From NCBI GenBank assembly GCA_013214355.1, contig JABSSL010000076.1, positions 1-64,000 of the forward strand: 64,000 nt of DNA, written 5' to 3'. This DNA is from Saprospiraceae bacterium. Lineage in GTDB: Bacteria > Bacteroidota > Bacteroidia > Chitinophagales > Saprospiraceae. The notes below the pieces were generated by a model that was given only the letters and a program-made list of their open reading frames with translations, did no database searches and was not told the origin of the DNA. The position numbers were made by a program, and so were the translations under genes. How positions within the stretch are numbered: position 1 is the first letter of the stretch; each line of letters opens with the position of its first letter. This document shows, piece after piece, positions 1-64,000 of the stretch.

Positions 1-139
1 TCTTCTCGAGATTGGATCAACTTGCTCTCTTGCATCTCAATGCTTTTTACCCTAAGTTAACACCTAAGCCAATTTTGGAGAAATATTATTTACTCATTCC
101 TCTAAATATCGACCAATCCACTTCTGAGGTCTATCTTTC

Positions 140-874
140 CTATTTCTCCGCTACTAAAACGTATTGGTAATCAAGCGCCGTATCATTGGCTTCGATTTTG
201 GTATAGCCGGCTTGATACAGAAGCTTTTCTGCTTCGTAGAGAGGTAGACGGTATTTTTGCGGGGGCTCCACAAAATCTGGAAGTCGTTTCTTTTTGAATT
301 CTACAATAAGGAGTTTCCCTCCTTCCTTAATGCCCTTCTTCAACTCTCGTAAATAAGATACTTTATCTCTGATGTAGACGAAAGTGTTTACAATAATTGC
401 AATATCAACCTCTTCTGTTTCTAGTTTAGGGGAGTTTTCTCGGCCCAATCTAGTGACCAGGCGATCTTGCACATCATCCGCAAGGCGGAAGACTTTCAAG
501 CTATCCAAGGCCCGGGTATACACAGGGTTAATGTCCACCGCAATAACCTTCTTCGCTTTAGGTGCTAACCTGAAGGCGAAAAAGCCAGTACCAGCTCCAA
601 TATCTGCCACTACCTTATCCTCAAGATTTCCTAATAACTCTAAGATCAATTCTGGTTTTTGCCAGATTCCACGATTGGTATTCAGGTAGTCTTTAGTTAG
701 ACCTGAAGTGACTACTGCACTTCCTTCATTCGAGTTAGGAGTGGTAGGTTGTGCATCGTTTGGGTCGGTACTTAAGGTTGGCGGAAAGTCAGCGGGGCGT
801 TCATCTCGATCACAGGATGTAGTACATAGCAGTACTACCATGGGGATCAGTAGAAAGGTCAGTCTAAACTTCAT
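140..874 (-). CDS. Class I SAM-dependent methyltransferase with N-terminal lipoprotein-like signal
   Basis: Motif I DIGAGTGFFAFRLAPKAKKVIAVDINP; N-terminus MKFRLTFLLIPMVVLLCTTSCDRDE resembles a lipoprotein signal. Confidence 0.85.
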   Translation of the reverse strand: MKFRLTFLLIPMVVLLCTTSCDRDERPADFPPTLSTDPNDAQPTTPNSNEGSAVVTSGLTKDYLNTNRGIWQKPELILELLGNLEDKVVADIGAGTGFFAFRLAPKAKKVIAVDINPVYTRALDSLKVFRLADDVQDRLVTRLGRENSPKLETEEVDIAIIVNTFVYIRDKVSYLRELKKGIKEGGKLLIVEFKKKRLPDFVEPPQKYRLPLYEAEKLLYQAGYTKIEANDTALDYQYVLVAEK

Positions 875-972
875 ATGTGATTGTCGTTTTGGTCATTCAG
901 CCGCGCGTAAAGTTACGGTAAAGGCCGCAATATGGCAAGTTAATATCTCATCCTACCTATTGCTTAGAGGCC

Positions 973-2433
973 CTAGAGGGCGTACATGGCCAGCAGTACC
1001 TTTTCCATCTTCTTGCGGACTTGACCCCCTGATCCCGTATAGTTATTGACGATTATAGAAAACGATAAGAGCTTTCCAGACTTCGTCTCCACGTATCCCG
1101 TTAAAGATCGTACCCGATTCAAGGTACCCGTTTTGGCTCTCACCTTACCTGCCGCGGAGGTCCCACGTAAAGTATAGGACATGCCTCCCGACTCGCCCGC
1201 TATGGGCAGAGAATTCCTGAAATCATCATAGATTTTACTATCTCTGGCTACTTTTCTCATCAATTGCGCCATGAACTTTGCTGTTACTACGTTCTTGGAG
1301 GATAAACCGCTCCCGTCTTCCAGGGCAACCCCAGCAAAGGATAGTCCGCGAGCTTCCCAGAAGCTTTGCAAAGCCTTAATCCCTCCAGAGACCGTCCCTT
1401 CACTTCCTTTGATTTTTCCAAGCGCTCGGAGCAGCGTCTCACAATAAAGATTCACACTTTTTATATTGGTTCGGACTACAATTTCCTTGAGTAATGGAGA
1501 TCGATGGGTTAGGAGCTTTTGTGTATTGCTTCCGATTGGACGTCCCAAGAGTCGATCGCTAGTTGCTCCTTTTGCGCTAACTATACCTGCATTTCTCAAG
1601 CGGGTAGCCAGCTGTTGGGCAGCAAATAGTGGGGGATCAGGTATGGAACCTTTGATGCTAAAGAGTTTGCTTCCAACCGGTATCGTACCTCTGACAAAGC
1701 GCTCATAGGTATAGGGAGCGCCATAGATGTAGGCATTATCTCCTGAACCAGCGGAGGCGGATTCAACTTCATTGGTAAAGCGTAGGTCCGGAATTTCTGG
1801 TTCGATGATCGCGATCCTTGGGGTCTTACCTAGCCGACCCGTCTGTTGGAATCGGAGGTAGTATAGATTATCGTGAAAATTCAAGCCCCAACTGCCCGCT
1901 CCATAGTAATTGCCTAAGTCATTCCATTGCCAAGAAGAGCCATTGACCGTGGTGGAGAAAAAAGAAGCGTCACCGATCACATAGCCACTAATCTTGCGTA
2001 TCCCCTTTTGCTGGAGGGCCATACTGAATTTATCCAATACCTGCTCCATGCTTTCCCCCCCTGGCATAGTAGGACTTCCTAAAGTGGGATCACCAGCTCC
2101 TTGTAGAATAAGGTCTCCATTCAATTGTCCGTTCCCATCTACGGTGCCAGTGTATTGTAGATGAGTGCTAAATCGATACGTTGTACCCAGCATAGCCAAA
2201 GCGGAAGCGGTAGTTAGCACCTTAAGCGAGGAGGCGGGCACTAGGCTTCGCTGGGAATCGAATTGGGCGATTTCCTTATTACTTGCCACATCAACTACAC
2301 TGATGCCTACACCGGCATGTTTTAAAGTAGGGTCTTTGCTAAAGGTGTTGATAGCCTGTTGTAGGCTGGATTGTGACCATCCATAAGACAAAAGGAAAAG
2401 TAGAGCTAAGGCAAGTCCTGTTTTTTTCATCAT
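973..2433 (-). CDS. dacB: D-alanyl-D-alanine carboxypeptidase/endopeptidase (PBP4, peptidase S13 family)
   Basis: Signal peptide; SLVPASSLKVLTTASAL (SxxK), SGLSSKN (SxN), KTGT (KTG) motifs. Confidence 0.9.
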   Translation of the reverse strand: MMKKTGLALALLFLLSYGWSQSSLQQAINTFSKDPTLKHAGVGISVVDVASNKEIAQFDSQRSLVPASSLKVLTTASALAMLGTTYRFSTHLQYTGTVDGNGQLNGDLILQGAGDPTLGSPTMPGGESMEQVLDKFSMALQQKGIRKISGYVIGDASFFSTTVNGSSWQWNDLGNYYGAGSWGLNFHDNLYYLRFQQTGRLGKTPRIAIIEPEIPDLRFTNEVESASAGSGDNAYIYGAPYTYERFVRGTIPVGSKLFSIKGSIPDPPLFAAQQLATRLRNAGIVSAKGATSDRLLGRPIGSNTQKLLTHRSPLLKEIVVRTNIKSVNLYCETLLRALGKIKGSEGTVSGGIKALQSFWEARGLSFAGVALEDGSGLSSKNVVTAKFMAQLMRKVARDSKIYDDFRNSLPIAGESGGMSYTLRGTSAAGKVRAKTGTLNRVRSLTGYVETKSGKLLSFSIIVNNYTGSGGQVRKKMEKVLLAMYAL

Positions 2434-2478
2434 AGCTATGGAGCGTTTATTCTTTTTAAAGTGATCAATCCCTATCGT

Positions 2479-5400
2479 CTATTGCTTGATGATCTTGCGA
2501 ATCAGTTTATCTGTGGCTGTTTGTAGACTGATTAAGTATACTCCAGCCGGTAATTCCATTAAGGAAACCCGTTCCTGCTGCTGCCCCGTTCGGACTTGCC
2601 TTTGGAAAAGTAAGCTTCCGTTGACATTGTGTACTTGCAGCAACAGCTGTTGGTCTATGGGCTGGGTAAAGTTGATCTGTACCTCTGCCAGTGTTGGATT
2701 CGGGAAGATCTCAATCCTATTTCCATCAATTTCATTGACCGCATTAGGCATGAAGGTGAATTGAAAGGCCGCTGAGGTAGCTAGCCCACAATCATTCGCG
2801 CTCCTTACTCGCCAAAAATAGGTGCCTCCTTCCGTTATGGTATTGATCACATAAGTGGTACCAGTTGTTTGGCCCGATTCTAAGATCGGATCAAACGCTG
2901 CATTGTTTGCAATTTCCACTTGGTATTCGTCAATGTCTGGCACTGATGCCCAACTAAGATCCGGGAGTGCTGCTGTACTACTTTGGTCATCCGGACTCTG
3001 TAAGTTTGGTGCGACTGGTACATCCAAGATCTCAATCGTCATACTGGTTGAAGTACTTAAAGTACCGTCATCTAGATTCAGGTTTAGTTGGTAGACTCCA
3101 GCTGGAACGCCTGTCCTATTTAGATCGATGTTGATGGTCTCACCTGGAACTAAGTCGGCTAATCCACCCTCTCTTTCCAGGCTAATATCGCTACTGGGTT
3201 GAGTCGAAAAACTCAAATCGACCGGACCCAGAAAATCTGGATCTAGGACAAAAGAAAAGCCGAGTGCATCCTCTGGGCAAGCAGTTATGCTACTAGGGTC
3301 AGTGGTAAAACTTAATTCAGGAACGGTGCTGAATGTCCAAACCTCACTCTGACCTAGACCGCAATCATTGGTGCCAGCAACCTGCCAGTAATAGGTTTGC
3401 CCTCTCGCTAGATCTCCCAAGTTGATGATGGTATTGCCCGTATTTAAATCCACTATGGGGTTACTTAGGTCAGGCGATGTACTCACTGTAATTCTGTAAT
3501 TATCAGCACCAGGGCTAGTATTCCAGCTAAAGGTTGGAGCTACCGATACTAATTCGGCCCCATCCTGCGGCTGAATGACGATGAAATCAACTGGAACGCT
3601 GCGAATTTCTACGTCGATGGTGGTATTCGCTGAGGTATTACCATCCGCCGCGGTCAATGTAATTGGATATTCTCCTGATAAATCAAAACCAGTGCCCGTT
3701 ATGGTCACCGTACTGGCGGCTGTTGGGCTCATTGGATCCAGTTCCAGACTGGCCCCCTCAGGTAATTCATTGGTAGTGATACTAAGGTTTTCATCAGAAA
3801 ACCCACCGCCGATGATCAATTCAAATTCAAATTCTTCGCCAGGACAAACGGAAATACTAGGCGTGCTTGTACTAACAATAGCTGCTTCTGGAAAACTCGT
3901 ACAGATCTCTAAACTCCAACTGTCAATGCTGCCACCGTCTTCACTAAACTCATCAATGATCTCCAAAGTCCAAGTCCCTTGTGCATCCTCCCCGTTCAAG
4001 CCTGATAAGGACTGTAGAGGTTGAAAGATACCAGATATCGTTGGTACTGTATTATCACAACTGCTAGAAAGTAGGTTATTGCTTTGTGTGGCATCATCGT
4101 TAAAACTAAGGACTAAATCGTCCCTGCTACAGCCTTGAAAACTCACATTTTCCCCTGGGTTGCGGAAGAGTCCGATCGTGGTCCCATTGGGAGAAATCAG
4201 ATTGGCAACCAGGTCGGACACATAGGTGTGTTTGATATCCATACTGACTGAGATGCTCGCCACCAAACCTTCCTGCTCTACCGAAAGATCTGATCTTACC
4301 GTATTAGGATTATTGGAGCCTATGGATACCGGAATATCGTTGGATTCGCTGATCAGACAATAAACGCCAGCCGTACTAAAGGAAAAAACGGGTGACCAGT
4401 CTCCATTGCCACAGGCGTTCACGGCTCGAGTCCGCCAATAATAGGTCGTCTCCGTTTCTAGGTTATTGTAGTTGATTTCGGGACTAGTCAAGTTCTCTTC
4501 TGAAGCAACAATACTTAGAAATTCATTGCTAGTACTAAGCTGCCAAATGTAGGAGCTAGCGTTATCAATGGCACTCCAACTGAAGTTGGGAGCCGTGCTA
4601 GTGTTGGCCGCTTCATCAATTGGGTTTGTAAGTGTGGTGGCTACAGGTAAGGTTTCCGATACGACCAAGGTGATCGTCGTGGTAGCTGACTCTGTACCGT
4701 CGGTACCATTGATGTCAAAGTTATAAGTCCCTGGCGCCAATTGCGCCAATTGCGCCAGGCTGAGGGTGGTTGTTTCTCCGCCGAGAACTGGATTTCCGGC
4801 AAAGGTGGCAGTAATGCCATCTGGTAGATTAACTATTTCTAGCGTCACCGAATCTTCGAAATTGTCACTCGGTCCTAAATCAAAGTTGAAATCAGAAGGA
4901 TCACATAACTGAAATTCCTGTGCATCAGCTAATAATCTAAAGTTACAGGAATTTTGTGTCCGTCCATCGATAGTAATCTTACCGGTATTTTCAGGATCTA
5001 GCCAGTCTCGGAGTCTGGTGTCCGGTGTTCCGCCACCTTCCCAAGAAACGGCAAACCAGCCGAAGGCATCATAATCCAAATTGTTACAACTGGCTGCACC
5101 CCCAAACAACTGCCCCACAACTCGTCGATCCTGGTCAAACAAAGGGCAGCCAGAGGAACCTCCCTCGGTCGTACCTATAGACCATTCCGGGACTACTAGG
5201 TATCCGCCGTTGGCCATCCCTTGACCATTTAAATTTCCTTTGAAGACTTGCTCAAAGCTAAAACTGATCCGTTTCTCATCCGTGTTCGGATGATGGACAG
5301 CGATGACTGTATCTTGGGGGATTTCGGGTCTAGCATCCCAGCCGGCGAAAAAGGCGTCAGCGGTAGGGCTGACCGGGTCATCTAGTTCTAATAATCCAAA

Positions 5401-6357
5401 GTCCGTATCGCTGCTTCGTGCCCGAAGAACGGAACCACTATTGAAGTCATTCAAAACACCATTCCCTGGGCCACCACTCGCACCACTATTCGGCGCCCGG
5501 CAACTTGAGTTTTGGAAATTCCAGTAGACCACCAGGCTAGCGGCATTATTCGCACGGATGCCACAGTGATCAGCCGTCATAAAGAAAGGGGTACAATCTT
5601 CCTGTGTATTATTGACGAGGAAACCCGTGCAGAAGGTACTTCCTCCGGTACTGTAAACACCTACGGATTGGATAATATCTCGATACGCGTCAACAATGTC
5701 CCAGCCATCTACTTCACTACAGATAACATCCAGGTTACAGGAGCCTGAAACAAAGGTAGAAAAGCCTAGAAAGTCATGGTTGATACTGGTAATCTTTAAG
5801 CTTAGATTTTGGCGTTGCGCTTGTGGAAGGCGCAACTCTACTACCATTTCATCTCCTTCAATAATGGGGGTCCAAAATTCTCGGTGGTCGTCGTTGTCAT
5901 TAGGAGTGAAAGGGCCTAATTTATTTTTTTGATCGGCAGAATATAAATTTAATTCAGCTCCCGCCGGAAGGAAGAATTCACCAAATCCCAGATTTAAGGA
6001 ATGGGCATCGGAAGAAAGAATGCGAAGGCGCCAAACGGCAGTCCCATCCGATAATTCCTCCCAGTTTCCCCGCTTTAAGGGAGAAATTGCTACGGGAAAG
6101 CTAACGGCAAATTTCGGTGCCGTTCCTATCTGACGGTTCTTTAGCTCCTCTTCCAGCAAATTTTGATTGTCTTGTCTAGGCAAAACGATTAGATCAACTT
6201 CCTCTAAGGGAAGCAGCGTTTGCCCCAATAAAGGGGAAGTACCAAGCAGGAAGAGTAATAGAAAAAGAAGTGGTGATGAGGTAAAGGTGGTGGTTTTCTG
6301 AAACTGCGAGGAGAGGTTCAGTGATGTAAGCGTTGATCCTGTTTTTTTCATATCCAT
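2479..6357 (-). CDS. Secreted trypsin-like serine protease with FnIII/Ig-like modules, proprotein-convertase P domain and T9SS type A sorting domain
   Basis: TADHCG / DTDFGLLELDD / GGSSGCPLF triad contexts; P-domain region LVANLISPNGTTIGLF...GTWTLEIIDE; C-terminal IEIFPNPTLAEVQINF...LPAGVYLISLQT...KIIKQ. Confidence 0.88.
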   Translation of the reverse strand: MDMKKTGSTLTSLNLSSQFQKTTTFTSSPLLFLLLFLLGTSPLLGQTLLPLEEVDLIVLPRQDNQNLLEEELKNRQIGTAPKFAVSFPVAISPLKRGNWEELSDGTAVWRLRILSSDAHSLNLGFGEFFLPAGAELNLYSADQKNKLGPFTPNDNDDHREFWTPIIEGDEMVVELRLPQAQRQNLSLKITSINHDFLGFSTFVSGSCNLDVICSEVDGWDIVDAYRDIIQSVGVYSTGGSTFCTGFLVNNTQEDCTPFFMTADHCGIRANNAASLVVYWNFQNSSCRAPNSGASGGPGNGVLNDFNSGSVLRARSSDTDFGLLELDDPVSPTADAFFAGWDARPEIPQDTVIAVHHPNTDEKRISFSFEQVFKGNLNGQGMANGGYLVVPEWSIGTTEGGSSGCPLFDQDRRVVGQLFGGAASCNNLDYDAFGWFAVSWEGGGTPDTRLRDWLDPENTGKITIDGRTQNSCNFRLLADAQEFQLCDPSDFNFDLGPSDNFEDSVTLEIVNLPDGITATFAGNPVLGGETTTLSLAQLAQLAPGTYNFDINGTDGTESATTTITLVVSETLPVATTLTNPIDEAANTSTAPNFSWSAIDNASSYIWQLSTSNEFLSIVASEENLTSPEINYNNLETETTYYWRTRAVNACGNGDWSPVFSFSTAGVYCLISESNDIPVSIGSNNPNTVRSDLSVEQEGLVASISVSMDIKHTYVSDLVANLISPNGTTIGLFRNPGENVSFQGCSRDDLVLSFNDDATQSNNLLSSSCDNTVPTISGIFQPLQSLSGLNGEDAQGTWTLEIIDEFSEDGGSIDSWSLEICTSFPEAAIVSTSTPSISVCPGEEFEFELIIGGGFSDENLSITTNELPEGASLELDPMSPTAASTVTITGTGFDLSGEYPITLTAADGNTSANTTIDVEIRSVPVDFIVIQPQDGAELVSVAPTFSWNTSPGADNYRITVSTSPDLSNPIVDLNTGNTIINLGDLARGQTYYWQVAGTNDCGLGQSEVWTFSTVPELSFTTDPSSITACPEDALGFSFVLDPDFLGPVDLSFSTQPSSDISLEREGGLADLVPGETINIDLNRTGVPAGVYQLNLNLDDGTLSTSTSMTIEILDVPVAPNLQSPDDQSSTAALPDLSWASVPDIDEYQVEIANNAAFDPILESGQTTGTTYVINTITEGGTYFWRVRSANDCGLATSAAFQFTFMPNAVNEIDGNRIEIFPNPTLAEVQINFTQPIDQQLLLQVHNVNGSLLFQRQVRTGQQQERVSLMELPAGVYLISLQTATDKLIRKIIKQ

Positions 6358-6659
6358 TAATTGGTTAGCTGTCTTTGGGAGAATGTTGTTGAAGGAATTC
6401 TTGGTGCATCAATTCGAGCGTTTCGAATAGATTGTAGCCCAAGGCTTGTTCGTGACTAGTTGCAGAATTCCAAAGGTAATTCTTGTAGGAAAGGGATACA
6501 AGGACAACGCAGCAAAGTCTCCGACAATTTTCAATGAAAGTCGGATTATCGGACTCCTTGTGGGTGAGATCTGTGGTATAGCATCAAAAAGGGGAGTAGC
6601 GCTTAGTGAGAATTGCTTAGAATTCATCGGATGAGATCGGTACTCCCCCTTTGAATGAG

Positions 6660-7271
6660 CTACATGTCTGCTAAAAGTAGGTCTATATCTTTCATGAATT
6701 GATCTACTGCTTCAGCTTCGGTGCCGTTGCAAAAAGATCGGATATGGAAGTTTTTATCGATTAGGAGTAACCACCCGCTATGGTCAAATCCACCTGGTGC
6801 ATTCTCATCTTCACGGGCAATACTCATATAGTCTTGAGCGATATCGTAGATTTTGTCTTTCTCCCCGGTCACAAAGTGCCACTTTGGGGCTTCTACGCCC
6901 AGTCCTTCTGCATATTTCTTTAACCGTTCCACCGTATCCCTTTTGGGATCAATGGTGTGGGAAAGGAGGGCTAAGCGATCGTCGGTTTCATACTTATCAT
7001 AGATCCGCTTCATTTGCTTAGCTACTTTGGGGCAAATAGTAGGACAGGAAATAAAGAAAAGATCCGCCACGTAGGCTTTACCTTCGAAGCTGGCATTGTC
7101 TATGGTTTGCCCATCCTGGTTGGTAAACGCGAAGGTTGGGATGTGATGGTAGGTGGTATCGCCCGTAGCAGGATCAACCAGATGATTACCTAAGATGGGC
7201 AAGGTTTCCTGATTAGTTTGGCAGGCTGCCAGGCCCAGTACCACTATGACGCTGAAGTAGATGATTCTCAT
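6660..7271 (-). CDS. SCO family protein (SCO1/SenC, copper chaperone-like thioredoxin fold)
   Basis: CPTICPKV CxxxC motif, FDHSGWLLLID; lipoprotein-type N-terminus. Confidence 0.88.
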   Translation of the reverse strand: MRIIYFSVIVVLGLAACQTNQETLPILGNHLVDPATGDTTYHHIPTFAFTNQDGQTIDNASFEGKAYVADLFFISCPTICPKVAKQMKRIYDKYETDDRLALLSHTIDPKRDTVERLKKYAEGLGVEAPKWHFVTGEKDKIYDIAQDYMSIAREDENAPGGFDHSGWLLLIDKNFHIRSFCNGTEAEAVDQFMKDIDLLLADM

Positions 7272-7753
7272 TCTGCTTTTGTATTTGTAATCCCTAATGC
7301 TTCAATCAAACTCGCTCCATCCTTGATGCTACTGAGCATATCATTTTTAACCTTGCCCATTTTTTCCTGTTCTGACTTCAGGTACTTAACAATATCTTCA
7401 TGTTTTTCAGTGTCCTGTAAGGGCTTCAGTTGTCTCAAGTTATTCATCCAAGAGAACATACTCTCATCCGCATCGTCTAGCTGCTTGACAATTTTATCTA
7501 TTTGCTCACTGGCATCTACCGCTAAGCCGCTAGTGGTTTCTTGATGGTTGCGCAATTGTCTAGAGAGTTTATGGATGTTGCTGATCTTCGGCATTACCTC
7601 GTCATGAACTACCATTAACTCATCCCACAATTTTTGCTGTTCATTAAGTTGTTCTTGTGAAAATTTGCTGTCGCTCGTTGCTTGCTGATTACCATCACCA
7701 CAAGCGGTTGCCAAACCTGAGAAGATAAGGAGAACCAAAACTATTTTGTGCAT
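7268..7753 (-). CDS. Small helical lipoprotein of unknown function, translationally coupled to SCO gene
   Basis: Lipoprotein signal (FSGLATACGDG); 4-nt overlap with downstream SCO start. Confidence 0.75.
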   Translation of the reverse strand: MHKIVLVLLIFSGLATACGDGNQQATSDSKFSQEQLNEQQKLWDELMVVHDEVMPKISNIHKLSRQLRNHQETTSGLAVDASEQIDKIVKQLDDADESMFSWMNNLRQLKPLQDTEKHEDIVKYLKSEQEKMGKVKNDMLSSIKDGASLIEALGITNTKAE

Positions 7754-7914
7754 AAAAGGAATTTTTAGGCAAGTTAAGGATTTGGGAAAAAAGTAATAAG
7801 CGCCAGCTTAAAAATGACACAAGCCTGAAGGATTTTAACTTCATTTAACACCCTGAGGTTGCTAAGTCTTAAGAGATTCAGGGCGGGGAAAGAGGGGAGA
7901 GGAGAGGGCAGGAA

Positions 7915-7953
7915 ATGGAAAAAGCCGCTGTACCTTGGATAGGCAGCGGCTTT
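7915..7953 (-). terminator. Rho-independent-like terminator downstream of 7997..8377 gene
   Basis: AAAGCCGCTG...CAGCGGCTTT 10-bp stem; followed by T-run on the minus strand. Confidence 0.7.
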
Positions 7954-7996
7954 AGATCAAATGTCAAAAAAATGATTTACTTCCTTATTGAATCGA

Positions 7997-8377
7997 CTAT
8001 GTTTGCTGGTGATTGGTTTTTGACAACAAAACGTAGTTGTCTTTAATCACAATAATTTGCTTCACATACTCATCCTTCTGCTTAACAGTTAGCATGTATT
8101 TACCTGCCGGCAAGTTGTCTAGATTCAAACGTCTACCGTAACCATTGTGATCTTTGATAAAGTCGCGATAGTAGGTATTGTCTCCTTTTAGATCAGTAAG
8201 CTTAATGCTTGTCTTTTCCATTTGAAGATTAGATACCTTCAAGCTAATGATTTTGCCTTCAGAAATCTTGGCATTAACTAAAATGTCGGTGGAAACAGTA
8301 GGAGTAGAATTGTTTGCCCAAACGGGTAGAGTCATAACAGCTAGGCATAGGGTAGCCAGCCAGTGAAATCGTTTCAT
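7997..8377 (-). CDS. Secreted hypothetical protein with a T9SS-type C-terminal-like beta-strand pattern
   Basis: Signal peptide MKRFHWLATLCLAVMTLPVWA; ORF with SD-like context; LPAGKYMLTVKQKDEYVKQIIVI resembles Por secretion-type C-terminal segments. Confidence 0.65.
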   Translation of the reverse strand: MKRFHWLATLCLAVMTLPVWANNSTPTVSTDILVNAKISEGKIISLKVSNLQMEKTSIKLTDLKGDNTYYRDFIKDHNGYGRRLNLDNLPAGKYMLTVKQKDEYVKQIIVIKDNYVLLSKTNHQQT

Positions 8378-8827
8378 AACAGCACGGGTTTTTTATTAAC
8401 AATCAGATGAATTTCAGTCTAATGTCGGAGTTTTTACGCTCGGTATTTCTTGAGTGATTGGGATTGGGTGATTAAAATCCCTTGATAATTAACGAGTTAG
8501 CTCAAGAAATTGTGAGTTGTGGTACTAGTTCTTTTTGGTAAGACGCGCGAAATTATTCGTCCCATCGCCTCTTATTCCTTTGCTCAATCTAAAGGACTTT
8601 TCAAAATTCCTTTATACGCGTTAAGCTATTGATTACTTCTATGCTAAAGACGCGCTTTTGATTTGAAAGTTGCTTGGCAATCGTTATTAGAATGTTAAAA
8701 TTCCTTAACGATACAGCCACAATTACGGCCTAAAGGGGCTTAGACCGAAAAAGATTTGATGAAGACCTGCAAAATTTCGATTAAATGTGGAAATCGTGGG
8801 TTGAAAGTAAGATTTAGAAGCAAGTTC

Positions 8828-9274
8828 TTACTTGGATCGATTTTGGAGATAGTCCGCTACGATTTCTTTGATCATCTCTTTTAGATAGGTTTTGCGTTGT
8901 CGCGCCATTTCCCTTAGTTGAGCCAGGTGCTCATCGTCAAGCGTCAGGGTAATCCTTTTGGGGGTCAGATCTTCGATCTCGATCTGCTGTTGAGGATCAA
9001 CGGTGTTTCGGATCAGGATATCCAAGCCACTCAAAGATTTTCTAGATTTCTTTTTTCGCTTATCTTTTGACCCTTGTCCAAGTTTTTCTTCGAAGGCGTC
9101 TTCAAAGGCATCAGAAAGGAAGGATTCTAGGTCAGCGCCATAGCGCCCCCCTTTCCCATCTTTGGAAGAGGGCTTGCCACTGTCAGAAGCTTTTTTGCCT
9201 TGCTTATCGAAAGCAGGCTCCTCCACTTCTGCAAATAGGCTTTCCAATCCTTCTGTAAATTTCTTCTTTGCCAA
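8828..9274 (-). CDS. Ribbon-helix-helix-like small protein downstream of ParA
   Basis: C-terminal KRITLTLDDEHLAQLREMARQRKTYLKEMIKEIVADYL resembles RHH. Provided ORF start (9334) overlaps parA; TTG at 9274 (MAKKKFTEGLES) is the likelier start. Confidence 0.65.
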   Translation of the reverse strand: MAKKKFTEGLESLFAEVEEPAFDKQGKKASDSGKPSSKDGKGGRYGADLESFLSDAFEDAFEEKLGQGSKDKRKKKSRKSLSGLDILIRNTVDPQQQIEIEDLTPKRITLTLDDEHLAQLREMARQRKTYLKEMIKEIVADYLQNRSK

Positions 9275-9291
9275 TGAAAAAGCTTTATGGG

Positions 9292-10053
9292 TTAAACAAC
9301 CAATGCCGAGACTCGGTCTTCCAATTCTTGGCATACTGCTAAATAGTCGGCAGCCCCGGGGCTATTCCTACTGTAAGCGAAAATATCTTTGCGTTGGGCT
9401 GGAGCTTCTGCCAAAGCCACATTATCTCTGATCCGAGTTTTGAAGACCAGATCTCCAAAGTATTTCTGTATGGTTTCTATGACATCTCGGTTCAAGACCT
9501 TTCGACTATCAAACATAGTGGCCAACACGCCGCCAATCGTCAATTTCTTATTCAATCGCAACTTTACCTTCTGAATTACTTGCTTAATCTTTGCTAATCC
9601 CTGCATGGCTAAGAATTCAGTCTGCAGGGGAATGATGACCATGTCACTGCTGGTCAAAGCATTTAGCGTCAACAAACCCAGAGAAGGTGGACAGTCGATA
9701 ATTACATAATCATATTGCAGCCGAACAGGTTCCAATAACTCCCTTAAAATAAACTCTCGGCCTGCCTCATTGATCAATTCCATCTCCGCCCCAGATAAAT
9801 CTAAGGTCGCAATGACCACATCTAGGCCTTCTTTAACATTGACTGGTACGAGAGGGGCTTCTCCGCGTAGGGCTTGGTAAATGGTCTGCTGTGATCTGGG
9901 AAGTCCCAGAGAAAGCGTCAGGTTGGCTTGTGGATCTAGGTCGATCAGAAGGGCTTTCTTTCCCAATTCCACTAGACCGGCACCGATATTAATGGCACTT
10001 GTTGTTTTGCCTACACCACCTTTATGATTCAATAAGGATATAATAACTCCCAT
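9292..10053 (-). CDS. parA: ParA family ATPase (Soj/MinD-like)
   Basis: NHKGGVGKTTSAINIG deviant Walker A; DLDPQANLT; YVIIDCPPSLGLLTLNAL. Confidence 0.92.
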   Translation of the reverse strand: MGVIISLLNHKGGVGKTTSAINIGAGLVELGKKALLIDLDPQANLTLSLGLPRSQQTIYQALRGEAPLVPVNVKEGLDVVIATLDLSGAEMELINEAGREFILRELLEPVRLQYDYVIIDCPPSLGLLTLNALTSSDMVIIPLQTEFLAMQGLAKIKQVIQKVKLRLNKKLTIGGVLATMFDSRKVLNRDVIETIQKYFGDLVFKTRIRDNVALAEAPAQRKDIFAYSRNSPGAADYLAVCQELEDRVSALVV

Positions 10054-10258
10054 AAGTCACCGTGTAAAATAGAAATATTTTGAGGGGAAGCTAGATGTCT
10101 CGGACAAAGAGGAATTCTTAACCTCGCTACTAATCACCCCCTTATATCCTGCTGCGTAATTCAAGTGGGTTGTTTGTCCTTTTTTGCTGTTAAAAGACTT
10201 CTTTGCCTCTAAAATATCACTAATTAGTTAAAAGTTGCGCAAAAATAGGCAATTTTAT

Positions 10259-11146
10259 TCATTGGCTGTTGATAAAAATAACCCCAGATAGGAGAATCCC
10301 GGCAGCTAGCAAACTCTGTGTAGAAATCAGTTCGGCGTTAAAAGCCCAACCCATCCAGAGGGCAACGACCGGATTTACATAGGTTGAAGTGGCTACTTTG
10401 GCCGGAGAAACCTTTGTTAGTAAATAGTTGAAGCAGGAAAAAGCAAGTAGTGAACCTAGAAATACAAGGTAGAGCCAAGAAAAGGTGAAATTCAGATTTA
10501 CCTTACTAAAATCTAAATCGGCTAACTCTCCACTCAGGCCCCCCACTAGAAATAAGCAAGTTCCTCCCCCTAGCATTTGCAAAGCGGTACTTCTGCTTTT
10601 AGAAGCGGGTAAATCCATGCTACTAATGTAGATGGAGGCGAATGCCCATGCGGTCATACTAATTGAGATGGCAATCAGTCCCCAAATGGCTTCCTTAGAG
10701 GCTATAAATTGTGGTTGGTCTACCAGAAGAGCCATCCCCGCAATCCCCAGTGCAGTCCCCAGTAGACTTAAACCTTTGGGACGTTTTCCCCGTATAATCC
10801 AGAGCAGCAGTAGGATCAGTAGCGGATCAAAAGCGATGATTAGGGCTACCATACCCGTATCAATGTATTGCTCAGCCCAAACGACACCTCCTGCGCCAAC
10901 GGTCAAAAATAAAAAGCCCAGCACGAGCGCATTGAGAAATTGTTTCCTAGAAATGGGTACAACTTCTTTCGGTTTAAAGAAAAGGTATAACAGCAATCCA
11001 GCTGTAAAAAAGCGGCTGCCACTCATAAGAAAGGGCGGGATTACCTGGATGGCCCAGAAGTTGACCAGGTAGGTAGATCCCCAGACGATATAGATAACTG
11101 CAAAGGCTCCAATGATCAGCCAGCGTTCGGGTATTGCCGATTTCAT
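10259..11146 (-). CDS. DMT superfamily (EamA) transporter
   Basis: Ten-TM pattern, IVWGSTYLVNFWAIQVIPPFLMSGSRFFTAG motif; ATG at 11146 (MKSAIPERW) preferred start. Confidence 0.88.
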   Translation of the reverse strand: MKSAIPERWLIIGAFAVIYIVWGSTYLVNFWAIQVIPPFLMSGSRFFTAGLLLYLFFKPKEVVPISRKQFLNALVLGFLFLTVGAGGVVWAEQYIDTGMVALIIAFDPLLILLLLWIIRGKRPKGLSLLGTALGIAGMALLVDQPQFIASKEAIWGLIAISISMTAWAFASIYISSMDLPASKSRSTALQMLGGGTCLFLVGGLSGELADLDFSKVNLNFTFSWLYLVFLGSLLAFSCFNYLLTKVSPAKVATSTYVNPVVALWMGWAFNAELISTQSLLAAGILLSGVIFINSQ

Positions 11147-11549
11147 TTCGATAATTGAGCTGCAAATGTAGGTATATTTTGAATGCCCCGCTCGATTAAT
11201 TAACTGGGTAATAGCGTATCCATGGACAAGTGAGAAATGTCCGCAGGATCTGTTGGAGCCCACCCAATAATCTTCCAGAATAGCTTATTCATCTATGGTT
11301 TCTACAAAGGCCTATGTTCGTTTGTAAAAAACGACAAGAGTATGGTTTTGTAAAACTTTATGTTTTTATATTTACAAAATAAAACATTTTGTATTATATT
11401 GTTCTTCCTTTGTAATGCCTGTTATCAACAGATGCAGGGATTAGGTGTGCGGCAATAGATACTTTCCTTAATTATATCATCGGATCAGCCGATTGCGTTT
11501 TAATCACCAGATTCCAGACTATCGGCGAGTCCATCAATTAAAACCACCT

Positions 11550-11930
11550 ATGGAATTAACAAATGCGATCAATTGGTTTGAGATCCCCGTGGCGGACTTT
11601 GAAAGAGCCAAAAAATTCTACACCTCGATCTATGATTACGAAATGGAAGAGATGGATATGCAAGGGACGAAAATGGGGATGCTACCTTACAAACCTGGCG
11701 AGGGAGGCATTGGCGGAGCGATTTGCTATGGGGAAGGATACGAACCTACGAGTAAAGGAGCTAGGGTTTATTTAAACGGAGGGCAAGATCTTAATGGAGT
11801 ATTAGGGCGTGTGGAAGGAGCTGGAGGCCAAGTCATTTTACCGAAAACCCAGATAACGGAAGAAGTTGGCTACTTTGCTATCTTTGCAGATACGGAAGGT
11901 AATCAAATTTCACTTCATTCACCGGCTTAG
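11550..11930 (+). CDS. VOC family (glyoxalase/bleomycin resistance-like) protein
   Basis: NAINWFEIPVADFERAKKFYTSIY ... YFAIFADTEGNQISLHSP; internal ATG at 11550 preferred. Confidence 0.88.
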   Translation: MELTNAINWFEIPVADFERAKKFYTSIYDYEMEEMDMQGTKMGMLPYKPGEGGIGGAICYGEGYEPTSKGARVYLNGGQDLNGVLGRVEGAGGQVILPKTQITEEVGYFAIFADTEGNQISLHSPA

Positions 11931-12069
11931 GTCGGTATGAAGATAGCTCTTGTTTGATTGCTCTACCACCCGACTAAAGACTTGAATTTTCTTTTGGCGC
12001 ATTCCTACCAGATACATGATTTAACCACCTATCAAATTTGGAATGCGCCTTTGCAATGCCCAATCCGTT

Positions 12070-13167
12070 CTAGATCTTCAAGCTTTGCTTGAAGTATTTA
12101 CCGTATTTGCGCTTGTAGGCTTGGTAAATGCGCTTAATCTGCTTGCGGTAGCTAGGTTCGTCAGCGGAAACATCTTCTGGCATTTCATCATCTAAGAAAC
12201 CGTGTTGCTTCATCCATTCATCATTGTAAACCTTGCCTAAGTAGCGGGTACCATGATCCGGAAATAAAACTACCACAACATCCTGAGGGCGTAGTTGCCT
12301 TCTGATCTTGAAAACACATTCCATGGCAGCTCCGGAGGAGTAGCCTACGAGCAGCCCTTCTTTTAAGGCCAGTTCACGAGTACGCAAAGCACTATTCTTG
12401 TCCGTAACTTTCACAAACTCGTCAATCACATCAAAATTGACATTGTCAGGAATAATAGTCTTTCCAAGGCCTTCAATCTTGTAAGAGTAAATCTCAGACT
12501 TATCGAAGATACCGGTCTGCCAATACTTAGCAAGCACTGAACCATAAGCATCAACCGCTATGATCTTGATATTAGGGTTCTTTTCCTTCAGATACTGCGC
12601 AGTACCCGAAAGCGTTCCTCCCGTACCCGCACAACATACGTAATGCGTTATCTTACCCCCAGTTTGTTCCCAGATTTCTGGGCCAGTGGTGTGATAATGC
12701 GCACCGGAGTTGTCCATGTTATAGTTCTGCTTGATGTAGAAAGCATTAGGAATCTCTTTGCTGAGTTGGAGTGCTTTCTGATAGTAGGATTGAGGATCAT
12801 CAGGCTCTGCATCTGCGGGACAAACGACTACTTCTGCTCCCATGGATCGCAGCAAGGCCAATTTTTCTTGTGAGGCTTTGCTCGTCACGGTGAGTACGCA
12901 ACCATAGCCCTTAAGACTGGCGATCATCGCTAAGCTGTATCCAGTATTTCCACTGGTGGCTTCTACGATGGTAGCACCTGGCTTTAGTTCTCCTCTTTTC
13001 TCTGCTTGTTCGACCATGTGGAGCGCGATGCGATCTTTGGCAGATTGTCCTGGGTTGTAGCATTCCACCTTGCCAAAGACAGTAGCACTAAGGGGATTCG
13101 CAATTCGACTTAGTTTGATAAGTGGCGTATTTCCAATAGTTGCTAAGACACTTTCTTGATATTGCAT
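12070..13167 (-). CDS. PLP-dependent cysteine synthase / cystathionine beta-synthase-like enzyme
   Basis: IGNTPLIKLSRI, NPGQSAKDRIALHM, EATSGNTGYSLAM, AGTGGTLSG motifs; ATG at 13167 preferred. Confidence 0.9.
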   Translation of the reverse strand: MQYQESVLATIGNTPLIKLSRIANPLSATVFGKVECYNPGQSAKDRIALHMVEQAEKRGELKPGATIVEATSGNTGYSLAMIASLKGYGCVLTVTSKASQEKLALLRSMGAEVVVCPADAEPDDPQSYYQKALQLSKEIPNAFYIKQNYNMDNSGAHYHTTGPEIWEQTGGKITHYVCCAGTGGTLSGTAQYLKEKNPNIKIIAVDAYGSVLAKYWQTGIFDKSEIYSYKIEGLGKTIIPDNVNFDVIDEFVKVTDKNSALRTRELALKEGLLVGYSSGAAMECVFKIRRQLRPQDVVVVLFPDHGTRYLGKVYNDEWMKQHGFLDDEMPEDVSADEPSYRKQIKRIYQAYKRKYGKYFKQSLKI

Positions 13168-13460
13168 ATAGTTAATCAAAGTTGAGCAGGGCCAAAAATA
13201 CAGCTTTTTGTTTAGTTTTTGGAAGTGTGGCCCCATCGATCCCATTTATAATCGAGGTGTGAAGCGGGCTTAGGAGTGTAGGTCTTGAGCTTGAAAGGTT
13301 CGGGATAGCTAAGTATTAATGGTTTATACATAGATACTTACATTCCTTCATATGATGAAAAGGAATCCCTAAAAATACCTAAGTTTTTATGAATTATTCT
13401 GACTTTTACTTTCTATTTTTCCGTGTTCTCTTTGGTTAAACGAAAATGTGATAGGAAATT

Positions 13461-13892
13461 ATGGAGCGTAAGATAAGGATCAAAGTCCGGTTAATACTCT
13501 ATCATCGAGGAAAGATATTGCTGTTGAAGCAAACCAAACCCAATGGTGGAAACTATACGCTGGTAGGTGGTACCATGGAGGCCGGCGAATATGCCAAAGA
13601 CACCCTCATTAGGGAAAGTTTTGAGGAAGCTGGCATTAAGTTGAGAACCGAAGATTTATCTCTTGTACACGTCCTGCAAAAGAATAAATCCTCAGAACGT
13701 CGATTGACGATGTACTTTAAAGCATATAAATGGGAGGGTACTTTAAGAGCTAAGGAACCATGGAAATTCCAGGGCGTAGCTTGGTATTCTTTAGATGAGT
13801 TGCCACCCAACCTCACACCTACGGTTAAGCATGTAATGCAGCAATATCGTAAAGGACAAGTGTATTCTGAATGGGATAAAGACCAGAAGTAG
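13461..13892 (+). CDS. NUDIX hydrolase
   Basis: Intact Nudix box GTMEAGEYAKDTLIRESFEEAGI. Confidence 0.9.
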   Translation: MERKIRIKVRLILYHRGKILLLKQTKPNGGNYTLVGGTMEAGEYAKDTLIRESFEEAGIKLRTEDLSLVHVLQKNKSSERRLTMYFKAYKWEGTLRAKEPWKFQGVAWYSLDELPPNLTPTVKHVMQQYRKGQVYSEWDKDQK

Positions 13893-13908
13893 GTCTTGAT
13901 CTAGCCTT

Positions 13909-14352
13909 TTAGTGGATACTGGGGCGGTAAGAAACTAATTTCACCCGCGAACTAGCCTTTGGTTTCTTCTTAGACGCTTCAGGCTCTTTGGGCTTCAGTT
14001 TACTGCACTTAGGCGATTTATTGATCTTATCTTTGGCGGTAGTATTAGGTTTGGCTTTTTTTCCTTCCTCTTTGCCATTCGCTTTTTGTTCTGACGGAGA
14101 GATATTGATACAGGCCGTCTTTTTCTCAGTTTCGCTATTATTGGCTTTAGGTTTTTCGTCGGTATCCATCCCTTCTACCGCCTCTTCCAAGGCGGTAAAT
14201 TCCGCTAAGTTTTCCTGGTCCACTACTTCTGTATCCTGACCCTCTTCTTCACTTAGAGGCGTATCCTCGCCTGAATGCGGCGCATCTTGAGCATTCAAGG
14301 GTAAAAAACTTACAAGACTAAAGGCTAGGAGTAGGCAGTAAAACTTTTTCAT
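13909..14352 (-). CDS. Secreted low-complexity, charge-segregated hypothetical protein
   Basis: Signal peptide MKKFYCLLLAFSLVSFLPLNAQ; acidic then lysine-rich segments. Confidence 0.6.
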   Translation of the reverse strand: MKKFYCLLLAFSLVSFLPLNAQDAPHSGEDTPLSEEEGQDTEVVDQENLAEFTALEEAVEGMDTDEKPKANNSETEKKTACINISPSEQKANGKEEGKKAKPNTTAKDKINKSPKCSKLKPKEPEASKKKPKASSRVKLVSYRPSIH

Positions 14353-14572
14353 GATATCCGTTTAAGCTACTAATACTATGCAAGATAGCAAGACGGGCGG
14401 TTTTTTTTTGTTACCAAAAACTTAATATTTTCTTAAACAATTGTGCTTCAAAGGAGATCTTGAGGTCAAAGAATACGGAAATAACGGGCATATTATTTCA
14501 GTTCACGCATGCAAATTTATGTTTGGTCAACTGAGTATTCAACCTTCGAATCTTAAGTTATGCTCCGCTTCC

Positions 14573-15538
14573 TTAAATTCCATTCTTCTCTATTTCCAGG
14601 ATTGCCACTACGTGTGCATCGGCGATCTTCTGGCGCATTTCGTCGGTCATTAATTTGGCGGCTTCAGCTTTATTGTTGTAAAACCCGTTCTCCGTTAAGA
14701 CGGCTGTCATCCTCGTTTTTCTTAACACGAAAAACTGGGATTCTGGTCTCGACTTCAAATGGCGATTTTTCAAGCCAGTTTGATCGATCAAATGCTTCTG
14801 AAAAATGGAGGCCACCTTACGACCTTTCTTGCTATTGTGGAAATACCAAGTTTCTATTCCGCTAATGCTGGCCGCAGCCCAGTGCTTCGAAGATCTGGCT
14901 GAGGCGGCATTGGAGTGTACAGAAATGAATACTTTTGGCAAGTCAGATTTCTTCGTATTTGCTCGATCCACCCGCTCCCTCAAAAAGTCATCTACTTCTA
15001 CCTCAGGCACTACATTATAATAAGAGATGCCATGTTCATCCAGTTGCGCCATAATACGACGTACGATATCCCGATTGAACTCATATTCCAGAAACTGAGT
15101 CACGCCATCATCAAAAACTGGCGATCGTTTGCCCTTGGTATATTGGCCATGTCCGTTATCCAAGCACCAGAGGTAGCGGCCTTGGGGGACTTCTCCTTCC
15201 ACGGGGCCACCGGATCCGCCCTCTTCATCCGTAGTTGATTCATCCGTTTCTGAACCACTATCGGTATTTTGGTTGTCATCGGGAATGGTGGCAGGAATAT
15301 TCTCATCTACACCGAGATCATCATCAAATTCGATATCCTTTTCATCGGGCTTAATGATCACGTTTTCCGTTTCATCAGCCACGATGATAATCGTGTCGGG
15401 GGTGATTTCGGAACCGTCTTGTGGAATTTCGGTATTGGGGTCGGTAGGTTTTGGCTTCGGTGTGGGTTTAGGTTCAGTTCCGCCACCGAATAAGGATTTG
15501 AAAAGGTTGCCAATAGCGTCTAAAAATTTCTTAAACAT
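14573..15538 (-). CDS. N-acetylmuramoyl-L-alanine amidase (Amidase_3)
   Basis: LDNGHGQYTKGKRSP, VFISVHSNA, VLTENGFYNNKAEA motifs; acidic linker; start at MFKKFLDAIG likely. Confidence 0.85.
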   Translation of the reverse strand: MFKKFLDAIGNLFKSLFGGGTEPKPTPKPKPTDPNTEIPQDGSEITPDTIIIVADETENVIIKPDEKDIEFDDDLGVDENIPATIPDDNQNTDSGSETDESTTDEEGGSGGPVEGEVPQGRYLWCLDNGHGQYTKGKRSPVFDDGVTQFLEYEFNRDIVRRIMAQLDEHGISYYNVVPEVEVDDFLRERVDRANTKKSDLPKVFISVHSNAASARSSKHWAAASISGIETWYFHNSKKGRKVASIFQKHLIDQTGLKNRHLKSRPESQFFVLRKTRMTAVLTENGFYNNKAEAAKLMTDEMRQKIADAHVVAILEIEKNGI

Positions 15539-15937
15539 GAATTTGTTTTTAGGCACACGATTGAGGTTGGAGGTGATATTAGGGGGTTCCAGTGCTCTAG
15601 ACCGTGTTGTTATTATTGCCTGTAATTTGGGCTTTGCGGGTTTCTACTCAAGTACCCAAATATACTTCATATGCAGGGGTTTCCAAATTTTTTCCCTGAT
15701 CGGCAAAATTATATTCTGCTGATACTTGTTTGTTGAAAGCCTCATTTCTTCTGAGAATGCAGAGCGCAAGTACCAACAAACTGTTACATTGCCTGTAACT
15801 CCAAAGAATAAGTCTGAATTTGCTCCTTAAACGCCGCTTTGTAACAGGATATTCTATCTTTGACATCGTCCAGGATAGGAGAGGTTGTAAAGGAGTAACT
15901 GTAGTTGCATCAGTAAACTATCAAAACACAACATATA

Positions 15938-16903
15938 ATGAAAAGAAGAACTTTCATTGAACGAGGCAGTCAGGCGGCCCTAGGGCTTGGACTATTTTCC
16001 CTGGCGGCCTGTAATAATCAAGCTGGGACTAAGGAGGGAGAAGAAGAAACTGCTGCTGAGGAGACGGCCAAAGAACTCTTTTTTCAGATTTCTTTGGCAC
16101 AATGGTCGATGAATAAATCCTTTTTCGGCGGTAAATTAGACAACTTAGACTTTGCTGCCACGACTAAGAATCAATTTGGTTTGGACGGTATCGAATATGT
16201 GAACCAGTTTTTTAAGGATAAAGCAGAGGATAGTGCCTACCTGGCCGAAATGAAGAAAAGGGCAGATGATAATGGGGTGAAATCCCTATTGATCATGATC
16301 GATCGCGAAGGAGATTTGGGGGGTACAGTAGATGCTGAGCGTCTGAAGGCGATAGAGAACCACTACAAATGGGTAGATGCGGCGAAATATTTGGGTTGCC
16401 ATTCTATCCGTGTGAATGCGGCCGGAAAAGGGACGGCGGAGGAAGTGGCTGCAGCGGCTGTGGACGGTTTAGGTAAGCTTAGTGAATATGCGGCAAAGGC
16501 TGGCTTGAATGTGATTGTGGAAAACCATGGTGGATACTCTTCGGATGGCTCTTGGCTCGCAGGTGTGATGTCTCAAGTTAATATGGACAATTGCGGAACC
16601 TTGCCCGACTTTGGTAACTTCTGCATCGAAAGGGGAGAAGATGGATGTGCCAATATGTACGATCGTTATAAGGGGGTGACAGAATTGATGCCATTTGCGA
16701 AGGCCGTAAGTGCGAAAACACATGACTTTGATGCAGACGGTAATGAGATTCACACCGATTACAAGAAGATGCTTCAGATTGTAAAGGATGCTGGCTACAC
16801 CGGCTACATTGGAGTGGAATATGAAGGCAAGGAATTAGATGAGATTACCGGTATTAAAAAGACCATTGATTTGATGAAGAGAGTAGGTATGGAATTAAGC
16901 TAA
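15938..16903 (+). CDS. Sugar phosphate isomerase/epimerase-like TIM barrel protein (exported)
   Basis: MKRRTFIERGSQAALGLGLFSLAACNN Tat/lipoprotein-like N-terminus; VNAAGKGTAEE, VIVENHGG, YIGVEYEGKELDEITGI pattern. Confidence 0.85.
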   Translation: MKRRTFIERGSQAALGLGLFSLAACNNQAGTKEGEEETAAEETAKELFFQISLAQWSMNKSFFGGKLDNLDFAATTKNQFGLDGIEYVNQFFKDKAEDSAYLAEMKKRADDNGVKSLLIMIDREGDLGGTVDAERLKAIENHYKWVDAAKYLGCHSIRVNAAGKGTAEEVAAAAVDGLGKLSEYAAKAGLNVIVENHGGYSSDGSWLAGVMSQVNMDNCGTLPDFGNFCIERGEDGCANMYDRYKGVTELMPFAKAVSAKTHDFDADGNEIHTDYKKMLQIVKDAGYTGYIGVEYEGKELDEITGIKKTIDLMKRVGMELS

Positions 16904-16949
16904 TTCCTTCTCTTCAGGGTATAGCTATAGAATCAGCTAGGCTGATTTG

Positions 16950-16985
16950 GAAAAGTCGTGTGGATATGCACGACTTTTCTGTTTT
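16950..16985 (+). terminator. Rho-independent terminator
   Basis: GAAAAGTCGTG-tggatatg-CACGACTTTTC followed by TGTTTT; directly downstream of 15938..16903. Confidence 0.8.
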
Positions 16986-17023
16986 ATGGTTTTGATTAGG
17001 ATCTAAATCTCTATCTTTTAGCC

Positions 17024-18073
17024 ATGAGCGCAGCTTTGCTTCAACAAGTTGAGTTACTAATCGGGAGTATTGGGGTAATCTTAGGACTCTTCTTTTCGGC
17101 GCTAATCGCTACCAATCGCCAATCTCAGCCTCGAGCTAATATTTTTCTAGCTATCTATTTACTTGCCTTCAGCCTCCGGGTGGGCAAATCCCTGTTTCAC
17201 AATTATTTCTCCATAGATCCGGTGTTGCGGACTTTTTTTCTAACGACCTTACTGGGGGTTGGGCCATCTATCTGGTTGTATGTCACCTGTTCTCTTTCGC
17301 CAACGGTAAAGCGAAATAGAGTGGTTCTACTGCATTATGTTCCCTTCTTCCTTTTTGCGAGCTTCTCTTGGCTTATTCCCAATAATGGTTCCTGGGTATT
17401 TGGGGTATTTTATAATTTTCTGATCGCACATATGTTTGCCTATACCTTGTTCTCCCTGTTAAGATTAAACCGATCTAGGGATAGCAAGATTTTGCAGGAC
17501 AACCCAGCCTTGGCTCCCTGGCTCTATCACTTCTTGACGGTCAATTTAATCTTTCTTCTACTCTATTTTTTGATTTCGGAGATGGTTATCCCTTTTTACA
17601 TTGGCATTTCATTTCTCTTTTCTTCCGTCATCATATATCTGTCTTTTTTGGCTTTCCGCAAACCCGCCTTATTTAAAGTAGTGGAGGAAAAATATGGACA
17701 ATCCAGCGTAAGTGTTGCGGAAGCAACTCAACTGATCCAGCGTCTTTTGCACCTGATGGAGGTTGAAAAACCTTACTTAGATGCTTCTTTAAGCTTATCG
17801 AAGTTGAGTGCCCAATTGGACGTATCAACGAAAATTTTATCCCAGGTCATTAACCAGGAGGAAGGGCTGAATTATTCTCAATTCGTTTCCAAGTATCGGG
17901 TAGAAGAGGTGAAGCGCCTGATGACCTTGCCAGCATACTCCAATATGACTATTGCTGCTATGGCTTATGATAGTGGCTTTAGTAGCATCTCGACCTTCAA
18001 CGCCGCTTTCAAACGACATGCCGGACAAACGGCCAAGGCCTATAGAAAGGAGTTGGAACAAGAAAAGAACTAA
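17024..18073 (+). CDS. Membrane-bound AraC family transcriptional regulator
   Basis: N-terminal multi-TM region and C-terminal AraC HTH (MTIAAMAYDSGFSSISTFNAAFKRHAGQTAKAYRK). Confidence 0.88.
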   Translation: MSAALLQQVELLIGSIGVILGLFFSALIATNRQSQPRANIFLAIYLLAFSLRVGKSLFHNYFSIDPVLRTFFLTTLLGVGPSIWLYVTCSLSPTVKRNRVVLLHYVPFFLFASFSWLIPNNGSWVFGVFYNFLIAHMFAYTLFSLLRLNRSRDSKILQDNPALAPWLYHFLTVNLIFLLLYFLISEMVIPFYIGISFLFSSVIIYLSFLAFRKPALFKVVEEKYGQSSVSVAEATQLIQRLLHLMEVEKPYLDASLSLSKLSAQLDVSTKILSQVINQEEGLNYSQFVSKYRVEEVKRLMTLPAYSNMTIAAMAYDSGFSSISTFNAAFKRHAGQTAKAYRKELEQEKN

Positions 18074-18165
18074 TTTTCCCAAAAATGATTGCCAAGATCA
18101 TGATTTCGGTAGGATGAAAGCCTGATGGAGCCCAGATTTGTGGCTCAAATCAAAGCTAAATACAA

Positions 18166-18711
18166 ATGAGACTATTCATCCTAATTTCGTTTTTACTATC
18201 TACTGCAGGGGCATTGGGTCAAAACAATCCACACCGAGATCCTACCCATAATTTTGCCGTCCATCGCCTGATTATCGTAAATGATCAGCATGAAATGCTC
18301 ATGAGCCGGGAGCAACACGTTTGGGGTACCCCCTCTTTTGTCTATCGTGAACGCCAATATGTGAAGGAAAGCCTAGATAGCTTGGCTAGGGCCTATGGAA
18401 TACGGATTTCCGATGTGAAACTACGTGGACAATTTAGCTACAAGTATGATTATCACCCGTATGCCACCTTGCGGCATTACTATCTAGCAAAATATGTGGA
18501 TGGGGAAGTCATATTACCGGAAGGCCTGGCAGAGGTCAAGTGGATGCCTATTGAGGAAGCCATTGAGATCAACACCGTCACTTCTATCAAACAAATCACG
18601 GAGCAAATCATGAAATTCCCCGATACGATTTGGGGCGCTTCATTTATGGTCAGCCACGTAGGCGATGAACATCCGACGAAGATGGTCGAGCCTTTTTATC
18701 CCTTGAATTAG
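18166..18711 (+). CDS. NUDIX-fold protein with signal peptide and degenerate Nudix box
   Basis: Signal peptide MRLFILISFLLSTAGALGQ; HRLIIVNDQHEMLMSREQ ... WGTPSFVYRERQYVKESLDSLARAYGI. Confidence 0.7.
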   Translation: MRLFILISFLLSTAGALGQNNPHRDPTHNFAVHRLIIVNDQHEMLMSREQHVWGTPSFVYRERQYVKESLDSLARAYGIRISDVKLRGQFSYKYDYHPYATLRHYYLAKYVDGEVILPEGLAEVKWMPIEEAIEINTVTSIKQITEQIMKFPDTIWGASFMVSHVGDEHPTKMVEPFYPLN

Positions 18712-18871
18712 CGGGCAGTGTAAATCGCTTATCCGGCTTGCTTGCTTGCTAATCTACGTCTTCGCACCCACCAAAATAGCAAAGTGAGTAGAAAGGGTGC
18801 CAGTAGCAGAATGGCATTTTGCAGTCTGCTTTGAACTGGCCCTTTCCTACTCGGTTTCTTATCATTTTACC

Positions 18872-20311
18872 TTAGCTACCTGCCGGAATGGCCCATTCAC
18901 TTTGTGGGATATACCAAACATCTTTTTCTAGATCAATTCCACCTTTCATTCGTTCTTGCACCATTCGATCAATGATGAATAAGCCGACTTGAGCCATATT
19001 TTCAAAGGTATCAATGCCATCGTTTGGAAACCCCCCTCTGGTCCGGTGGATGTTGAAGGTATTGGAAAAGCGCTGTCCAAAGGCTTCTTCCAGTCCTGCT
19101 TTGCCAATCATAAAGCCAATTAGCCCCCCCCAGGTTGCGGTAGGATTGTCCGAATCCCAACCTGCCAAGGCTCCAATTTTGATGGTTTCCTTAATATCTC
19201 CTTCCCCATACAAGAGGCTCACTATACTTGCGCCGAAATTGATGCCAGCGGCGAAGCAGCCATTACACACAGGGTCTTTTGTGGCCCATTCGTAGCCATC
19301 CGCTTGTTGCACCTGGTACTTCTCGTGTAAGGCATCTCGGGCAGCTTCCCAAGATGCTCCAGCTGCATGTTGCTCTTTTACAAAGTCATACATCTTAGCG
19401 GTGTAGGAATCGTTTGGTAGTCGCTGCCTAGCTGTTTCGGCCATCCAAACCAGTTTATCTTTTATACTCATACCCTCCTTGGGTACGCTAGCAAGGGCGT
19501 ACATGATCACATAGAATTCTGCGGCCCATTGAGCATTATACCGGGCGGTAGTTTGAATGGGCGCTTCGGCGATGTCCAAGGCAATATCTGGTCGACTTGG
19601 GGTGAAAAAGCCAAAGATCTCCGTGGTCAATTGCGCATCGATCATCTCATAGTTTGGGTTGTTATCTGGCAAACTGGTAGCGGGAGGGAGCATTCCCGAT
19701 AACATAAGATCGTGCGCCGTTTGATTGGAGACCCATAGATAGTTTTCACCCTTCTTCCCGTCAGCTCCGATAAAAGGACTTTCCCCCTCTTTGTAAATGT
19801 GGGTAAGCCATCCATCTCTGATTTGTTCAGGCGTTAATTTGGAGGTTTGATTTTGATAGGTGATGTATTGATATATGTATTCTATATCCGTGTCATCATC
19901 GGCACCCCAGATTCCTCCTTCTTCTTCAAATAGAAAGGTAATGGTGGGAGAAAGGGTGTCATTGAAGGAATTGTCCCACATATTGGGTTGGTCGGGCTGC
20001 CCCCAGTCTTCGCTCGTATAGAAACCGGCAGCTTTCCCGTCTTTCCCCGCTCCGCCGATTTTGTCCATTTCTGTAATCAAACCCGTCCAATTGGCGATGC
20101 ACTGTCCCAACCAAAAACCATACAGCTGATTGGCATAGGCAGAGCGAGAAAGGATGAGGTCCGTTTCTTTGGGCGTGTAAGAGGGATAATCTAGATTCGG
20201 ATCCTTTGTGGCTAATGGATTTTCCTGACTTGCCGCTTGGCTTTCAGGAGTAGAAGGCTGGCACGCAAATAGACTGATTAGAAGTAGAAGGGCCGTACAG
20301 TATCTATACAT
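18872..20311 (-). CDS. ADP-ribosylglycohydrolase family lipoprotein
   Basis: Lipobox LLISLFACQPS; GADDDTDIEYIYQYI; AGWDSDNPTATWGGLIGFMIG. Confidence 0.82.
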   Translation of the reverse strand: MYRYCTALLLLISLFACQPSTPESQAASQENPLATKDPNLDYPSYTPKETDLILSRSAYANQLYGFWLGQCIANWTGLITEMDKIGGAGKDGKAAGFYTSEDWGQPDQPNMWDNSFNDTLSPTITFLFEEEGGIWGADDDTDIEYIYQYITYQNQTSKLTPEQIRDGWLTHIYKEGESPFIGADGKKGENYLWVSNQTAHDLMLSGMLPPATSLPDNNPNYEMIDAQLTTEIFGFFTPSRPDIALDIAEAPIQTTARYNAQWAAEFYVIMYALASVPKEGMSIKDKLVWMAETARQRLPNDSYTAKMYDFVKEQHAAGASWEAARDALHEKYQVQQADGYEWATKDPVCNGCFAAGINFGASIVSLLYGEGDIKETIKIGALAGWDSDNPTATWGGLIGFMIGKAGLEEAFGQRFSNTFNIHRTRGGFPNDGIDTFENMAQVGLFIIDRMVQERMKGGIDLEKDVWYIPQSEWAIPAGS

Positions 20312-20437
20312 ATCTTGCTTAAGTTGATTTAGTCCCTAAATATAACACAAGGAAAGTATCAGCCTTAGTCTTCCGGCAAAAAGTCAAGCAAAGTACGTAG
20401 GGAAAGAGGGGGAATAGCCAGGAAAGGAGCGTCGGAC

Positions 20438-22441
20438 TTAATTGATGAAACGCCAATTCACCCCAAACCTAAACCCATTGAAAGGGAAGGGGGCGTAGGC
20501 AGCTTGGTAGTACAGCTGTCGATCCAGCAGTAGGATGGAAATGTTTTCATACTTGAAGAAAGCTCGAAAATTGCCGATACGCATACTAAAGAAACCGTCG
20601 AGATTGGGGTAAGAGGCTATCTTCTGATCAGACAACTGGAATTGGCCAGTAAAGGGGTTGTAATAGTAACCATCCCATTCTGTATTAAACCGCAAATCTG
20701 CTCCCCAACGTACACTTAATACCTTAAACCAAGTCCCGGCGTAATACAAGCTATGCTTGGTGTATAAAGTGGGTACCCGGACAAAGGTCTCACTCGATTG
20801 CTGAAAAGCTACGGTATTATCAAGGTGTACTGGGCCAAACCTGAAATTCTTTTGAACCATCAATTGACTGATACTGATTGGAACCCCGGTTTGCTGAGAA
20901 ACACCCGTTTCATCGAAGTAAATGAAGTTATTGACCAGATGATACCCCCCAGAGACCGTGATGTTGAGAGCGGGTAGATGATAGGAGGCAGTTAGATTGG
21001 TTTCTAAAGTGGAACGGAAGGATCGTTCCCACACTTCTATCTGCGATAGACGGTATTGTTCCTGTAATAAGGTTGGGCTATACAATTGGCTACTGGCTTG
21101 TACCTTTAGACTTCCTCCTTGCCGGAGATCAAAAAATAATTCTCCATTCAATTTGTAGTCCCCTCGATTATCCAAAAGGCCGAAATGGGCATTCGTAGAA
21201 ATAAATAGGCGCTCACTTGGGTTGAAGGTCAGTTTTCCAGTCAAAAAGAGGTTATTCACTGTCGATCTGACGGGCTCGAAGTCCAGCCAATGTAAGCTAT
21301 GAACTAGCCCAACCTGCAAGAGATCTTTTTCCTGTTTAACTTCATTGTCCTGAGCTGCAGCTCCTAGTCGGAACGTACTTAGATTAAAAGAATTCTCTAG
21401 CTTGCGGTGTTCCAAATAAAACCTACTTCCTCGATCATCAACACGGAACACGGGAAACTGATTAAAGAAGAGGGTATCAGCAGTAGCTGCCTCTTCAAAA
21501 AACTTGTATTTGCTAGTATTGTACAACAGTTGATGAGACAAAGTATAAGAACGTAGCGGTCCTCGAATCGAATCCTCTCTTCCTCCAAACTGGAGGTAAT
21601 GGGTATAACTATATTCTTGATGCTGGTGTCGAGTCTGACCACTTTCCAGTAAGGTGACAGCAGAAGCGGGCCCTCTAAATTGCCCCTCTTTCTCCGGCTC
21701 TACAAAGACTCCACCATTATCCTCAGCCTCTGCTGTATTGGTAGCCACAGACAGGTAAGCTCTATACTTTCCACTTTGGCTTTCATAGGACATATTATTG
21801 ATGAAAGTGGACATCCTATGATTTTGGTTGGGATACTGATTGGAGGATCCGATGTAGCTGTGTCTATCATACACCAGGGCATAATTGATGCCGTTGGCAA
21901 AATTTCGACTGAATTTGGCCTTAAAGATGCCATCCGCTTGCTCTCCCCCTTGTGTGTAGTGCACATTGGTATAAGGCTTTTCCAAACGATAATAGGGGGT
22001 CTGGTTAGCCTTCGTGAAATAGAGGTCATATTGGTTCAGCCCAATATCAAAGCCACGTCTTTGGCTAGCCTCAAACAGAATGGGGCGGGCAGCGGAGCCA
22101 ACAATACCAAGATGCATGTAGTCAAATTCCCGCTGTCGGGCAGGGTCATATTGGTGAAAATAGCCAGTAAGTAAGCTGTCTGCGAAAGGCGTTTCTCGGT
22201 TGGGGTTTTCAGAATAATATAGAAACACCCCAAAGGTATCCACCTCATCTGCTAATTGCTCATTGAACTCCATTTGAGAAACATCATCTTGCCCACCTGT
22301 GACGGTAGGGCGTTGAGACTGAGTTCTCTGTGTACTTCGCCCCGGTTGCAATACCTTGGAACGTTGCTGCGCCCATAGGTCTGGACCTACTAGGAGGACA
22401 AACAATCCGATCAATATTGTTATATGGAGCTTTTTGGTCAT
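20438..22441 (-). CDS. Putative porin (Porin_10-like outer membrane beta-barrel)
   Basis: Signal peptide, long beta-rich ORF; FRAFFKYENIS...RFGVNWRFIN terminus. Confidence 0.8.
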   Translation of the reverse strand: MTKKLHITILIGLFVLLVGPDLWAQQRSKVLQPGRSTQRTQSQRPTVTGGQDDVSQMEFNEQLADEVDTFGVFLYYSENPNRETPFADSLLTGYFHQYDPARQREFDYMHLGIVGSAARPILFEASQRRGFDIGLNQYDLYFTKANQTPYYRLEKPYTNVHYTQGGEQADGIFKAKFSRNFANGINYALVYDRHSYIGSSNQYPNQNHRMSTFINNMSYESQSGKYRAYLSVATNTAEAEDNGGVFVEPEKEGQFRGPASAVTLLESGQTRHQHQEYSYTHYLQFGGREDSIRGPLRSYTLSHQLLYNTSKYKFFEEAATADTLFFNQFPVFRVDDRGSRFYLEHRKLENSFNLSTFRLGAAAQDNEVKQEKDLLQVGLVHSLHWLDFEPVRSTVNNLFLTGKLTFNPSERLFISTNAHFGLLDNRGDYKLNGELFFDLRQGGSLKVQASSQLYSPTLLQEQYRLSQIEVWERSFRSTLETNLTASYHLPALNITVSGGYHLVNNFIYFDETGVSQQTGVPISISQLMVQKNFRFGPVHLDNTVAFQQSSETFVRVPTLYTKHSLYYAGTWFKVLSVRWGADLRFNTEWDGYYYNPFTGQFQLSDQKIASYPNLDGFFSMRIGNFRAFFKYENISILLLDRQLYYQAAYAPFPFNGFRFGVNWRFIN

Positions 22442-22593
22442 ATCAAATTGTACAAGTACACTGGACTTTCTACTAAGCTAGCAAAGCCTTTTAATTTCTC
22501 CTTCAAAACGATTGTCCGAGGAGAATGGTTGCCTGCCTTGGCTTCCTTAACCCTGTAATGGACTTTTGTTGGCTTTTCATTAGGGATTGGAGG

Positions 22594-22679
22594 ATTGAAG
22601 TTGAAAGTTTATCGTTGAGGGTTTAAAGCGCCTGAGCTAGGCTCCATTTCTCCCTAAACCCTAAACTTTCAACCTTCAA
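22594..22679. repeat. Imperfect inverted repeat in porin-fabI intergenic region
   Basis: TTGAAGTTGAAAGTTTA...GGGTTTA ... TAAACCC-TAAACTTTCAACCTTCAA with inner GAGC/GCTC. Confidence 0.7.
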
Positions 22680-22683
22680 CACA

Positions 22684-23487
22684 CTATAATCCCAAAACAG
22701 AAGGATTCATCCCCATGTTAGAGAATCCACCATCATGGTATAAGTTCTGCATAGTGACCATCTTGGTCAAATCCGAGAACATCGTGACGCAATAATCAGC
22801 ACAAGCATCTGCGGAAGCATTGCCAAGTGGAGACATCTTATCCGCATATCCAAAGAATTCTTCGAATCCTTTTACACCACTACCTGCCGTAGTCCAGGTC
22901 GGAGATTGCGAAACAGTGTTTACCCTTACTTTTTTCTCTACACCGAAGTGGTAGCCAAAACTACGAGCAAAGGATTCCAAAAGGGCTTTGGATTCCGCCA
23001 TTTCATTATAATCCGGAAAAACCCGCTGGGCGGCAATATAAGTCAGCGCCAAAATGGATCCCCAATCATTAATGGCATCCAATTTCCAGATCGTCTGCAT
23101 CACGCGGTGGAATGACATAGCCGAAATGTCAAAGGTTTTATGCATGAAGTCGTAATTCAAGTTGGTATATCCTCTTTTTTTCCGAACGTTTAATGACATA
23201 CCAATGGAGTGCAGCACGAAGTCGATCTTGCCCCCCAAGGTATCCATCGATTCGGTAAAGAGATTTTCAAGATCTTCCATGCTAGTTGCATCTGCGGGAA
23301 TGATCTTTGCATTCAACTTTTCGCCAAGGGCGTTGATGGCACCGAAGCGGAGGGCTACAGGGGCATTGGTCAACGTGATCTCTGCGCCTTCTTCTACGCA
23401 GCGCTCTGCGATTTTCCAGGCAATGGATTTGTCATCTAGGGCACCGAAAATGATGCCTTTTTTTCCTGCTAAAAGATTATTTGCCAT
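22684..23487 (-). CDS. fabI: Enoyl-[acyl-carrier-protein] reductase (NADH)
   Basis: GKKGIIFGALDDKSIAWKIA; DFVLHSIGMS; YNEMAESKALLES; SQSPTWTTAGSGVKGFEEF. Confidence 0.93.
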   Translation of the reverse strand: MANNLLAGKKGIIFGALDDKSIAWKIAERCVEEGAEITLTNAPVALRFGAINALGEKLNAKIIPADATSMEDLENLFTESMDTLGGKIDFVLHSIGMSLNVRKKRGYTNLNYDFMHKTFDISAMSFHRVMQTIWKLDAINDWGSILALTYIAAQRVFPDYNEMAESKALLESFARSFGYHFGVEKKVRVNTVSQSPTWTTAGSGVKGFEEFFGYADKMSPLGNASADACADYCVTMFSDLTKMVTMQNLYHDGGFSNMGMNPSVLGL

Positions 23488-23608
23488 AACGTTTTTAATT
23501 GCTCATGAAGCTGTGGGCAACCCGCAAGAGGACATATGCCATCGGCTTCACTAATGATTTCTGTTCTGTTTCTTGTTCTTGGATGTTATTATCCTACAAT
23601 TGCTACTC

Positions 23609-25267
23609 CTAGTTATTGGTAATCAGCTCTCTCGCATTTTCAATGGCAGAGTCGCTAGGGGGATTTTGGCTCAGCATTGTGGCAATAGCTCTAATACGTT
23701 CCTCCTGATCCAGCAATCTTACTTTAGTAATCGTTCGATCCTCTTTATCCAACTTGTAAATGAAATAATGCGAATCAGCTTTGGCTGCAATTTGAGGAGA
23801 GTGCGTAATGGATACCACTTGGTGATGATTGGATAGCACACGTAAAATGTTCCCCATTCTCAAAGCTACATCTCCAGATATTCCTGTATCAATTTCATCG
23901 AAGATCAAGGTCGGAAGAGGGATGGCACTCGCTACTAAGGATTTGGTAACCAAAGTCAGGCGAGCCAACTCACCGCCGGAAGCCACATCCTTGATCTGCT
24001 GCATTCGACTTCCCTTGTTGGCGGCAAAAAGAAAGTATACCTCATCGTATCCCGTGCTCGAAAGCTGTTCAGCGGGATCCATCACTACCTGCATTTTTGC
24101 CGCTGGCATAGCCAGCTGTGCTAGCATTTCATGCACTTTCTTTTCGAAATCGGGAATTACATTTGCCCGACTCTTTCTCAGCTTTTCGGCTCTGGCTCTT
24201 AATTTTTCCTCTTGCTGCTCGATCTCTTGCTCCAATTGGTGAATTTCGGCATCCGAATTGGAGTAGGCACTCAGCTTTTCTTCTAAATCCTCTTGGATAG
24301 CTAGGAGCTCCTCTACCGTAGCCACCTGATGCTTCTTTTGTAAGTTATCTAGCAACAAAAGGCGTTCATTCAGTGCCATAATACGTTCCTGATCGTATTC
24401 GGTATTTTCCGCTATTTTTTCACATTCATTGGCCAATTCCTCTAGTCCCCCCATCAATCCAGCAAACTGCTGCTGAATGCCATCGACCTGCTGATCCACC
24501 TTCCCCAATTTGAGTAAATTACTCTGCAGTTCTTGCATTTGCCCAAGAATGGCATGCTCACTTTCGACTAGCTGCTGAAAAACACCCCCTAAGGTCTGTT
24601 TAATATCCTCGGCATTGGCTAGTCTACTGTGTTCATTGTCCAGTTCCTGTTGCTCTCCCGCGATCAATTCTGCTTGGTGTAATTCATCCAATAGGAATTG
24701 ATTGTAATCCATCTCTTTAGAAGCGCTTTGTGTGGCTTCCACCAATTTTGCGAGGCGTTTTCTGTTTTGGTTATATTGGTTATATAAAGCTTGGTAATTT
24801 TCTAATAGCTCCTTGTTACCCGCCAATGCATCCAACATTCTCAATTGGAAGGATACCTTATGGATATCCAAAGTGTCGAATTGTTGATGGAGATCGATCA
24901 AGGAAGAGCTAAGGTTCTGTAGTACTTTGAGGTTAACAGGTGTATCATTAATGAATGCCCTTGACTTGCCGGAGGGAGCAATTTCCCGTCTGACAATAAG
25001 GTCTTCGTCAAAGTCCAAATCATAAGCTTCGAAAAAAGAAGACAAATTATAAGGACGAATATTGAAGTTCCCCTCAATAACACATTTCTGACTTTCGTTA
25101 TAGAGAGACTTTGTGTCAGCTCTATCTCCCATAATTAGCCCTAAGGCACCGAGGAGAATAGACTTACCCGCCCCTGTTTCACCCGTAATTATCGTCAGTC
25201 CATCAGAGAAATTAATTTCCAAGGACTCGATAATGGCATAGTTTCTTATATGAAGGCTTTGAATCAT
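23609..25267 (-). CDS. recN: DNA repair protein RecN
   Basis: LHIRNYAIIESLEINFSDGLTIITGETGAGKSILLGALGLIMGDRAD; TLIFDEIDTGISGDVA; VVSITHSPQIAAKADSHYFI. Confidence 0.95.
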   Translation of the reverse strand: MIQSLHIRNYAIIESLEINFSDGLTIITGETGAGKSILLGALGLIMGDRADTKSLYNESQKCVIEGNFNIRPYNLSSFFEAYDLDFDEDLIVRREIAPSGKSRAFINDTPVNLKVLQNLSSSLIDLHQQFDTLDIHKVSFQLRMLDALAGNKELLENYQALYNQYNQNRKRLAKLVEATQSASKEMDYNQFLLDELHQAELIAGEQQELDNEHSRLANAEDIKQTLGGVFQQLVESEHAILGQMQELQSNLLKLGKVDQQVDGIQQQFAGLMGGLEELANECEKIAENTEYDQERIMALNERLLLLDNLQKKHQVATVEELLAIQEDLEEKLSAYSNSDAEIHQLEQEIEQQEEKLRARAEKLRKSRANVIPDFEKKVHEMLAQLAMPAAKMQVVMDPAEQLSSTGYDEVYFLFAANKGSRMQQIKDVASGGELARLTLVTKSLVASAIPLPTLIFDEIDTGISGDVALRMGNILRVLSNHHQVVSITHSPQIAAKADSHYFIYKLDKEDRTITKVRLLDQEERIRAIATMLSQNPPSDSAIENARELITNN

Positions 25268-25401
25268 GCTATATTAGACCCATTGGAGTATGGCCAAACA
25301 ATGAATGAAATTAGTGCTTACCGTTTTCAATTAGCGCACAAATTTAATTGTTTTGGTGATAAAACCTTTATTTTTGCCAATCATAACTAAAAGATGTATT
25401 A

Positions 25402-25884
25402 ATGAAAAAATCCTTGCTTTTCGTTGTAGCGATAATTTTCATGTGGGCTTGCTCGCCAAATGCCAGCAAGCAAGATTGGGTAGAAAAGGATCTCCTACAA
25501 TATGGAATACCAATGACCATACTGGCTCCCGATAGTGCAGAAGTAAACAGTTCTGATCTTGGTGGATTGATACAGGACGTAACAATCAAACAGGGAGATG
25601 ACTACTACGTACAGATTTATGCTTCAGATGCTGAAACAACTGATATCGCAAGGGTGAAATCCGCCCAGCTTTCAGAAGTGAAGTCGAACCGTTATTTTTC
25701 AAAAATCATACAGGAAGAGACCGAAGGTTTCATTTACGAAACGGCAATTGATTCTTCTTTGATTAGCTACGGGTTTCGATACGTGAGAGTACAAGGGGAT
25801 AAAGAGTATATTTTTCAGACTGGGCTAGTAGGAAATTTCAGTTTGGAGCAAGTAGAAAAGATGTACGAATCGGTTAAGCAATAG
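25402..25884 (+). CDS. Hypothetical lipoprotein
   Basis: Lipobox IIFMWACSPN; complete ORF with good start. Confidence 0.7.
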   Translation: MKKSLLFVVAIIFMWACSPNASKQDWVEKDLLQYGIPMTILAPDSAEVNSSDLGGLIQDVTIKQGDDYYVQIYASDAETTDIARVKSAQLSEVKSNRYFSKIIQEETEGFIYETAIDSSLISYGFRYVRVQGDKEYIFQTGLVGNFSLEQVEKMYESVKQ

Positions 25885-25946
25885 AACGCTTAATCACGGG
25901 CTAAGGGGAGATTGAGATCTAGCAAACTATTGATGTCCTTTGAGAA

Positions 25947-26528
25947 TCAGTAGAGTCGCTTGATCTCCCCTTGCAACAAGCCTTCAATAGCCTTGTAGAT
26001 GATTAAGGGTTTTTGTGGCCGCCAATTGATGTCATTGAAAATTCCGCCAAAGTTAACATAGGATTGTAGGCGGGTAGATAACATTTCATCCTCCACATGT
26101 TGCAAGGTGTTCAAGCAACAGATCCAGCCATCCTCATCTTTGATATCTTCATACCATTCTTCGTAGTAACTGTCGTCTGAACCGTGGAAATTCATTACGT
26201 TTTCGCAGACCAGAATATACTTGTAGATCTCGTGTGATAGTAAATTGTCTATTACCTCTCTTTTCAAGTGCATGATGTCATTGTGCAAGCAGTCATTCCA
26301 TTCTCCAATCAGCTCGATGATGGCCATTCCCTCATTATAATCCACGAATAGCACCTTGAGGTAAAGCGTAGCAGAACCAAAAGCATCCCACTGAGGATGA
26401 ATGAAATAATTATATACTTTCTGCGTAAACTGAAATTCGTCGTATACTCTTCCAAAGAAGGGGGAGTCTGGGTCTTCAGCTGCCACGTAACGATCACGCC
26501 ATTGGAAATAAGGCTCAATATCATGCAT
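25947..26528 (-). CDS. Hypothetical protein
   Basis: Long uninterrupted ORF; no recognised motif. Confidence 0.65.
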   Translation of the reverse strand: MHDIEPYFQWRDRYVAAEDPDSPFFGRVYDEFQFTQKVYNYFIHPQWDAFGSATLYLKVLFVDYNEGMAIIELIGEWNDCLHNDIMHLKREVIDNLLSHEIYKYILVCENVMNFHGSDDSYYEEWYEDIKDEDGWICCLNTLQHVEDEMLSTRLQSYVNFGGIFNDINWRPQKPLIIYKAIEGLLQGEIKRLY

Positions 26529-26569
26529 GCTTGTAAAACGACCTGAGAGAAGAAATTGTTTTCCTTTCC

Positions 26570-27334
26570 TTATCTAAAGGCTACCGCATAAATGATACCG
26601 CCCACAATTCCCACAAGCCCCATGATTAAAAACATAAAAACAAAGCCGATGAGCGTAGCAAATAGAGACCTAATAAAGGCAGAACCCACCGATATTTGGA
26701 ATGCTTTCTGGTAGGTATACGTAGAATAGAGGGTTGACAGCAATAGGCTAATAGGAAAGCCCCAGCCAATGTATTGTGGAATGAAATAGAACACCAAGAG
26801 TGGAATCAATCCTATAATTGCGGTTTGGCCATATATAAAGGTGGTACTGATCAAGAATTCTGCATAATTCCATTTACCCTTTGGGTACATCCACTTGAAG
26901 GCTAAAGCAATGAAGGGAAGGATAAATAAAGGAATGATATTCAGAAACTTTTTCACGTACTCCATAATAGTCAGCTGCATTTGAAGCTCTTCTTCTGACA
27001 TATTAGGATTCAGTGTTTCTCTGATTTCCGCTTGCTGCAGATCGAAGATCCCTAGGCTCAGCTGAATTAGAGCTGATACAGCAATGATCAGGAAGTAGTA
27101 TCGGAAGGGGTTGTAGTACCTACGAGTTGCCCCTGAAAGGTAAGATTCTACGACTGTGGCCGGCCGAACAAAGAGCTCTCTCATGGTATACCAGAAGCCA
27201 CTGTCGACATTGGTAATCATCCTAACCAGGTCTCTAATTATTTGTCGTATGGTAAAGCGCTCAGTAATGTTTCTTTGGCCACATTGGTGGCAATACTCTC
27301 CCATCAGCGGCGCGCCACAGTTTTTGCAATCCAT
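26570..27334 (-). CDS. DUF3667-like zinc-ribbon membrane protein
   Basis: MDCKNCGAPLMGEYCHQCGQRNITERFTIRQIIRD zinc ribbon plus TM helices. Confidence 0.8.
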   Translation of the reverse strand: MDCKNCGAPLMGEYCHQCGQRNITERFTIRQIIRDLVRMITNVDSGFWYTMRELFVRPATVVESYLSGATRRYYNPFRYYFLIIAVSALIQLSLGIFDLQQAEIRETLNPNMSEEELQMQLTIMEYVKKFLNIIPLFILPFIALAFKWMYPKGKWNYAEFLISTTFIYGQTAIIGLIPLLVFYFIPQYIGWGFPISLLLSTLYSTYTYQKAFQISVGSAFIRSLFATLIGFVFMFLIMGLVGIVGGIIYAVAFR

Positions 27335-27405
27335 GTTTTTTTCAAGTAGTCCGCCCGGAAATTACGACCTTTGCCTGATAGTCGCAAATCCATGATCAAA
27401 CGCTT

Positions 27406-27951
27406 ATGCTGAAAGTGGCCCTTACTGGACCAGAATCTAGTGGTAAAACTACCTTGACGCTAGCTTTAGCCGAGTACTTTAATGCGCCTCATTTGCTAGA
27501 GTATTCTAGAGTTTTTCTTAATGAATTGACGAGGCCTTATGTTGAGCAAGACTTACTGCCCATCGCAATAGGGCAATTGAATCAGGAAAAAAAATTAGAA
27601 CAGGGCGATGCCCCCATCTATTTCTGCGATACCTCCTTGTTGGTCATGCGGGTATGGGGCTTATACAAGTTTGGGCGATCCGACGACGAGATTAAAGAAA
27701 TGCTTTTGGCTCATCCCGCAGATCTCTATCTCCTATGCCGGCCAGATATAGCTTGGGCCCCTGATCCGTTGCGGGAGCATGCTTCCATCGAGGATCGAGA
27801 GGCCCTTTTCAGACTATATAAGCAAAACCTAGATGAGTTTCATCTGCCTTATCGGATTATTGAAGGTCAGGCAAAGGCCCGCTTCGATTGTGCATCGACT
27901 GCAGTGCAGGACTACTTTCCTGAATTGATAGTCTTACCTACAGAAAGGTAG
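27406..27951 (+). CDS. AAA family ATPase, NadR-like (ribosylnicotinamide kinase-like)
   Basis: ALTGPESSGKTTLTLALAEYF P-loop; IYFCDTSLLVMRVW. Confidence 0.82.
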   Translation: MLKVALTGPESSGKTTLTLALAEYFNAPHLLEYSRVFLNELTRPYVEQDLLPIAIGQLNQEKKLEQGDAPIYFCDTSLLVMRVWGLYKFGRSDDEIKEMLLAHPADLYLLCRPDIAWAPDPLREHASIEDREALFRLYKQNLDEFHLPYRIIEGQAKARFDCASTAVQDYFPELIVLPTER

Positions 27952-27960
27952 AGCCTAGTC

Positions 27961-29055
27961 TTACGGCAGTATCAAATGCACATCGCCGAACTCATGCCAG
28001 TAGTACTGCTGTTCTAGTGCTGCCCGGTAGCTAATGTCTAAATGTGCAGCCCCGGTTAACGTTTCTAGCATAAGCAAATGGGAAGCCTTGGGTTCATGAA
28101 ATCCAGTGAGGAGTCCATCAACGACCTGCAAACCCCTTTCTGGAGTGATAAATACATTAGTCCATCCTTCCCGTGCAACCACCTTCCCCTCATTGTCCGT
28201 GGCAGACTCAATGGCTCGGATGGCGGTCGTCCCGATGGCGATGATCCGTTTTCCCCTTTGTCTCGCCCAGTTGACAAGATCAGCGGTAGGTTCAGAAACC
28301 CGAAAGTATTCCTCATAAGGACGTTCATCCACTTCCAAACTCGCTACTCCGGTATGTAATAAAATAGGGGCAAATTGTACCCCTTTAGTGGCCAGTCGGG
28401 TGATTAGCTCAGGTGTAAAAGGGCGGCCTGCTGAGGGCATCTCAGCACTGCCCATCTCCTGCGCAAAAACCGTTTGATAATAGGATTGTGGGTAGCTTTC
28501 CTTGATGTATTGATAGCGAATGGGTTGACCATATAGATCTAGGTACTCTTCTAAGGGAATAGGGAGTTGGATTTGAGCATTCCAAAGTTTTAGGTGTTTA
28601 TCTTGCTGCTTGTCATAATAGGATTTAGTGAGTTTTAGACTGCCGCCATTCTTCAATGCTACCACTTCTCCCGGTTGGGATCCAGCGTATCGTCGCGTAC
28701 CTCCTTCCGTCATTTCCCGGATTTCTATCACCCACCGATCGGCGCTGATTTTTGTTGAAAAGTGAATGCGTACTTTCTTCCCATCCTCTAGGAAACCCTC
28801 TAAGGCTGCCTTTAAAGTACCACTGGTATTGATAATCAGAACATCTCCTGCGTGTAGAAACTGATCTATCTTATGAAAATCAGTGTGAAATAACTGATCA
28901 TTATTGTAATGTGAGACCATCAAGCTCACCTCATCTCTTCGGAGGCCTCGTTCCTCTGTCGGTTTAGCACATTCCAATTGATAGGGAAGATCAAAGGCGT
29001 AAGCTTTGTTTTCTGATAGTAAGGACTGATCTTGATTTATTGATAGGATAGACAT
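27961..29055 (-). CDS. queA: S-adenosylmethionine:tRNA ribosyltransferase-isomerase
   Basis: FHKIDQFLHAGDVLIINTSGTLKA; GRPFTPELITRL; TTAIRAIESA; GFHEPKASHLLMLETLTG. Confidence 0.88.
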   Translation of the reverse strand: MSILSINQDQSLLSENKAYAFDLPYQLECAKPTEERGLRRDEVSLMVSHYNNDQLFHTDFHKIDQFLHAGDVLIINTSGTLKAALEGFLEDGKKVRIHFSTKISADRWVIEIREMTEGGTRRYAGSQPGEVVALKNGGSLKLTKSYYDKQQDKHLKLWNAQIQLPIPLEEYLDLYGQPIRYQYIKESYPQSYYQTVFAQEMGSAEMPSAGRPFTPELITRLATKGVQFAPILLHTGVASLEVDERPYEEYFRVSEPTADLVNWARQRGKRIIAIGTTAIRAIESATDNEGKVVAREGWTNVFITPERGLQVVDGLLTGFHEPKASHLLMLETLTGAAHLDISYRAALEQQYYWHEFGDVHLILP

Positions 29056-29098
29056 GAGACTTTTTTAATGGTTAATTGGTAATGTATAAGGAAGAATA

Positions 29099-29388
29099 GG
29101 CAGCGCGGTGTTGTTGGTGGGAAAACACCAACAACAGCTGCTGTTTGGTCACGACACAGGTTTGGCTTCGACGCCGTTGTTGGCTCCCAGTCCGTTGTTG
29201 GTGTCTGTCTCACGCACAGGAATGGGCAGCGCCGTGTTGTTGGTGGAAAAACACCAACAACAGCTGCTGTTTGGCCACGACATGGGGTTGGCTTCGACGC
29301 CGTTGTTGGCTCCCAGTCCGTTGTTGGTGTCTGTCTCACGCACAGGAATGGGCAGCGCCGTGTTGTTGGTGGAAAAACACCAACAACA
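29099..29388. repeat. 126-bp tandem direct repeat array, two full copies plus about 38 nt of a third, each beginning with a perfect inverted repeat
   Basis: GGCAGCGC(C/G)GTGTTGTTGGTGG recurs at 29099, 29225 and 29351 (period 126); GTTGTTGGTG...CACCAACAAC hairpin in each. Confidence 0.95.
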
Positions 29389-29395
29389 CCCCCGC

Positions 29396-30130
29396 CTACT
29401 TCAGCAAAGCCTGCGCCTCCGCTGCGCCGATGACTTCCAGCTGCCCTAAGGTGTAGCGGCCACTGCGCCAAGGATGTTGGATTAATCGCAGAAGGGCGGG
29501 AACGGCCCGGTCAGCAGGTAATGGGAGGTCACTGAGGTCTTGTCCGGGGAAAGCTTCTTGGTGCATTTGGGTGCGTATGTCTCCGGGGTCTAGGGCATAG
29601 ACTTTCCAGTCGGGATTTTCCTCGGCGAGGATGGCGCTTAGGTGATCTAGGGCAGCCTTGCTAGCGCCATAGCCGCCCCAGCCGGCGTAGGCTTGAACAG
29701 CTGCATCACTGCTAATGTTGATGATTTGTGCATTGGCGCTCAGGAAAGGACGTACTTTTTGTAGCAGAGAAAGTGGAGCGATGACGTTGGTATGGAAGAT
29801 GTGATGGATGTTTTCAATGGCGTAATCCAGCAGTTGAGGCTGTGGCGAAGCGCCAAGTGTACTGGCATTGTTGACGATCAACTCGAGAGGAGGAAGTTGC
29901 TCCAGTCGTTCGGGAAATTGGATCAAGTGTATCTCATCCATAAGGTCTCCAGAGATAGCTTCCACGGTGGTATATTGCTGTAGGATTCGTTGGGCAGCCA
30001 GGAGTTTCTGGGCGTTTCTGCCGTTGATCAGTAGGTGCCACCCTTTTTGTGCAAGTGCTTCCGCGAGTGCAAACCCTAGGCCACGTGAGGCGCCGGTAAT
30101 CAATGCTGTTCTTTGCTTTGTAGTATGCAT
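29396..30130 (-). CDS. SDR family NAD(P)-dependent oxidoreductase
   Basis: TALITGASRGLGFALAEALAQKG; YGASKAALDHLSA. Confidence 0.88.
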   Translation of the reverse strand: MHTTKQRTALITGASRGLGFALAEALAQKGWHLLINGRNAQKLLAAQRILQQYTTVEAISGDLMDEIHLIQFPERLEQLPPLELIVNNASTLGASPQPQLLDYAIENIHHIFHTNVIAPLSLLQKVRPFLSANAQIINISSDAAVQAYAGWGGYGASKAALDHLSAILAEENPDWKVYALDPGDIRTQMHQEAFPGQDLSDLPLPADRAVPALLRLIQHPWRSGRYTLGQLEVIGAAEAQALLK

Positions 30131-30239
30131 AATTTCTTGGTTTTAAGATTCACTACAAAGCTGCGGGAAATAGGCAGGCTAGGCATCTGGCAGAAGACTA
30201 GTTTTGCAGGTGCCAGAAGGACAGGGGAGAACCTGTACT

Positions 30240-30872
30240 TTAGGACAGGTCGATGAGGCCACGCTTGATGCCGGTTTGTACGGCTTCCGTTCGATTCTGT
30301 GCATTGAGCTTGCTTAGGATGGCGCTGACGTGGAATTTAACCGTACGTTCGGAGATGAATAAGGCCGTGGCGATTTCGCTATTCTTTGAGCCTTTGGAGA
30401 GGGCTTTGAGGACCTCTAGTTCACGAGGGGTGAGGGGCGTGATGTCCTGACTGATGTGCTGGAAGAGTTTGTCAGCAACGGCGGGTTGTAGAAGTGAACC
30501 GCCGGCATGGACGATGCGAACTGCATCAAAGATCTCCTTTCGGCTGGCACCTTTCAGGAGATAGCCTTTTGCTCCTGCCTTGATAGCCCCCATGATTCTT
30601 TCATCTGTATCGAAGATGGTAAAGATGATCACTTTAGTCGTGCTGTTCTCTGATTGAAGGGCTTCTATCAGCTGGACCCCGTCCATTTTGGGCATAGCCA
30701 AATCGAGGAAAAGAATATCAGGCGATTTTTCCAAGACTTGTGGAAGTGCTTCAGCTCCATTGGATGCTTCCCCGACGATGGCGAATTCATCTTGGGTTTC
30801 CAGGACAGCAATTAAGCCTTCCCGTACGACAGGATGATCATCAACAACGAATATTTGGATGGGCTTTTCCAT
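30240..30872 (-). CDS. Response regulator, NarL/LuxR family
   Basis: IFVVDDHPVVREGL; DILFLDLAMPKMDGVQL; LTPRELEVLKALSKGSKNSEIATALFISERTVKFHVSAIL. Confidence 0.92.
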   Translation of the reverse strand: MEKPIQIFVVDDHPVVREGLIAVLETQDEFAIVGEASNGAEALPQVLEKSPDILFLDLAMPKMDGVQLIEALQSENSTTKVIIFTIFDTDERIMGAIKAGAKGYLLKGASRKEIFDAVRIVHAGGSLLQPAVADKLFQHISQDITPLTPRELEVLKALSKGSKNSEIATALFISERTVKFHVSAILSKLNAQNRTEAVQTGIKRGLIDLS

Positions 30873-30873
30873 A

Positions 30874-32013
30874 TTATTGAATAATGGGTACGCGTACTTC
30901 TAGACGTGTTCCTGAATCAGGTGTACTTTGTAAACTCATGCTTCCTTTTAACAAATGTACTCTTTCTCGAATCCCAACCAGACCGAAGCCACTAGACGGT
31001 TCTTCAAGATTAAAACCTCTTCCAGCATCTGCGATCACTAATACCAATTGGTCCGGTTCATAATCCAAACGCATCTGGAAGGCTTGGCATTCGGCATGTT
31101 TTTGAATATTGGTTAAGGCTTCCTGTGCAATGCGGTACAAACCTAGCTCAGCACGTTGTTCCAAGGGTTGATGGGTGCCGCTTACCTCTAGTTTACCGTC
31201 CAGATTTTCGGCTACCTCCTCCACTAGGGACCTTAAAGCTTCAATCAAATTATGTCCTTGCAATGGCGTAGCTCGAAGGTCCAAAACGGATCGGCGAGCC
31301 TCCTCGAGATTTTGACGGGTAAATTCAATGGTCTGAGCCAACCATTGATTGGCTTTGTCCACTTTGGCGTTTTCAAGAAAGGCTTGAGTTGTTTCAAGTT
31401 TCAGGGCAATCCCACTTAACCCTTGAGCTAAGGTGTCATGGATCTCACGAGCCAAGCGATTGCGTTCCTCTATCACCCCCAACTGCTGACTTCTTTCAAA
31501 TAAGCGCGCGCGCTCAATCGCGATGCTCAACATATCTCCGATGGTATGTAGCATTTGTAGCTGCCCCTGGGACAATTCTTGAGAATGCTCGCTCAAGACA
31601 TTCATGATGCCGATTTTCCCCTCATTACTAATCAATGGCACACTCGCGTGAAAACGTAAGCCATCCGTGCCCTGCTGCAGATCCTTGAGGCGAGTACACG
31701 TGATCTCACTGATATTGGTAGTATCCGGAAATTTATCATTAATGTATTTATCCAAACAGTAGCAGGTACCGGTAAGTAGGTCTGTCCGCTGCTCAAAAAT
31801 AGGAGGGAGATTGTAGGAGGCAGCAATGTAGGACGACCCATCCTCAGGAGCTACCAACCAGATCCAGCCGGTCTTCAATTGCAGTAGATGAACCGTTTGC
31901 CGCAAGGCTGTAGCTAGTGCCTTGTCTAGCGTTAAGGCGCGATTGAGGTCTTGAGCAATGGCATTAAGTATCGACAACTCTTGGTTCCTGGCCTGCAATT
32001 CATGAAGATTCAT
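30874..32013 (-). CDS. GAF domain-containing sensor histidine kinase (HisKA_3 type)
   Basis: EERNRLAREIHDTLAQGLSGIALKLE; ADAGRGFNLEEPSSGFGLVGIRERVHLL; N-terminal GAF-like region. Confidence 0.92.
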   Translation of the reverse strand: MNLHELQARNQELSILNAIAQDLNRALTLDKALATALRQTVHLLQLKTGWIWLVAPEDGSSYIAASYNLPPIFEQRTDLLTGTCYCLDKYINDKFPDTTNISEITCTRLKDLQQGTDGLRFHASVPLISNEGKIGIMNVLSEHSQELSQGQLQMLHTIGDMLSIAIERARLFERSQQLGVIEERNRLAREIHDTLAQGLSGIALKLETTQAFLENAKVDKANQWLAQTIEFTRQNLEEARRSVLDLRATPLQGHNLIEALRSLVEEVAENLDGKLEVSGTHQPLEQRAELGLYRIAQEALTNIQKHAECQAFQMRLDYEPDQLVLVIADAGRGFNLEEPSSGFGLVGIRERVHLLKGSMSLQSTPDSGTRLEVRVPIIQ

Positions 32014-32114
32014 GCCTCAATTTAAAGATCTTGCGTAAGATGTGCAAAAGCATGACGCTGTAGTGACAGAGCCGGTTAAACCAGCAAAATTATTTTTTTA
32101 CCTTTGCGGCATCT

Positions 32115-32192
32115 CAATCGGGGTGCCTTACTTATCAGGCTGAGATCATACCCATTGAACCTGCCCGGGTAATTCCGGGAAGGGAGCGACAG
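32115..32192 (+). ncRNA. TPP riboswitch (THI element)
   Basis: CGGGGTGCC...CAGGCTGAGATCATACCCATTGAACCTGcCCGGGTAATTCCGGGAAGGGAGCGAC matches the conserved thi-box. Confidence 0.95.
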
Positions 32193-32435
32193 AAATAATC
32201 TTCAATGGTTATCGCTCGAGAACATAAGCGGCTGGACTGCTGATGTTTGTTTTCCTCTAAAGAAGGAGCTGAACAACTTCAGTGTGTAAAGACCTATGTC
32301 AAATTTAGCGCTCTTGCACTGGTAGCCAGTGAAAGCGTAGCGATGCTGGTGTAGGGAAGCTTAACTTGAGCGGGGAAAGAAACGGCCATCCAAACCCCAC
32401 GGATAGTCATTCTTTTATTTTTAATCACTTTTTGT

Positions 32436-34862
32436 ATGCGTTTTTTCACATTTGTTTTACTGATGGCTTTGAGTCTCCATGCATTGGGACAAAGCCAAGT
32501 AGAGGGAGTGCTTACCGACAAGCAAGGGCGACCTATTGTAGGTGCAAATGTAGTTTTACAAGAAAGCCAACAGGGATCGGCTACGGATCAGGATGGTCGT
32601 TATGCCATTCAGAACGTCAAACCAGGTGCTTACACGCTGGTAGTTAGCTACGTGGGCTATGATGAAGTTAGCATGAAACTTACCGTGGCAGAAGGAGCCA
32701 ACAGTGTACAACAAAACGTGCAGTTGTCCGAACGGATCTTTAACCTGGGCGGCCTCACGGTCACCGCCACCAGAGCCGGAGAGAAGACTCCAATGACCTA
32801 CACCAATGTAGACAAAGAGGAGTTGGAGGAAAGAAATTTGGGCCAGGATGTACCCTATATTCTTCGTTGGACCCCTTCTACTGTAGTTACTTCTGATGCA
32901 GGAACAGGTATTGGTTATACCGGAATTCGGATTCGGGGTTCCGATCCCACCCGGATCAACGTAACCATTAATGGTATTCCCTTGAATGATTCGGAATCGC
33001 AGGGGGTGTTTTGGGTAAATATGCCCGATTTCATCAGTTCAACCAATGATGTACAGATTCAGCGGGGCGTCGGTACCTCTACAAATGGCCCAGGGGCATT
33101 CGGGGCTACGATCAATCTTAATACGGCAAAGTTACACAAGGAGGCCTATGGTAATGTGAACCTCTCTTCGGGGTCCTTCAATACTTTTAGAAGAAATGTG
33201 ACCTTTGGTTCCGGCTTACTGAACGGTAAGTTTACGCTGGATGGACGCTTGTCGAAGATCACTTCAGATGGCTATATCGATCGTGGCTCTGCGGACTTAA
33301 GTTCTTACTTCCTGTCCGGTGCCTACATGGGGAAGAAGAGTTCTTTGCGATTCAATCTCTTTTCTGGACACGAAATTACCTATCAAGCTTGGAACGGGGT
33401 TTCGGCCGACCTCTTAGCAGATCCGGAAACACGAACCTTTAATTCAGCAGGTACCGATAGAGCGGGAGAACCTTATGAAAATGAGGTGGATAATTACCGG
33501 CAAACGCATTATCAGTTGTTATACGATCAGCAACTGGAAAATAACTGGCAACTGAGTCTCGCCTTGCACTATACTGAGGGGATGGGCTTTTTCGAAAACT
33601 ACGAGGGAGGTGCCAGTATGGAGTCCTTCAACTTGGACCCGATTACTATTGGTGGAGAGACGATTACGGAATCAGACCTCATCCAAAGACGTTGGCTGGA
33701 CAATGACTTCTACGGGGGTATATTCTCTTTACAACACCAAACTGCGGATCAGAAGTTAACCAGTACCGTAGGAGGTGGCTATAATATTTACGAAGGAGCG
33801 CATTTTGGTGAGGTGATTTGGGCCAGGTACGCTTCGGAAAGTGAATGGGGCGATCGGTACTATGAGAATGATGCTGAAAAGCGTGACTTCAATATCTACG
33901 CGAAATGGAACTATGAGTTGGTTAAAGGCTTGAATGCTTACTTGGATCTGCAGTATAGAATGGTAGATTATGAGTTTTTAGGTTTCAATGATCAACTACA
34001 GAATGTAACCCAGACGGCTGCTCTCAACTTCTTCAATCCTAAAGTAGGACTTTGGTATCAACCTAACGAAGCCTCAGAAGTGTACCTCTCTTTTGCGGTA
34101 GCTAATCGTGAGCCAAATCGGAACGACTATACAGAGAATCCGATCAGCGCTGTCCCTCGACCAGAGCGTTTATACAATACTGAGTTTGGTTATAAATGGC
34201 AAGGCAAGGGTGGTGCCTTTGGAGCCAATTTGTACTATATGTCCTACCAGGATCAACTGGTATTAAATGGTCAGATCAATAACGTGGGGGAGTATATTCG
34301 AGTAAATGTAGATGATAGCTACCGTTTAGGAGTAGAATTGATGGGGGGGGTAGCATTGGCACCACCGTTGCGATTGGATGTGAATGCGACCATTAGTCAA
34401 AACCGGGTTCGTCAATTCTCAGAATTTATTGATCAATACGACGAAAACTTCAGTTGGTTAGGGCAGCAGGAAATCTTGAGGGAAAATACCCCATTGGCTT
34501 TTTCACCGGGGATAATCACGGGGGCAGACCTTAGCTGGGACGCCATCGATTTGGACCGTCAACAATTGACCTTCAATTTGATGGGTAAATATGTCGGGCG
34601 ACAGTACATCGATAACAGCGGAGATGATGCCAATACCTTGGATCCTTATTTCTTTACAGACCTTGGTGCTGTGTACACCGTCCAGACTAAAGGGTTGAAG
34701 GAAATAGCAGTACGTTTATTGGTGAGAAATCTAACAGATAATTTATACGAAACCAATGCTTGGTCGTATCGATATCAATTTGGAAGTTCCACCTTGGTGG
34801 ATCAAGGTTTCTATCCACAGGCGGGGATCAACTACTTGTTAGGCTTGACGGTGAGCTTTTAG
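32436..34862 (+). CDS. TonB-dependent receptor (TPP-riboswitch-associated)
   Basis: Carboxypeptidase-like regulatory N-domain; plug IRIRGSDPTRINVTINGIPLNDSESQGVFWVNMPDFISSTNDVQIQRGVGTSTNGPGAFGATINL; barrel C-terminus GLTVSF. Confidence 0.93.
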   Translation: MRFFTFVLLMALSLHALGQSQVEGVLTDKQGRPIVGANVVLQESQQGSATDQDGRYAIQNVKPGAYTLVVSYVGYDEVSMKLTVAEGANSVQQNVQLSERIFNLGGLTVTATRAGEKTPMTYTNVDKEELEERNLGQDVPYILRWTPSTVVTSDAGTGIGYTGIRIRGSDPTRINVTINGIPLNDSESQGVFWVNMPDFISSTNDVQIQRGVGTSTNGPGAFGATINLNTAKLHKEAYGNVNLSSGSFNTFRRNVTFGSGLLNGKFTLDGRLSKITSDGYIDRGSADLSSYFLSGAYMGKKSSLRFNLFSGHEITYQAWNGVSADLLADPETRTFNSAGTDRAGEPYENEVDNYRQTHYQLLYDQQLENNWQLSLALHYTEGMGFFENYEGGASMESFNLDPITIGGETITESDLIQRRWLDNDFYGGIFSLQHQTADQKLTSTVGGGYNIYEGAHFGEVIWARYASESEWGDRYYENDAEKRDFNIYAKWNYELVKGLNAYLDLQYRMVDYEFLGFNDQLQNVTQTAALNFFNPKVGLWYQPNEASEVYLSFAVANREPNRNDYTENPISAVPRPERLYNTEFGYKWQGKGGAFGANLYYMSYQDQLVLNGQINNVGEYIRVNVDDSYRLGVELMGGVALAPPLRLDVNATISQNRVRQFSEFIDQYDENFSWLGQQEILRENTPLAFSPGIITGADLSWDAIDLDRQQLTFNLMGKYVGRQYIDNSGDDANTLDPYFFTDLGAVYTVQTKGLKEIAVRLLVRNLTDNLYETNAWSYRYQFGSSTLVDQGFYPQAGINYLLGLTVSF

Positions 34863-35050
34863 ATTGGCAATCAGTTGATTTACTTAACCAGATAAGAAAA
34901 CATACACTGGAACACAAATAAGTTAAAAAGCAGTGCGGCAAGTATCCCAAGTTTTTCGTGGCCTTGTCTTCGGGAAACTTCGCATAGCTCGCATGGATTT
35001 CTTCCAATAAACTTTTGTTCCACAGTAATAAGCCTGTAGCCGTAAACGAA

Positions 35051-35095
35051 AGAAGTCGCATTTGCCATCGGAGCAAATGCGACTTCTCTTGTTTT
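35051..35095. terminator. Bidirectional terminator-like hairpin between convergent genes
   Basis: AGAAGTCGCATTTGC-catcgga-GCAAATGCGACTTCT 15-bp stem, T-rich flank. Confidence 0.78.
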
Positions 35096-35111
35096 GATCT
35101 AGCTCGAGTAA

Positions 35112-35732
35112 CTAGAAATTATAAGTCAAACCAAAACGATAATCTAGTGGGGAAGTAATATCATTACTAGGTGGATTGACGTTATAAAGAATCAAAGCTT
35201 CAAACCCCCAAGGACCACCACTGCTGCTGGTATAACCTAAGCCAATATTGATGGCTGATCGCTCTCTTCGGGTCACATCCAATTCCTGCGTCACATTATT
35301 CCAAATAATATTGTTGGGCTCATTCACGAGGTTAGCTTCTATTTGCCCAAAAAAGGTATCAACTGGACGGAACCGGATGAAGCCTCCGATGTCCCAGGAG
35401 TTGGTATTTAGCCTTTCAACGTCTCTTCCCCCCCCTTGATTCAAGCGGTAGGCAAAGTAAGTGAGCGAACCGCGAGGTCCAATAGATAGGGCATCAAATA
35501 TTTTATATCCGATCATCGGAGCCAAGCCAGCCTGAAAGGTACTCTGAAAGGTATTACCTTGGAAGCCAAGCGTAACATGACTACCGTACCACAATCGATG
35601 CTGGAATCCACCACTTTCATCAAAGTACTCATCCGTAGAAGATCGCCTGCTGGAGCGTTGACCGTAGGCATCCTGGCACAAGGCAATAACCAGTACACTA
35701 CTCAGAAAAGCTAATAGCAAAACTTTTTTCAT
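35112..35732 (-). CDS. Outer membrane beta-barrel hypothetical protein
   Basis: Signal peptide MKKVLLLAFLSSVLVIALCQDAYGQ; C-terminal LDYRFGLTYNF; ATG at 35732 preferred. Confidence 0.75.
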   Translation of the reverse strand: MKKVLLLAFLSSVLVIALCQDAYGQRSSRRSSTDEYFDESGGFQHRLWYGSHVTLGFQGNTFQSTFQAGLAPMIGYKIFDALSIGPRGSLTYFAYRLNQGGGRDVERLNTNSWDIGGFIRFRPVDTFFGQIEANLVNEPNNIIWNNVTQELDVTRRERSAINIGLGYTSSSGGPWGFEALILYNVNPPSNDITSPLDYRFGLTYNF

Positions 35733-36311
35733 AATAAGATTATTTTCAACAAAGATAATGATTCTATAAAAGTTCGGACTGCTAATCAGACAGAACCCAA
35801 ACATATTGATTTTTGTTCTTCGATATGCTGGAGTTTCGAGACACTCAAAAAAGGCCTTCAAGGGTCTTCATGGAGGCTTAATCCTTTCATGTTTAGGCTA
35901 TCCACGAACTCCATCTAAGAAGATTGATTCTGATCAGTTGCTTAGGAATCAAATATAGTTAACAGTAGGTGTGCAGGAATTACCGAGATAAAGCTTACAT
36001 CTACTTAACGCCTAAAGATAAAAAAGGTCGGAAAGTACCTTTATTTTCACGTTTTGTTAACCAATGGCTGTCACCAATATTGCAGTTTGCCGGGAATACT
36101 GCAAGGGCAGGCTGAATCAAAACAAAGGCATTTATAAAATCAGTCCGTCGGCATTTTAACAAATGGAATCTCGAAATCGGCACGTTAATTGTTTATCTTT
36201 GCAAAACTACTAAGCCTCGGTGCCGTTCTGAAAAGTAGAATTCCGAAAAGCATAATTGCTTGGATGAATCTACCAAAGAATATATCCCAAAAACAGTCTA
36301 TACGATCCTTT

Positions 36312-39300
36312 ATGCGACGTATATATATCCTATGGCATATCATAATCCTCCCTATTTTTGCAATTGGGCAGAGCTGTGGCTTAACCGATACAGTACTCAT
36401 CAATCCGAACTCCAACGGAAGTTTCACGCTAAGTATTGAGGATTTTATCAATGATGATCTGGCTGATCCAGCCCAGGGGGTGTGTGGTATTGAACTGAAA
36501 TTCAAACATACCTTTGTAGAGTATTTTGAGCTATCCCTGACCTCCCCAGGAGGACAAACGATTGATCTGATTGGCCCTAATAGTGGTCAAAATGGATCCA
36601 CCTTTGGTTCGACTTGGGATATTTCCTTCATTCCATCCATAGAGCCGGCGATGCCAGATAGTGGCTACTTGGACCGCTGGGACAATGAACAGGCCAATGA
36701 CTTTGGTGTCTTTTTTCTTTATACTGGCTCCTATTATCCCTACAGTGGTAATTTGGAAGATTTCAATACAGGGGCGGTCAACGGGGATTGGGTTTTTAAT
36801 TTTAGCAATGACCCTTCGCCATTTAATACCGGAGCGGTCATCTTTGCCAGGCTCATATTTTGTGATAGCCGAGGGGTAGATTGTTGTTTTGGAGTGGGTG
36901 GAGAACTCAGAGCACCTGACCTACTGGCCTGTGAAGGTGATACTTCCTTACTGATAAACCCTGATCCCTTCTTCAGCGCTGGGGTGGCAGATACATCAGA
37001 ATATGATTATACCTATCTGCTCGCAAGAGATAGTCTAATTATCGGTTTTGATACGGTTCCCGATCTGCAATCCTTTAGCGGAGGGATGTACCAAATCTGT
37101 GGTTTGTCCTATCGCGCTTCGGAAGCGGATAGCCTCTCACAACTCATTAACACGGTGGACCTTGACAGCCTACAAAACAATCTCAATAGCTTTTTCCCCC
37201 TCTTTTGCGGAGATCTCAGTGATAATTGTATTACGGTGCAAATTGAACCTCCGCCAGATACAGTTTTCTTGATCGAGCAGATTTGTCAAGGAGACAGTAT
37301 TACAGTGGGGGATAGTGTGGTTTTCAGTACCGGAAACTATCTTTTTGAATTGGAGAGTTTTGCGGGCTGCGATAGCATTGTAGACCTAGATCTTACCGTG
37401 ATCAATACTATTATAGAAGATATTGATCTGACCATTTGTGAGGGAGATTCGGTGGAGGTTGGTCCCAGTATTTATCGCATTGAAGGAACTTATACGGACA
37501 CCTTGCAGAGTAGCCTGGGGTGCGATAGTATCATTAATCTAAACTTAGAAGTACTACAACCCATCATTACGAATTTGACGGAGAGGATTTGCCCTGGAGA
37601 TCGTTTTGAGGTAGGAGATAGTACCTTCACAGAAACAGGCTTATATCAAGTCAACTTACTATCAGCCCGGAATTGCGATAGCATAGTGAATTTGGATTTA
37701 AGGGTATTAGACCTGGAATTAAATATTGCGGAACCTGATACCATTACCTGCTTCAATAATGGGATTGAGCTCAATGCCAATGCTTCAAACCCGGCTGGGC
37801 TGCTGACTTTCGATTGGCAAGACATGGATGGAAATAGTATGGGTAGCAGCCCTATACTTACGGTAAATGTAGCCGATACCATAAGCTTGACGATCAGCAG
37901 AACAGAAGCGGGAACCACTTGTTCGGCCACGGATACGGTCATTGTTCGAGAAGATAGAATCCCACCGATAGCGGATGCTGGACTCGATATGGATATTACT
38001 TGTAGTTTCCCAGAACGAACGCTGGGTGGGACTACAACTTCAGTTGGAGTTAACTATTCCTACAACTGGCAGACCACAGATGGCCAAATCGATGGGGCTA
38101 GTACTACGGAACAAATCATCGTGCAAACTCCCGGCACCTATACTTTGGTTGTGACGAATACGGACAATGGGTGTGAAAGCCAGGACGATATTGTAATAGG
38201 AATCGACACCGCCAGTCCGATTGCTGATGCTGGTCCAGATACCCTGCTGACCTGCGGCATCACGGAAATAACCTTGGGCGGATCAGGAACTTCCTCTGGA
38301 GCTGAATTTTTGTATTACTGGTTAAATAATAGTGGAGATACCATCCCTGCCTCCAATACCCCTAACTTATCGATTAATCAAGCCGGAAACTATACCCTAC
38401 GGGTGACGGATGATAGTAATGGCTGTACTATCACGGAGACTGTAGAGGTAACGCAAGATATTGCACTGCCACAGATTATAATAGCTCCTCCCAGTTTACT
38501 GAATTGCGAACAAGTAGAGCAAACGCTAGATGCTACAGCTTCTGATCAGGGCCCTAATTTTGAGCTCTTTTGGAAGGCGAGCAATGGGGGGAATATTAGT
38601 GCTGGACAAGGTACTCCCACTCCTAACGTGGATGCAACGGGGAACTATGAATTGGTTATTACTAACCTGAGCACGGCCTGTCGGGATTCGGTAATGTTAG
38701 TGGTAGAAGATTCGATCAACACGATTACGGCTGCTATCGATGCACCTAGTCTATTGACCTGTGATGCACCCAGTACGACGCTAAACGTTTCACTTTCTTC
38801 CTCGACAGGAAGAGATATCCAATATTTATGGACCACTACTACTGGTAGTTTTGCTGGGGATACCATCGGGGCAAGCGTAGCAGTCAATGCAGCGGCAATG
38901 TATACCTTAGAGGTGTTGGACACCTTTACTCGTTGTTCAGCTACTGCTCAGGTTGAAGTCATCCAAGATGTTGGATTGCCAGTGGCAGAAGCTGGAGACG
39001 CAGCGGTATTAAATTGTGCGATTTCACGCTTGAGCTTAGATGGCGAAGGTAGTTCGATAGGGGCTAATTTTAGCTATCAATGGCAAGGGCCTTGCATTAT
39101 ATCTCCTTCAGATCAATTGGAGATTGAGGTAGATTGCCCTGGCACTTACATACTTGAAGTTACCAATACAGACAATTCTTGTGTTAATGTCGATAGCGTC
39201 ATAATCACCGAAAATCTCGAGTTGCCTGTTGCTGTAATTGATGCTCCAGATATATTGAGTTGTCGGGATACCGAAATCACCTTATCCGCAGTCTCCTCTA

Positions 39301-42300
39301 CATCCGCGTCGGATGTAGATTTTGCTTGGACAGGCCCAGGTATCCTCACGGCAACGGATGCTGCCCAAATACAACTTAGTCAAACGGGCGTTTATGAAGT
39401 AATTGTCACTGATCAGCTCAGTCAATGCACCGATACTACCAGTGTGACGGTAGTAGATGACATCGAATTGCCGATGGTGGATCTAGGACCCGATACCTCT
39501 CTAACCTGCTTAGTGTCCAGTTTAAGCTTGGGGGGAGGTACTAATTCAGCTGGACCTGATTTTGTTTACCAATGGACAGTGCTGGAAGGGAATATTACGA
39601 CTAGCTTGACGGAACCCACGGTGAATGTTGATGAGCAAGGTATTTATCGTCTAACTATTGAAAACATAGTAACAGGTTGTCGGGATTCAAGTACCGTTTT
39701 TGTCAATCGAACAGATCAAATACCCTTTGTGGATGCGGGTCCGAACTTATCCTTCTTATGTGATACAGACTCTCTAATCTTGCTAGGGAGTACCGGTGTT
39801 ATGCCTGAAAATGCTAACATCAGCTGGGTGGGTCCTTGCCTAGAAGGCCGGACAGATAGCCTAGTAGCAATAGCTTCTTGTCCGGGTCAATATATCATTG
39901 AAGTAGAGGATACTTCTACGGGCTGCTCCAATACGGACACGATGACGGTGCGAGTAAGTTCAGTGGTTCCTGTGGCCCTAGTGCCGGATACCGTATTTAT
40001 TTCTTGCGAGACGGGGCAAGCTATTTTGGATGCGTCCAATTCCTCCTTCGGAACTTACAGCTGGAGTTTTCAGGGCAACCCAATTGCTTCCACTAGTAAT
40101 CTCATTGGTGTGGAAGAAGCAGGTGTATACCTATTTACAGTTACCAATTTAGATGGGACCTGTTCAGATAGTGAAGAAATCTTGGTATTGGAAAATTGTG
40201 GACCACAGATTATTGTTCTTCCTCCCGATAGCCTTACCTGTGTTGTGTCGACTGTGTCGATTGATGCCTCGCAATCCACCCAAGGAGATAATATTAGCTT
40301 TGCCTGGACCGGGCCAGAAGTTGGCTGCATTACTGCTGGCATCGACAGCCAGGTTGCAGAAGTCATCTGCCCAGGTTCCTACCAATTGATCTTGACAAAT
40401 ACCGAGGTCATGGCTGCTGACACACAATTTGTGGAGGTATTTTTGGATACTCTATCACCCATTGCAGTTGCCGGGAATCCCGATACCATCACTTGTACCA
40501 TGCCTAGTCTGGAACTTTCAGGTATGGGATCTTCCGAAGGTAGCATCTACACCTATAGCTGGTCCAGTTTTAGTACAGGGGAAGTAATTAGTACCGCTCT
40601 CACGGCTCAAGCCACGGAGCCGGGGTCGTACTTACTTGAGGTAACTAATACGGAGAACGGCTGCCAAACTCAGGATGTCGTACAGGTTTTTATCGATGAA
40701 AATGCGCCACAAATTAGTTTTGGCAATTTACTTTTTCCTTGTGAAGCAACCGAATTTGATTTGGAGGCCTTAGTTACGCCCATTGATCACAATTACCAAT
40801 ACGAATGGACTGGTCCTGGTATAGTTGCTGGAGCTCAAACTCCTACGGTTCGAATTAATCAAATTGGGACTTATCAATTAGAAATCTTGGACCTCGACAA
40901 TGGTTGTATAGATGTGGCACAGGCCGAAGTGGAAGAGCAAGACTGTGTACCCTGTCTTGATTTGCAGGGCCCAGATATCCTAGCGATCACCTGTCTTATT
41001 GATGAAGTAGCTATAGATGTAGAGTTCTGCGATGATTGCGATAATTGTCAGATTCAATGGACTACTATTGGTGGAAACATACAAGGTCCTGCTAACACCT
41101 TAGATATTGGTGTCAATGCTGCTGGAACCTATATATTGAGTGTCACTAACGATATCGGATTTACCTCCACGCTGGAGGTGATCGTATTGGATCAAACCAC
41201 CTCTCCGCTGATTGATGCCGGACCAGATCGGTTCTTGACCTGTGATAGTACAACGGTAGTGTTAATGCCAAATGCGGATAGCATAGAAGCAAATTGGATC
41301 TTTTCGTGGATCGATCCTAATGGTAGTGAGATTTCGACTGAGTTTACTGCTACAGCAAGCGAAAGTGGGACCTACACGCTAGAAGTACTAGATACCATTA
41401 CGGGTTGCCGTACCAGTGACCAAGTACAAGTGGACCTGCAATCAGCTCCTCCGCTAGCGGAGGCAGGCCCAGAGCAAGAGCTAACGTGCCAAGATAATTT
41501 GGTTGTCTTAGATGGAAGTGGCTCTGCTACCGGGGCGGATATTGTTTACCAATGGAGTACTAATCAAAATACTAGCTGCCTCCAAGGGGCAAGCACGACC
41601 AACCCCGTGGTCAGTTGTGCTGGGACTTATTTTTTGGAAGTGCGAGATACGCTTAGTGGCTGTTTTAGCATGGATAGTGTCCTTGTACAGAATAGCGATG
41701 AATTACCGGCGCTAATAGCCGTACCGGATACGAATTTCACCTGTGCAGATTCTTTGCTGGTGCTAAGGGCGGAACTACCGCCAGCTGGGAGCTTTGGCTT
41801 TGAGTGGTGTGAAATCGAGAGTAATGGTCAGATCGTAGCTGGTAGCTGCCGATCTACGCTAGACTATGAGGTCCGCACTACAGGGCAATATCGATTTCGA
41901 GTGGAGGATTTTCAAAGTGGCTGTACTAATGAATTTACGGTGAACGTGGGGGCGGACACCATCGCTCCTGTGGTAAATGCAGGAGATGACGACACCTTAG
42001 TCTGTACCTCTCCGAGTATGCAATTGCAAGGTATGGCCGACTCGGTCAACACCATCTGGTCTTGGAGTGCCCTCAATAACAGCATGATCGAAGATTCGAG
42101 CACCCTATCACCTACCATTTTCGCTCCAGACACATTTCTTTTAACTGCTACTAATACCTTGAATCAGTGTAGCGCCACGGATACCTTGATCATCTTACGC
42201 GATGAGAATGCTCCAATTGCTGATGCAGGCCCAGATCAGAACTTTGATTGTACCACGCAAAGCCTACAGCTGACGGGCTTTGCCACCAGTAATAGTGGAC

Positions 42301-44000
42301 AATTTGATTTTGCCTGGACTTCTCCCGATGGGAATTTTGTCTCCTCAACGAATCAGCTAAACCCTGTAGTGAATCAACCTGGGACCTATCTATTAACGGT
42401 CAATGATCCCATCAATCAATGTTCTGCTCAGGATGTGGTGGTAATTACTGAAGACCTAGAAGCACCACAAGCCAGCATAACGGGCTTGGATACTTTGTCC
42501 TTCTCCTGTACCACAAGTATCGTTACGCTTGATGCAAGTTCCACCATGGGAGTGCAAGGCCATACCCTCCAGTTTGATTGGACTAGCCTTTCTGCTGGCC
42601 AACTGATTGGTAACCCCAATGACGCTATGATTCAAGCAGAAGGAGTTGGTCTATACCGTTTGCTGGTCACGGATACCGATAATAGCTGTAGCGATACCTT
42701 GATCTTTTCATTAACCGGAGATTTTGATTTGCCAAGTATTAACCTAGGTCCAGTCAATAGTATAAATTGTGCTCGTCCGACGGTTGTTCTTGACGCCTCT
42801 GATGGGGCAAATAGCAATTTGGACTTTGCCTGGTTTACCATAGATGGGCAGACCATAGTTGAGGATACAACTCGGATCAGCGTATCCACTGGAGGCACTT
42901 ATCAGCTAGTGGTGACAGATAATACGAATGGTTGTCAGCAAACAAGGACAATAGATGTTATGGCGGATACAGTGAGGCCCACGGTAAATATTATGCCGAC
43001 AGATGCCTTGGATTGTTTTAATAGCTCCATTACCCTAAGCGGGGCTAGTTCAGATTCGGGAGCAGAAATCGCTGTGGAATGGAGCACCTTAGATGGTAAT
43101 TTTGTCGGTAGTCCAATCGGATTAGAGACTACCATTGATGCCGCCGGCACCTACTTCTTGACCCTTACCAATTCCCGAAATGCTTGCTCAAATATCGATA
43201 GTATTTTGGTAGAAGCCTTATCCAATCCAATTATAGGTACTCGCCTCAATGTACAACCTCCTGCCTGTGCTGGGGGCGATATGGGAAGTATAGCAGTGGA
43301 TTCGATTCAAGGAGGGACAGGCCCCTTTGTTTTTTCCATCAATGGAAATTCCTTTGGCTCAGCCAGCCAGTTTTCTGACCTGTTCCCTGGTTCTTATGAG
43401 TTAGCCATTGAAGATGCGAATGGTTGTACCTGGAGTGAAACCGTGATTGTTCCTGAGCAAGCAGACATTAGCGTAGATCTTGGTCCTGATTTGGAAGTGT
43501 TATTTGGGGAGGAAGTTTTGCTAGAAGCGATTACCAATGCATCGAGTATTGCAGAGGTGATTTGGACACCCGCCTTAGGGGATACGCTAGCTGATCCCTT
43601 GCAGCAATTAATTGTCCCCACCTTTTCCACAAAGTACGCTGTAACAGTGATTGATGAACAGGGCTGTAGGGCTTCAGACGAGATTATTATTCTGGTCCTA
43701 GAACGAAAAAGGTATTATGCACCTACTGTCTTTTACCCCAATGGAAATGGTGTCAATGATACCTATACTTTGTATGCCGGCAATGAGGTGAGAGAAATTC
43801 GTGCCTTTCAGATTTTCGATCGCTGGGGGAATCAGGTCTTTGGTAGAGAAAATTTCCAGCCTAATGATCCTACTTTGGGCTGGGATGGCAAATTCAATGG
43901 GCAACCCATGAATGCGGCCGTGTATGTCTTCTTTGCCGAAATAGAGTATATCGATGGGCGAATCGAAATGGTTCGAGGAGACTTGACCCTCATCCGTTAG
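36312..44000 (+). CDS. Giant T9SS-secreted surface protein: P-domain-like N-terminus, many PKD/Ig-like repeats, SprB-like repeat, gliding motility-associated C-terminal domain
   Basis: Signal MRRIYILWHIIILPIFAIGQS; repeated DAGPD..LTC..GC units; PACAGGDMGSIAVDSIQGGTGPFVFSING (SprB-like); C-terminal VFYPNGNGVNDTYTLYAGNEVREIRAFQIFDRWGNQVF. Confidence 0.92.
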   Translation: MRRIYILWHIIILPIFAIGQSCGLTDTVLINPNSNGSFTLSIEDFINDDLADPAQGVCGIELKFKHTFVEYFELSLTSPGGQTIDLIGPNSGQNGSTFGSTWDISFIPSIEPAMPDSGYLDRWDNEQANDFGVFFLYTGSYYPYSGNLEDFNTGAVNGDWVFNFSNDPSPFNTGAVIFARLIFCDSRGVDCCFGVGGELRAPDLLACEGDTSLLINPDPFFSAGVADTSEYDYTYLLARDSLIIGFDTVPDLQSFSGGMYQICGLSYRASEADSLSQLINTVDLDSLQNNLNSFFPLFCGDLSDNCITVQIEPPPDTVFLIEQICQGDSITVGDSVVFSTGNYLFELESFAGCDSIVDLDLTVINTIIEDIDLTICEGDSVEVGPSIYRIEGTYTDTLQSSLGCDSIINLNLEVLQPIITNLTERICPGDRFEVGDSTFTETGLYQVNLLSARNCDSIVNLDLRVLDLELNIAEPDTITCFNNGIELNANASNPAGLLTFDWQDMDGNSMGSSPILTVNVADTISLTISRTEAGTTCSATDTVIVREDRIPPIADAGLDMDITCSFPERTLGGTTTSVGVNYSYNWQTTDGQIDGASTTEQIIVQTPGTYTLVVTNTDNGCESQDDIVIGIDTASPIADAGPDTLLTCGITEITLGGSGTSSGAEFLYYWLNNSGDTIPASNTPNLSINQAGNYTLRVTDDSNGCTITETVEVTQDIALPQIIIAPPSLLNCEQVEQTLDATASDQGPNFELFWKASNGGNISAGQGTPTPNVDATGNYELVITNLSTACRDSVMLVVEDSINTITAAIDAPSLLTCDAPSTTLNVSLSSSTGRDIQYLWTTTTGSFAGDTIGASVAVNAAAMYTLEVLDTFTRCSATAQVEVIQDVGLPVAEAGDAAVLNCAISRLSLDGEGSSIGANFSYQWQGPCIISPSDQLEIEVDCPGTYILEVTNTDNSCVNVDSVIITENLELPVAVIDAPDILSCRDTEITLSAVSSTSASDVDFAWTGPGILTATDAAQIQLSQTGVYEVIVTDQLSQCTDTTSVTVVDDIELPMVDLGPDTSLTCLVSSLSLGGGTNSAGPDFVYQWTVLEGNITTSLTEPTVNVDEQGIYRLTIENIVTGCRDSSTVFVNRTDQIPFVDAGPNLSFLCDTDSLILLGSTGVMPENANISWVGPCLEGRTDSLVAIASCPGQYIIEVEDTSTGCSNTDTMTVRVSSVVPVALVPDTVFISCETGQAILDASNSSFGTYSWSFQGNPIASTSNLIGVEEAGVYLFTVTNLDGTCSDSEEILVLENCGPQIIVLPPDSLTCVVSTVSIDASQSTQGDNISFAWTGPEVGCITAGIDSQVAEVICPGSYQLILTNTEVMAADTQFVEVFLDTLSPIAVAGNPDTITCTMPSLELSGMGSSEGSIYTYSWSSFSTGEVISTALTAQATEPGSYLLEVTNTENGCQTQDVVQVFIDENAPQISFGNLLFPCEATEFDLEALVTPIDHNYQYEWTGPGIVAGAQTPTVRINQIGTYQLEILDLDNGCIDVAQAEVEEQDCVPCLDLQGPDILAITCLIDEVAIDVEFCDDCDNCQIQWTTIGGNIQGPANTLDIGVNAAGTYILSVTNDIGFTSTLEVIVLDQTTSPLIDAGPDRFLTCDSTTVVLMPNADSIEANWIFSWIDPNGSEISTEFTATASESGTYTLEVLDTITGCRTSDQVQVDLQSAPPLAEAGPEQELTCQDNLVVLDGSGSATGADIVYQWSTNQNTSCLQGASTTNPVVSCAGTYFLEVRDTLSGCFSMDSVLVQNSDELPALIAVPDTNFTCADSLLVLRAELPPAGSFGFEWCEIESNGQIVAGSCRSTLDYEVRTTGQYRFRVEDFQSGCTNEFTVNVGADTIAPVVNAGDDDTLVCTSPSMQLQGMADSVNTIWSWSALNNSMIEDSSTLSPTIFAPDTFLLTATNTLNQCSATDTLIILRDENAPIADAGPDQNFDCTTQSLQLTGFATSNSGQFDFAWTSPDGNFVSSTNQLNPVVNQPGTYLLTVNDPINQCSAQDVVVITEDLEAPQASITGLDTLSFSCTTSIVTLDASSTMGVQGHTLQFDWTSLSAGQLIGNPNDAMIQAEGVGLYRLLVTDTDNSCSDTLIFSLTGDFDLPSINLGPVNSINCARPTVVLDASDGANSNLDFAWFTIDGQTIVEDTTRISVSTGGTYQLVVTDNTNGCQQTRTIDVMADTVRPTVNIMPTDALDCFNSSITLSGASSDSGAEIAVEWSTLDGNFVGSPIGLETTIDAAGTYFLTLTNSRNACSNIDSILVEALSNPIIGTRLNVQPPACAGGDMGSIAVDSIQGGTGPFVFSINGNSFGSASQFSDLFPGSYELAIEDANGCTWSETVIVPEQADISVDLGPDLEVLFGEEVLLEAITNASSIAEVIWTPALGDTLADPLQQLIVPTFSTKYAVTVIDEQGCRASDEIIILVLERKRYYAPTVFYPNGNGVNDTYTLYAGNEVREIRAFQIFDRWGNQVFGRENFQPNDPTLGWDGKFNGQPMNAAVYVFFAEIEYIDGRIEMVRGDLTLIR

Positions 44001-44652
44001 TAAGCTCTGTTTCCCATCTTGGTAATTTTCTTCCCAAAAAAGAACAAGTAGCAATTTTGACTCTAAGTGTTGCATCGCCCGGGCCCTTTATTTTTATTTT
44101 CTCGCTGTTTTCATCGGACTTAAGTCATTGTTTATTAGATTTTTAGGGCGTTAGTTGGGCGCTTTATAGGAGCTGTAATCGGTATGCCTATGCTACATTC
44201 TGTCCTGGTCTCAAATTGGGAATAGTTGTATTTTTGACCTAACAAGATGCTTGTTTTTTTTAGACATGCATCTGAGCTTTGGAGTGCCTTGGGCACTGCG
44301 ATTTAGGTTATCTTACATATCACACTCCTTGAATGAGGACTTCTTGGTACAACTCGGTACAAAGAAGTCTATGGAATTTTGTGTTTATCAGTATAGGAAA
44401 TAGGCCGGGATGATCTAGTCTCGGCCTATCTTTATCTTTCATTTAGACCTACCTTCCTTTCAAGGTTCATACCCTTAAAGACCCGACCCCCAATTAGACT
44501 TCCCCAGAGCTAAGTGATGACAACTAGTGATTGTTACAGCACTAGTCATGGTATTTCAGACTATGAGCTTCGTAGTCCTGGATGCTATTGTATGTGGTGT
44601 ACTGCTAAGCTAGATTTATATTGAAGACACTTATAAAACGTGAACAAAACTC

Positions 44653-44838
44653 ATGAATGCATTTAAAACACAGTATGGAAAATGGATCATGCTGGTAGCA
44701 GCACTATTTCTTTTTCTAAAAGGTTGGCAAAAATTTTACATTCCCAATGAATCTTCAAATCCTTATGTAATTGGATCGATTGCCTGTGTCTTGGTGGCCA
44801 TTATTTGGATGAGCTTAGAACCTGACCATGGGGCCTAA
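44653..44838 (+). CDS. Small two-TM hypothetical membrane protein (61 aa)
   Basis: WIMLVAALFLFLKGW and YVIGSIACVLVAIIWM hydrophobic segments; isolated intact ORF. Confidence 0.55.
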   Translation: MNAFKTQYGKWIMLVAALFLFLKGWQKFYIPNESSNPYVIGSIACVLVAIIWMSLEPDHGA

Positions 44839-45124
44839 TAGGCTGAAAATACGATTTAGGATTCGCTGATCTCGTTGGGGTAGTGTAACGGTTGTTTTGA
44901 TGATATTTTTACTGCTACATTCCCTCAACCCCTTTTTTGTGTTGTAGAAACCCTATTTGGACTCGATTTACCAGAAACAAATCGAGATAGGGACCCGTAA
45001 ATATAAAGGTAGCTATGCGGCCAAAAAAAGCCGATAAGCTTCCGGTTTTCCCTTAGCATCTGCCAAAAAACGAAAGATGTTCAAATTCAAGGAGAGCCGT
45101 GTTAAATTAGATCAAATTTACGCG

Positions 45125-46633
45125 ATGAAATTTTCTACAGCCTCAGCTGAAAGCTCGAAGCGGAGTCGGCGGTTGTTGATTCTGCTATTCATTAGTGCCA
45201 GCCTTATCTTGTTTTTTTCTGAATTACTGGAAAGGAGTATGTTTATTGATGGGGTATGGTATGCGGTCATCTCTCGTAATCTATCTGAGGGATTAGGGAG
45301 CTTCTGGTTTCCGCAATTTTCGGAGACGATTTTCCCGAACTTTCACGAGCACCCACCCTTTATCTTTGGTTTACAAGCTACCTTTTTTAGTGTTTTGGGT
45401 GATCATTGGCTCACCGAGCGCTTTTTTAGCTTTTGCCATTACTTGGCGACTGGTGTGCTGATCGCGCGACTTTGGCGGAAGGGCAGCAAATCCTGGCCTT
45501 TGCTCCAAGGGTACTGGATTATACCTTTGCTCCTGTGGCAAGTTAACCTGGTTACCTATTATTTCCAACCTGCCAATTTGCTGGATGCCAGTATTTCCCT
45601 GCTTGGACTAGCCTCAATTTGGTGCATGTGGCAGGGCTTACATCACCGTGGACGCTTGGCCTGGTTGGCATTGGCAGGTTTTATGCTGGTAGTAGGATTT
45701 TTAAGTAAAGGGGTAGTGGCCTTATACCCACTAGCTTTCATACCATTGTATGGATGGATATGCAGGGGGTATACTTTCAAGCAGATATTCTTAAATACGG
45801 CTTGGGTGGGGGTTAGCTTCGTGCTACTGTTGGGATTACTAGTCATGGTAAACCCAATGGCTTATGAGAGCTTAGCGAAGTATGTTGATGTCCAATTGTT
45901 GGCGAGCTTGAGGGGAGAAAGAAGGTTGTACTACTACCGGAGCAATCGCTTTTATACTGTAATCCAACTGGTTTGGGTTTTAGTTCCTATGATCTTGCTC
46001 TTATTGACGAGCCTGGGTGTGAAGCGCTGGATGAAACTAGAACTTCAACCTGAGGAAGTGGAGAAACGCCGATATACCCGCAATTTGGCCTTTACCTATT
46101 TTGCCTTGGGATTATCTGCCTCTTTACCCATTATGATTTCTCCTCGGCAGGCGATACCGTATCTACTACCTTCCATCCCGTTCTTCAGTCTGGCATTTGC
46201 CTGGTGGGCTGGTCCAAGTCTCATACAATTTTTGCAACAATGGCAGGAGCGTTGGAGCTTAAGTTTCAGGATAGTGAAGGGTGGGGGATGGCTGGCTGTA
46301 CTGCTTGGTCTAGTCATTTGCACGATGAAGGTGGGAGATATAAACGGGAGAGATGCCGGAGTGATACAAGATTCCAACTTGATCGGGCAGGTAGTGGGAG
46401 AAAACAAGACCATTTCCTCTACTACGTACAATATGTACATCTCCGGCTACTTAATGCGTTTTGATAAAATCAGTATTGATACAACAGATACAAAGCACCC
46501 TTATTTGCTGAGCAAAAAGGATGAACCCATAGATCAAACCCAATATGTCAAGATCCCTTTACCTACGATGGAATACGATCTCTATGAGCGAAGGCCAGAG
46601 GATGATTTCTTTACACAACATTCTAATAAATAA
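45125..46633 (+). CDS. Glycosyltransferase family 39 / ArnT-PMT-like membrane protein
   Basis: Multi-TM; FIDGVWYAVISRNLSEG and FHEHPPFIFGLQA match GT-C family context. ATG at 45077 also possible. Confidence 0.8.
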   Translation: MKFSTASAESSKRSRRLLILLFISASLILFFSELLERSMFIDGVWYAVISRNLSEGLGSFWFPQFSETIFPNFHEHPPFIFGLQATFFSVLGDHWLTERFFSFCHYLATGVLIARLWRKGSKSWPLLQGYWIIPLLLWQVNLVTYYFQPANLLDASISLLGLASIWCMWQGLHHRGRLAWLALAGFMLVVGFLSKGVVALYPLAFIPLYGWICRGYTFKQIFLNTAWVGVSFVLLLGLLVMVNPMAYESLAKYVDVQLLASLRGERRLYYYRSNRFYTVIQLVWVLVPMILLLLTSLGVKRWMKLELQPEEVEKRRYTRNLAFTYFALGLSASLPIMISPRQAIPYLLPSIPFFSLAFAWWAGPSLIQFLQQWQERWSLSFRIVKGGGWLAVLLGLVICTMKVGDINGRDAGVIQDSNLIGQVVGENKTISSTTYNMYISGYLMRFDKISIDTTDTKHPYLLSKKDEPIDQTQYVKIPLPTMEYDLYERRPEDDFFTQHSNK

Positions 46634-46640
46634 AGGTACT

Positions 46641-47534
46641 ATGACAGGGCAAGAAAACAACTTATTCAGTTTCGATACAGAGGAGACCTGGATGAATACA
46701 GCAGACTTTCATCAGTCTTTTGTAGATGAAGAACAGGAGATCTTATTTATCCACTTTAGTAAGCTAGGTAATAAATTGGCGCGTGAAGTGCTGGCTTGGC
46801 GGAATCACCCTGAGGTTCGGAGGTGGATGTACAATAAGGATGTGATTAGCGAAGAAGATCATTTCGAATTTCTAGAACAATTACCTAGGCAGCGGCACCG
46901 GTATTATTGGCTAGTCAAAGAAGGAGATAAGGATTTGGGGGTGATTGATCTCTCCAATTGTGCAGGAGGCGAAAGCGAATGGGGTTTTTATCTTAATCCA
47001 AAGTATATCGGTGGTGGGAAAGCCCTTCGATTGTTCCACCATGCGCTCCACTTTTTCTTTCGTAAGATTAGGCTCAATAAGGTGTACGGATACGTGGCCT
47101 GTGAAAATAACAACTCCTTGCTATTGAATGAGTTATTTGACATGAAATTGGCTGCCCTAATGCCCAAGCAGCACAATGGAGTCATACACTGGTACGCAAA
47201 ATATGAGCTGAATAGAGGAGAATTCCTTACCAGAGGTGTCAACCTTTCCGAAGTCAGAAGGAAATTGATTGGTAGCCAATCCGTATTGCGTCGGAAGCGC
47301 CGAGAAATACGCCTGCGTCAACTCCTTATCCAAGCCTTTGGTAGGCCAGGTTTTCCTTGGCGAGAGCAAAGTGATGAAAATAGCACGCTAGAGGGATTTG
47401 AGCCGAGCACGAATTCCATACAATTAAGCCATTTTTGTCGCTTACTAAAAGAGGATTTTGATATCAAGTTGGATATCCAAAGATTACTTACTTACCGAAC
47501 ATTTTCTGACTTGCTCAATAGTTTGGAAAAATAA
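46641..47534 (+). CDS. GNAT N-acyltransferase (PseH-like) with C-terminal acyl carrier protein-like domain
   Basis: VLAWRNHPEVRRWMYNKDVISEEDHFEFLEQL...GVIDLSNC; C-terminal STLEGFEPSTNSIQLSHFCRLLKEDFDIKLDIQRLLTYRTFSDLLNSL resembles ACP. Start at 46641 avoids overlap with the upstream gene. Confidence 0.72.
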   Translation: MTGQENNLFSFDTEETWMNTADFHQSFVDEEQEILFIHFSKLGNKLAREVLAWRNHPEVRRWMYNKDVISEEDHFEFLEQLPRQRHRYYWLVKEGDKDLGVIDLSNCAGGESEWGFYLNPKYIGGGKALRLFHHALHFFFRKIRLNKVYGYVACENNNSLLLNELFDMKLAALMPKQHNGVIHWYAKYELNRGEFLTRGVNLSEVRRKLIGSQSVLRRKRREIRLRQLLIQAFGRPGFPWREQSDENSTLEGFEPSTNSIQLSHFCRLLKEDFDIKLDIQRLLTYRTFSDLLNSLEK

Positions 47535-47570
47535 TACTAGGGAGGATCAAATTAGGATGGAATCCCTTCA

Positions 47571-48299
47571 TCAAATGGTTCCACTATCCACAAAGAAATT
47601 CTGGCCAGTAATCGAGCTGGCACTTTCACTGATTAAAAAAAGTATGGTACTAACCACCGATTCAATAGCTGTGGCTTTCTTCAGGCTTGTTCGTTTGTAG
47701 ATGCGGCTCTTTTGCTCCGCGGTCAGGGTAGCGGTCATATCTGTTTCCATAAAGCCTGCCACAATGCAGTTGGATCTAATGCCTTTACTGCCCCATTCCC
47801 GGGCTGTATTTTTAGAAAAGGCTTCCAGCGCCCCCTTGGTGGCGGCATACATGGCCAATCCTTTGTAGCCAGTATGGGCACTAATGGATGACAGATGAAT
47901 TATATTACCCGCCGTACGATGCAGTAGCATATTCCGTAGACAAAGCTTACAAAGTAACATGGGGGAAAGTACATTGACTGCAAATAGACGCTCTAAGGGA
48001 TCCAGTTGTAGATTGGTGATTAGATCATCGTAGGCCATAGCGGCATTGTTGATGAAAGCGTGGATCGGGGTTCCCTTAGGAATAAGTAGCGAGAATGGCT
48101 TCGTACCAATCGCTTCAGTCTGGGCCAAGTCTAAGGGCTGCCAATGGAGTGCCTTGGGATGTTTTTGCTGAAGTTCTTGCAATGCAGTACTGCGGCTTCT
48201 GCTGAGGCCAAATACCTGATGGCCAGCCTCCAAAAGCTGCTCGCATAGCGCTAGGCCTAGCCCACCAGAAACACCCGTGAGCAATACATTTTTTTTCAT
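47571..48299 (-). CDS. SDR family oxidoreductase, FabG-like
   Basis: NVLLTGVSGGLGLALCEQL; IIHLSSISAHTGYKGLAMYAATKGALEAFSKNTAREW; SSITGQNFFVDSGT. Confidence 0.88.
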   Translation of the reverse strand: MKKNVLLTGVSGGLGLALCEQLLEAGHQVFGLSRSRSTALQELQQKHPKALHWQPLDLAQTEAIGTKPFSLLIPKGTPIHAFINNAAMAYDDLITNLQLDPLERLFAVNVLSPMLLCKLCLRNMLLHRTAGNIIHLSSISAHTGYKGLAMYAATKGALEAFSKNTAREWGSKGIRSNCIVAGFMETDMTATLTAEQKSRIYKRTSLKKATAIESVVSTILFLISESASSITGQNFFVDSGTI

Positions 48300-49513
48300 C
48301 GTTTGATCTTTCCAGTGTGGGTCATTGATATTTCATCAACGATCTTGATAATCCTCGGCACCTTAAAGGCCTGTAAATTTTCCTTCAGCAATGACTTAAT
48401 CGTTGCAATGGATAAGTCAGGGTCAAGTAGTTTTACATCGCAACAAATGATATTCCCCGTAAGGGCATTTTTGCGACCATACACCCGGTATTGCTGAATC
48501 CCGGGAATCTGATCTAAGGCTTCCTCAATTTCTACCAACTTCACCCGGTAACCCGCCACATTAATCGTATCCTTTTTGCGGCCAGCAAATTGAAATCTTC
48601 CTTTTTCGTCTATAATCACAGTATCTCCAGTTTGGTACCACTCCTGCTCGGGATTCAAAATGCCAGGGTCTGCCAAAAGATCTCTGTGCAGCAGTAGTTC
48701 ATTGTTAACGAATTTCACCTTCGACTGGATAGCCTTCGGAATGACGAAATAGTCACCTTCGGAGGCAAATAGAGTTCCGGTCTCAGTAGTGGCAAAGAGG
48801 TTATATAATTTAGCATTGGGAAACGCCTCGTGGAGGCGAGCATGTAGTTTTGGACTCGATCTTTCACCGCCTATGCTCACCCCTTGAACCTTGTCATAAA
48901 TTTGTCCCGTAGGGAACAGCAATCGATAAAAGGTAGGTGTGGCAGAAATATGGCTAATCCGAAACCTTTCTAATAGATCTAGGATCAAGGGCTTATCTAG
49001 GCCAAAAAAATTTACTAAGAGATTATGATTAAGAAATGCTTGTAGGAATACTTGTAGGCCGGCCATATGGGCCGGATGATAGCAAAACGCCCACCGGCCG
49101 GCTGCGTATTTCGAACCAATTCGAATATTACGCAGCAGCCTTCCGATGGGGTAGTTTATTTGCTTGGGGACTGCGGTTGTTCCTGAAGTGAAAAGAGACA
49201 AAGTCGCTTTGGAGTGTAAAAGGGAATGCTGAAGGGTATCCCAGGTCTCCAAGGCTTTCGTCGTCTTCTCTTTGTTTATTAGAACATTGGTATTTTCCTT
49301 TTCTTGTAATGCCAAAGGCAATTCAAAGTCTTCATCTACTAGGTATACCTGTAGATCATTGATCATTGCCAAGATCAAATGTTGGTAGAAGGGGCGTAAA
49401 TGTTTTGCTCGAAGTATCACATTGCAGCCTTTCTGCTGGCGCAAGAGATCGAGCAATTCAGCGTAGGAGATACTATAGCCCCCTGGTAAATCTACCAAGA
49501 ATAAAGACTTCAT
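48296..49513 (-). CDS. AMP-dependent acyl/aryl-CoA or -ACP ligase (short N-terminus)
   Basis: SLFTSGTTAVPKQI; NLFATTETGTLF; YQTGDTVIID; GRKKDTINVAGYRVKLVEIEEAL; MTHTGKIKR. Confidence 0.9.
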   Translation of the reverse strand: MKSLFLVDLPGGYSISYAELLDLLRQQKGCNVILRAKHLRPFYQHLILAMINDLQVYLVDEDFELPLALQEKENTNVLINKEKTTKALETWDTLQHSLLHSKATLSLFTSGTTAVPKQINYPIGRLLRNIRIGSKYAAGRWAFCYHPAHMAGLQVFLQAFLNHNLLVNFFGLDKPLILDLLERFRISHISATPTFYRLLFPTGQIYDKVQGVSIGGERSSPKLHARLHEAFPNAKLYNLFATTETGTLFASEGDYFVIPKAIQSKVKFVNNELLLHRDLLADPGILNPEQEWYQTGDTVIIDEKGRFQFAGRKKDTINVAGYRVKLVEIEEALDQIPGIQQYRVYGRKNALTGNIICCDVKLLDPDLSIATIKSLLKENLQAFKVPRIIKIVDEISMTHTGKIKR

Positions 49514-49752
49514 ATAGAGAGTCTTTGATAGATCTCTTCCACCGTCTCAATCACGCCGTCCTCGAATATGTCAATTTGGAATTCATCCTCTAATCTTACG
49601 GTTAACTCTGCTAATTCCAGGGAGTCCAGTGCAAGATCGTTTCGAAGATGAGTTTTCTCTTTTATTTCCTCTAAAATAGCCACAGGTGGGCTTTTTTCTT
49701 CACAGACCAATTGAATGATCTCGATGACTTTCTGTCGTGCTTCGGCTAACAT
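49510..49752 (-). CDS. Acyl carrier protein
   Basis: DLALDSLELAELTVRLEDEFQIDIF phosphopantetheine-site pattern; 80 aa; 4-nt overlap with ligase. Confidence 0.9.
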   Translation of the reverse strand: MLAEARQKVIEIIQLVCEEKSPPVAILEEIKEKTHLRNDLALDSLELAELTVRLEDEFQIDIFEDGVIETVEEIYQRLSI

Positions 49753-49849
49753 GTGCGTAAACTTATTTCATATCTTATATTTTTTAATACATCATAAACT
49801 ATGCCAAAGTTTCAGTTTTTAGAGACTTTTATAGCGCAGAAAGGGTGCT

Positions 49850-49887
49850 TCTGCCAAAAACCGAAGCAGATGAACCAAAAACCGAAG
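49850..49887. promoter_or_regulatory. Candidate operator: direct repeats CCAAAAACCGAAG at 21-nt period
   Basis: CCAAAAACCGAAG at 49854-49866 and 49875-49887, upstream of the ACP gene (and of divergent 50070 gene). Confidence 0.45.
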
Positions 49888-50069
49888 AAATCCCGCCATT
49901 TTAAGAAATAAAAGATTTACCCTCCTTATTAGTTACATCTTTGAACCACGAAGAACGCTAAGCTTACCCAAACCCACTACCACCCAACAATATCTACCTT
50001 CCTTAAAGTCCATCCTCAGTAACGGATGGCGGATCCATTTTTTGACTAAACGCCTTAAAAGATTGAGTT

Positions 50070-52583
50070 ATGAAATTCAGATTTTCATTAGCAGTGCTAT
50101 TGCTGTTGGGATTAGTAATGATTGGGTGTAAAGGAGATCCACCTGCGCCGCCCGAGGAAGAGGAAGAAGAGGTTCCGGTGGAAGACGGAGATGGCATTGA
50201 AGATCTAGAAGTGCCAGATGGATTCAATTATGCGACAAGTACGCTGGTGAATTTTGATTTGATCATGCAGGATTCTGTGGGAGAGAAAGCGCCCTTTACA
50301 CTGACTTCGATTATCGGTGAAAGCGACGAGACAGAACCAGGAACTTTGTTCACTGGGGTCTCGGACTCCAACGGTGTATTTAAAGTGGAGATAGATATCG
50401 CCAACCACTTCAACCAAATTGTGGTGAAGACCGACTATCACGGTTCCATTAAGGGGCACGTTTTTGATCTTCAGGAGAATGTGGATGGAGTTTTGATTGT
50501 CAACGGGAAACAGGACTTTATGGTACTAGACGATAGGACTAATAATTGCTATCCCACCGTTTCCAGTGTTTTCGCAGCAGATAATAAGGCTATCGGGGTA
50601 TCTAGTACAGAAGCACTTCTTAATTGCAAGGTCTTCTACTCTGATGGGAGTTCGCAAACTATCAGCAATGCGACAGGTAATGTTTTCTTCTCTAATAGTA
50701 GCGAGATCTGTAACAATGGGATTGATGATGATGGAGATGGCTTCATTGATTGTGCAGACCCAGAGTGTGGTACGGAATTAAGTGAATGTAGTGGCAGTAT
50801 TCCTTGTGTAAGTAGCTTCTTTCAGATTGTCGGGAAGAGCTTAAAGCAACTGGATCCAATAACTGGCGCCTATAAAAACGTCGGTGATTTACCCAATTCT
50901 TTCAATACCTACAATGGTGGAGGATATAATCAAGAGGACGGCTATATCTATTGTACGGGCAGGGTAAATAGTACTGGCAAGATATATATGGTAAGGCTTT
51001 ACAGTAATGCCAACATCACTAATATGGGTGAACTTGTTGGGTTTAAAGGTAGAAGCTACACTGGTGACATGGATGATGCCGGTAACTGGACTAATTTCTA
51101 TTACGACAATGGAAACTGGCATATCTCGACCGTGGACGTGAGTCAGCCAACCATGAACTTTGTCACAGAACAAGCAGCACCAAGCTCCGTTGGTAATGTG
51201 AATTTCTATGATTGGGTGTACAATGCAGTCTGTGATAAGTTCTATACTATCACTCAACATGGCGCCGAGTTACTGGAAGCTGATCACAACGCTAAAACGA
51301 TCAGAAGTATAGGTAGCTACAGTGGACTTCCTAGCGGTGCCTACGGCGCCGCATGGTCGGATCAGGACGGTCACCTATACTTCAGTAACAACAATACGGG
51401 GCGGATTTATAAAGTGACCATGAGTGGTTGTAACCCTGGTGCTATAACACATATTTTCACGGGAGCCGCTACGAGTAATAATGATGGCATGTCTTGCCCC
51501 AGTGCTCCGATTGCCGAGTTTAATGGAAATGATGTGGATAATGATGGACTGACGGATAACTTAGAATTAGCCACCTATACCAACCCACTAGATGCGTGTA
51601 GCCCATTATTTGACGCCCCTTCTTGTGACGGTATCTTGAATAGTGGTTTTGTTGTACAAGCTCCCCCGGGTAAAACCATCGCTTATGTTGAGGTAGATTT
51701 CAACTGTGATGCCCCCGACGAATATTCCTACGTATTTAATGATAATGTTGATAATGATATTGATGACGATGGAGTACCGAACGCCATTGATCCAAATCCA
51801 GATGATCCCAACCAGGCCTTTGTACAGTACCGACCGTCGCAGAATAGCTTTGGCACCTATGGATATGAAGACCTTTGGCCAGAAGTAGGAGATTACGACT
51901 TCAATGATTTTGTGGTACAGGTAAAGGAGAGAATTATTACCAATAGTAGCAGCAGAGTGTATCGCGTGGTCTATGATATCAAGATCATGGCCATGGGAGG
52001 GATATACAATAACAATTTTGGGATTGTCACACCGGACCCAGGGAATAATGCCGCTGTCAAAGTGATTTCCCCACAAAATGTGACCTGGGCCACCGAGCAT
52101 AGGGGAACAACTGAGGTAATTATCATAAAGAAACCAAAGCAATTATTCTATCAACTTGGAGTGATTAATGCGTCAAATTCAGATCCTTACTATCAACCAG
52201 TAGAGTTCCAAGTACAAGTTGACCTTAACGGCAGCTATAGTTATCCTTCTGGCTACAAGCCTAGTTTCTTCATCGAGCAAAATGGTATTGATGGCCACGA
52301 AATACATATTGCCGGTGTGGCGCCAACATCCAATCTCCGAAGCGGATTATTTGGAACGGGGCATGATGACAGTAGCTTCTCCAGGAGTAAGTACTACCTA
52401 ACCTCTACCAACCTACCTTGGGGGATTTATATTCCGACCGAATGGGACTATCCACAAGAAGGGATCGATCTGACGGTAGCGTACAAACGATTTGCGGAGT
52501 ATGCTCAATCTAATCCCGGTTTGTCTTGGTACACCAATAACACTGCCAATATAACATCAGGTAAGACCTATACACGACATTAG
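50070..52583 (+). CDS. LruC domain-containing lipoprotein with MopE-like metal-binding motif and thrombospondin type 3-like repeats
   Basis: Lipobox VMIGCKGD; EICNNGIDDDGDGFIDCADPECG; NDIDDDGVPNAIDPNPDDPNQAF; YEDLWPEVGDYDFNDFVVQ. Confidence 0.85.
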   Translation: MKFRFSLAVLLLLGLVMIGCKGDPPAPPEEEEEEVPVEDGDGIEDLEVPDGFNYATSTLVNFDLIMQDSVGEKAPFTLTSIIGESDETEPGTLFTGVSDSNGVFKVEIDIANHFNQIVVKTDYHGSIKGHVFDLQENVDGVLIVNGKQDFMVLDDRTNNCYPTVSSVFAADNKAIGVSSTEALLNCKVFYSDGSSQTISNATGNVFFSNSSEICNNGIDDDGDGFIDCADPECGTELSECSGSIPCVSSFFQIVGKSLKQLDPITGAYKNVGDLPNSFNTYNGGGYNQEDGYIYCTGRVNSTGKIYMVRLYSNANITNMGELVGFKGRSYTGDMDDAGNWTNFYYDNGNWHISTVDVSQPTMNFVTEQAAPSSVGNVNFYDWVYNAVCDKFYTITQHGAELLEADHNAKTIRSIGSYSGLPSGAYGAAWSDQDGHLYFSNNNTGRIYKVTMSGCNPGAITHIFTGAATSNNDGMSCPSAPIAEFNGNDVDNDGLTDNLELATYTNPLDACSPLFDAPSCDGILNSGFVVQAPPGKTIAYVEVDFNCDAPDEYSYVFNDNVDNDIDDDGVPNAIDPNPDDPNQAFVQYRPSQNSFGTYGYEDLWPEVGDYDFNDFVVQVKERIITNSSSRVYRVVYDIKIMAMGGIYNNNFGIVTPDPGNNAAVKVISPQNVTWATEHRGTTEVIIIKKPKQLFYQLGVINASNSDPYYQPVEFQVQVDLNGSYSYPSGYKPSFFIEQNGIDGHEIHIAGVAPTSNLRSGLFGTGHDDSSFSRSKYYLTSTNLPWGIYIPTEWDYPQEGIDLTVAYKRFAEYAQSNPGLSWYTNNTANITSGKTYTRH

Positions 52584-52602
52584 CGTTCATAGTCAAAATA
52601 CC

Positions 52603-52640
52603 GGATAAGCCTGCCAAGCAGGCTTATCCTTACTTTTTTT
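52603..52640 (+). terminator. Rho-independent terminator
   Basis: GGATAAGCCTGC-caa-GCAGGCTTATCC 12-bp perfect stem followed by TTACTTTTTTT. Confidence 0.92.
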
Positions 52641-52710
52641 ACGCAAGCAAACACACCTGTACGACACTAAGGATCCAATACTTTCTATACCACAAACAAA
52701 TACAATTCAT

Positions 52711-53127
52711 ATGAGAACTACAGGCTTATTCATCCTTGTGTTGCTTATGTCTTCTTGTGCCATTTCAAACAAAAACAGCATGGCGAATTCTCCATCCAGT
52801 ATGCAGGATTTGCATGTGCCCGACGGCTTTACCTATGATAATGTAACAAACGTGAAGGTAGCTTTGCAGTTTCAAGGTCGGGATTTCAAAGATGGTCCTA
52901 CTGCGACCTATAAGATCTTAGGAGTTGATGAGAAGAAGAGTCGAGATCTGTTGGTGCAGGGGCAGATTAATGAAAAAGGAAAGATAGAGACGGGTATGTT
53001 CATCCCCTTGCATTTTACTGATCTGGTTTTGCAGGTTAATTATGGTCCTAGAACCTATGAAATGCCACTGAAAAAAAGGCCTGTAATAGCCCAGATTATT
53101 TGGATGGACTATGAAGGCTTGTTTTAG
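52711..53127 (+). CDS. Small lipoprotein paralogous to the N-terminal module of the upstream LruC lipoprotein
   Basis: Lipobox LLMSSCAIS; DLHVPDGFTYDNVTNVKVALQF aligns by eye with DLEVPDGFNYATSTLVNFDLIM. Confidence 0.7.
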   Translation: MRTTGLFILVLLMSSCAISNKNSMANSPSSMQDLHVPDGFTYDNVTNVKVALQFQGRDFKDGPTATYKILGVDEKKSRDLLVQGQINEKGKIETGMFIPLHFTDLVLQVNYGPRTYEMPLKKRPVIAQIIWMDYEGLF

Positions 53128-53387
53128 ATGAAGAGATATTGAGTTAGATATATTCAAAAGCGGTTTTAGATGTAGTTTTAGTCAAGCTCAACTGCTAGAT
53201 GCACATAAGCTTGCTGAGGCGCATGCCAAGATTTTCCTGGTTTGCGCCTTTTAAATTTGCCTCTATCCTGCTACAATAAGCATCATTTTTGCCCAGAAAA
53301 GCAGTTTTGGGATTGCCTCTACCAATTCCTACTCCTTTTTTCTATTTTGCAGCTCGCCTTATTATTTACGAAAAACCAATCAGCAAC

Positions 53388-55985
53388 ATGAGTCAACTAC
53401 GATTAGCACTACTTTTGGGATTGATCTGCTGGGTTAGTTTGGCGCAAGCGCAAAAGAAAGAACTAACCTACTACCTTCCAGACATTGAGTACAATCCTGA
53501 AATTCCTACGCCCGAGCAAGTACTAGGCTATCAGATTGGAGAATGGCATATGAGCCATGATCAACTGATCTACTATATGCGGACTCTTGCTGCTGCTTCA
53601 CCGAAAATACAATTGGTGGAACACGCTCGTACCTTTGAAGGCCGTCCACTCATACATCTAATCGTTAGCTCTACTGCTAATCATAACCGACTAGAAGAGA
53701 TTCGAGAAAAGCATGTTCAATTGAGTGATCCGACCTCGGCTAGTGAGTTAAATACCGCAGATATGCCCGTGGTGATCCATCAGGCTTATGGTATTCATGG
53801 TAATGAAGCCAGTGGGATCAATGCCTCCGCACTCGTAGCCTATTATTTGGCAGCAGGAGAATCAAGTGAGGTTAAAACCCTCTTGGATAATGCCGTTATC
53901 ATCATAGATCCTTGTCTAAATCCTGATGGAGCACATCGCTTTTCCTCTTGGGTGAATACGCATAAGAATAAGAATCTCACCTCAGATCCTCAGGATCGAG
54001 AATATACAGAAAGTTGGCCACGAGGGCGAACGAATCACTACTGGTTTGACCTGAATCGGGATTATCTACCCGTGCAATTTCCGGAAAGCCAAGGGCGTAT
54101 TGAGGTGTTTCATCGCTGGAAACCAAATGTATACACCGATCATCACGAAATGGGATCCAACGCCACCTTCTTCTTCATGCCTGGAGAGCCTACCCGGGTC
54201 AATCCCACCACACCACAAAAGAACCAAGATTTAACGGCGAAGATTGGTGCCTATCATCAGGCAGCTCTTGATGGATTGGGGTCTCTCTATTACAGTGGCG
54301 AAGGTTACGACGATTTCTATTATGGTAAGGGCTCTACCTATCCAGATGCGAATGGCTGTATTGGTATCCTCTTTGAACAGGGAAGTTCACGTGGACATCT
54401 TCAGAAGACGACAAATGGATTGTTAAGCTTTCCCTTTACGATTCGCAATCAGGTAGCTACTTCTCTATCTACCCAGAAAGCTTCATTGGAGCTAAGGACA
54501 GAGCTGCTGGATTTCCAGCGTGAGTTTTACCAGGAAGGACTAAAAAAAGCAGCGAGAGAACGGGTCAAGGGTTATGTTTTCGGAGATAGTCATGATCCAA
54601 GCAGAACTAGAGCTTTAGTCAAAATAATGCAGCAGCATCAAATCCAGGTGTACCGAAGCAAAGAGACTGAGACTAAGATCGCAGGGGCAGCTGCTGCCAA
54701 GGAAGCATATGTAGTCCCCCTGGATCAAACGCAATATCACTTGATTAAAGGAATGTTTGATGTCCGCACTAGTTTTGAGGATAGCCTTTTTTATGATGTC
54801 TCTGCCTGGACCTTGCCTTATGCTTTTAATTTACCCTACGAAGCCATTACTGACAATGGACGAATGAATGCCTTACAGGGGACACTGGTGGAAGGAGAAC
54901 TGGGTGGTGAAAATCCGAATTTTTCAAAAGCCAGCTATGCCTACGTGATGTCCTGGGATGATTATCAAGCTCCCCAAGCTTTGAGTCACCTACTTTCCGC
55001 TGACCTTATGGTGCGAGTGACAACCAAACCTTTTCAATTGGAAGGAAAATCCTATGAGGTAGGAACCTTGGTGGTCCCTGTGCAACAGGAAGTCATGAGC
55101 AAGGATGATCTTTATAGTAAGCTACAGTCGATCAGCAAGCTAACAAAAGTTCCCTTCGTGCCTGTGAGCACAGGTCTAAGCCCCGTAGGACCAGACCTAG
55201 GCAGTCGAGATATGTTTGTTCTTGATGCACCCAAGGTGCTTCTATTGGTAGGAGATGGAGTGAGTAGCTACGAGGCAGGGGAGGTGTGGCACCTATTGGA
55301 TCAGCGATATGATATTGCGGTAACTAAAGGCACCACGACGAGCTTTAACCGATTGGATGTAAGCCGATACAATGTGATCATCATGGTGGATGGATCTTAT
55401 GCTAGCCTGGGAAAATCTGGAGCTGGAAAATTAAAATCCTGGGTGAGCCAGGGGGGAACCTTGGTGGCTTCTAAGAGAGCGGTAAGCTGGGCGGCAAGCA
55501 ATGGCTTAGCCAATGTTAAGGTGAAGAAACGTGAACCGGCTAATAATGGGCGGCGTCCGTACGGAAAATTGGCTAGAGACAATGGCGGTCGGGTAGTTGG
55601 GGGTGCGATTGTGGAAGCGGAAGTGGATCTTAGTCACCCGCTCTTGTATGGATACCATCGAGAAAAAATGCCTGTATTTCGAAGAGGCACCTTGTTGATT
55701 GAAGAGGCGCAGAATCCCTACGCCACTCCCATTCGATATACTGAAGATCCGCTTCTGAGTGGATACATACATAAAGATGAGCAAAAGCGATTATCACGAG
55801 CTGCGGCAGCTGTAGTCAGTGCTACGGGGCGTGGGAAAGTAATCTGTCTGAGTGACAACCCAAACTTCCGCGCCTTCTGGTACGGGACCAACAAGATCTT
55901 TGCGAATGCGATCTTCTTTGGGCAGATCATCAGCAGCGGTGGCTCAGAAACACAACCGCCAAAACGGGCTGCTAAACAGGAGTAA
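53388..55985 (+). CDS. M14 family zinc carboxypeptidase-like protein with C-terminal GATase-like domain
   Basis: VVIHQAYGIHGNEASGINAS; IIDPCLNPDGAHRFSSWVN; VYTDHHEMGSNATFFF; later VLLLVGDGVSSYEAGEVWHLLD. ATG at 53388 precedes a signal peptide. Confidence 0.88.
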   Translation: MSQLRLALLLGLICWVSLAQAQKKELTYYLPDIEYNPEIPTPEQVLGYQIGEWHMSHDQLIYYMRTLAAASPKIQLVEHARTFEGRPLIHLIVSSTANHNRLEEIREKHVQLSDPTSASELNTADMPVVIHQAYGIHGNEASGINASALVAYYLAAGESSEVKTLLDNAVIIIDPCLNPDGAHRFSSWVNTHKNKNLTSDPQDREYTESWPRGRTNHYWFDLNRDYLPVQFPESQGRIEVFHRWKPNVYTDHHEMGSNATFFFMPGEPTRVNPTTPQKNQDLTAKIGAYHQAALDGLGSLYYSGEGYDDFYYGKGSTYPDANGCIGILFEQGSSRGHLQKTTNGLLSFPFTIRNQVATSLSTQKASLELRTELLDFQREFYQEGLKKAARERVKGYVFGDSHDPSRTRALVKIMQQHQIQVYRSKETETKIAGAAAAKEAYVVPLDQTQYHLIKGMFDVRTSFEDSLFYDVSAWTLPYAFNLPYEAITDNGRMNALQGTLVEGELGGENPNFSKASYAYVMSWDDYQAPQALSHLLSADLMVRVTTKPFQLEGKSYEVGTLVVPVQQEVMSKDDLYSKLQSISKLTKVPFVPVSTGLSPVGPDLGSRDMFVLDAPKVLLLVGDGVSSYEAGEVWHLLDQRYDIAVTKGTTTSFNRLDVSRYNVIIMVDGSYASLGKSGAGKLKSWVSQGGTLVASKRAVSWAASNGLANVKVKKREPANNGRRPYGKLARDNGGRVVGGAIVEAEVDLSHPLLYGYHREKMPVFRRGTLLIEEAQNPYATPIRYTEDPLLSGYIHKDEQKRLSRAAAAVVSATGRGKVICLSDNPNFRAFWYGTNKIFANAIFFGQIISSGGSETQPPKRAAKQE

Positions 55986-56114
55986 CGGTACACCTTGAAC
56001 GAGAGAATATGCTTTAAAACAAAACTATTGCCTCCCAACTCTCGGATTACATCTGGGAGTAGGAGAAAACTAAGAACACACGTCATCGACTACTAGTTCT
56101 CTACTACCATACGC

Positions 56115-56642
56115 ATGATCACGAACTGGCGTTCTTACATATGCTTGTTTTGGATGGTGAGTTCAATCTATTGGGTTGACTTGAAGGCTCAGCGCTCCCT
56201 CCCCGCAAATCCGATATCCCCTGATACCATTTTGATGCTCAACAATGGGATGGGCATAGATTATTACATGAGTGGAAGAAAGGTCAATTTAGCGGTGATG
56301 GAATGGTATATGCATGATATTCCTTCTGCGAAAAAAGATATCCATGCCGCATTGGTATCCGATCAATTAAGTGTCGTGGGATATAGTGCGGGGAGTCTCT
56401 TCACGGTGACTGGTTTGTTGGTGTATGAACCTAATCAAAAGCTGGCGAGTAATCTGATGATGATTGGTGGAATCTCCTTAGGAACGGGTATTATTTCCCA
56501 GATCATCAGTGGGAAGTACAAAAAAACAGCAGTTCGTAAGTACAATGCCGCCATTCGGAAATCAAAGCAGATGAAGGCTAAAGGGGTGAGCTACCGAGCC
56601 AGATTTGGTTTAAATAGTCGGGGACTCGTCATTAAATTTTGA
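56115..56642 (+). CDS. Hypothetical membrane-associated protein
   Basis: Signal/TM N-terminus; intact ORF; GLLVYEPNQKLASNLMMIGGISLGTGIISQI TM. Confidence 0.65.
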   Translation: MITNWRSYICLFWMVSSIYWVDLKAQRSLPANPISPDTILMLNNGMGIDYYMSGRKVNLAVMEWYMHDIPSAKKDIHAALVSDQLSVVGYSAGSLFTVTGLLVYEPNQKLASNLMMIGGISLGTGIISQIISGKYKKTAVRKYNAAIRKSKQMKAKGVSYRARFGLNSRGLVIKF

Positions 56643-56645
56643 GCT

Positions 56646-57770
56646 TTAGTCTTGGTTCCAAGCAAGACTCCGGGCTAGGTTGAAACCCAGCGCCTCCAGA
56701 TTGTCCTCGCTTTGCTCTAGGGCTTCCGTGAGTGTGACGGGCTGACGTTGTATGGAAAAAGCAGCTTGCAGCCCAATCTGTTGGATGAGTTCTGTCGAGG
56801 CAAGTAGGGCACCACAAACGGCGATTACGGGCCGCTTAAACTGCTGAGCCCGTTGGCAGATCCCCTTGATTAACTTTCCCTGTACGGTCTGGTCATCAAT
56901 TTTCCCTTCCCCCGTAATCACTAAATCCGCCTGTTCTAAGGCATGATTAAAGTGGGCTTCGTCCATGATCGCTTCAATGCCAGATCTCAGCGTACCATTG
57001 AGGAAGGCCATGGCTCCATATCCCATTCCACCCGCAGCTCCTGCCCCTGGGACCTGGTCTAGTTTTTTGTGTAAACTAGCTTCCACTTGCCGAGCAAGAT
57101 GTTCCAGTCCAGTATCCAATTCTGCCACCATATCATCTGTAGCTCCTTTTTGCGGCCCATAGACAGCTGCAGCTCCCATGGGGCCAAAAAGGGGGTTATT
57201 CACATCGCATAAGACCTCTAGACTGGGGAAGGATCGTTCTGGTGGAATGATTTTGACAATCCGCCGGAGGTCCTCTCCATTTCCTGCTAATTCCTCATTG
57301 GCTTCATCTAGAAACTGATAGCCTAAAGCTTTAGCCATTCCAATGCCACCATCATTCGTGGCACTTCCACCGATTCCTAGGAATATTTTCTCAACGCCTT
57401 GATCTATGGCTTTTTGAATAAGTTGGCCGGTACCGAAGGTGCCTGTTTTCAGGGGATTGCGAAGAGGCCGGGGAACCAACTGTAAGCCTGAGGCCTCCGC
57501 CATATCGATATAGGCTTTGGTACCATCAGCCGATAATCCGTAGCCTGCCTTAACCGTCGCAGCTAAGGGGCCTTGTACTTCCACCTCCACCCACTTTCCC
57601 TGTGTGTGGTAAGTCATTATGCTGGCAGTTCCCTCTCCGCCATCTGCCATCGGGAATAACTGTATTTGGGTACTCGGATAAGCTTTTTTGATACCCCGCT
57701 CTAGCGCTTGACAAACCAATACCGCTGTTAAGCTATCTTTGAAGGAATCACAAGCTATTAGTACATTCAT
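56646..57770 (-). CDS. Glycerate kinase
   Basis: ACDSFKDSLTAVLVCQALERGIKKAYP; PMADGGEGTASIM; GIGGSATNDGGIGMAKALGY; GEGKIDDQTVQGKL. Confidence 0.93.
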   Translation of the reverse strand: MNVLIACDSFKDSLTAVLVCQALERGIKKAYPSTQIQLFPMADGGEGTASIMTYHTQGKWVEVEVQGPLAATVKAGYGLSADGTKAYIDMAEASGLQLVPRPLRNPLKTGTFGTGQLIQKAIDQGVEKIFLGIGGSATNDGGIGMAKALGYQFLDEANEELAGNGEDLRRIVKIIPPERSFPSLEVLCDVNNPLFGPMGAAAVYGPQKGATDDMVAELDTGLEHLARQVEASLHKKLDQVPGAGAAGGMGYGAMAFLNGTLRSGIEAIMDEAHFNHALEQADLVITGEGKIDDQTVQGKLIKGICQRAQQFKRPVIAVCGALLASTELIQQIGLQAAFSIQRQPVTLTEALEQSEDNLEALGFNLARSLAWNQD

Positions 57771-57801
57771 AAGTCAGCAGAGGAAGGGTTAGGAGCAGTT
57801 A

Positions 57802-59187
57802 CTACAGGCCATACTTATCCATTCGGCGGTATAAGGCGGCCCGGGTTAAGCCTAGTTCATCGGCAGCTTTTGAGATATTTCCACCATGATGCGTTAAGAC
57901 TTTGCGGATGGCCCAGCTTTCTAGTTCTGCTAGATTGTAGCTTTCTGGCTCTCCCGCTTTCTTGCCCTGCCTTTGCCCGCCTTCTCCTTGTTGGATAAAG
58001 TCTGAGATGGTCAATTCTCTATCTTCTGCTAAGATTACCGCTCTTTCTACTGCATGCCTCAACTCTCGGATATTCCCTGGCCAATTGTAAGCCTGTAAGC
58101 GTTTTAAAGTCTCCTTCTTGAGAGAAAGACTGGGCCGCTGATATTTTCGAGTATAGATCTTCAGATAATGATCAATGAGTAATGGAATATCTGATTGACG
58201 TTGTCGTAGGGGCGGGAGCTTAATTTCCACGGTATTAATTCGATACACCAAATCCTGACGGAACTTCGACTCTCCGACCATATCATAGAGCGGCATATTG
58301 GTCGCACAGATCAATCGAATATCAACACTAATGGCTTCATTAGCACCAATCCGCTGAATCTGGCGACTTTGCAAAGCTGTCAATAACTTGGCTTGTAGAG
58401 GGAGAGACAAATTTCCAATCTCATCCAGGAAAAGTGTTCCTCCAGAAGCAATTTCAAAGCGACCCGCACGATCTTCCTTGGCATCGGTAAAGGCGCCTTT
58501 TTTATGTCCAAACAACTCACTGCCAAAGAGGGTCTCTGGGATCGCACCCAAATCGACGCTGATAAAGACTTCTTTGGATCTTTGAGATTGACGATGTATT
58601 GCTCTGGCTACCAGCTCTTTACCCGTACCATTTTCTCCTAGGATCAGTACGTTGGCATCGGTCTTCGCCACCTTCTCCACCATGGAAAAAACCTGTTTCA
58701 TGGCTGGAGACTCACCAATGATCTCTCCGAACGGTTGATCCAAATCAGAACTGAGCGTTTGTTTTTCCTCTTCCAGCTTCTTCACCTGCTTGCGAGAGTT
58801 ACTGAGCTCCAGAGACTTAAGCAGGGTAGTCAAAAGTCTTTCATTCCGCCATGGCTTCTCTATAAAGTCCAATGCTCCAATCTTTACACACTTAACCGCA
58901 GTTTTTACATCCGCATAAGCAGTGATCATGATTACTTGAGCGTCTGGCTTTAGTTCCATGGTTTTTTCGAGCCACATCATACCATCCCGTCCAGACGTAT
59001 CCCCCTTGCGGAAGTTCATATCCAGCATGATTAGGTCATAGTCACCATTGCGCAGATGGCGAGGTAATTGGAATGGGTTGTTCTCTGTTATAACCTCGGT
59101 GAAATGTTGAGACAGAAAAAATTTCAGACTTAACAGAATATCCTCTTCATCATCGACAATCAGAATTCTTGCCTTTTTTTTCTCCAT
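57802..59187 (-). CDS. Sigma-54-dependent response regulator (NtrC family)
   Basis: ILIVDDEEDILLSL receiver; GENGTGKELVARAIH; GHKKGAFTDAKEDRAGRFE; Fis-type HTH LTHHGGNISKAADELGLTRAALYRRMDKYGL. Confidence 0.93.
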   Translation of the reverse strand: MEKKKARILIVDDEEDILLSLKFFLSQHFTEVITENNPFQLPRHLRNGDYDLIMLDMNFRKGDTSGRDGMMWLEKTMELKPDAQVIMITAYADVKTAVKCVKIGALDFIEKPWRNERLLTTLLKSLELSNSRKQVKKLEEEKQTLSSDLDQPFGEIIGESPAMKQVFSMVEKVAKTDANVLILGENGTGKELVARAIHRQSQRSKEVFISVDLGAIPETLFGSELFGHKKGAFTDAKEDRAGRFEIASGGTLFLDEIGNLSLPLQAKLLTALQSRQIQRIGANEAISVDIRLICATNMPLYDMVGESKFRQDLVYRINTVEIKLPPLRQRQSDIPLLIDHYLKIYTRKYQRPSLSLKKETLKRLQAYNWPGNIRELRHAVERAVILAEDRELTISDFIQQGEGGQRQGKKAGEPESYNLAELESWAIRKVLTHHGGNISKAADELGLTRAALYRRMDKYGL

Positions 59188-59391
59188 GTTTTTGTTTGAT
59201 TAACCTCTTCTACTGTAGTGAAAACTTATAATGAACCGTTAGTAATGTTTAATACAAAATGGAGAATGGATAATGTCTTTGAGACATTGAAACTCGTTCG
59301 GTCTACACGCTACATTAATCATTCAACATTTTCATTAGTAATTAAAATCGGTAGGTTTTATGGGGCGTTCTTAGCCTAGTAGGCCTTCACA

Positions 59392-59820
59392 TTAACGATC
59401 TTTTTTGCGGATAACAAGCTTTAGTCCTGACCATATCTTATCAACGGCGCATACCTTTACATCCACCAACTTATGCGCAAAGGCAGCAGCGCGAATGACA
59501 TCCTCTGTAATATCTGTAGGTACTTTTGAGGCCTTTTTGGGCCAGGAAACCCAAATCATCCCATTGGACTTGATCTCTTCACGAAGCAGCGGCAAGTGTT
59601 GATCCAGCTCTGCTCTTTCTTTGGTGAAAAAATGAATAAAATCCTTTTCGGGGGAATCGTCTTCCTCGATGGCGACATCCTCCGGCCACGCTTCAAATAG
59701 ATCGAAATAGTACGCAGGTGTTTGTACGAGCTTCACTACAAATCCAGGCTTAATTCCGAGTTTTTTTGCGAGTGGTGTTCCAGAGTAACCAGCGCTACGG
59801 GCAGACTTTTTGTTATCCAT
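59392..59820 (-). CDS. DUF3052-like protein
   Basis: SAGYSGTPLAKKLGIKPGFVVKLVQTPAYYFDLF; ATG at 59820. Confidence 0.72.
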   Translation of the reverse strand: MDNKKSARSAGYSGTPLAKKLGIKPGFVVKLVQTPAYYFDLFEAWPEDVAIEEDDSPEKDFIHFFTKERAELDQHLPLLREEIKSNGMIWVSWPKKASKVPTDITEDVIRAAAFAHKLVDVKVCAVDKIWSGLKLVIRKKDR

Positions 59821-59863
59821 TGCTATAAAGATACACTTTGGGACAAAAAGTTGCCACAATTAT

Positions 59864-59898
59864 GTTCGTTTTCGGACACTTTCTGTTCATTAGTGAAC
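59864..59898. promoter_or_regulatory. Candidate enhancer (UAS): two 14-bp GTTCR-N4-YGRAC palindromes, centres 21 bp apart
   Basis: GTTCGttttCGGAC (59864-59877) and GTTCAttagTGAAC (59885-59898). Confidence 0.6.
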
Positions 59899-59964
59899 GA
59901 TAAAATCGAACAGGAAGCCAAATTTAAATTTGTAGTATACTGTATATGAATGAGTTATTAAAAA

Positions 59965-59979
59965 TGGCACGCTGGTTGC
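59965..59979 (+). promoter_or_regulatory. Sigma-54 (-24/-12) promoter
   Basis: TGGCAC-GCTGG-TTGC matches consensus TGGCACN5TTGC, about 120 nt upstream of the 60099 ATG. Confidence 0.85.
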
Positions 59980-60098
59980 CGTAAGGGTATAACGTGAGAA
60001 GAATTGTCCATTTTTTACACAAATACACCCGACTGTTAGGACAATCTTCAGAAATCACCCGACTATTTAAAATTTAAGAAAACACTACAATCTTTGCA

Positions 60099-61349
60099 AT
60101 GGACAAGAAAATTGAAAAAAAGCGATGGAGCGTTCAAAGGATTGGGCTCTATGTACTCGGCTTGGCGGCTGCGGTTTTCCTCTTTACCGCTATCTACCGA
60201 GATGCAGGGACCTCTCGTTTGAATGTGGAACAAGAGCGATTGCTCACAGATACCATCAATCACGGTGTATTTAAAGAATACATCACCTTGTTCGGTGTCG
60301 TAGAACCAATCAAAACGGTTTACCTAGACGCGATCGAAAGCGGCCGCGTAGAGGAAGTCATGCTCGAAAATGGTGCTATGGTGGAAAAGGGACAAGAGAT
60401 TATGCGATTGTCCAATCTTGATCTTCAGCTTAACGTCCTTAATCAGGAAGCACAAGTCGTTAACCAGATCAATGATATCCGTCAAACCAGTATTTTGATG
60501 GATCAGCAGAGTCTTAACCTGAAGGAATTGGCCTTGGATATTCAATTCCGTATCGACCTTTTCGAGAAACGTACCGCTCGAAACTCCCTTCTATTTAAGG
60601 ATAGCATTATCTCTCAAATAGATTACGAAGAAACCCAAGACGAATATGAACACCTGGTTCGACGTGCTGCTTTGCTGGAAAAGACAATCGAAAAAGATTC
60701 TTTATTCCAGATCATGCAGCAAAATCAGATGACAACGACCTTGGATTTGATGAAGCGAAATTTGGAGTTTGCTAAAAATAGCTTGGACAACTTGACCATT
60801 AAAGCGCCCATCTCAGGGCAAGTTTCTTCTCTAGACTCTGAGCTAGGTCAGTTGATCAATCGTGGAGAGCGCATTGCTCAAATCGATATCTTGGATAACT
60901 TCAAGATTCGCGCTCAAATCGATGAATATTATATCTCTCGTATCTTCCCTAATCAAAAAGGTAGCTTCGTAATGGATGGAAGGACCTACACACTGACGGT
61001 CAATAAAATCTATCCTGAGGTAACCAATGGTACTTTTGAAGTAGATATGCTTTTTGAGGGCGAACAGCCCGGAAATATCAAGCGCGGACAAAGTATTTCA
61101 CTAAAACTTTCCCTAAGCGACGAAACACAAGCAACCTTGCTAGCAAAAGGGGGTTTTTATCAAACAACCGGTGGCAACTGGGTATACGTACTCGATGCTA
61201 ATGGTGGGGTAGCTCGCAAGAGAGATATCCGCGTAGGTCGCCAGAACCCGAATTACTACGAGGTGCTAGAAGGCCTAAATGATGGTGACATAGTGATCGT
61301 ATCTAGTTACGAGAACTTTGGCGATAAGGATGAATTAGTCTTAAAATAA
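60099..61349 (+). CDS. HlyD family periplasmic adaptor subunit
   Basis: N-terminal TM; VYLDAIESGRVEEVMLENGAMVEKGQEIMRLSNLDLQ; coiled coil; LTIKAPISGQVSSLDSELGQLINRGERIAQI. Confidence 0.92.
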   Translation: MDKKIEKKRWSVQRIGLYVLGLAAAVFLFTAIYRDAGTSRLNVEQERLLTDTINHGVFKEYITLFGVVEPIKTVYLDAIESGRVEEVMLENGAMVEKGQEIMRLSNLDLQLNVLNQEAQVVNQINDIRQTSILMDQQSLNLKELALDIQFRIDLFEKRTARNSLLFKDSIISQIDYEETQDEYEHLVRRAALLEKTIEKDSLFQIMQQNQMTTTLDLMKRNLEFAKNSLDNLTIKAPISGQVSSLDSELGQLINRGERIAQIDILDNFKIRAQIDEYYISRIFPNQKGSFVMDGRTYTLTVNKIYPEVTNGTFEVDMLFEGEQPGNIKRGQSISLKLSLSDETQATLLAKGGFYQTTGGNWVYVLDANGGVARKRDIRVGRQNPNYYEVLEGLNDGDIVIVSSYENFGDKDELVLK

Positions 61350-61433
61350 TGGGGAACACTTTGCAACTAAACGCAGAAGTGACTCGTCATACTTGAGCAT
61401 TAGTTTATTCTTAACCATCAAACAATCCTACAT

Positions 61434-62108
61434 ATGAGAATCATACTAATCCACATAATTGTTGCGCTCCTTTTGGGCTTCTGGTCCAATGGAGCTGCGG
61501 CCCAAGAAGGAGAATTTCGTTCCCTGGAACCTTTTGAGCGCGTACTGATGAAAGGAAACTGGGATGTCATCCTTGAGCAGGGAACGGAAGCCTCTATTCG
61601 CATGGCCGCGAAAGACATGAGAAAGCTGGATAAGGTAGAAGTTACAGTCGAAAATAATCAGCTGAAGCTCACTTACCACAGCGATCGCAACAAGGAATGG
61701 AAGGATCACCCCAGGATTAAAGTATACCTGGTTTACACCGAACTGTCTGACATTGAGGTAGAAGGAAAGTTAGTGGTTGAACATCGATCCACTATCAAAA
61801 CGGACCACTTCAAACTAAATGTAGAAGGTTACCTCAAGGGGGGATTCGAAGTCGTTGCCCAATCTTGTGATGTCGATGGCCTATGGGAGAATTTTGACCT
61901 AGATATTGAAGGCATGGGTAAAGTAAAGGCAAGCGAATTTATAACCGAAAATACGAATGTAAAAATGGAGGGAATGGTCTCCGCCTATGTACATGCCAAG
62001 CAAGAACTGACAGCTAGAGTGGAAGGAATGGCGAAGCTAGGCTATATGGGAGATCCCCCAAGTAAAAATATCAATCGAGAGGGCCTCACATTGGTCTCAA
62101 AAAGATAA
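61434..62108 (+). CDS. DUF2807 (head GIN domain-like) secreted protein
   Basis: Signal peptide; FRSLEPFERVLMKGNWDVILEQGTEASIRM...DLDIEGMGKVKASEF repetitive beta pattern. Confidence 0.8.
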   Translation: MRIILIHIIVALLLGFWSNGAAAQEGEFRSLEPFERVLMKGNWDVILEQGTEASIRMAAKDMRKLDKVEVTVENNQLKLTYHSDRNKEWKDHPRIKVYLVYTELSDIEVEGKLVVEHRSTIKTDHFKLNVEGYLKGGFEVVAQSCDVDGLWENFDLDIEGMGKVKASEFITENTNVKMEGMVSAYVHAKQELTARVEGMAKLGYMGDPPSKNINREGLTLVSKR

Positions 62109-62202
62109 TCATCCGATTTCCAATACCCGGGGGAGAGGTGGTCCGACCTAGGAAAACCATTCCCGCAAATGCTTTTAAAGCTTATCGTAAAACAAGCAAG
62201 TC

Positions 62203-62892
62203 ATGATTAGAACCAACAAACTGTTCAAAGTTTATCAAACAGAGGAAGTAGAAACTACTGCCCTGAATGAAGTGGACATCGAAATCAAGGAAGGTGAATT
62301 TGTCTCTATCATGGGACCTTCCGGATGCGGAAAATCCACATTACTCAATATTTTAGGACTTATCGATAATCCAAATGGAGGAGAATACTTCTTCTTGGAT
62401 GAAGAGGTTTCTAAATATACAGAAAGACAACGTTCCAAACTGCGTAAGAATAATATAGGATTCATTTTCCAGAGCTTTAACTTGATCGACGAATTGACTG
62501 TATTCGAAAATGTCGAATTGCCTTTGATCTATACTAAAGTAGGATCAAAAGACCGTAAAGCACGGGTAGAAGAAGTGTTGGAGAAAATGAATATGATGCA
62601 CCGTCGCAATCACTTTCCACAACAGTTATCTGGTGGTCAGCAGCAACGTGTTGCCGTAGCTAGAGCCATCATTAACAATCCTAAGTTAATCCTTGCGGAT
62701 GAGCCTACAGGTAACTTGGATAGTGCGAATGGTAGCGATGTGATGAAGACTTTGGTGCACCTAAATAATGAAGGAGCGACCATCATCATGGTGACTCACT
62801 CACAGTATTGTGCTGAATTCGGTACGCGTATCATTCGCATGCTGGATGGCCAAGTTGTTACTGAAAATATGCTCAGCAAACCTATGCTGTAG
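62203..62892 (+). CDS. ABC transporter ATP-binding protein (MacB/LolD-like)
   Basis: SIMGPSGCGKSTLLNILGLID; QQLSGGQQQRVAVARAI; LILADEPTGNLD. Confidence 0.95.
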   Translation: MIRTNKLFKVYQTEEVETTALNEVDIEIKEGEFVSIMGPSGCGKSTLLNILGLIDNPNGGEYFFLDEEVSKYTERQRSKLRKNNIGFIFQSFNLIDELTVFENVELPLIYTKVGSKDRKARVEEVLEKMNMMHRRNHFPQQLSGGQQQRVAVARAIINNPKLILADEPTGNLDSANGSDVMKTLVHLNNEGATIIMVTHSQYCAEFGTRIIRMLDGQVVTENMLSKPML

Positions 62893-62924
62893 AGTCATTG
62901 GACTTGCATGACTCATAACTTTCC

Positions 62925-62967
62925 TTTGCCTTTGCCAAAGCCTTGAGTAGGCTTTGGTAAAGGCAAA
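62925..62967. repeat. Inverted repeat (hairpin) between ABC ATPase and permease genes
   Basis: TTTGCCTTTGCCAAAGCC-ttgagta-GGCTTTGGTAAAGGCAAA; 17 of 18 positions pair. Confidence 0.85.
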
Positions 62968-63080
62968 CCCCTAGCAATACCGTAACTATCATATGCTCCC
63001 CTCCAGTGGGAGGTACACCATTACCTACCTAGGCTTAGCCTTGGGTGGGCTAGTGTCTTTTTGTCAAAAACGATCATCCG

Positions 63081-64000
63081 ATGCAACTTGAAAATATCCG
63101 TATAGCCGTTCGAAGCCTGATCCGAAATAGGCTGTATAGCTTGATCAATATGTTGGGACTGACCATGGGGCTAACCGTGGTGATTCTAATTGGTCTATTC
63201 TTGTTGGATGAACTGACCTTCGATGCTTTCCATGAAAAAGGAGATCGCGTTGTACGGGTGGTTGAGCACAAAGGGATCAATACCGATCGCCCCCAAGACT
63301 TTGCTAGTGGCCCGCTGAAGCTCGCCCTTGAAGCGGAAGAGCAATTCCCAGAAGTTGAATCTGCTTCTTTTCTAAATGGTTACGGTCGCATGCTATTGAT
63401 AAATAGTGAAAAACAGAACTCCTTTTATGAGGAGATGTTGATCGCCGATGAAGACTTTTTGCAAATCTTCAACTTCCCATTGATTAAAGGCAGTCCAGAA
63501 ACTGCTCTGCAGGAACCGAAAACAATAGTCCTATCTGAAGAGCTGGCTCAAAACCTATTTGGAGATGAAGACCCCATTGGGAAGATTTTGGAAACGGATA
63601 GAGATCTCAATTTTCGCGTCACCGGTGTATTGAAGGCCATTCCTGGCAATTCACACCTGCAATTCAGTACCTTAGTTTCAGGTGCCACGCTCAAGCAGTT
63701 TAGCAATTGGGAAAGAATCTCCTCAACAGATTGGAATTCGAACTTCTGGACCACATATCTGTTGCTTAAGCCAGCGACTGATTCGGAAGCCCTCGCCAAT
63801 AAAATTACTGCTTTAGTCCAGTCCCAACGCACTCCTGAAACCCCTGAAAGTACCTTCGAATTACAAGCCTTAAAAGATATACACTTTCATTCAGATGGGT
63901 TTTCCCAGGACCGAAACTCAGGAGAAGGTAACCAATCCTATATCTACATCTTCGGGATTGTAGGGTTATTTATCTTGTTCATCGCTAGCATCAACTACAT
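63081..64000 (+). CDS. ABC transporter permease (FtsX/MacB-like), truncated by window end
   Basis: My translation from ATG 63081: MQLENIRIAVRSLIRNRLYSLINMLGLTMGLTVVILIGLFLLDELTFDAFHEKGDRVVRV...; open to the window edge. Confidence 0.9.
   Translation, partial: MQLENIRIAVRSLIRNRLYSLINMLGLTMGLTVVILIGLFLLDELTFDAFHEKGDRVVRVVEHKGINTDRPQDFASGPLKLALEAEEQFPEVESASFLNGYGRMLLINSEKQNSFYEEMLIADEDFLQIFNFPLIKGSPETALQEPKTIVLSEELAQNLFGDEDPIGKILETDRDLNFRVTGVLKAIPGNSHLQFSTLVSGATLKQFSNWERISSTDWNSNFWTTYLLLKPATDSEALANKITALVQSQRTPETPESTFELQALKDIHFHSDGFSQDRNSGEGNQSYIYIFGIVGLFILFIASINY

Follow-up and report, generated by a model that had tools for sequence, protein, structure and literature searches.

Nonulosonic acids of bacterial surfaces bear N-acyl groups besides acetyl, and the enzymes that supply them are often unknown. 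Three protein kinds, an AMP-ligase, an SDR and a discrete ACP, form the mupirocin set MupQ/MupS/MacpD and its thiomarinol counterpart on pTML1, with the gene order ligase-SDR-ACP-KS, and MupQ/MupS/MacpD make 3-hydroxypropionyl-ACP (3HP-ACP), this hydroxyacyl-ACP starting from malonyl-CoA (PMC10098928). Flagellar islands of Aeromonas contain an ACP, an ACP-reductase and an AMP-synthetase flanked by pse genes (PMC7874193). The O-glycan of Tannerella forsythia carries Pse5Am7Gra, in which a glyceroyl instead of an acetyl group occupies N7 of Pse (PMC6388019, PMC6120980), and the gene candidate for the glyceroyl group "remains elusive" (PMC6120980). In the literature searched, we found neither a cassette of this three-protein type with an experimentally tested role in glycan synthesis nor a report linking viosamine or hydroxybutyryl with an ACP. 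The sfm operon of Shewanella was considered as a precedent and rejected, its five described genes including no ACP or AMP-ligase.

The window analyzed here is a stretch of 64,000 nucleotides from a Saprospiraceae bacterium (assembly GCA_013214355.1, contig JABSSL010000076.1). The five genes of the original prediction are real and lie where it placed them, as five intact ORFs in the ORF list at 45077-49752:

45077 to 46633, plus strand: multi-TM GT-C glycosyltransferase of the PMT_2 type (GT39/GT83-like), 518 aa (ORF and PF13231).
46641 to 47534, plus strand: PseH-like GNAT N-acyltransferase (TIGR03585; domain at residues ~34-195; the tail at ~241-297, carrier-like but degenerate, follows a long helical linker).
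47412 to 47531, plus strand: part of the GNAT tail (residues 258-297) that holds the N-S-I motif and matches half of the PP-binding profile.
47571 to 48299, minus strand: FabG/MupS-like SDR, 242 aa (PF13561, 149.7 bits).
48296 to 49513, minus strand: short AMP-forming ligase, 405 aa, putative ACP loader (PF00501, 60 bits; PF13193, 42.3 bits).
49510 to 49752, minus strand: discrete acyl carrier protein, 80 aa (PF00550, 29.2 bits, above the cut-off).

Profile searches returned PMT_2 for the glycosyltransferase, GNAT/PseH for the N-acyltransferase, adh_short_C2 for the SDR, AMP-binding with its C-domain for the ligase and PP-binding for the discrete ACP. The ACP, ligase and SDR genes are joined by 4-nt ATGA overlaps, which can be read directly in the sequence as had been claimed, and they form a single operon; as in the MupQ/MupS/MacpD type, an AMP-ligase, an SDR and a discrete ACP are adjacent within one transcription unit. 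On the plus strand, the GNAT gene begins 7 nt after the glycosyltransferase gene. Its start at 46641 is plausible, rather than 46545, and the orthologues begin at the equivalent residue. The plus and minus units converge, with 36 nt between their stop codons; an arrangement in two convergent units rather than in a single operon speaks against their coupling.

The discrete ACP combines a PF00550 match over the gathering score with a DSL motif (LDSLELAEL), whose serine is shared by all 17 cassette ACPs in the alignment. Alignment shows that the ligase keeps the motifs TSGTT (A3), TTETG (A5), TGD (A7), GRKKD...GYR (A8) and GK (A10). The SDR is 53-81% identical to the SDRs found in the cassettes of G429 and of the genus, and 31% identical to the SDR of the thiomarinol plasmid. 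A phage origin was rejected, phage matches being weak and to generic AMP-ligases. In DltA/DltC, the ligase loads an amino acid, and sugars are also among the substrates of SDRs. The ligase of the window, which weakly resembles amino-acid adenylation domains and DltA, might likewise load an amino acid or another non-reduced acid, with the SDR working on a sugar and not on the acyl chain. We consider this improbable, however, since the best family scores of the SDR are those of 3-oxoacyl-ACP reductases and since the SDR accompanies the ligase and the ACP outside glycan loci as well (G332, G046, G1124).

The cassette could also prime a polyketide or a nonribosomal peptide, like MupQ/MupS/MacpD and the thiomarinol counterparts: the three protein kinds are the same, PKS-linked versions occur in Pseudoalteromonas pTML1 and in Burkholderia and Bradyrhizobium plasmids, and a large NRPS locus is present in the genome itself, on contig C203. 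However, the NRPS adenylation domains sit on C203, and no PKS/NRPS or free ketosynthase was found among the window genes examined. Moreover, the tree places the window ligase in a separate, supported clade, sister to a glycan-locus clade and apart from the PKS-linked (thiomarinol) clade with a support of 100/99. Altogether, priming of a polyketide or peptide appears very unlikely. The low identity to the biochemically characterized cassette and its thiomarinol counterpart (29-31%) and the position of the window ligase outside that clade also count against coupling of the cassette to the GNAT. The original prediction had worried that the locus might be partial for want of a ketosynthase; since MupQ/MupS/MacpD yield a hydroxyacyl-ACP from malonyl-CoA, a ketosynthase is not required (PMC10098928).

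We then considered the cassette in other genomes. Among 20 ligase loci listed from 396 Bacteroidota genomes, the SDR gene lies directly downstream of the ligase gene in 15 and directly upstream in 2, compared with none of four further AMP-ligase loci in the genome studied here. The Bacteroidota cassettes are located in polysaccharide, nonulosonate and flagellin loci, which hold PseC/DegT aminotransferases, PseI/NeuB synthases, initiating sugar transferases, flippases or flagellins. Outside the genus, an acyltransferase (GNAT-like or LbH) is encoded at most two genes away from cassette genes in five of the seven loci of the window clade (G332, G046, G1096, G857 and G429). Near the G1124 cassette no glycan or acyltransferase gene was recognized, an observation that goes against coupling.

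In Azospirillum flagellin islands, we found an ACP-ligase-SDR-KASIII set adjoining pseI, a glycosyltransferase and flagellin. These islands share with our locus the order ACP-ligase-SDR, the overlapping genes and the pseudaminate and flagellin context, but they have KASIII and a second carrier protein, and their ligase is 32% identical and falls in the sister clade. The Aeromonas islands, likened here by gene descriptions, resemble our locus in the three protein kinds and also contain a PseH acyltransferase and Pse genes; in contrast, the Pse genes of the present genome lie on a separate contig, and no luxC/luxE or Maf proteins were observed next to the window cassette. These results support the view that ACP-ligase-SDR is an acyl-ACP cassette recurring in amino-sugar glycan and flagellin-glycosylation loci. 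The initial comparison with viosamine-type flagellin loci thus pointed the right way, while the locus turns out to be a variant of a recurrent module and not the undescribed system that had been proposed.

We next turn to the acyltransferase. The GNAT scores 103-105 bits against TIGR03585, for which the NCBIfam curated equivalog cut-off is 93.1, and it is the sole gene above this cut-off in each of G000, G396 and G397. Its closest PDB relatives are PseH structures (4xpk, 5e-15; 4ri1, 4e-8), PseH being the UDP-4-amino-4,6-dideoxy-N-acetyl-beta-L-altrosamine N-acetyltransferase. In H. pylori PseH, the UDP-sugar and pantetheine are contacted by Arg30, Trp38, Met39, Tyr40, His49, Phe52 and Asn131, and Tyr138 was proposed from the structure as general acid (PMC4363471). 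Aligned to 4ri1, the contacts correspond to R54, W62, M63, Y64, H74, F77 and N156 of the GNAT (N156 being assigned via the spacing from Tyr138), and all are invariant in the three orthologues. The contacts to the UDP-4-amino-sugar, Arg30, Met39, Tyr40, His49 and Phe52, are therefore kept (R54, M63, Y64, H74 and F77), and the predicted PseH-like character of the enzyme is borne out by both score and sugar-site residues. The GNAT differs from PseH, however, in having Asn163 at the position of Tyr138 in the alignment to 4xpk, in a C-terminal extension of ~100 residues, and in that its gene adjoins an acyl-ACP cassette instead of lying inside a Pse operon. The usual donor of GNATs is acyl-CoA, and this, like the replacement of Tyr138 by Asn163, is an argument against coupling.

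The C-terminal extension had been read as an ACP fused to the GNAT, a claim that did not survive closer analysis. Its PF00550 match reaches 16.4 bits, under the gathering cut-off of 20.8, covers half of the profile, and is seen at E<=1 in two of the three orthologues. The motif reads N-S-I, N-S-I and N-A-L across the three species, so that the Asp of DSL is found in none, and the G396 orthologue has Ala instead of Ser. Comparison of the tail with the 17 cassette ACPs by hhalign gave a probability of 0.5%, and identity between species is 39-53% for the tail and 80-85% for the GNAT domain. An active carrier was thus rejected on motif, profile and conservation tests. As judged from its sequence, the tail is a degenerate carrier-like domain and not a working or conserved ACP, and a docking or structural role is more likely for it than a carrier function. 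An AlphaFold2 model of the GNAT built from three sequences had a mean pLDDT of 44.6 and was unusable.

All five genes are retained with identical arrangement in two further species of the genus, at 74-91% amino-acid identity, indicating that the arrangement is not due to chance. The dN/dS ratio is ~0.03-0.07 for the ligase and the ACP, dS being saturated for most other genes. In G398, contigs end inside the locus, and the comparison of adjacency covers the three species just described. The five-gene adjacency was seen only in these three species of a single genus, in which synteny extends to the flanking PKD and LruC genes; both this restriction and the synteny of the flanks count against coupling. 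Neither the 396 Bacteroidota genomes, outside this genus, nor plasmids yielded the GNAT with its tail, and a five-gene system spread across the phylum was accordingly rejected. Thus, the adjacency in relatives on which the joint-system idea depended holds within the genus, but outside it the exact glycosyltransferase and GNAT do not adjoin the cassette and other acyltransferases replace the GNAT.

It is quite possible, then, that the two units are unrelated neighbors. In that case, the GNAT would be an ordinary acetyl-CoA-dependent PseH, an additional copy serving a Pse-like sugar, and the acyl group made by the cassette would go to some other acceptor, for example a surface polysaccharide whose acylating enzyme is encoded at another place in the genome. 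The convergent transcription of the GNAT and the cassette, the synteny of the flanks and the fact that no genome found outside the genus has this same GNAT beside the cassette are consistent with this explanation, as are the cassettes of G429, G1031 and G857, which lie within polysaccharide loci without PseH. However, same-clade cassettes repeatedly adjoin an acyltransferase of another family, and the PseH-like GNAT is the only acyltransferase near the cassette here. In addition, a complete PseB-C-F-G-I operon is present in the genome on contig C79 and already carries its own GNAT, fused to PseG. The window GNAT is therefore an additional enzyme and could draw on a different acyl donor.

The original prediction also noted the lack of sugar-nucleotide enzymes. 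None was found among the neighbors scanned, where a PseH-like GNAT and a PMT_2 glycosyltransferase adjoin the cassette, but the genome has the full Pse operon on C79; its location on a different contig is a further point against coupling. As for the glycosyltransferase, it is indeed a multi-TM membrane protein of the GT-C type, but the GT39 label may be too specific. Its match to PF13231 (PMT_2), a broad model, is barely above the cut-off (26.7 versus 26.1 bits), so that "GT-C, PMT_2 type" is the safer label, and no PDB sequence relative was found. Orthologues are present in G396 and G397 (82%) and in G398 (59%, a fragment). The protein forms a separate lineage with relatives in other genera that lack the cassette; it is therefore no more than a possible member of the acylation pathway.

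The mechanism that we propose builds on the gene order, the domain identities, the PseH-type sugar-site residues, the repeated occurrence of such cassettes in glycan loci and the Pse operon, all of which the analysis showed. The cassette and the GNAT probably add jointly an unusual acyl group to an amino sugar; the specific model, in which the cassette primes an acyl group for the N-acylation of a sugar by the PseH-like GNAT, we hold with evenly balanced confidence. The AMP-ligase would adenylate a short carboxylic acid, or use an acyl-CoA like MupQ, and load the discrete ACP. The SDR would then reduce the carbonyl of the ACP-bound unit to give a hydroxyacyl-ACP, possibly 3-hydroxypropionyl or 3-hydroxybutyryl. 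From the ACP, the GNAT would transfer the acyl group onto a UDP-4-amino-4,6-dideoxy sugar, at its 4-amino group; PseB and PseC of the C79 operon would presumably supply this sugar, and the amide so formed would end up as the substituent at N7 of a pseudaminic acid. The PMT_2-type glycosyltransferase might modify exported proteins with the glycan so produced, the least certain step of the scheme.

A compact locus made of a cassette and one PseH-like acyltransferase offers a simple system for testing the role of the cassette. More tentatively, and with some doubt, we suggest that a PseH-family enzyme has switched from acetyl-CoA to the acyl-ACP made by the cassette, giving Bacteroidota pseudaminic acids with a hydroxyacyl N7, the vestigial tail serving as docking site for the real ACP. 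If true, this would provide one kind of enzyme system by which unexplained non-acetyl N7 groups could arise. Pse5Am7Gra of Tannerella forsythia, also a pseudaminic acid from Bacteroidota, likewise bears a hydroxyacyl group at N7, which is the site of acylation by PseH.

The five ORFs of the original prediction were found as described in this 11.2-Mb Bacteroidota genome (contig C199), and the ACP/ligase and ligase/SDR pairs each share an ATGA overlap, forming one minus-strand unit.

45077-46633, plus strand, ORF, PMT_2-type membrane glycosyltransferase
46641 (start), plus strand, GNAT, 7 nt after the glycosyltransferase
47571-48299, minus strand, ORF, SDR
48296-49513, minus strand, ORF, AMP-ligase
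49510-49752, minus strand, ORF, ACP

A 12-bp terminator-like hairpin (44400-44429), of a sort not more frequent than in shuffled sequence, lies between the plus-strand unit and the upstream PKD gene. The neighbouring genes encode a PKD protein of 2603 aa whose C-terminus is of the type IX secretion kind, a LruC/DUF4842 protein, an M14 peptidase and a glycerate kinase. Among other species of the genus, G396 keeps the five genes and both flanking genes and G397 keeps the five genes, at 74-91% identity to the window; since the flanks are syntenic as well, the five-gene adjacency is weak evidence of joint function. A third genome, G398, contains the cassette formed by the ACP, ligase (58% identity) and SDR genes, with a glycosyltransferase piece on another contig, both contigs stopping inside the locus so that adjacency cannot be judged there. 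Close to the end of its contig, the G398 SDR frame (locus L021, 2130-2221) abruptly ceases to resemble its relatives (residues YTHLRAHETEADL), which may reflect an adapter or assembly artefact. The LruC/DUF4842 gene by the cassette, single in the window, seems duplicated in G396 (locus L026, 10974-17035; copies 48-65% and 92% identical).

The GNAT scores 103 bits against an NCBIfam PseH cut-off of 93.1 and is the sole gene over this cut-off in each of the window genome, G396 and G397. Among solved structures, the PseH enzymes of Campylobacter and Helicobacter are its closest relatives, and it keeps the UDP-sugar- and pantetheine-site residues assigned in PMC4363471, while the proposed general acid Tyr138 of PseH is replaced by Asn163. 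Its C-terminal tail had been read as an ACP, a reading that did not hold. The PP-binding match is below threshold, covers half of the profile and occurs in two of three orthologues; the residue before the motif Ser is N, not D, in all three, and Ala (GCC codon) replaces the Ser itself in G396. Moreover, the tail has no profile similarity to cassette ACPs (probability 0.5%), and it is 39-53% conserved between orthologues versus 80-85% for the GNAT domain. Taken together, these features indicate that carrier function of the tail is not conserved.

The biochemical prototype of the cassette, MupQ/MupS/MacpD, makes 3-hydroxypropionyl-ACP (PMC10098928). Ligase relatives (E<=1e-18) were detected in 22 of 396 Bacteroidota genomes. 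An SDR gene lies directly downstream at 15 of the 20 ligase loci examined and directly upstream at 2; none adjoins the ligase at four further AMP-ligase loci in the window genome. At most SDR-downstream loci a carrier ORF immediately precedes the ligase, in many cases with no gap. Among the genes around the cassettes are those for PseC/DegT aminotransferases, PseI/NeuB and CMP-transferases, and initiating sugar transferases, together with an exosortase gene and a row of flagellin genes. In G429, G1031 and G857, whose ligases belong to the window clade, the cassette lies within polysaccharide loci that also encode DegT aminotransferases together with flippases or polymerases, the G857 ACP being 5.4 kb 5' of the ligase within the same gene run. 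A GNAT-like or LbH acyltransferase lies at most two genes from cassette genes in G332, G857, G429, G046 and G1096, the GNAT-like call being weak for the last two (PDB profile matches from E=0.003, and reading of the sequence, respectively). No glycan or acyltransferase neighbours were recognised near the G1124 cassette.

Beyond Bacteroidota, ACP-ligase-SDR-KASIII occurs on Azospirillum plasmids, flanked on one side by pseI and on the other by flagellin, and Rhodobacterales plasmids show the order acyltransferase-ACP-ligase-SDR, one of them near DegT, epimerase and glycosyltransferase genes. Further versions stand before polyketide synthases, including on the thiomarinol plasmid. In a tree of 38 ligases, the window clade forms a single group of 11 rows (100/99), the PKS-linked ligases fall in a clade apart from it, and a glycan-locus clade (95/93) joins it at 100/99, a grouping that presumes a root outside the 28-row group, as suggested by an AMP-ligase paralogue outgroup.

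Elsewhere in the genome, contig C79 (locus L045) contains one operon with PseB, PseC, PseF, PseG and PseI, all above curated cut-offs, and this PseG carries a fused GNAT, an arrangement also described in Aeromonas (PMC7874193). Judged by these genes, the genome has the capacity for pseudaminic acid synthesis. The PseG-fused GNAT already provides one likely 4-amino transferase, and the window GNAT is a second. 3' of this operon, on the same strand (L045 4664-8037), are genes for a haem-NO-binding (HNOB) protein, a hybrid histidine kinase and a LytTR regulator.

We propose that the ACP, ligase and SDR could make a hydroxyacyl-ACP without a ketosynthase, and that the PseH-like GNAT, the sole acyltransferase identified in this locus, would by family act on the 4-amino group of a UDP-4,6-dideoxy sugar. 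The cassette and the GNAT are each well supported as parts of this model, and we infer their coupling because such cassettes repeatedly pair with acyltransferases. Such a system is already known in kind from the biochemical prototype and from Aeromonas islands, where the same three protein kinds stand alongside pse genes (PMC7874193). What is new is the separate ligase clade, the pairing with a PseH-like enzyme that lost the Tyr and carries a degenerate tail, and the compact locus apart from the Pse operon. The model bears on the source of non-acetyl N7 groups, glyceroyl among them, and on whether modifications join at the nucleotide-sugar stage, a point that PMC12871550 calls unknown. Since Tannerella pseudaminic acid bears glyceroyl at N7 (PMC6120980), glycerate is a candidate among the acids that the ligase might use. 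The glycerate kinase gene (56646-57770) lies ~7 kb from the cassette, a proximity that may be due to chance.

Finally, the glycosyltransferase is assigned to the pathway with low confidence, because it belongs to a wider family and stands alone in other genera. The two PMT_2-type copies of the genome are 37% identical, and each adjoins the gene of a giant type IX secretion (TIGR04131) protein with PKD repeats, in a relative orientation that differs between the two pairs (window 36189-46633; locus L096 9343-15818, contig C141). Given the 55 TIGR04131 matches in the genome, this double adjacency looks non-random; the pairing was not seen in other genera. Another contig of the genome, C203, carries a very large NRPS locus at positions of about 84-160 kb, with open frames 2143-5591 aa long and about 20 adenylation domains.
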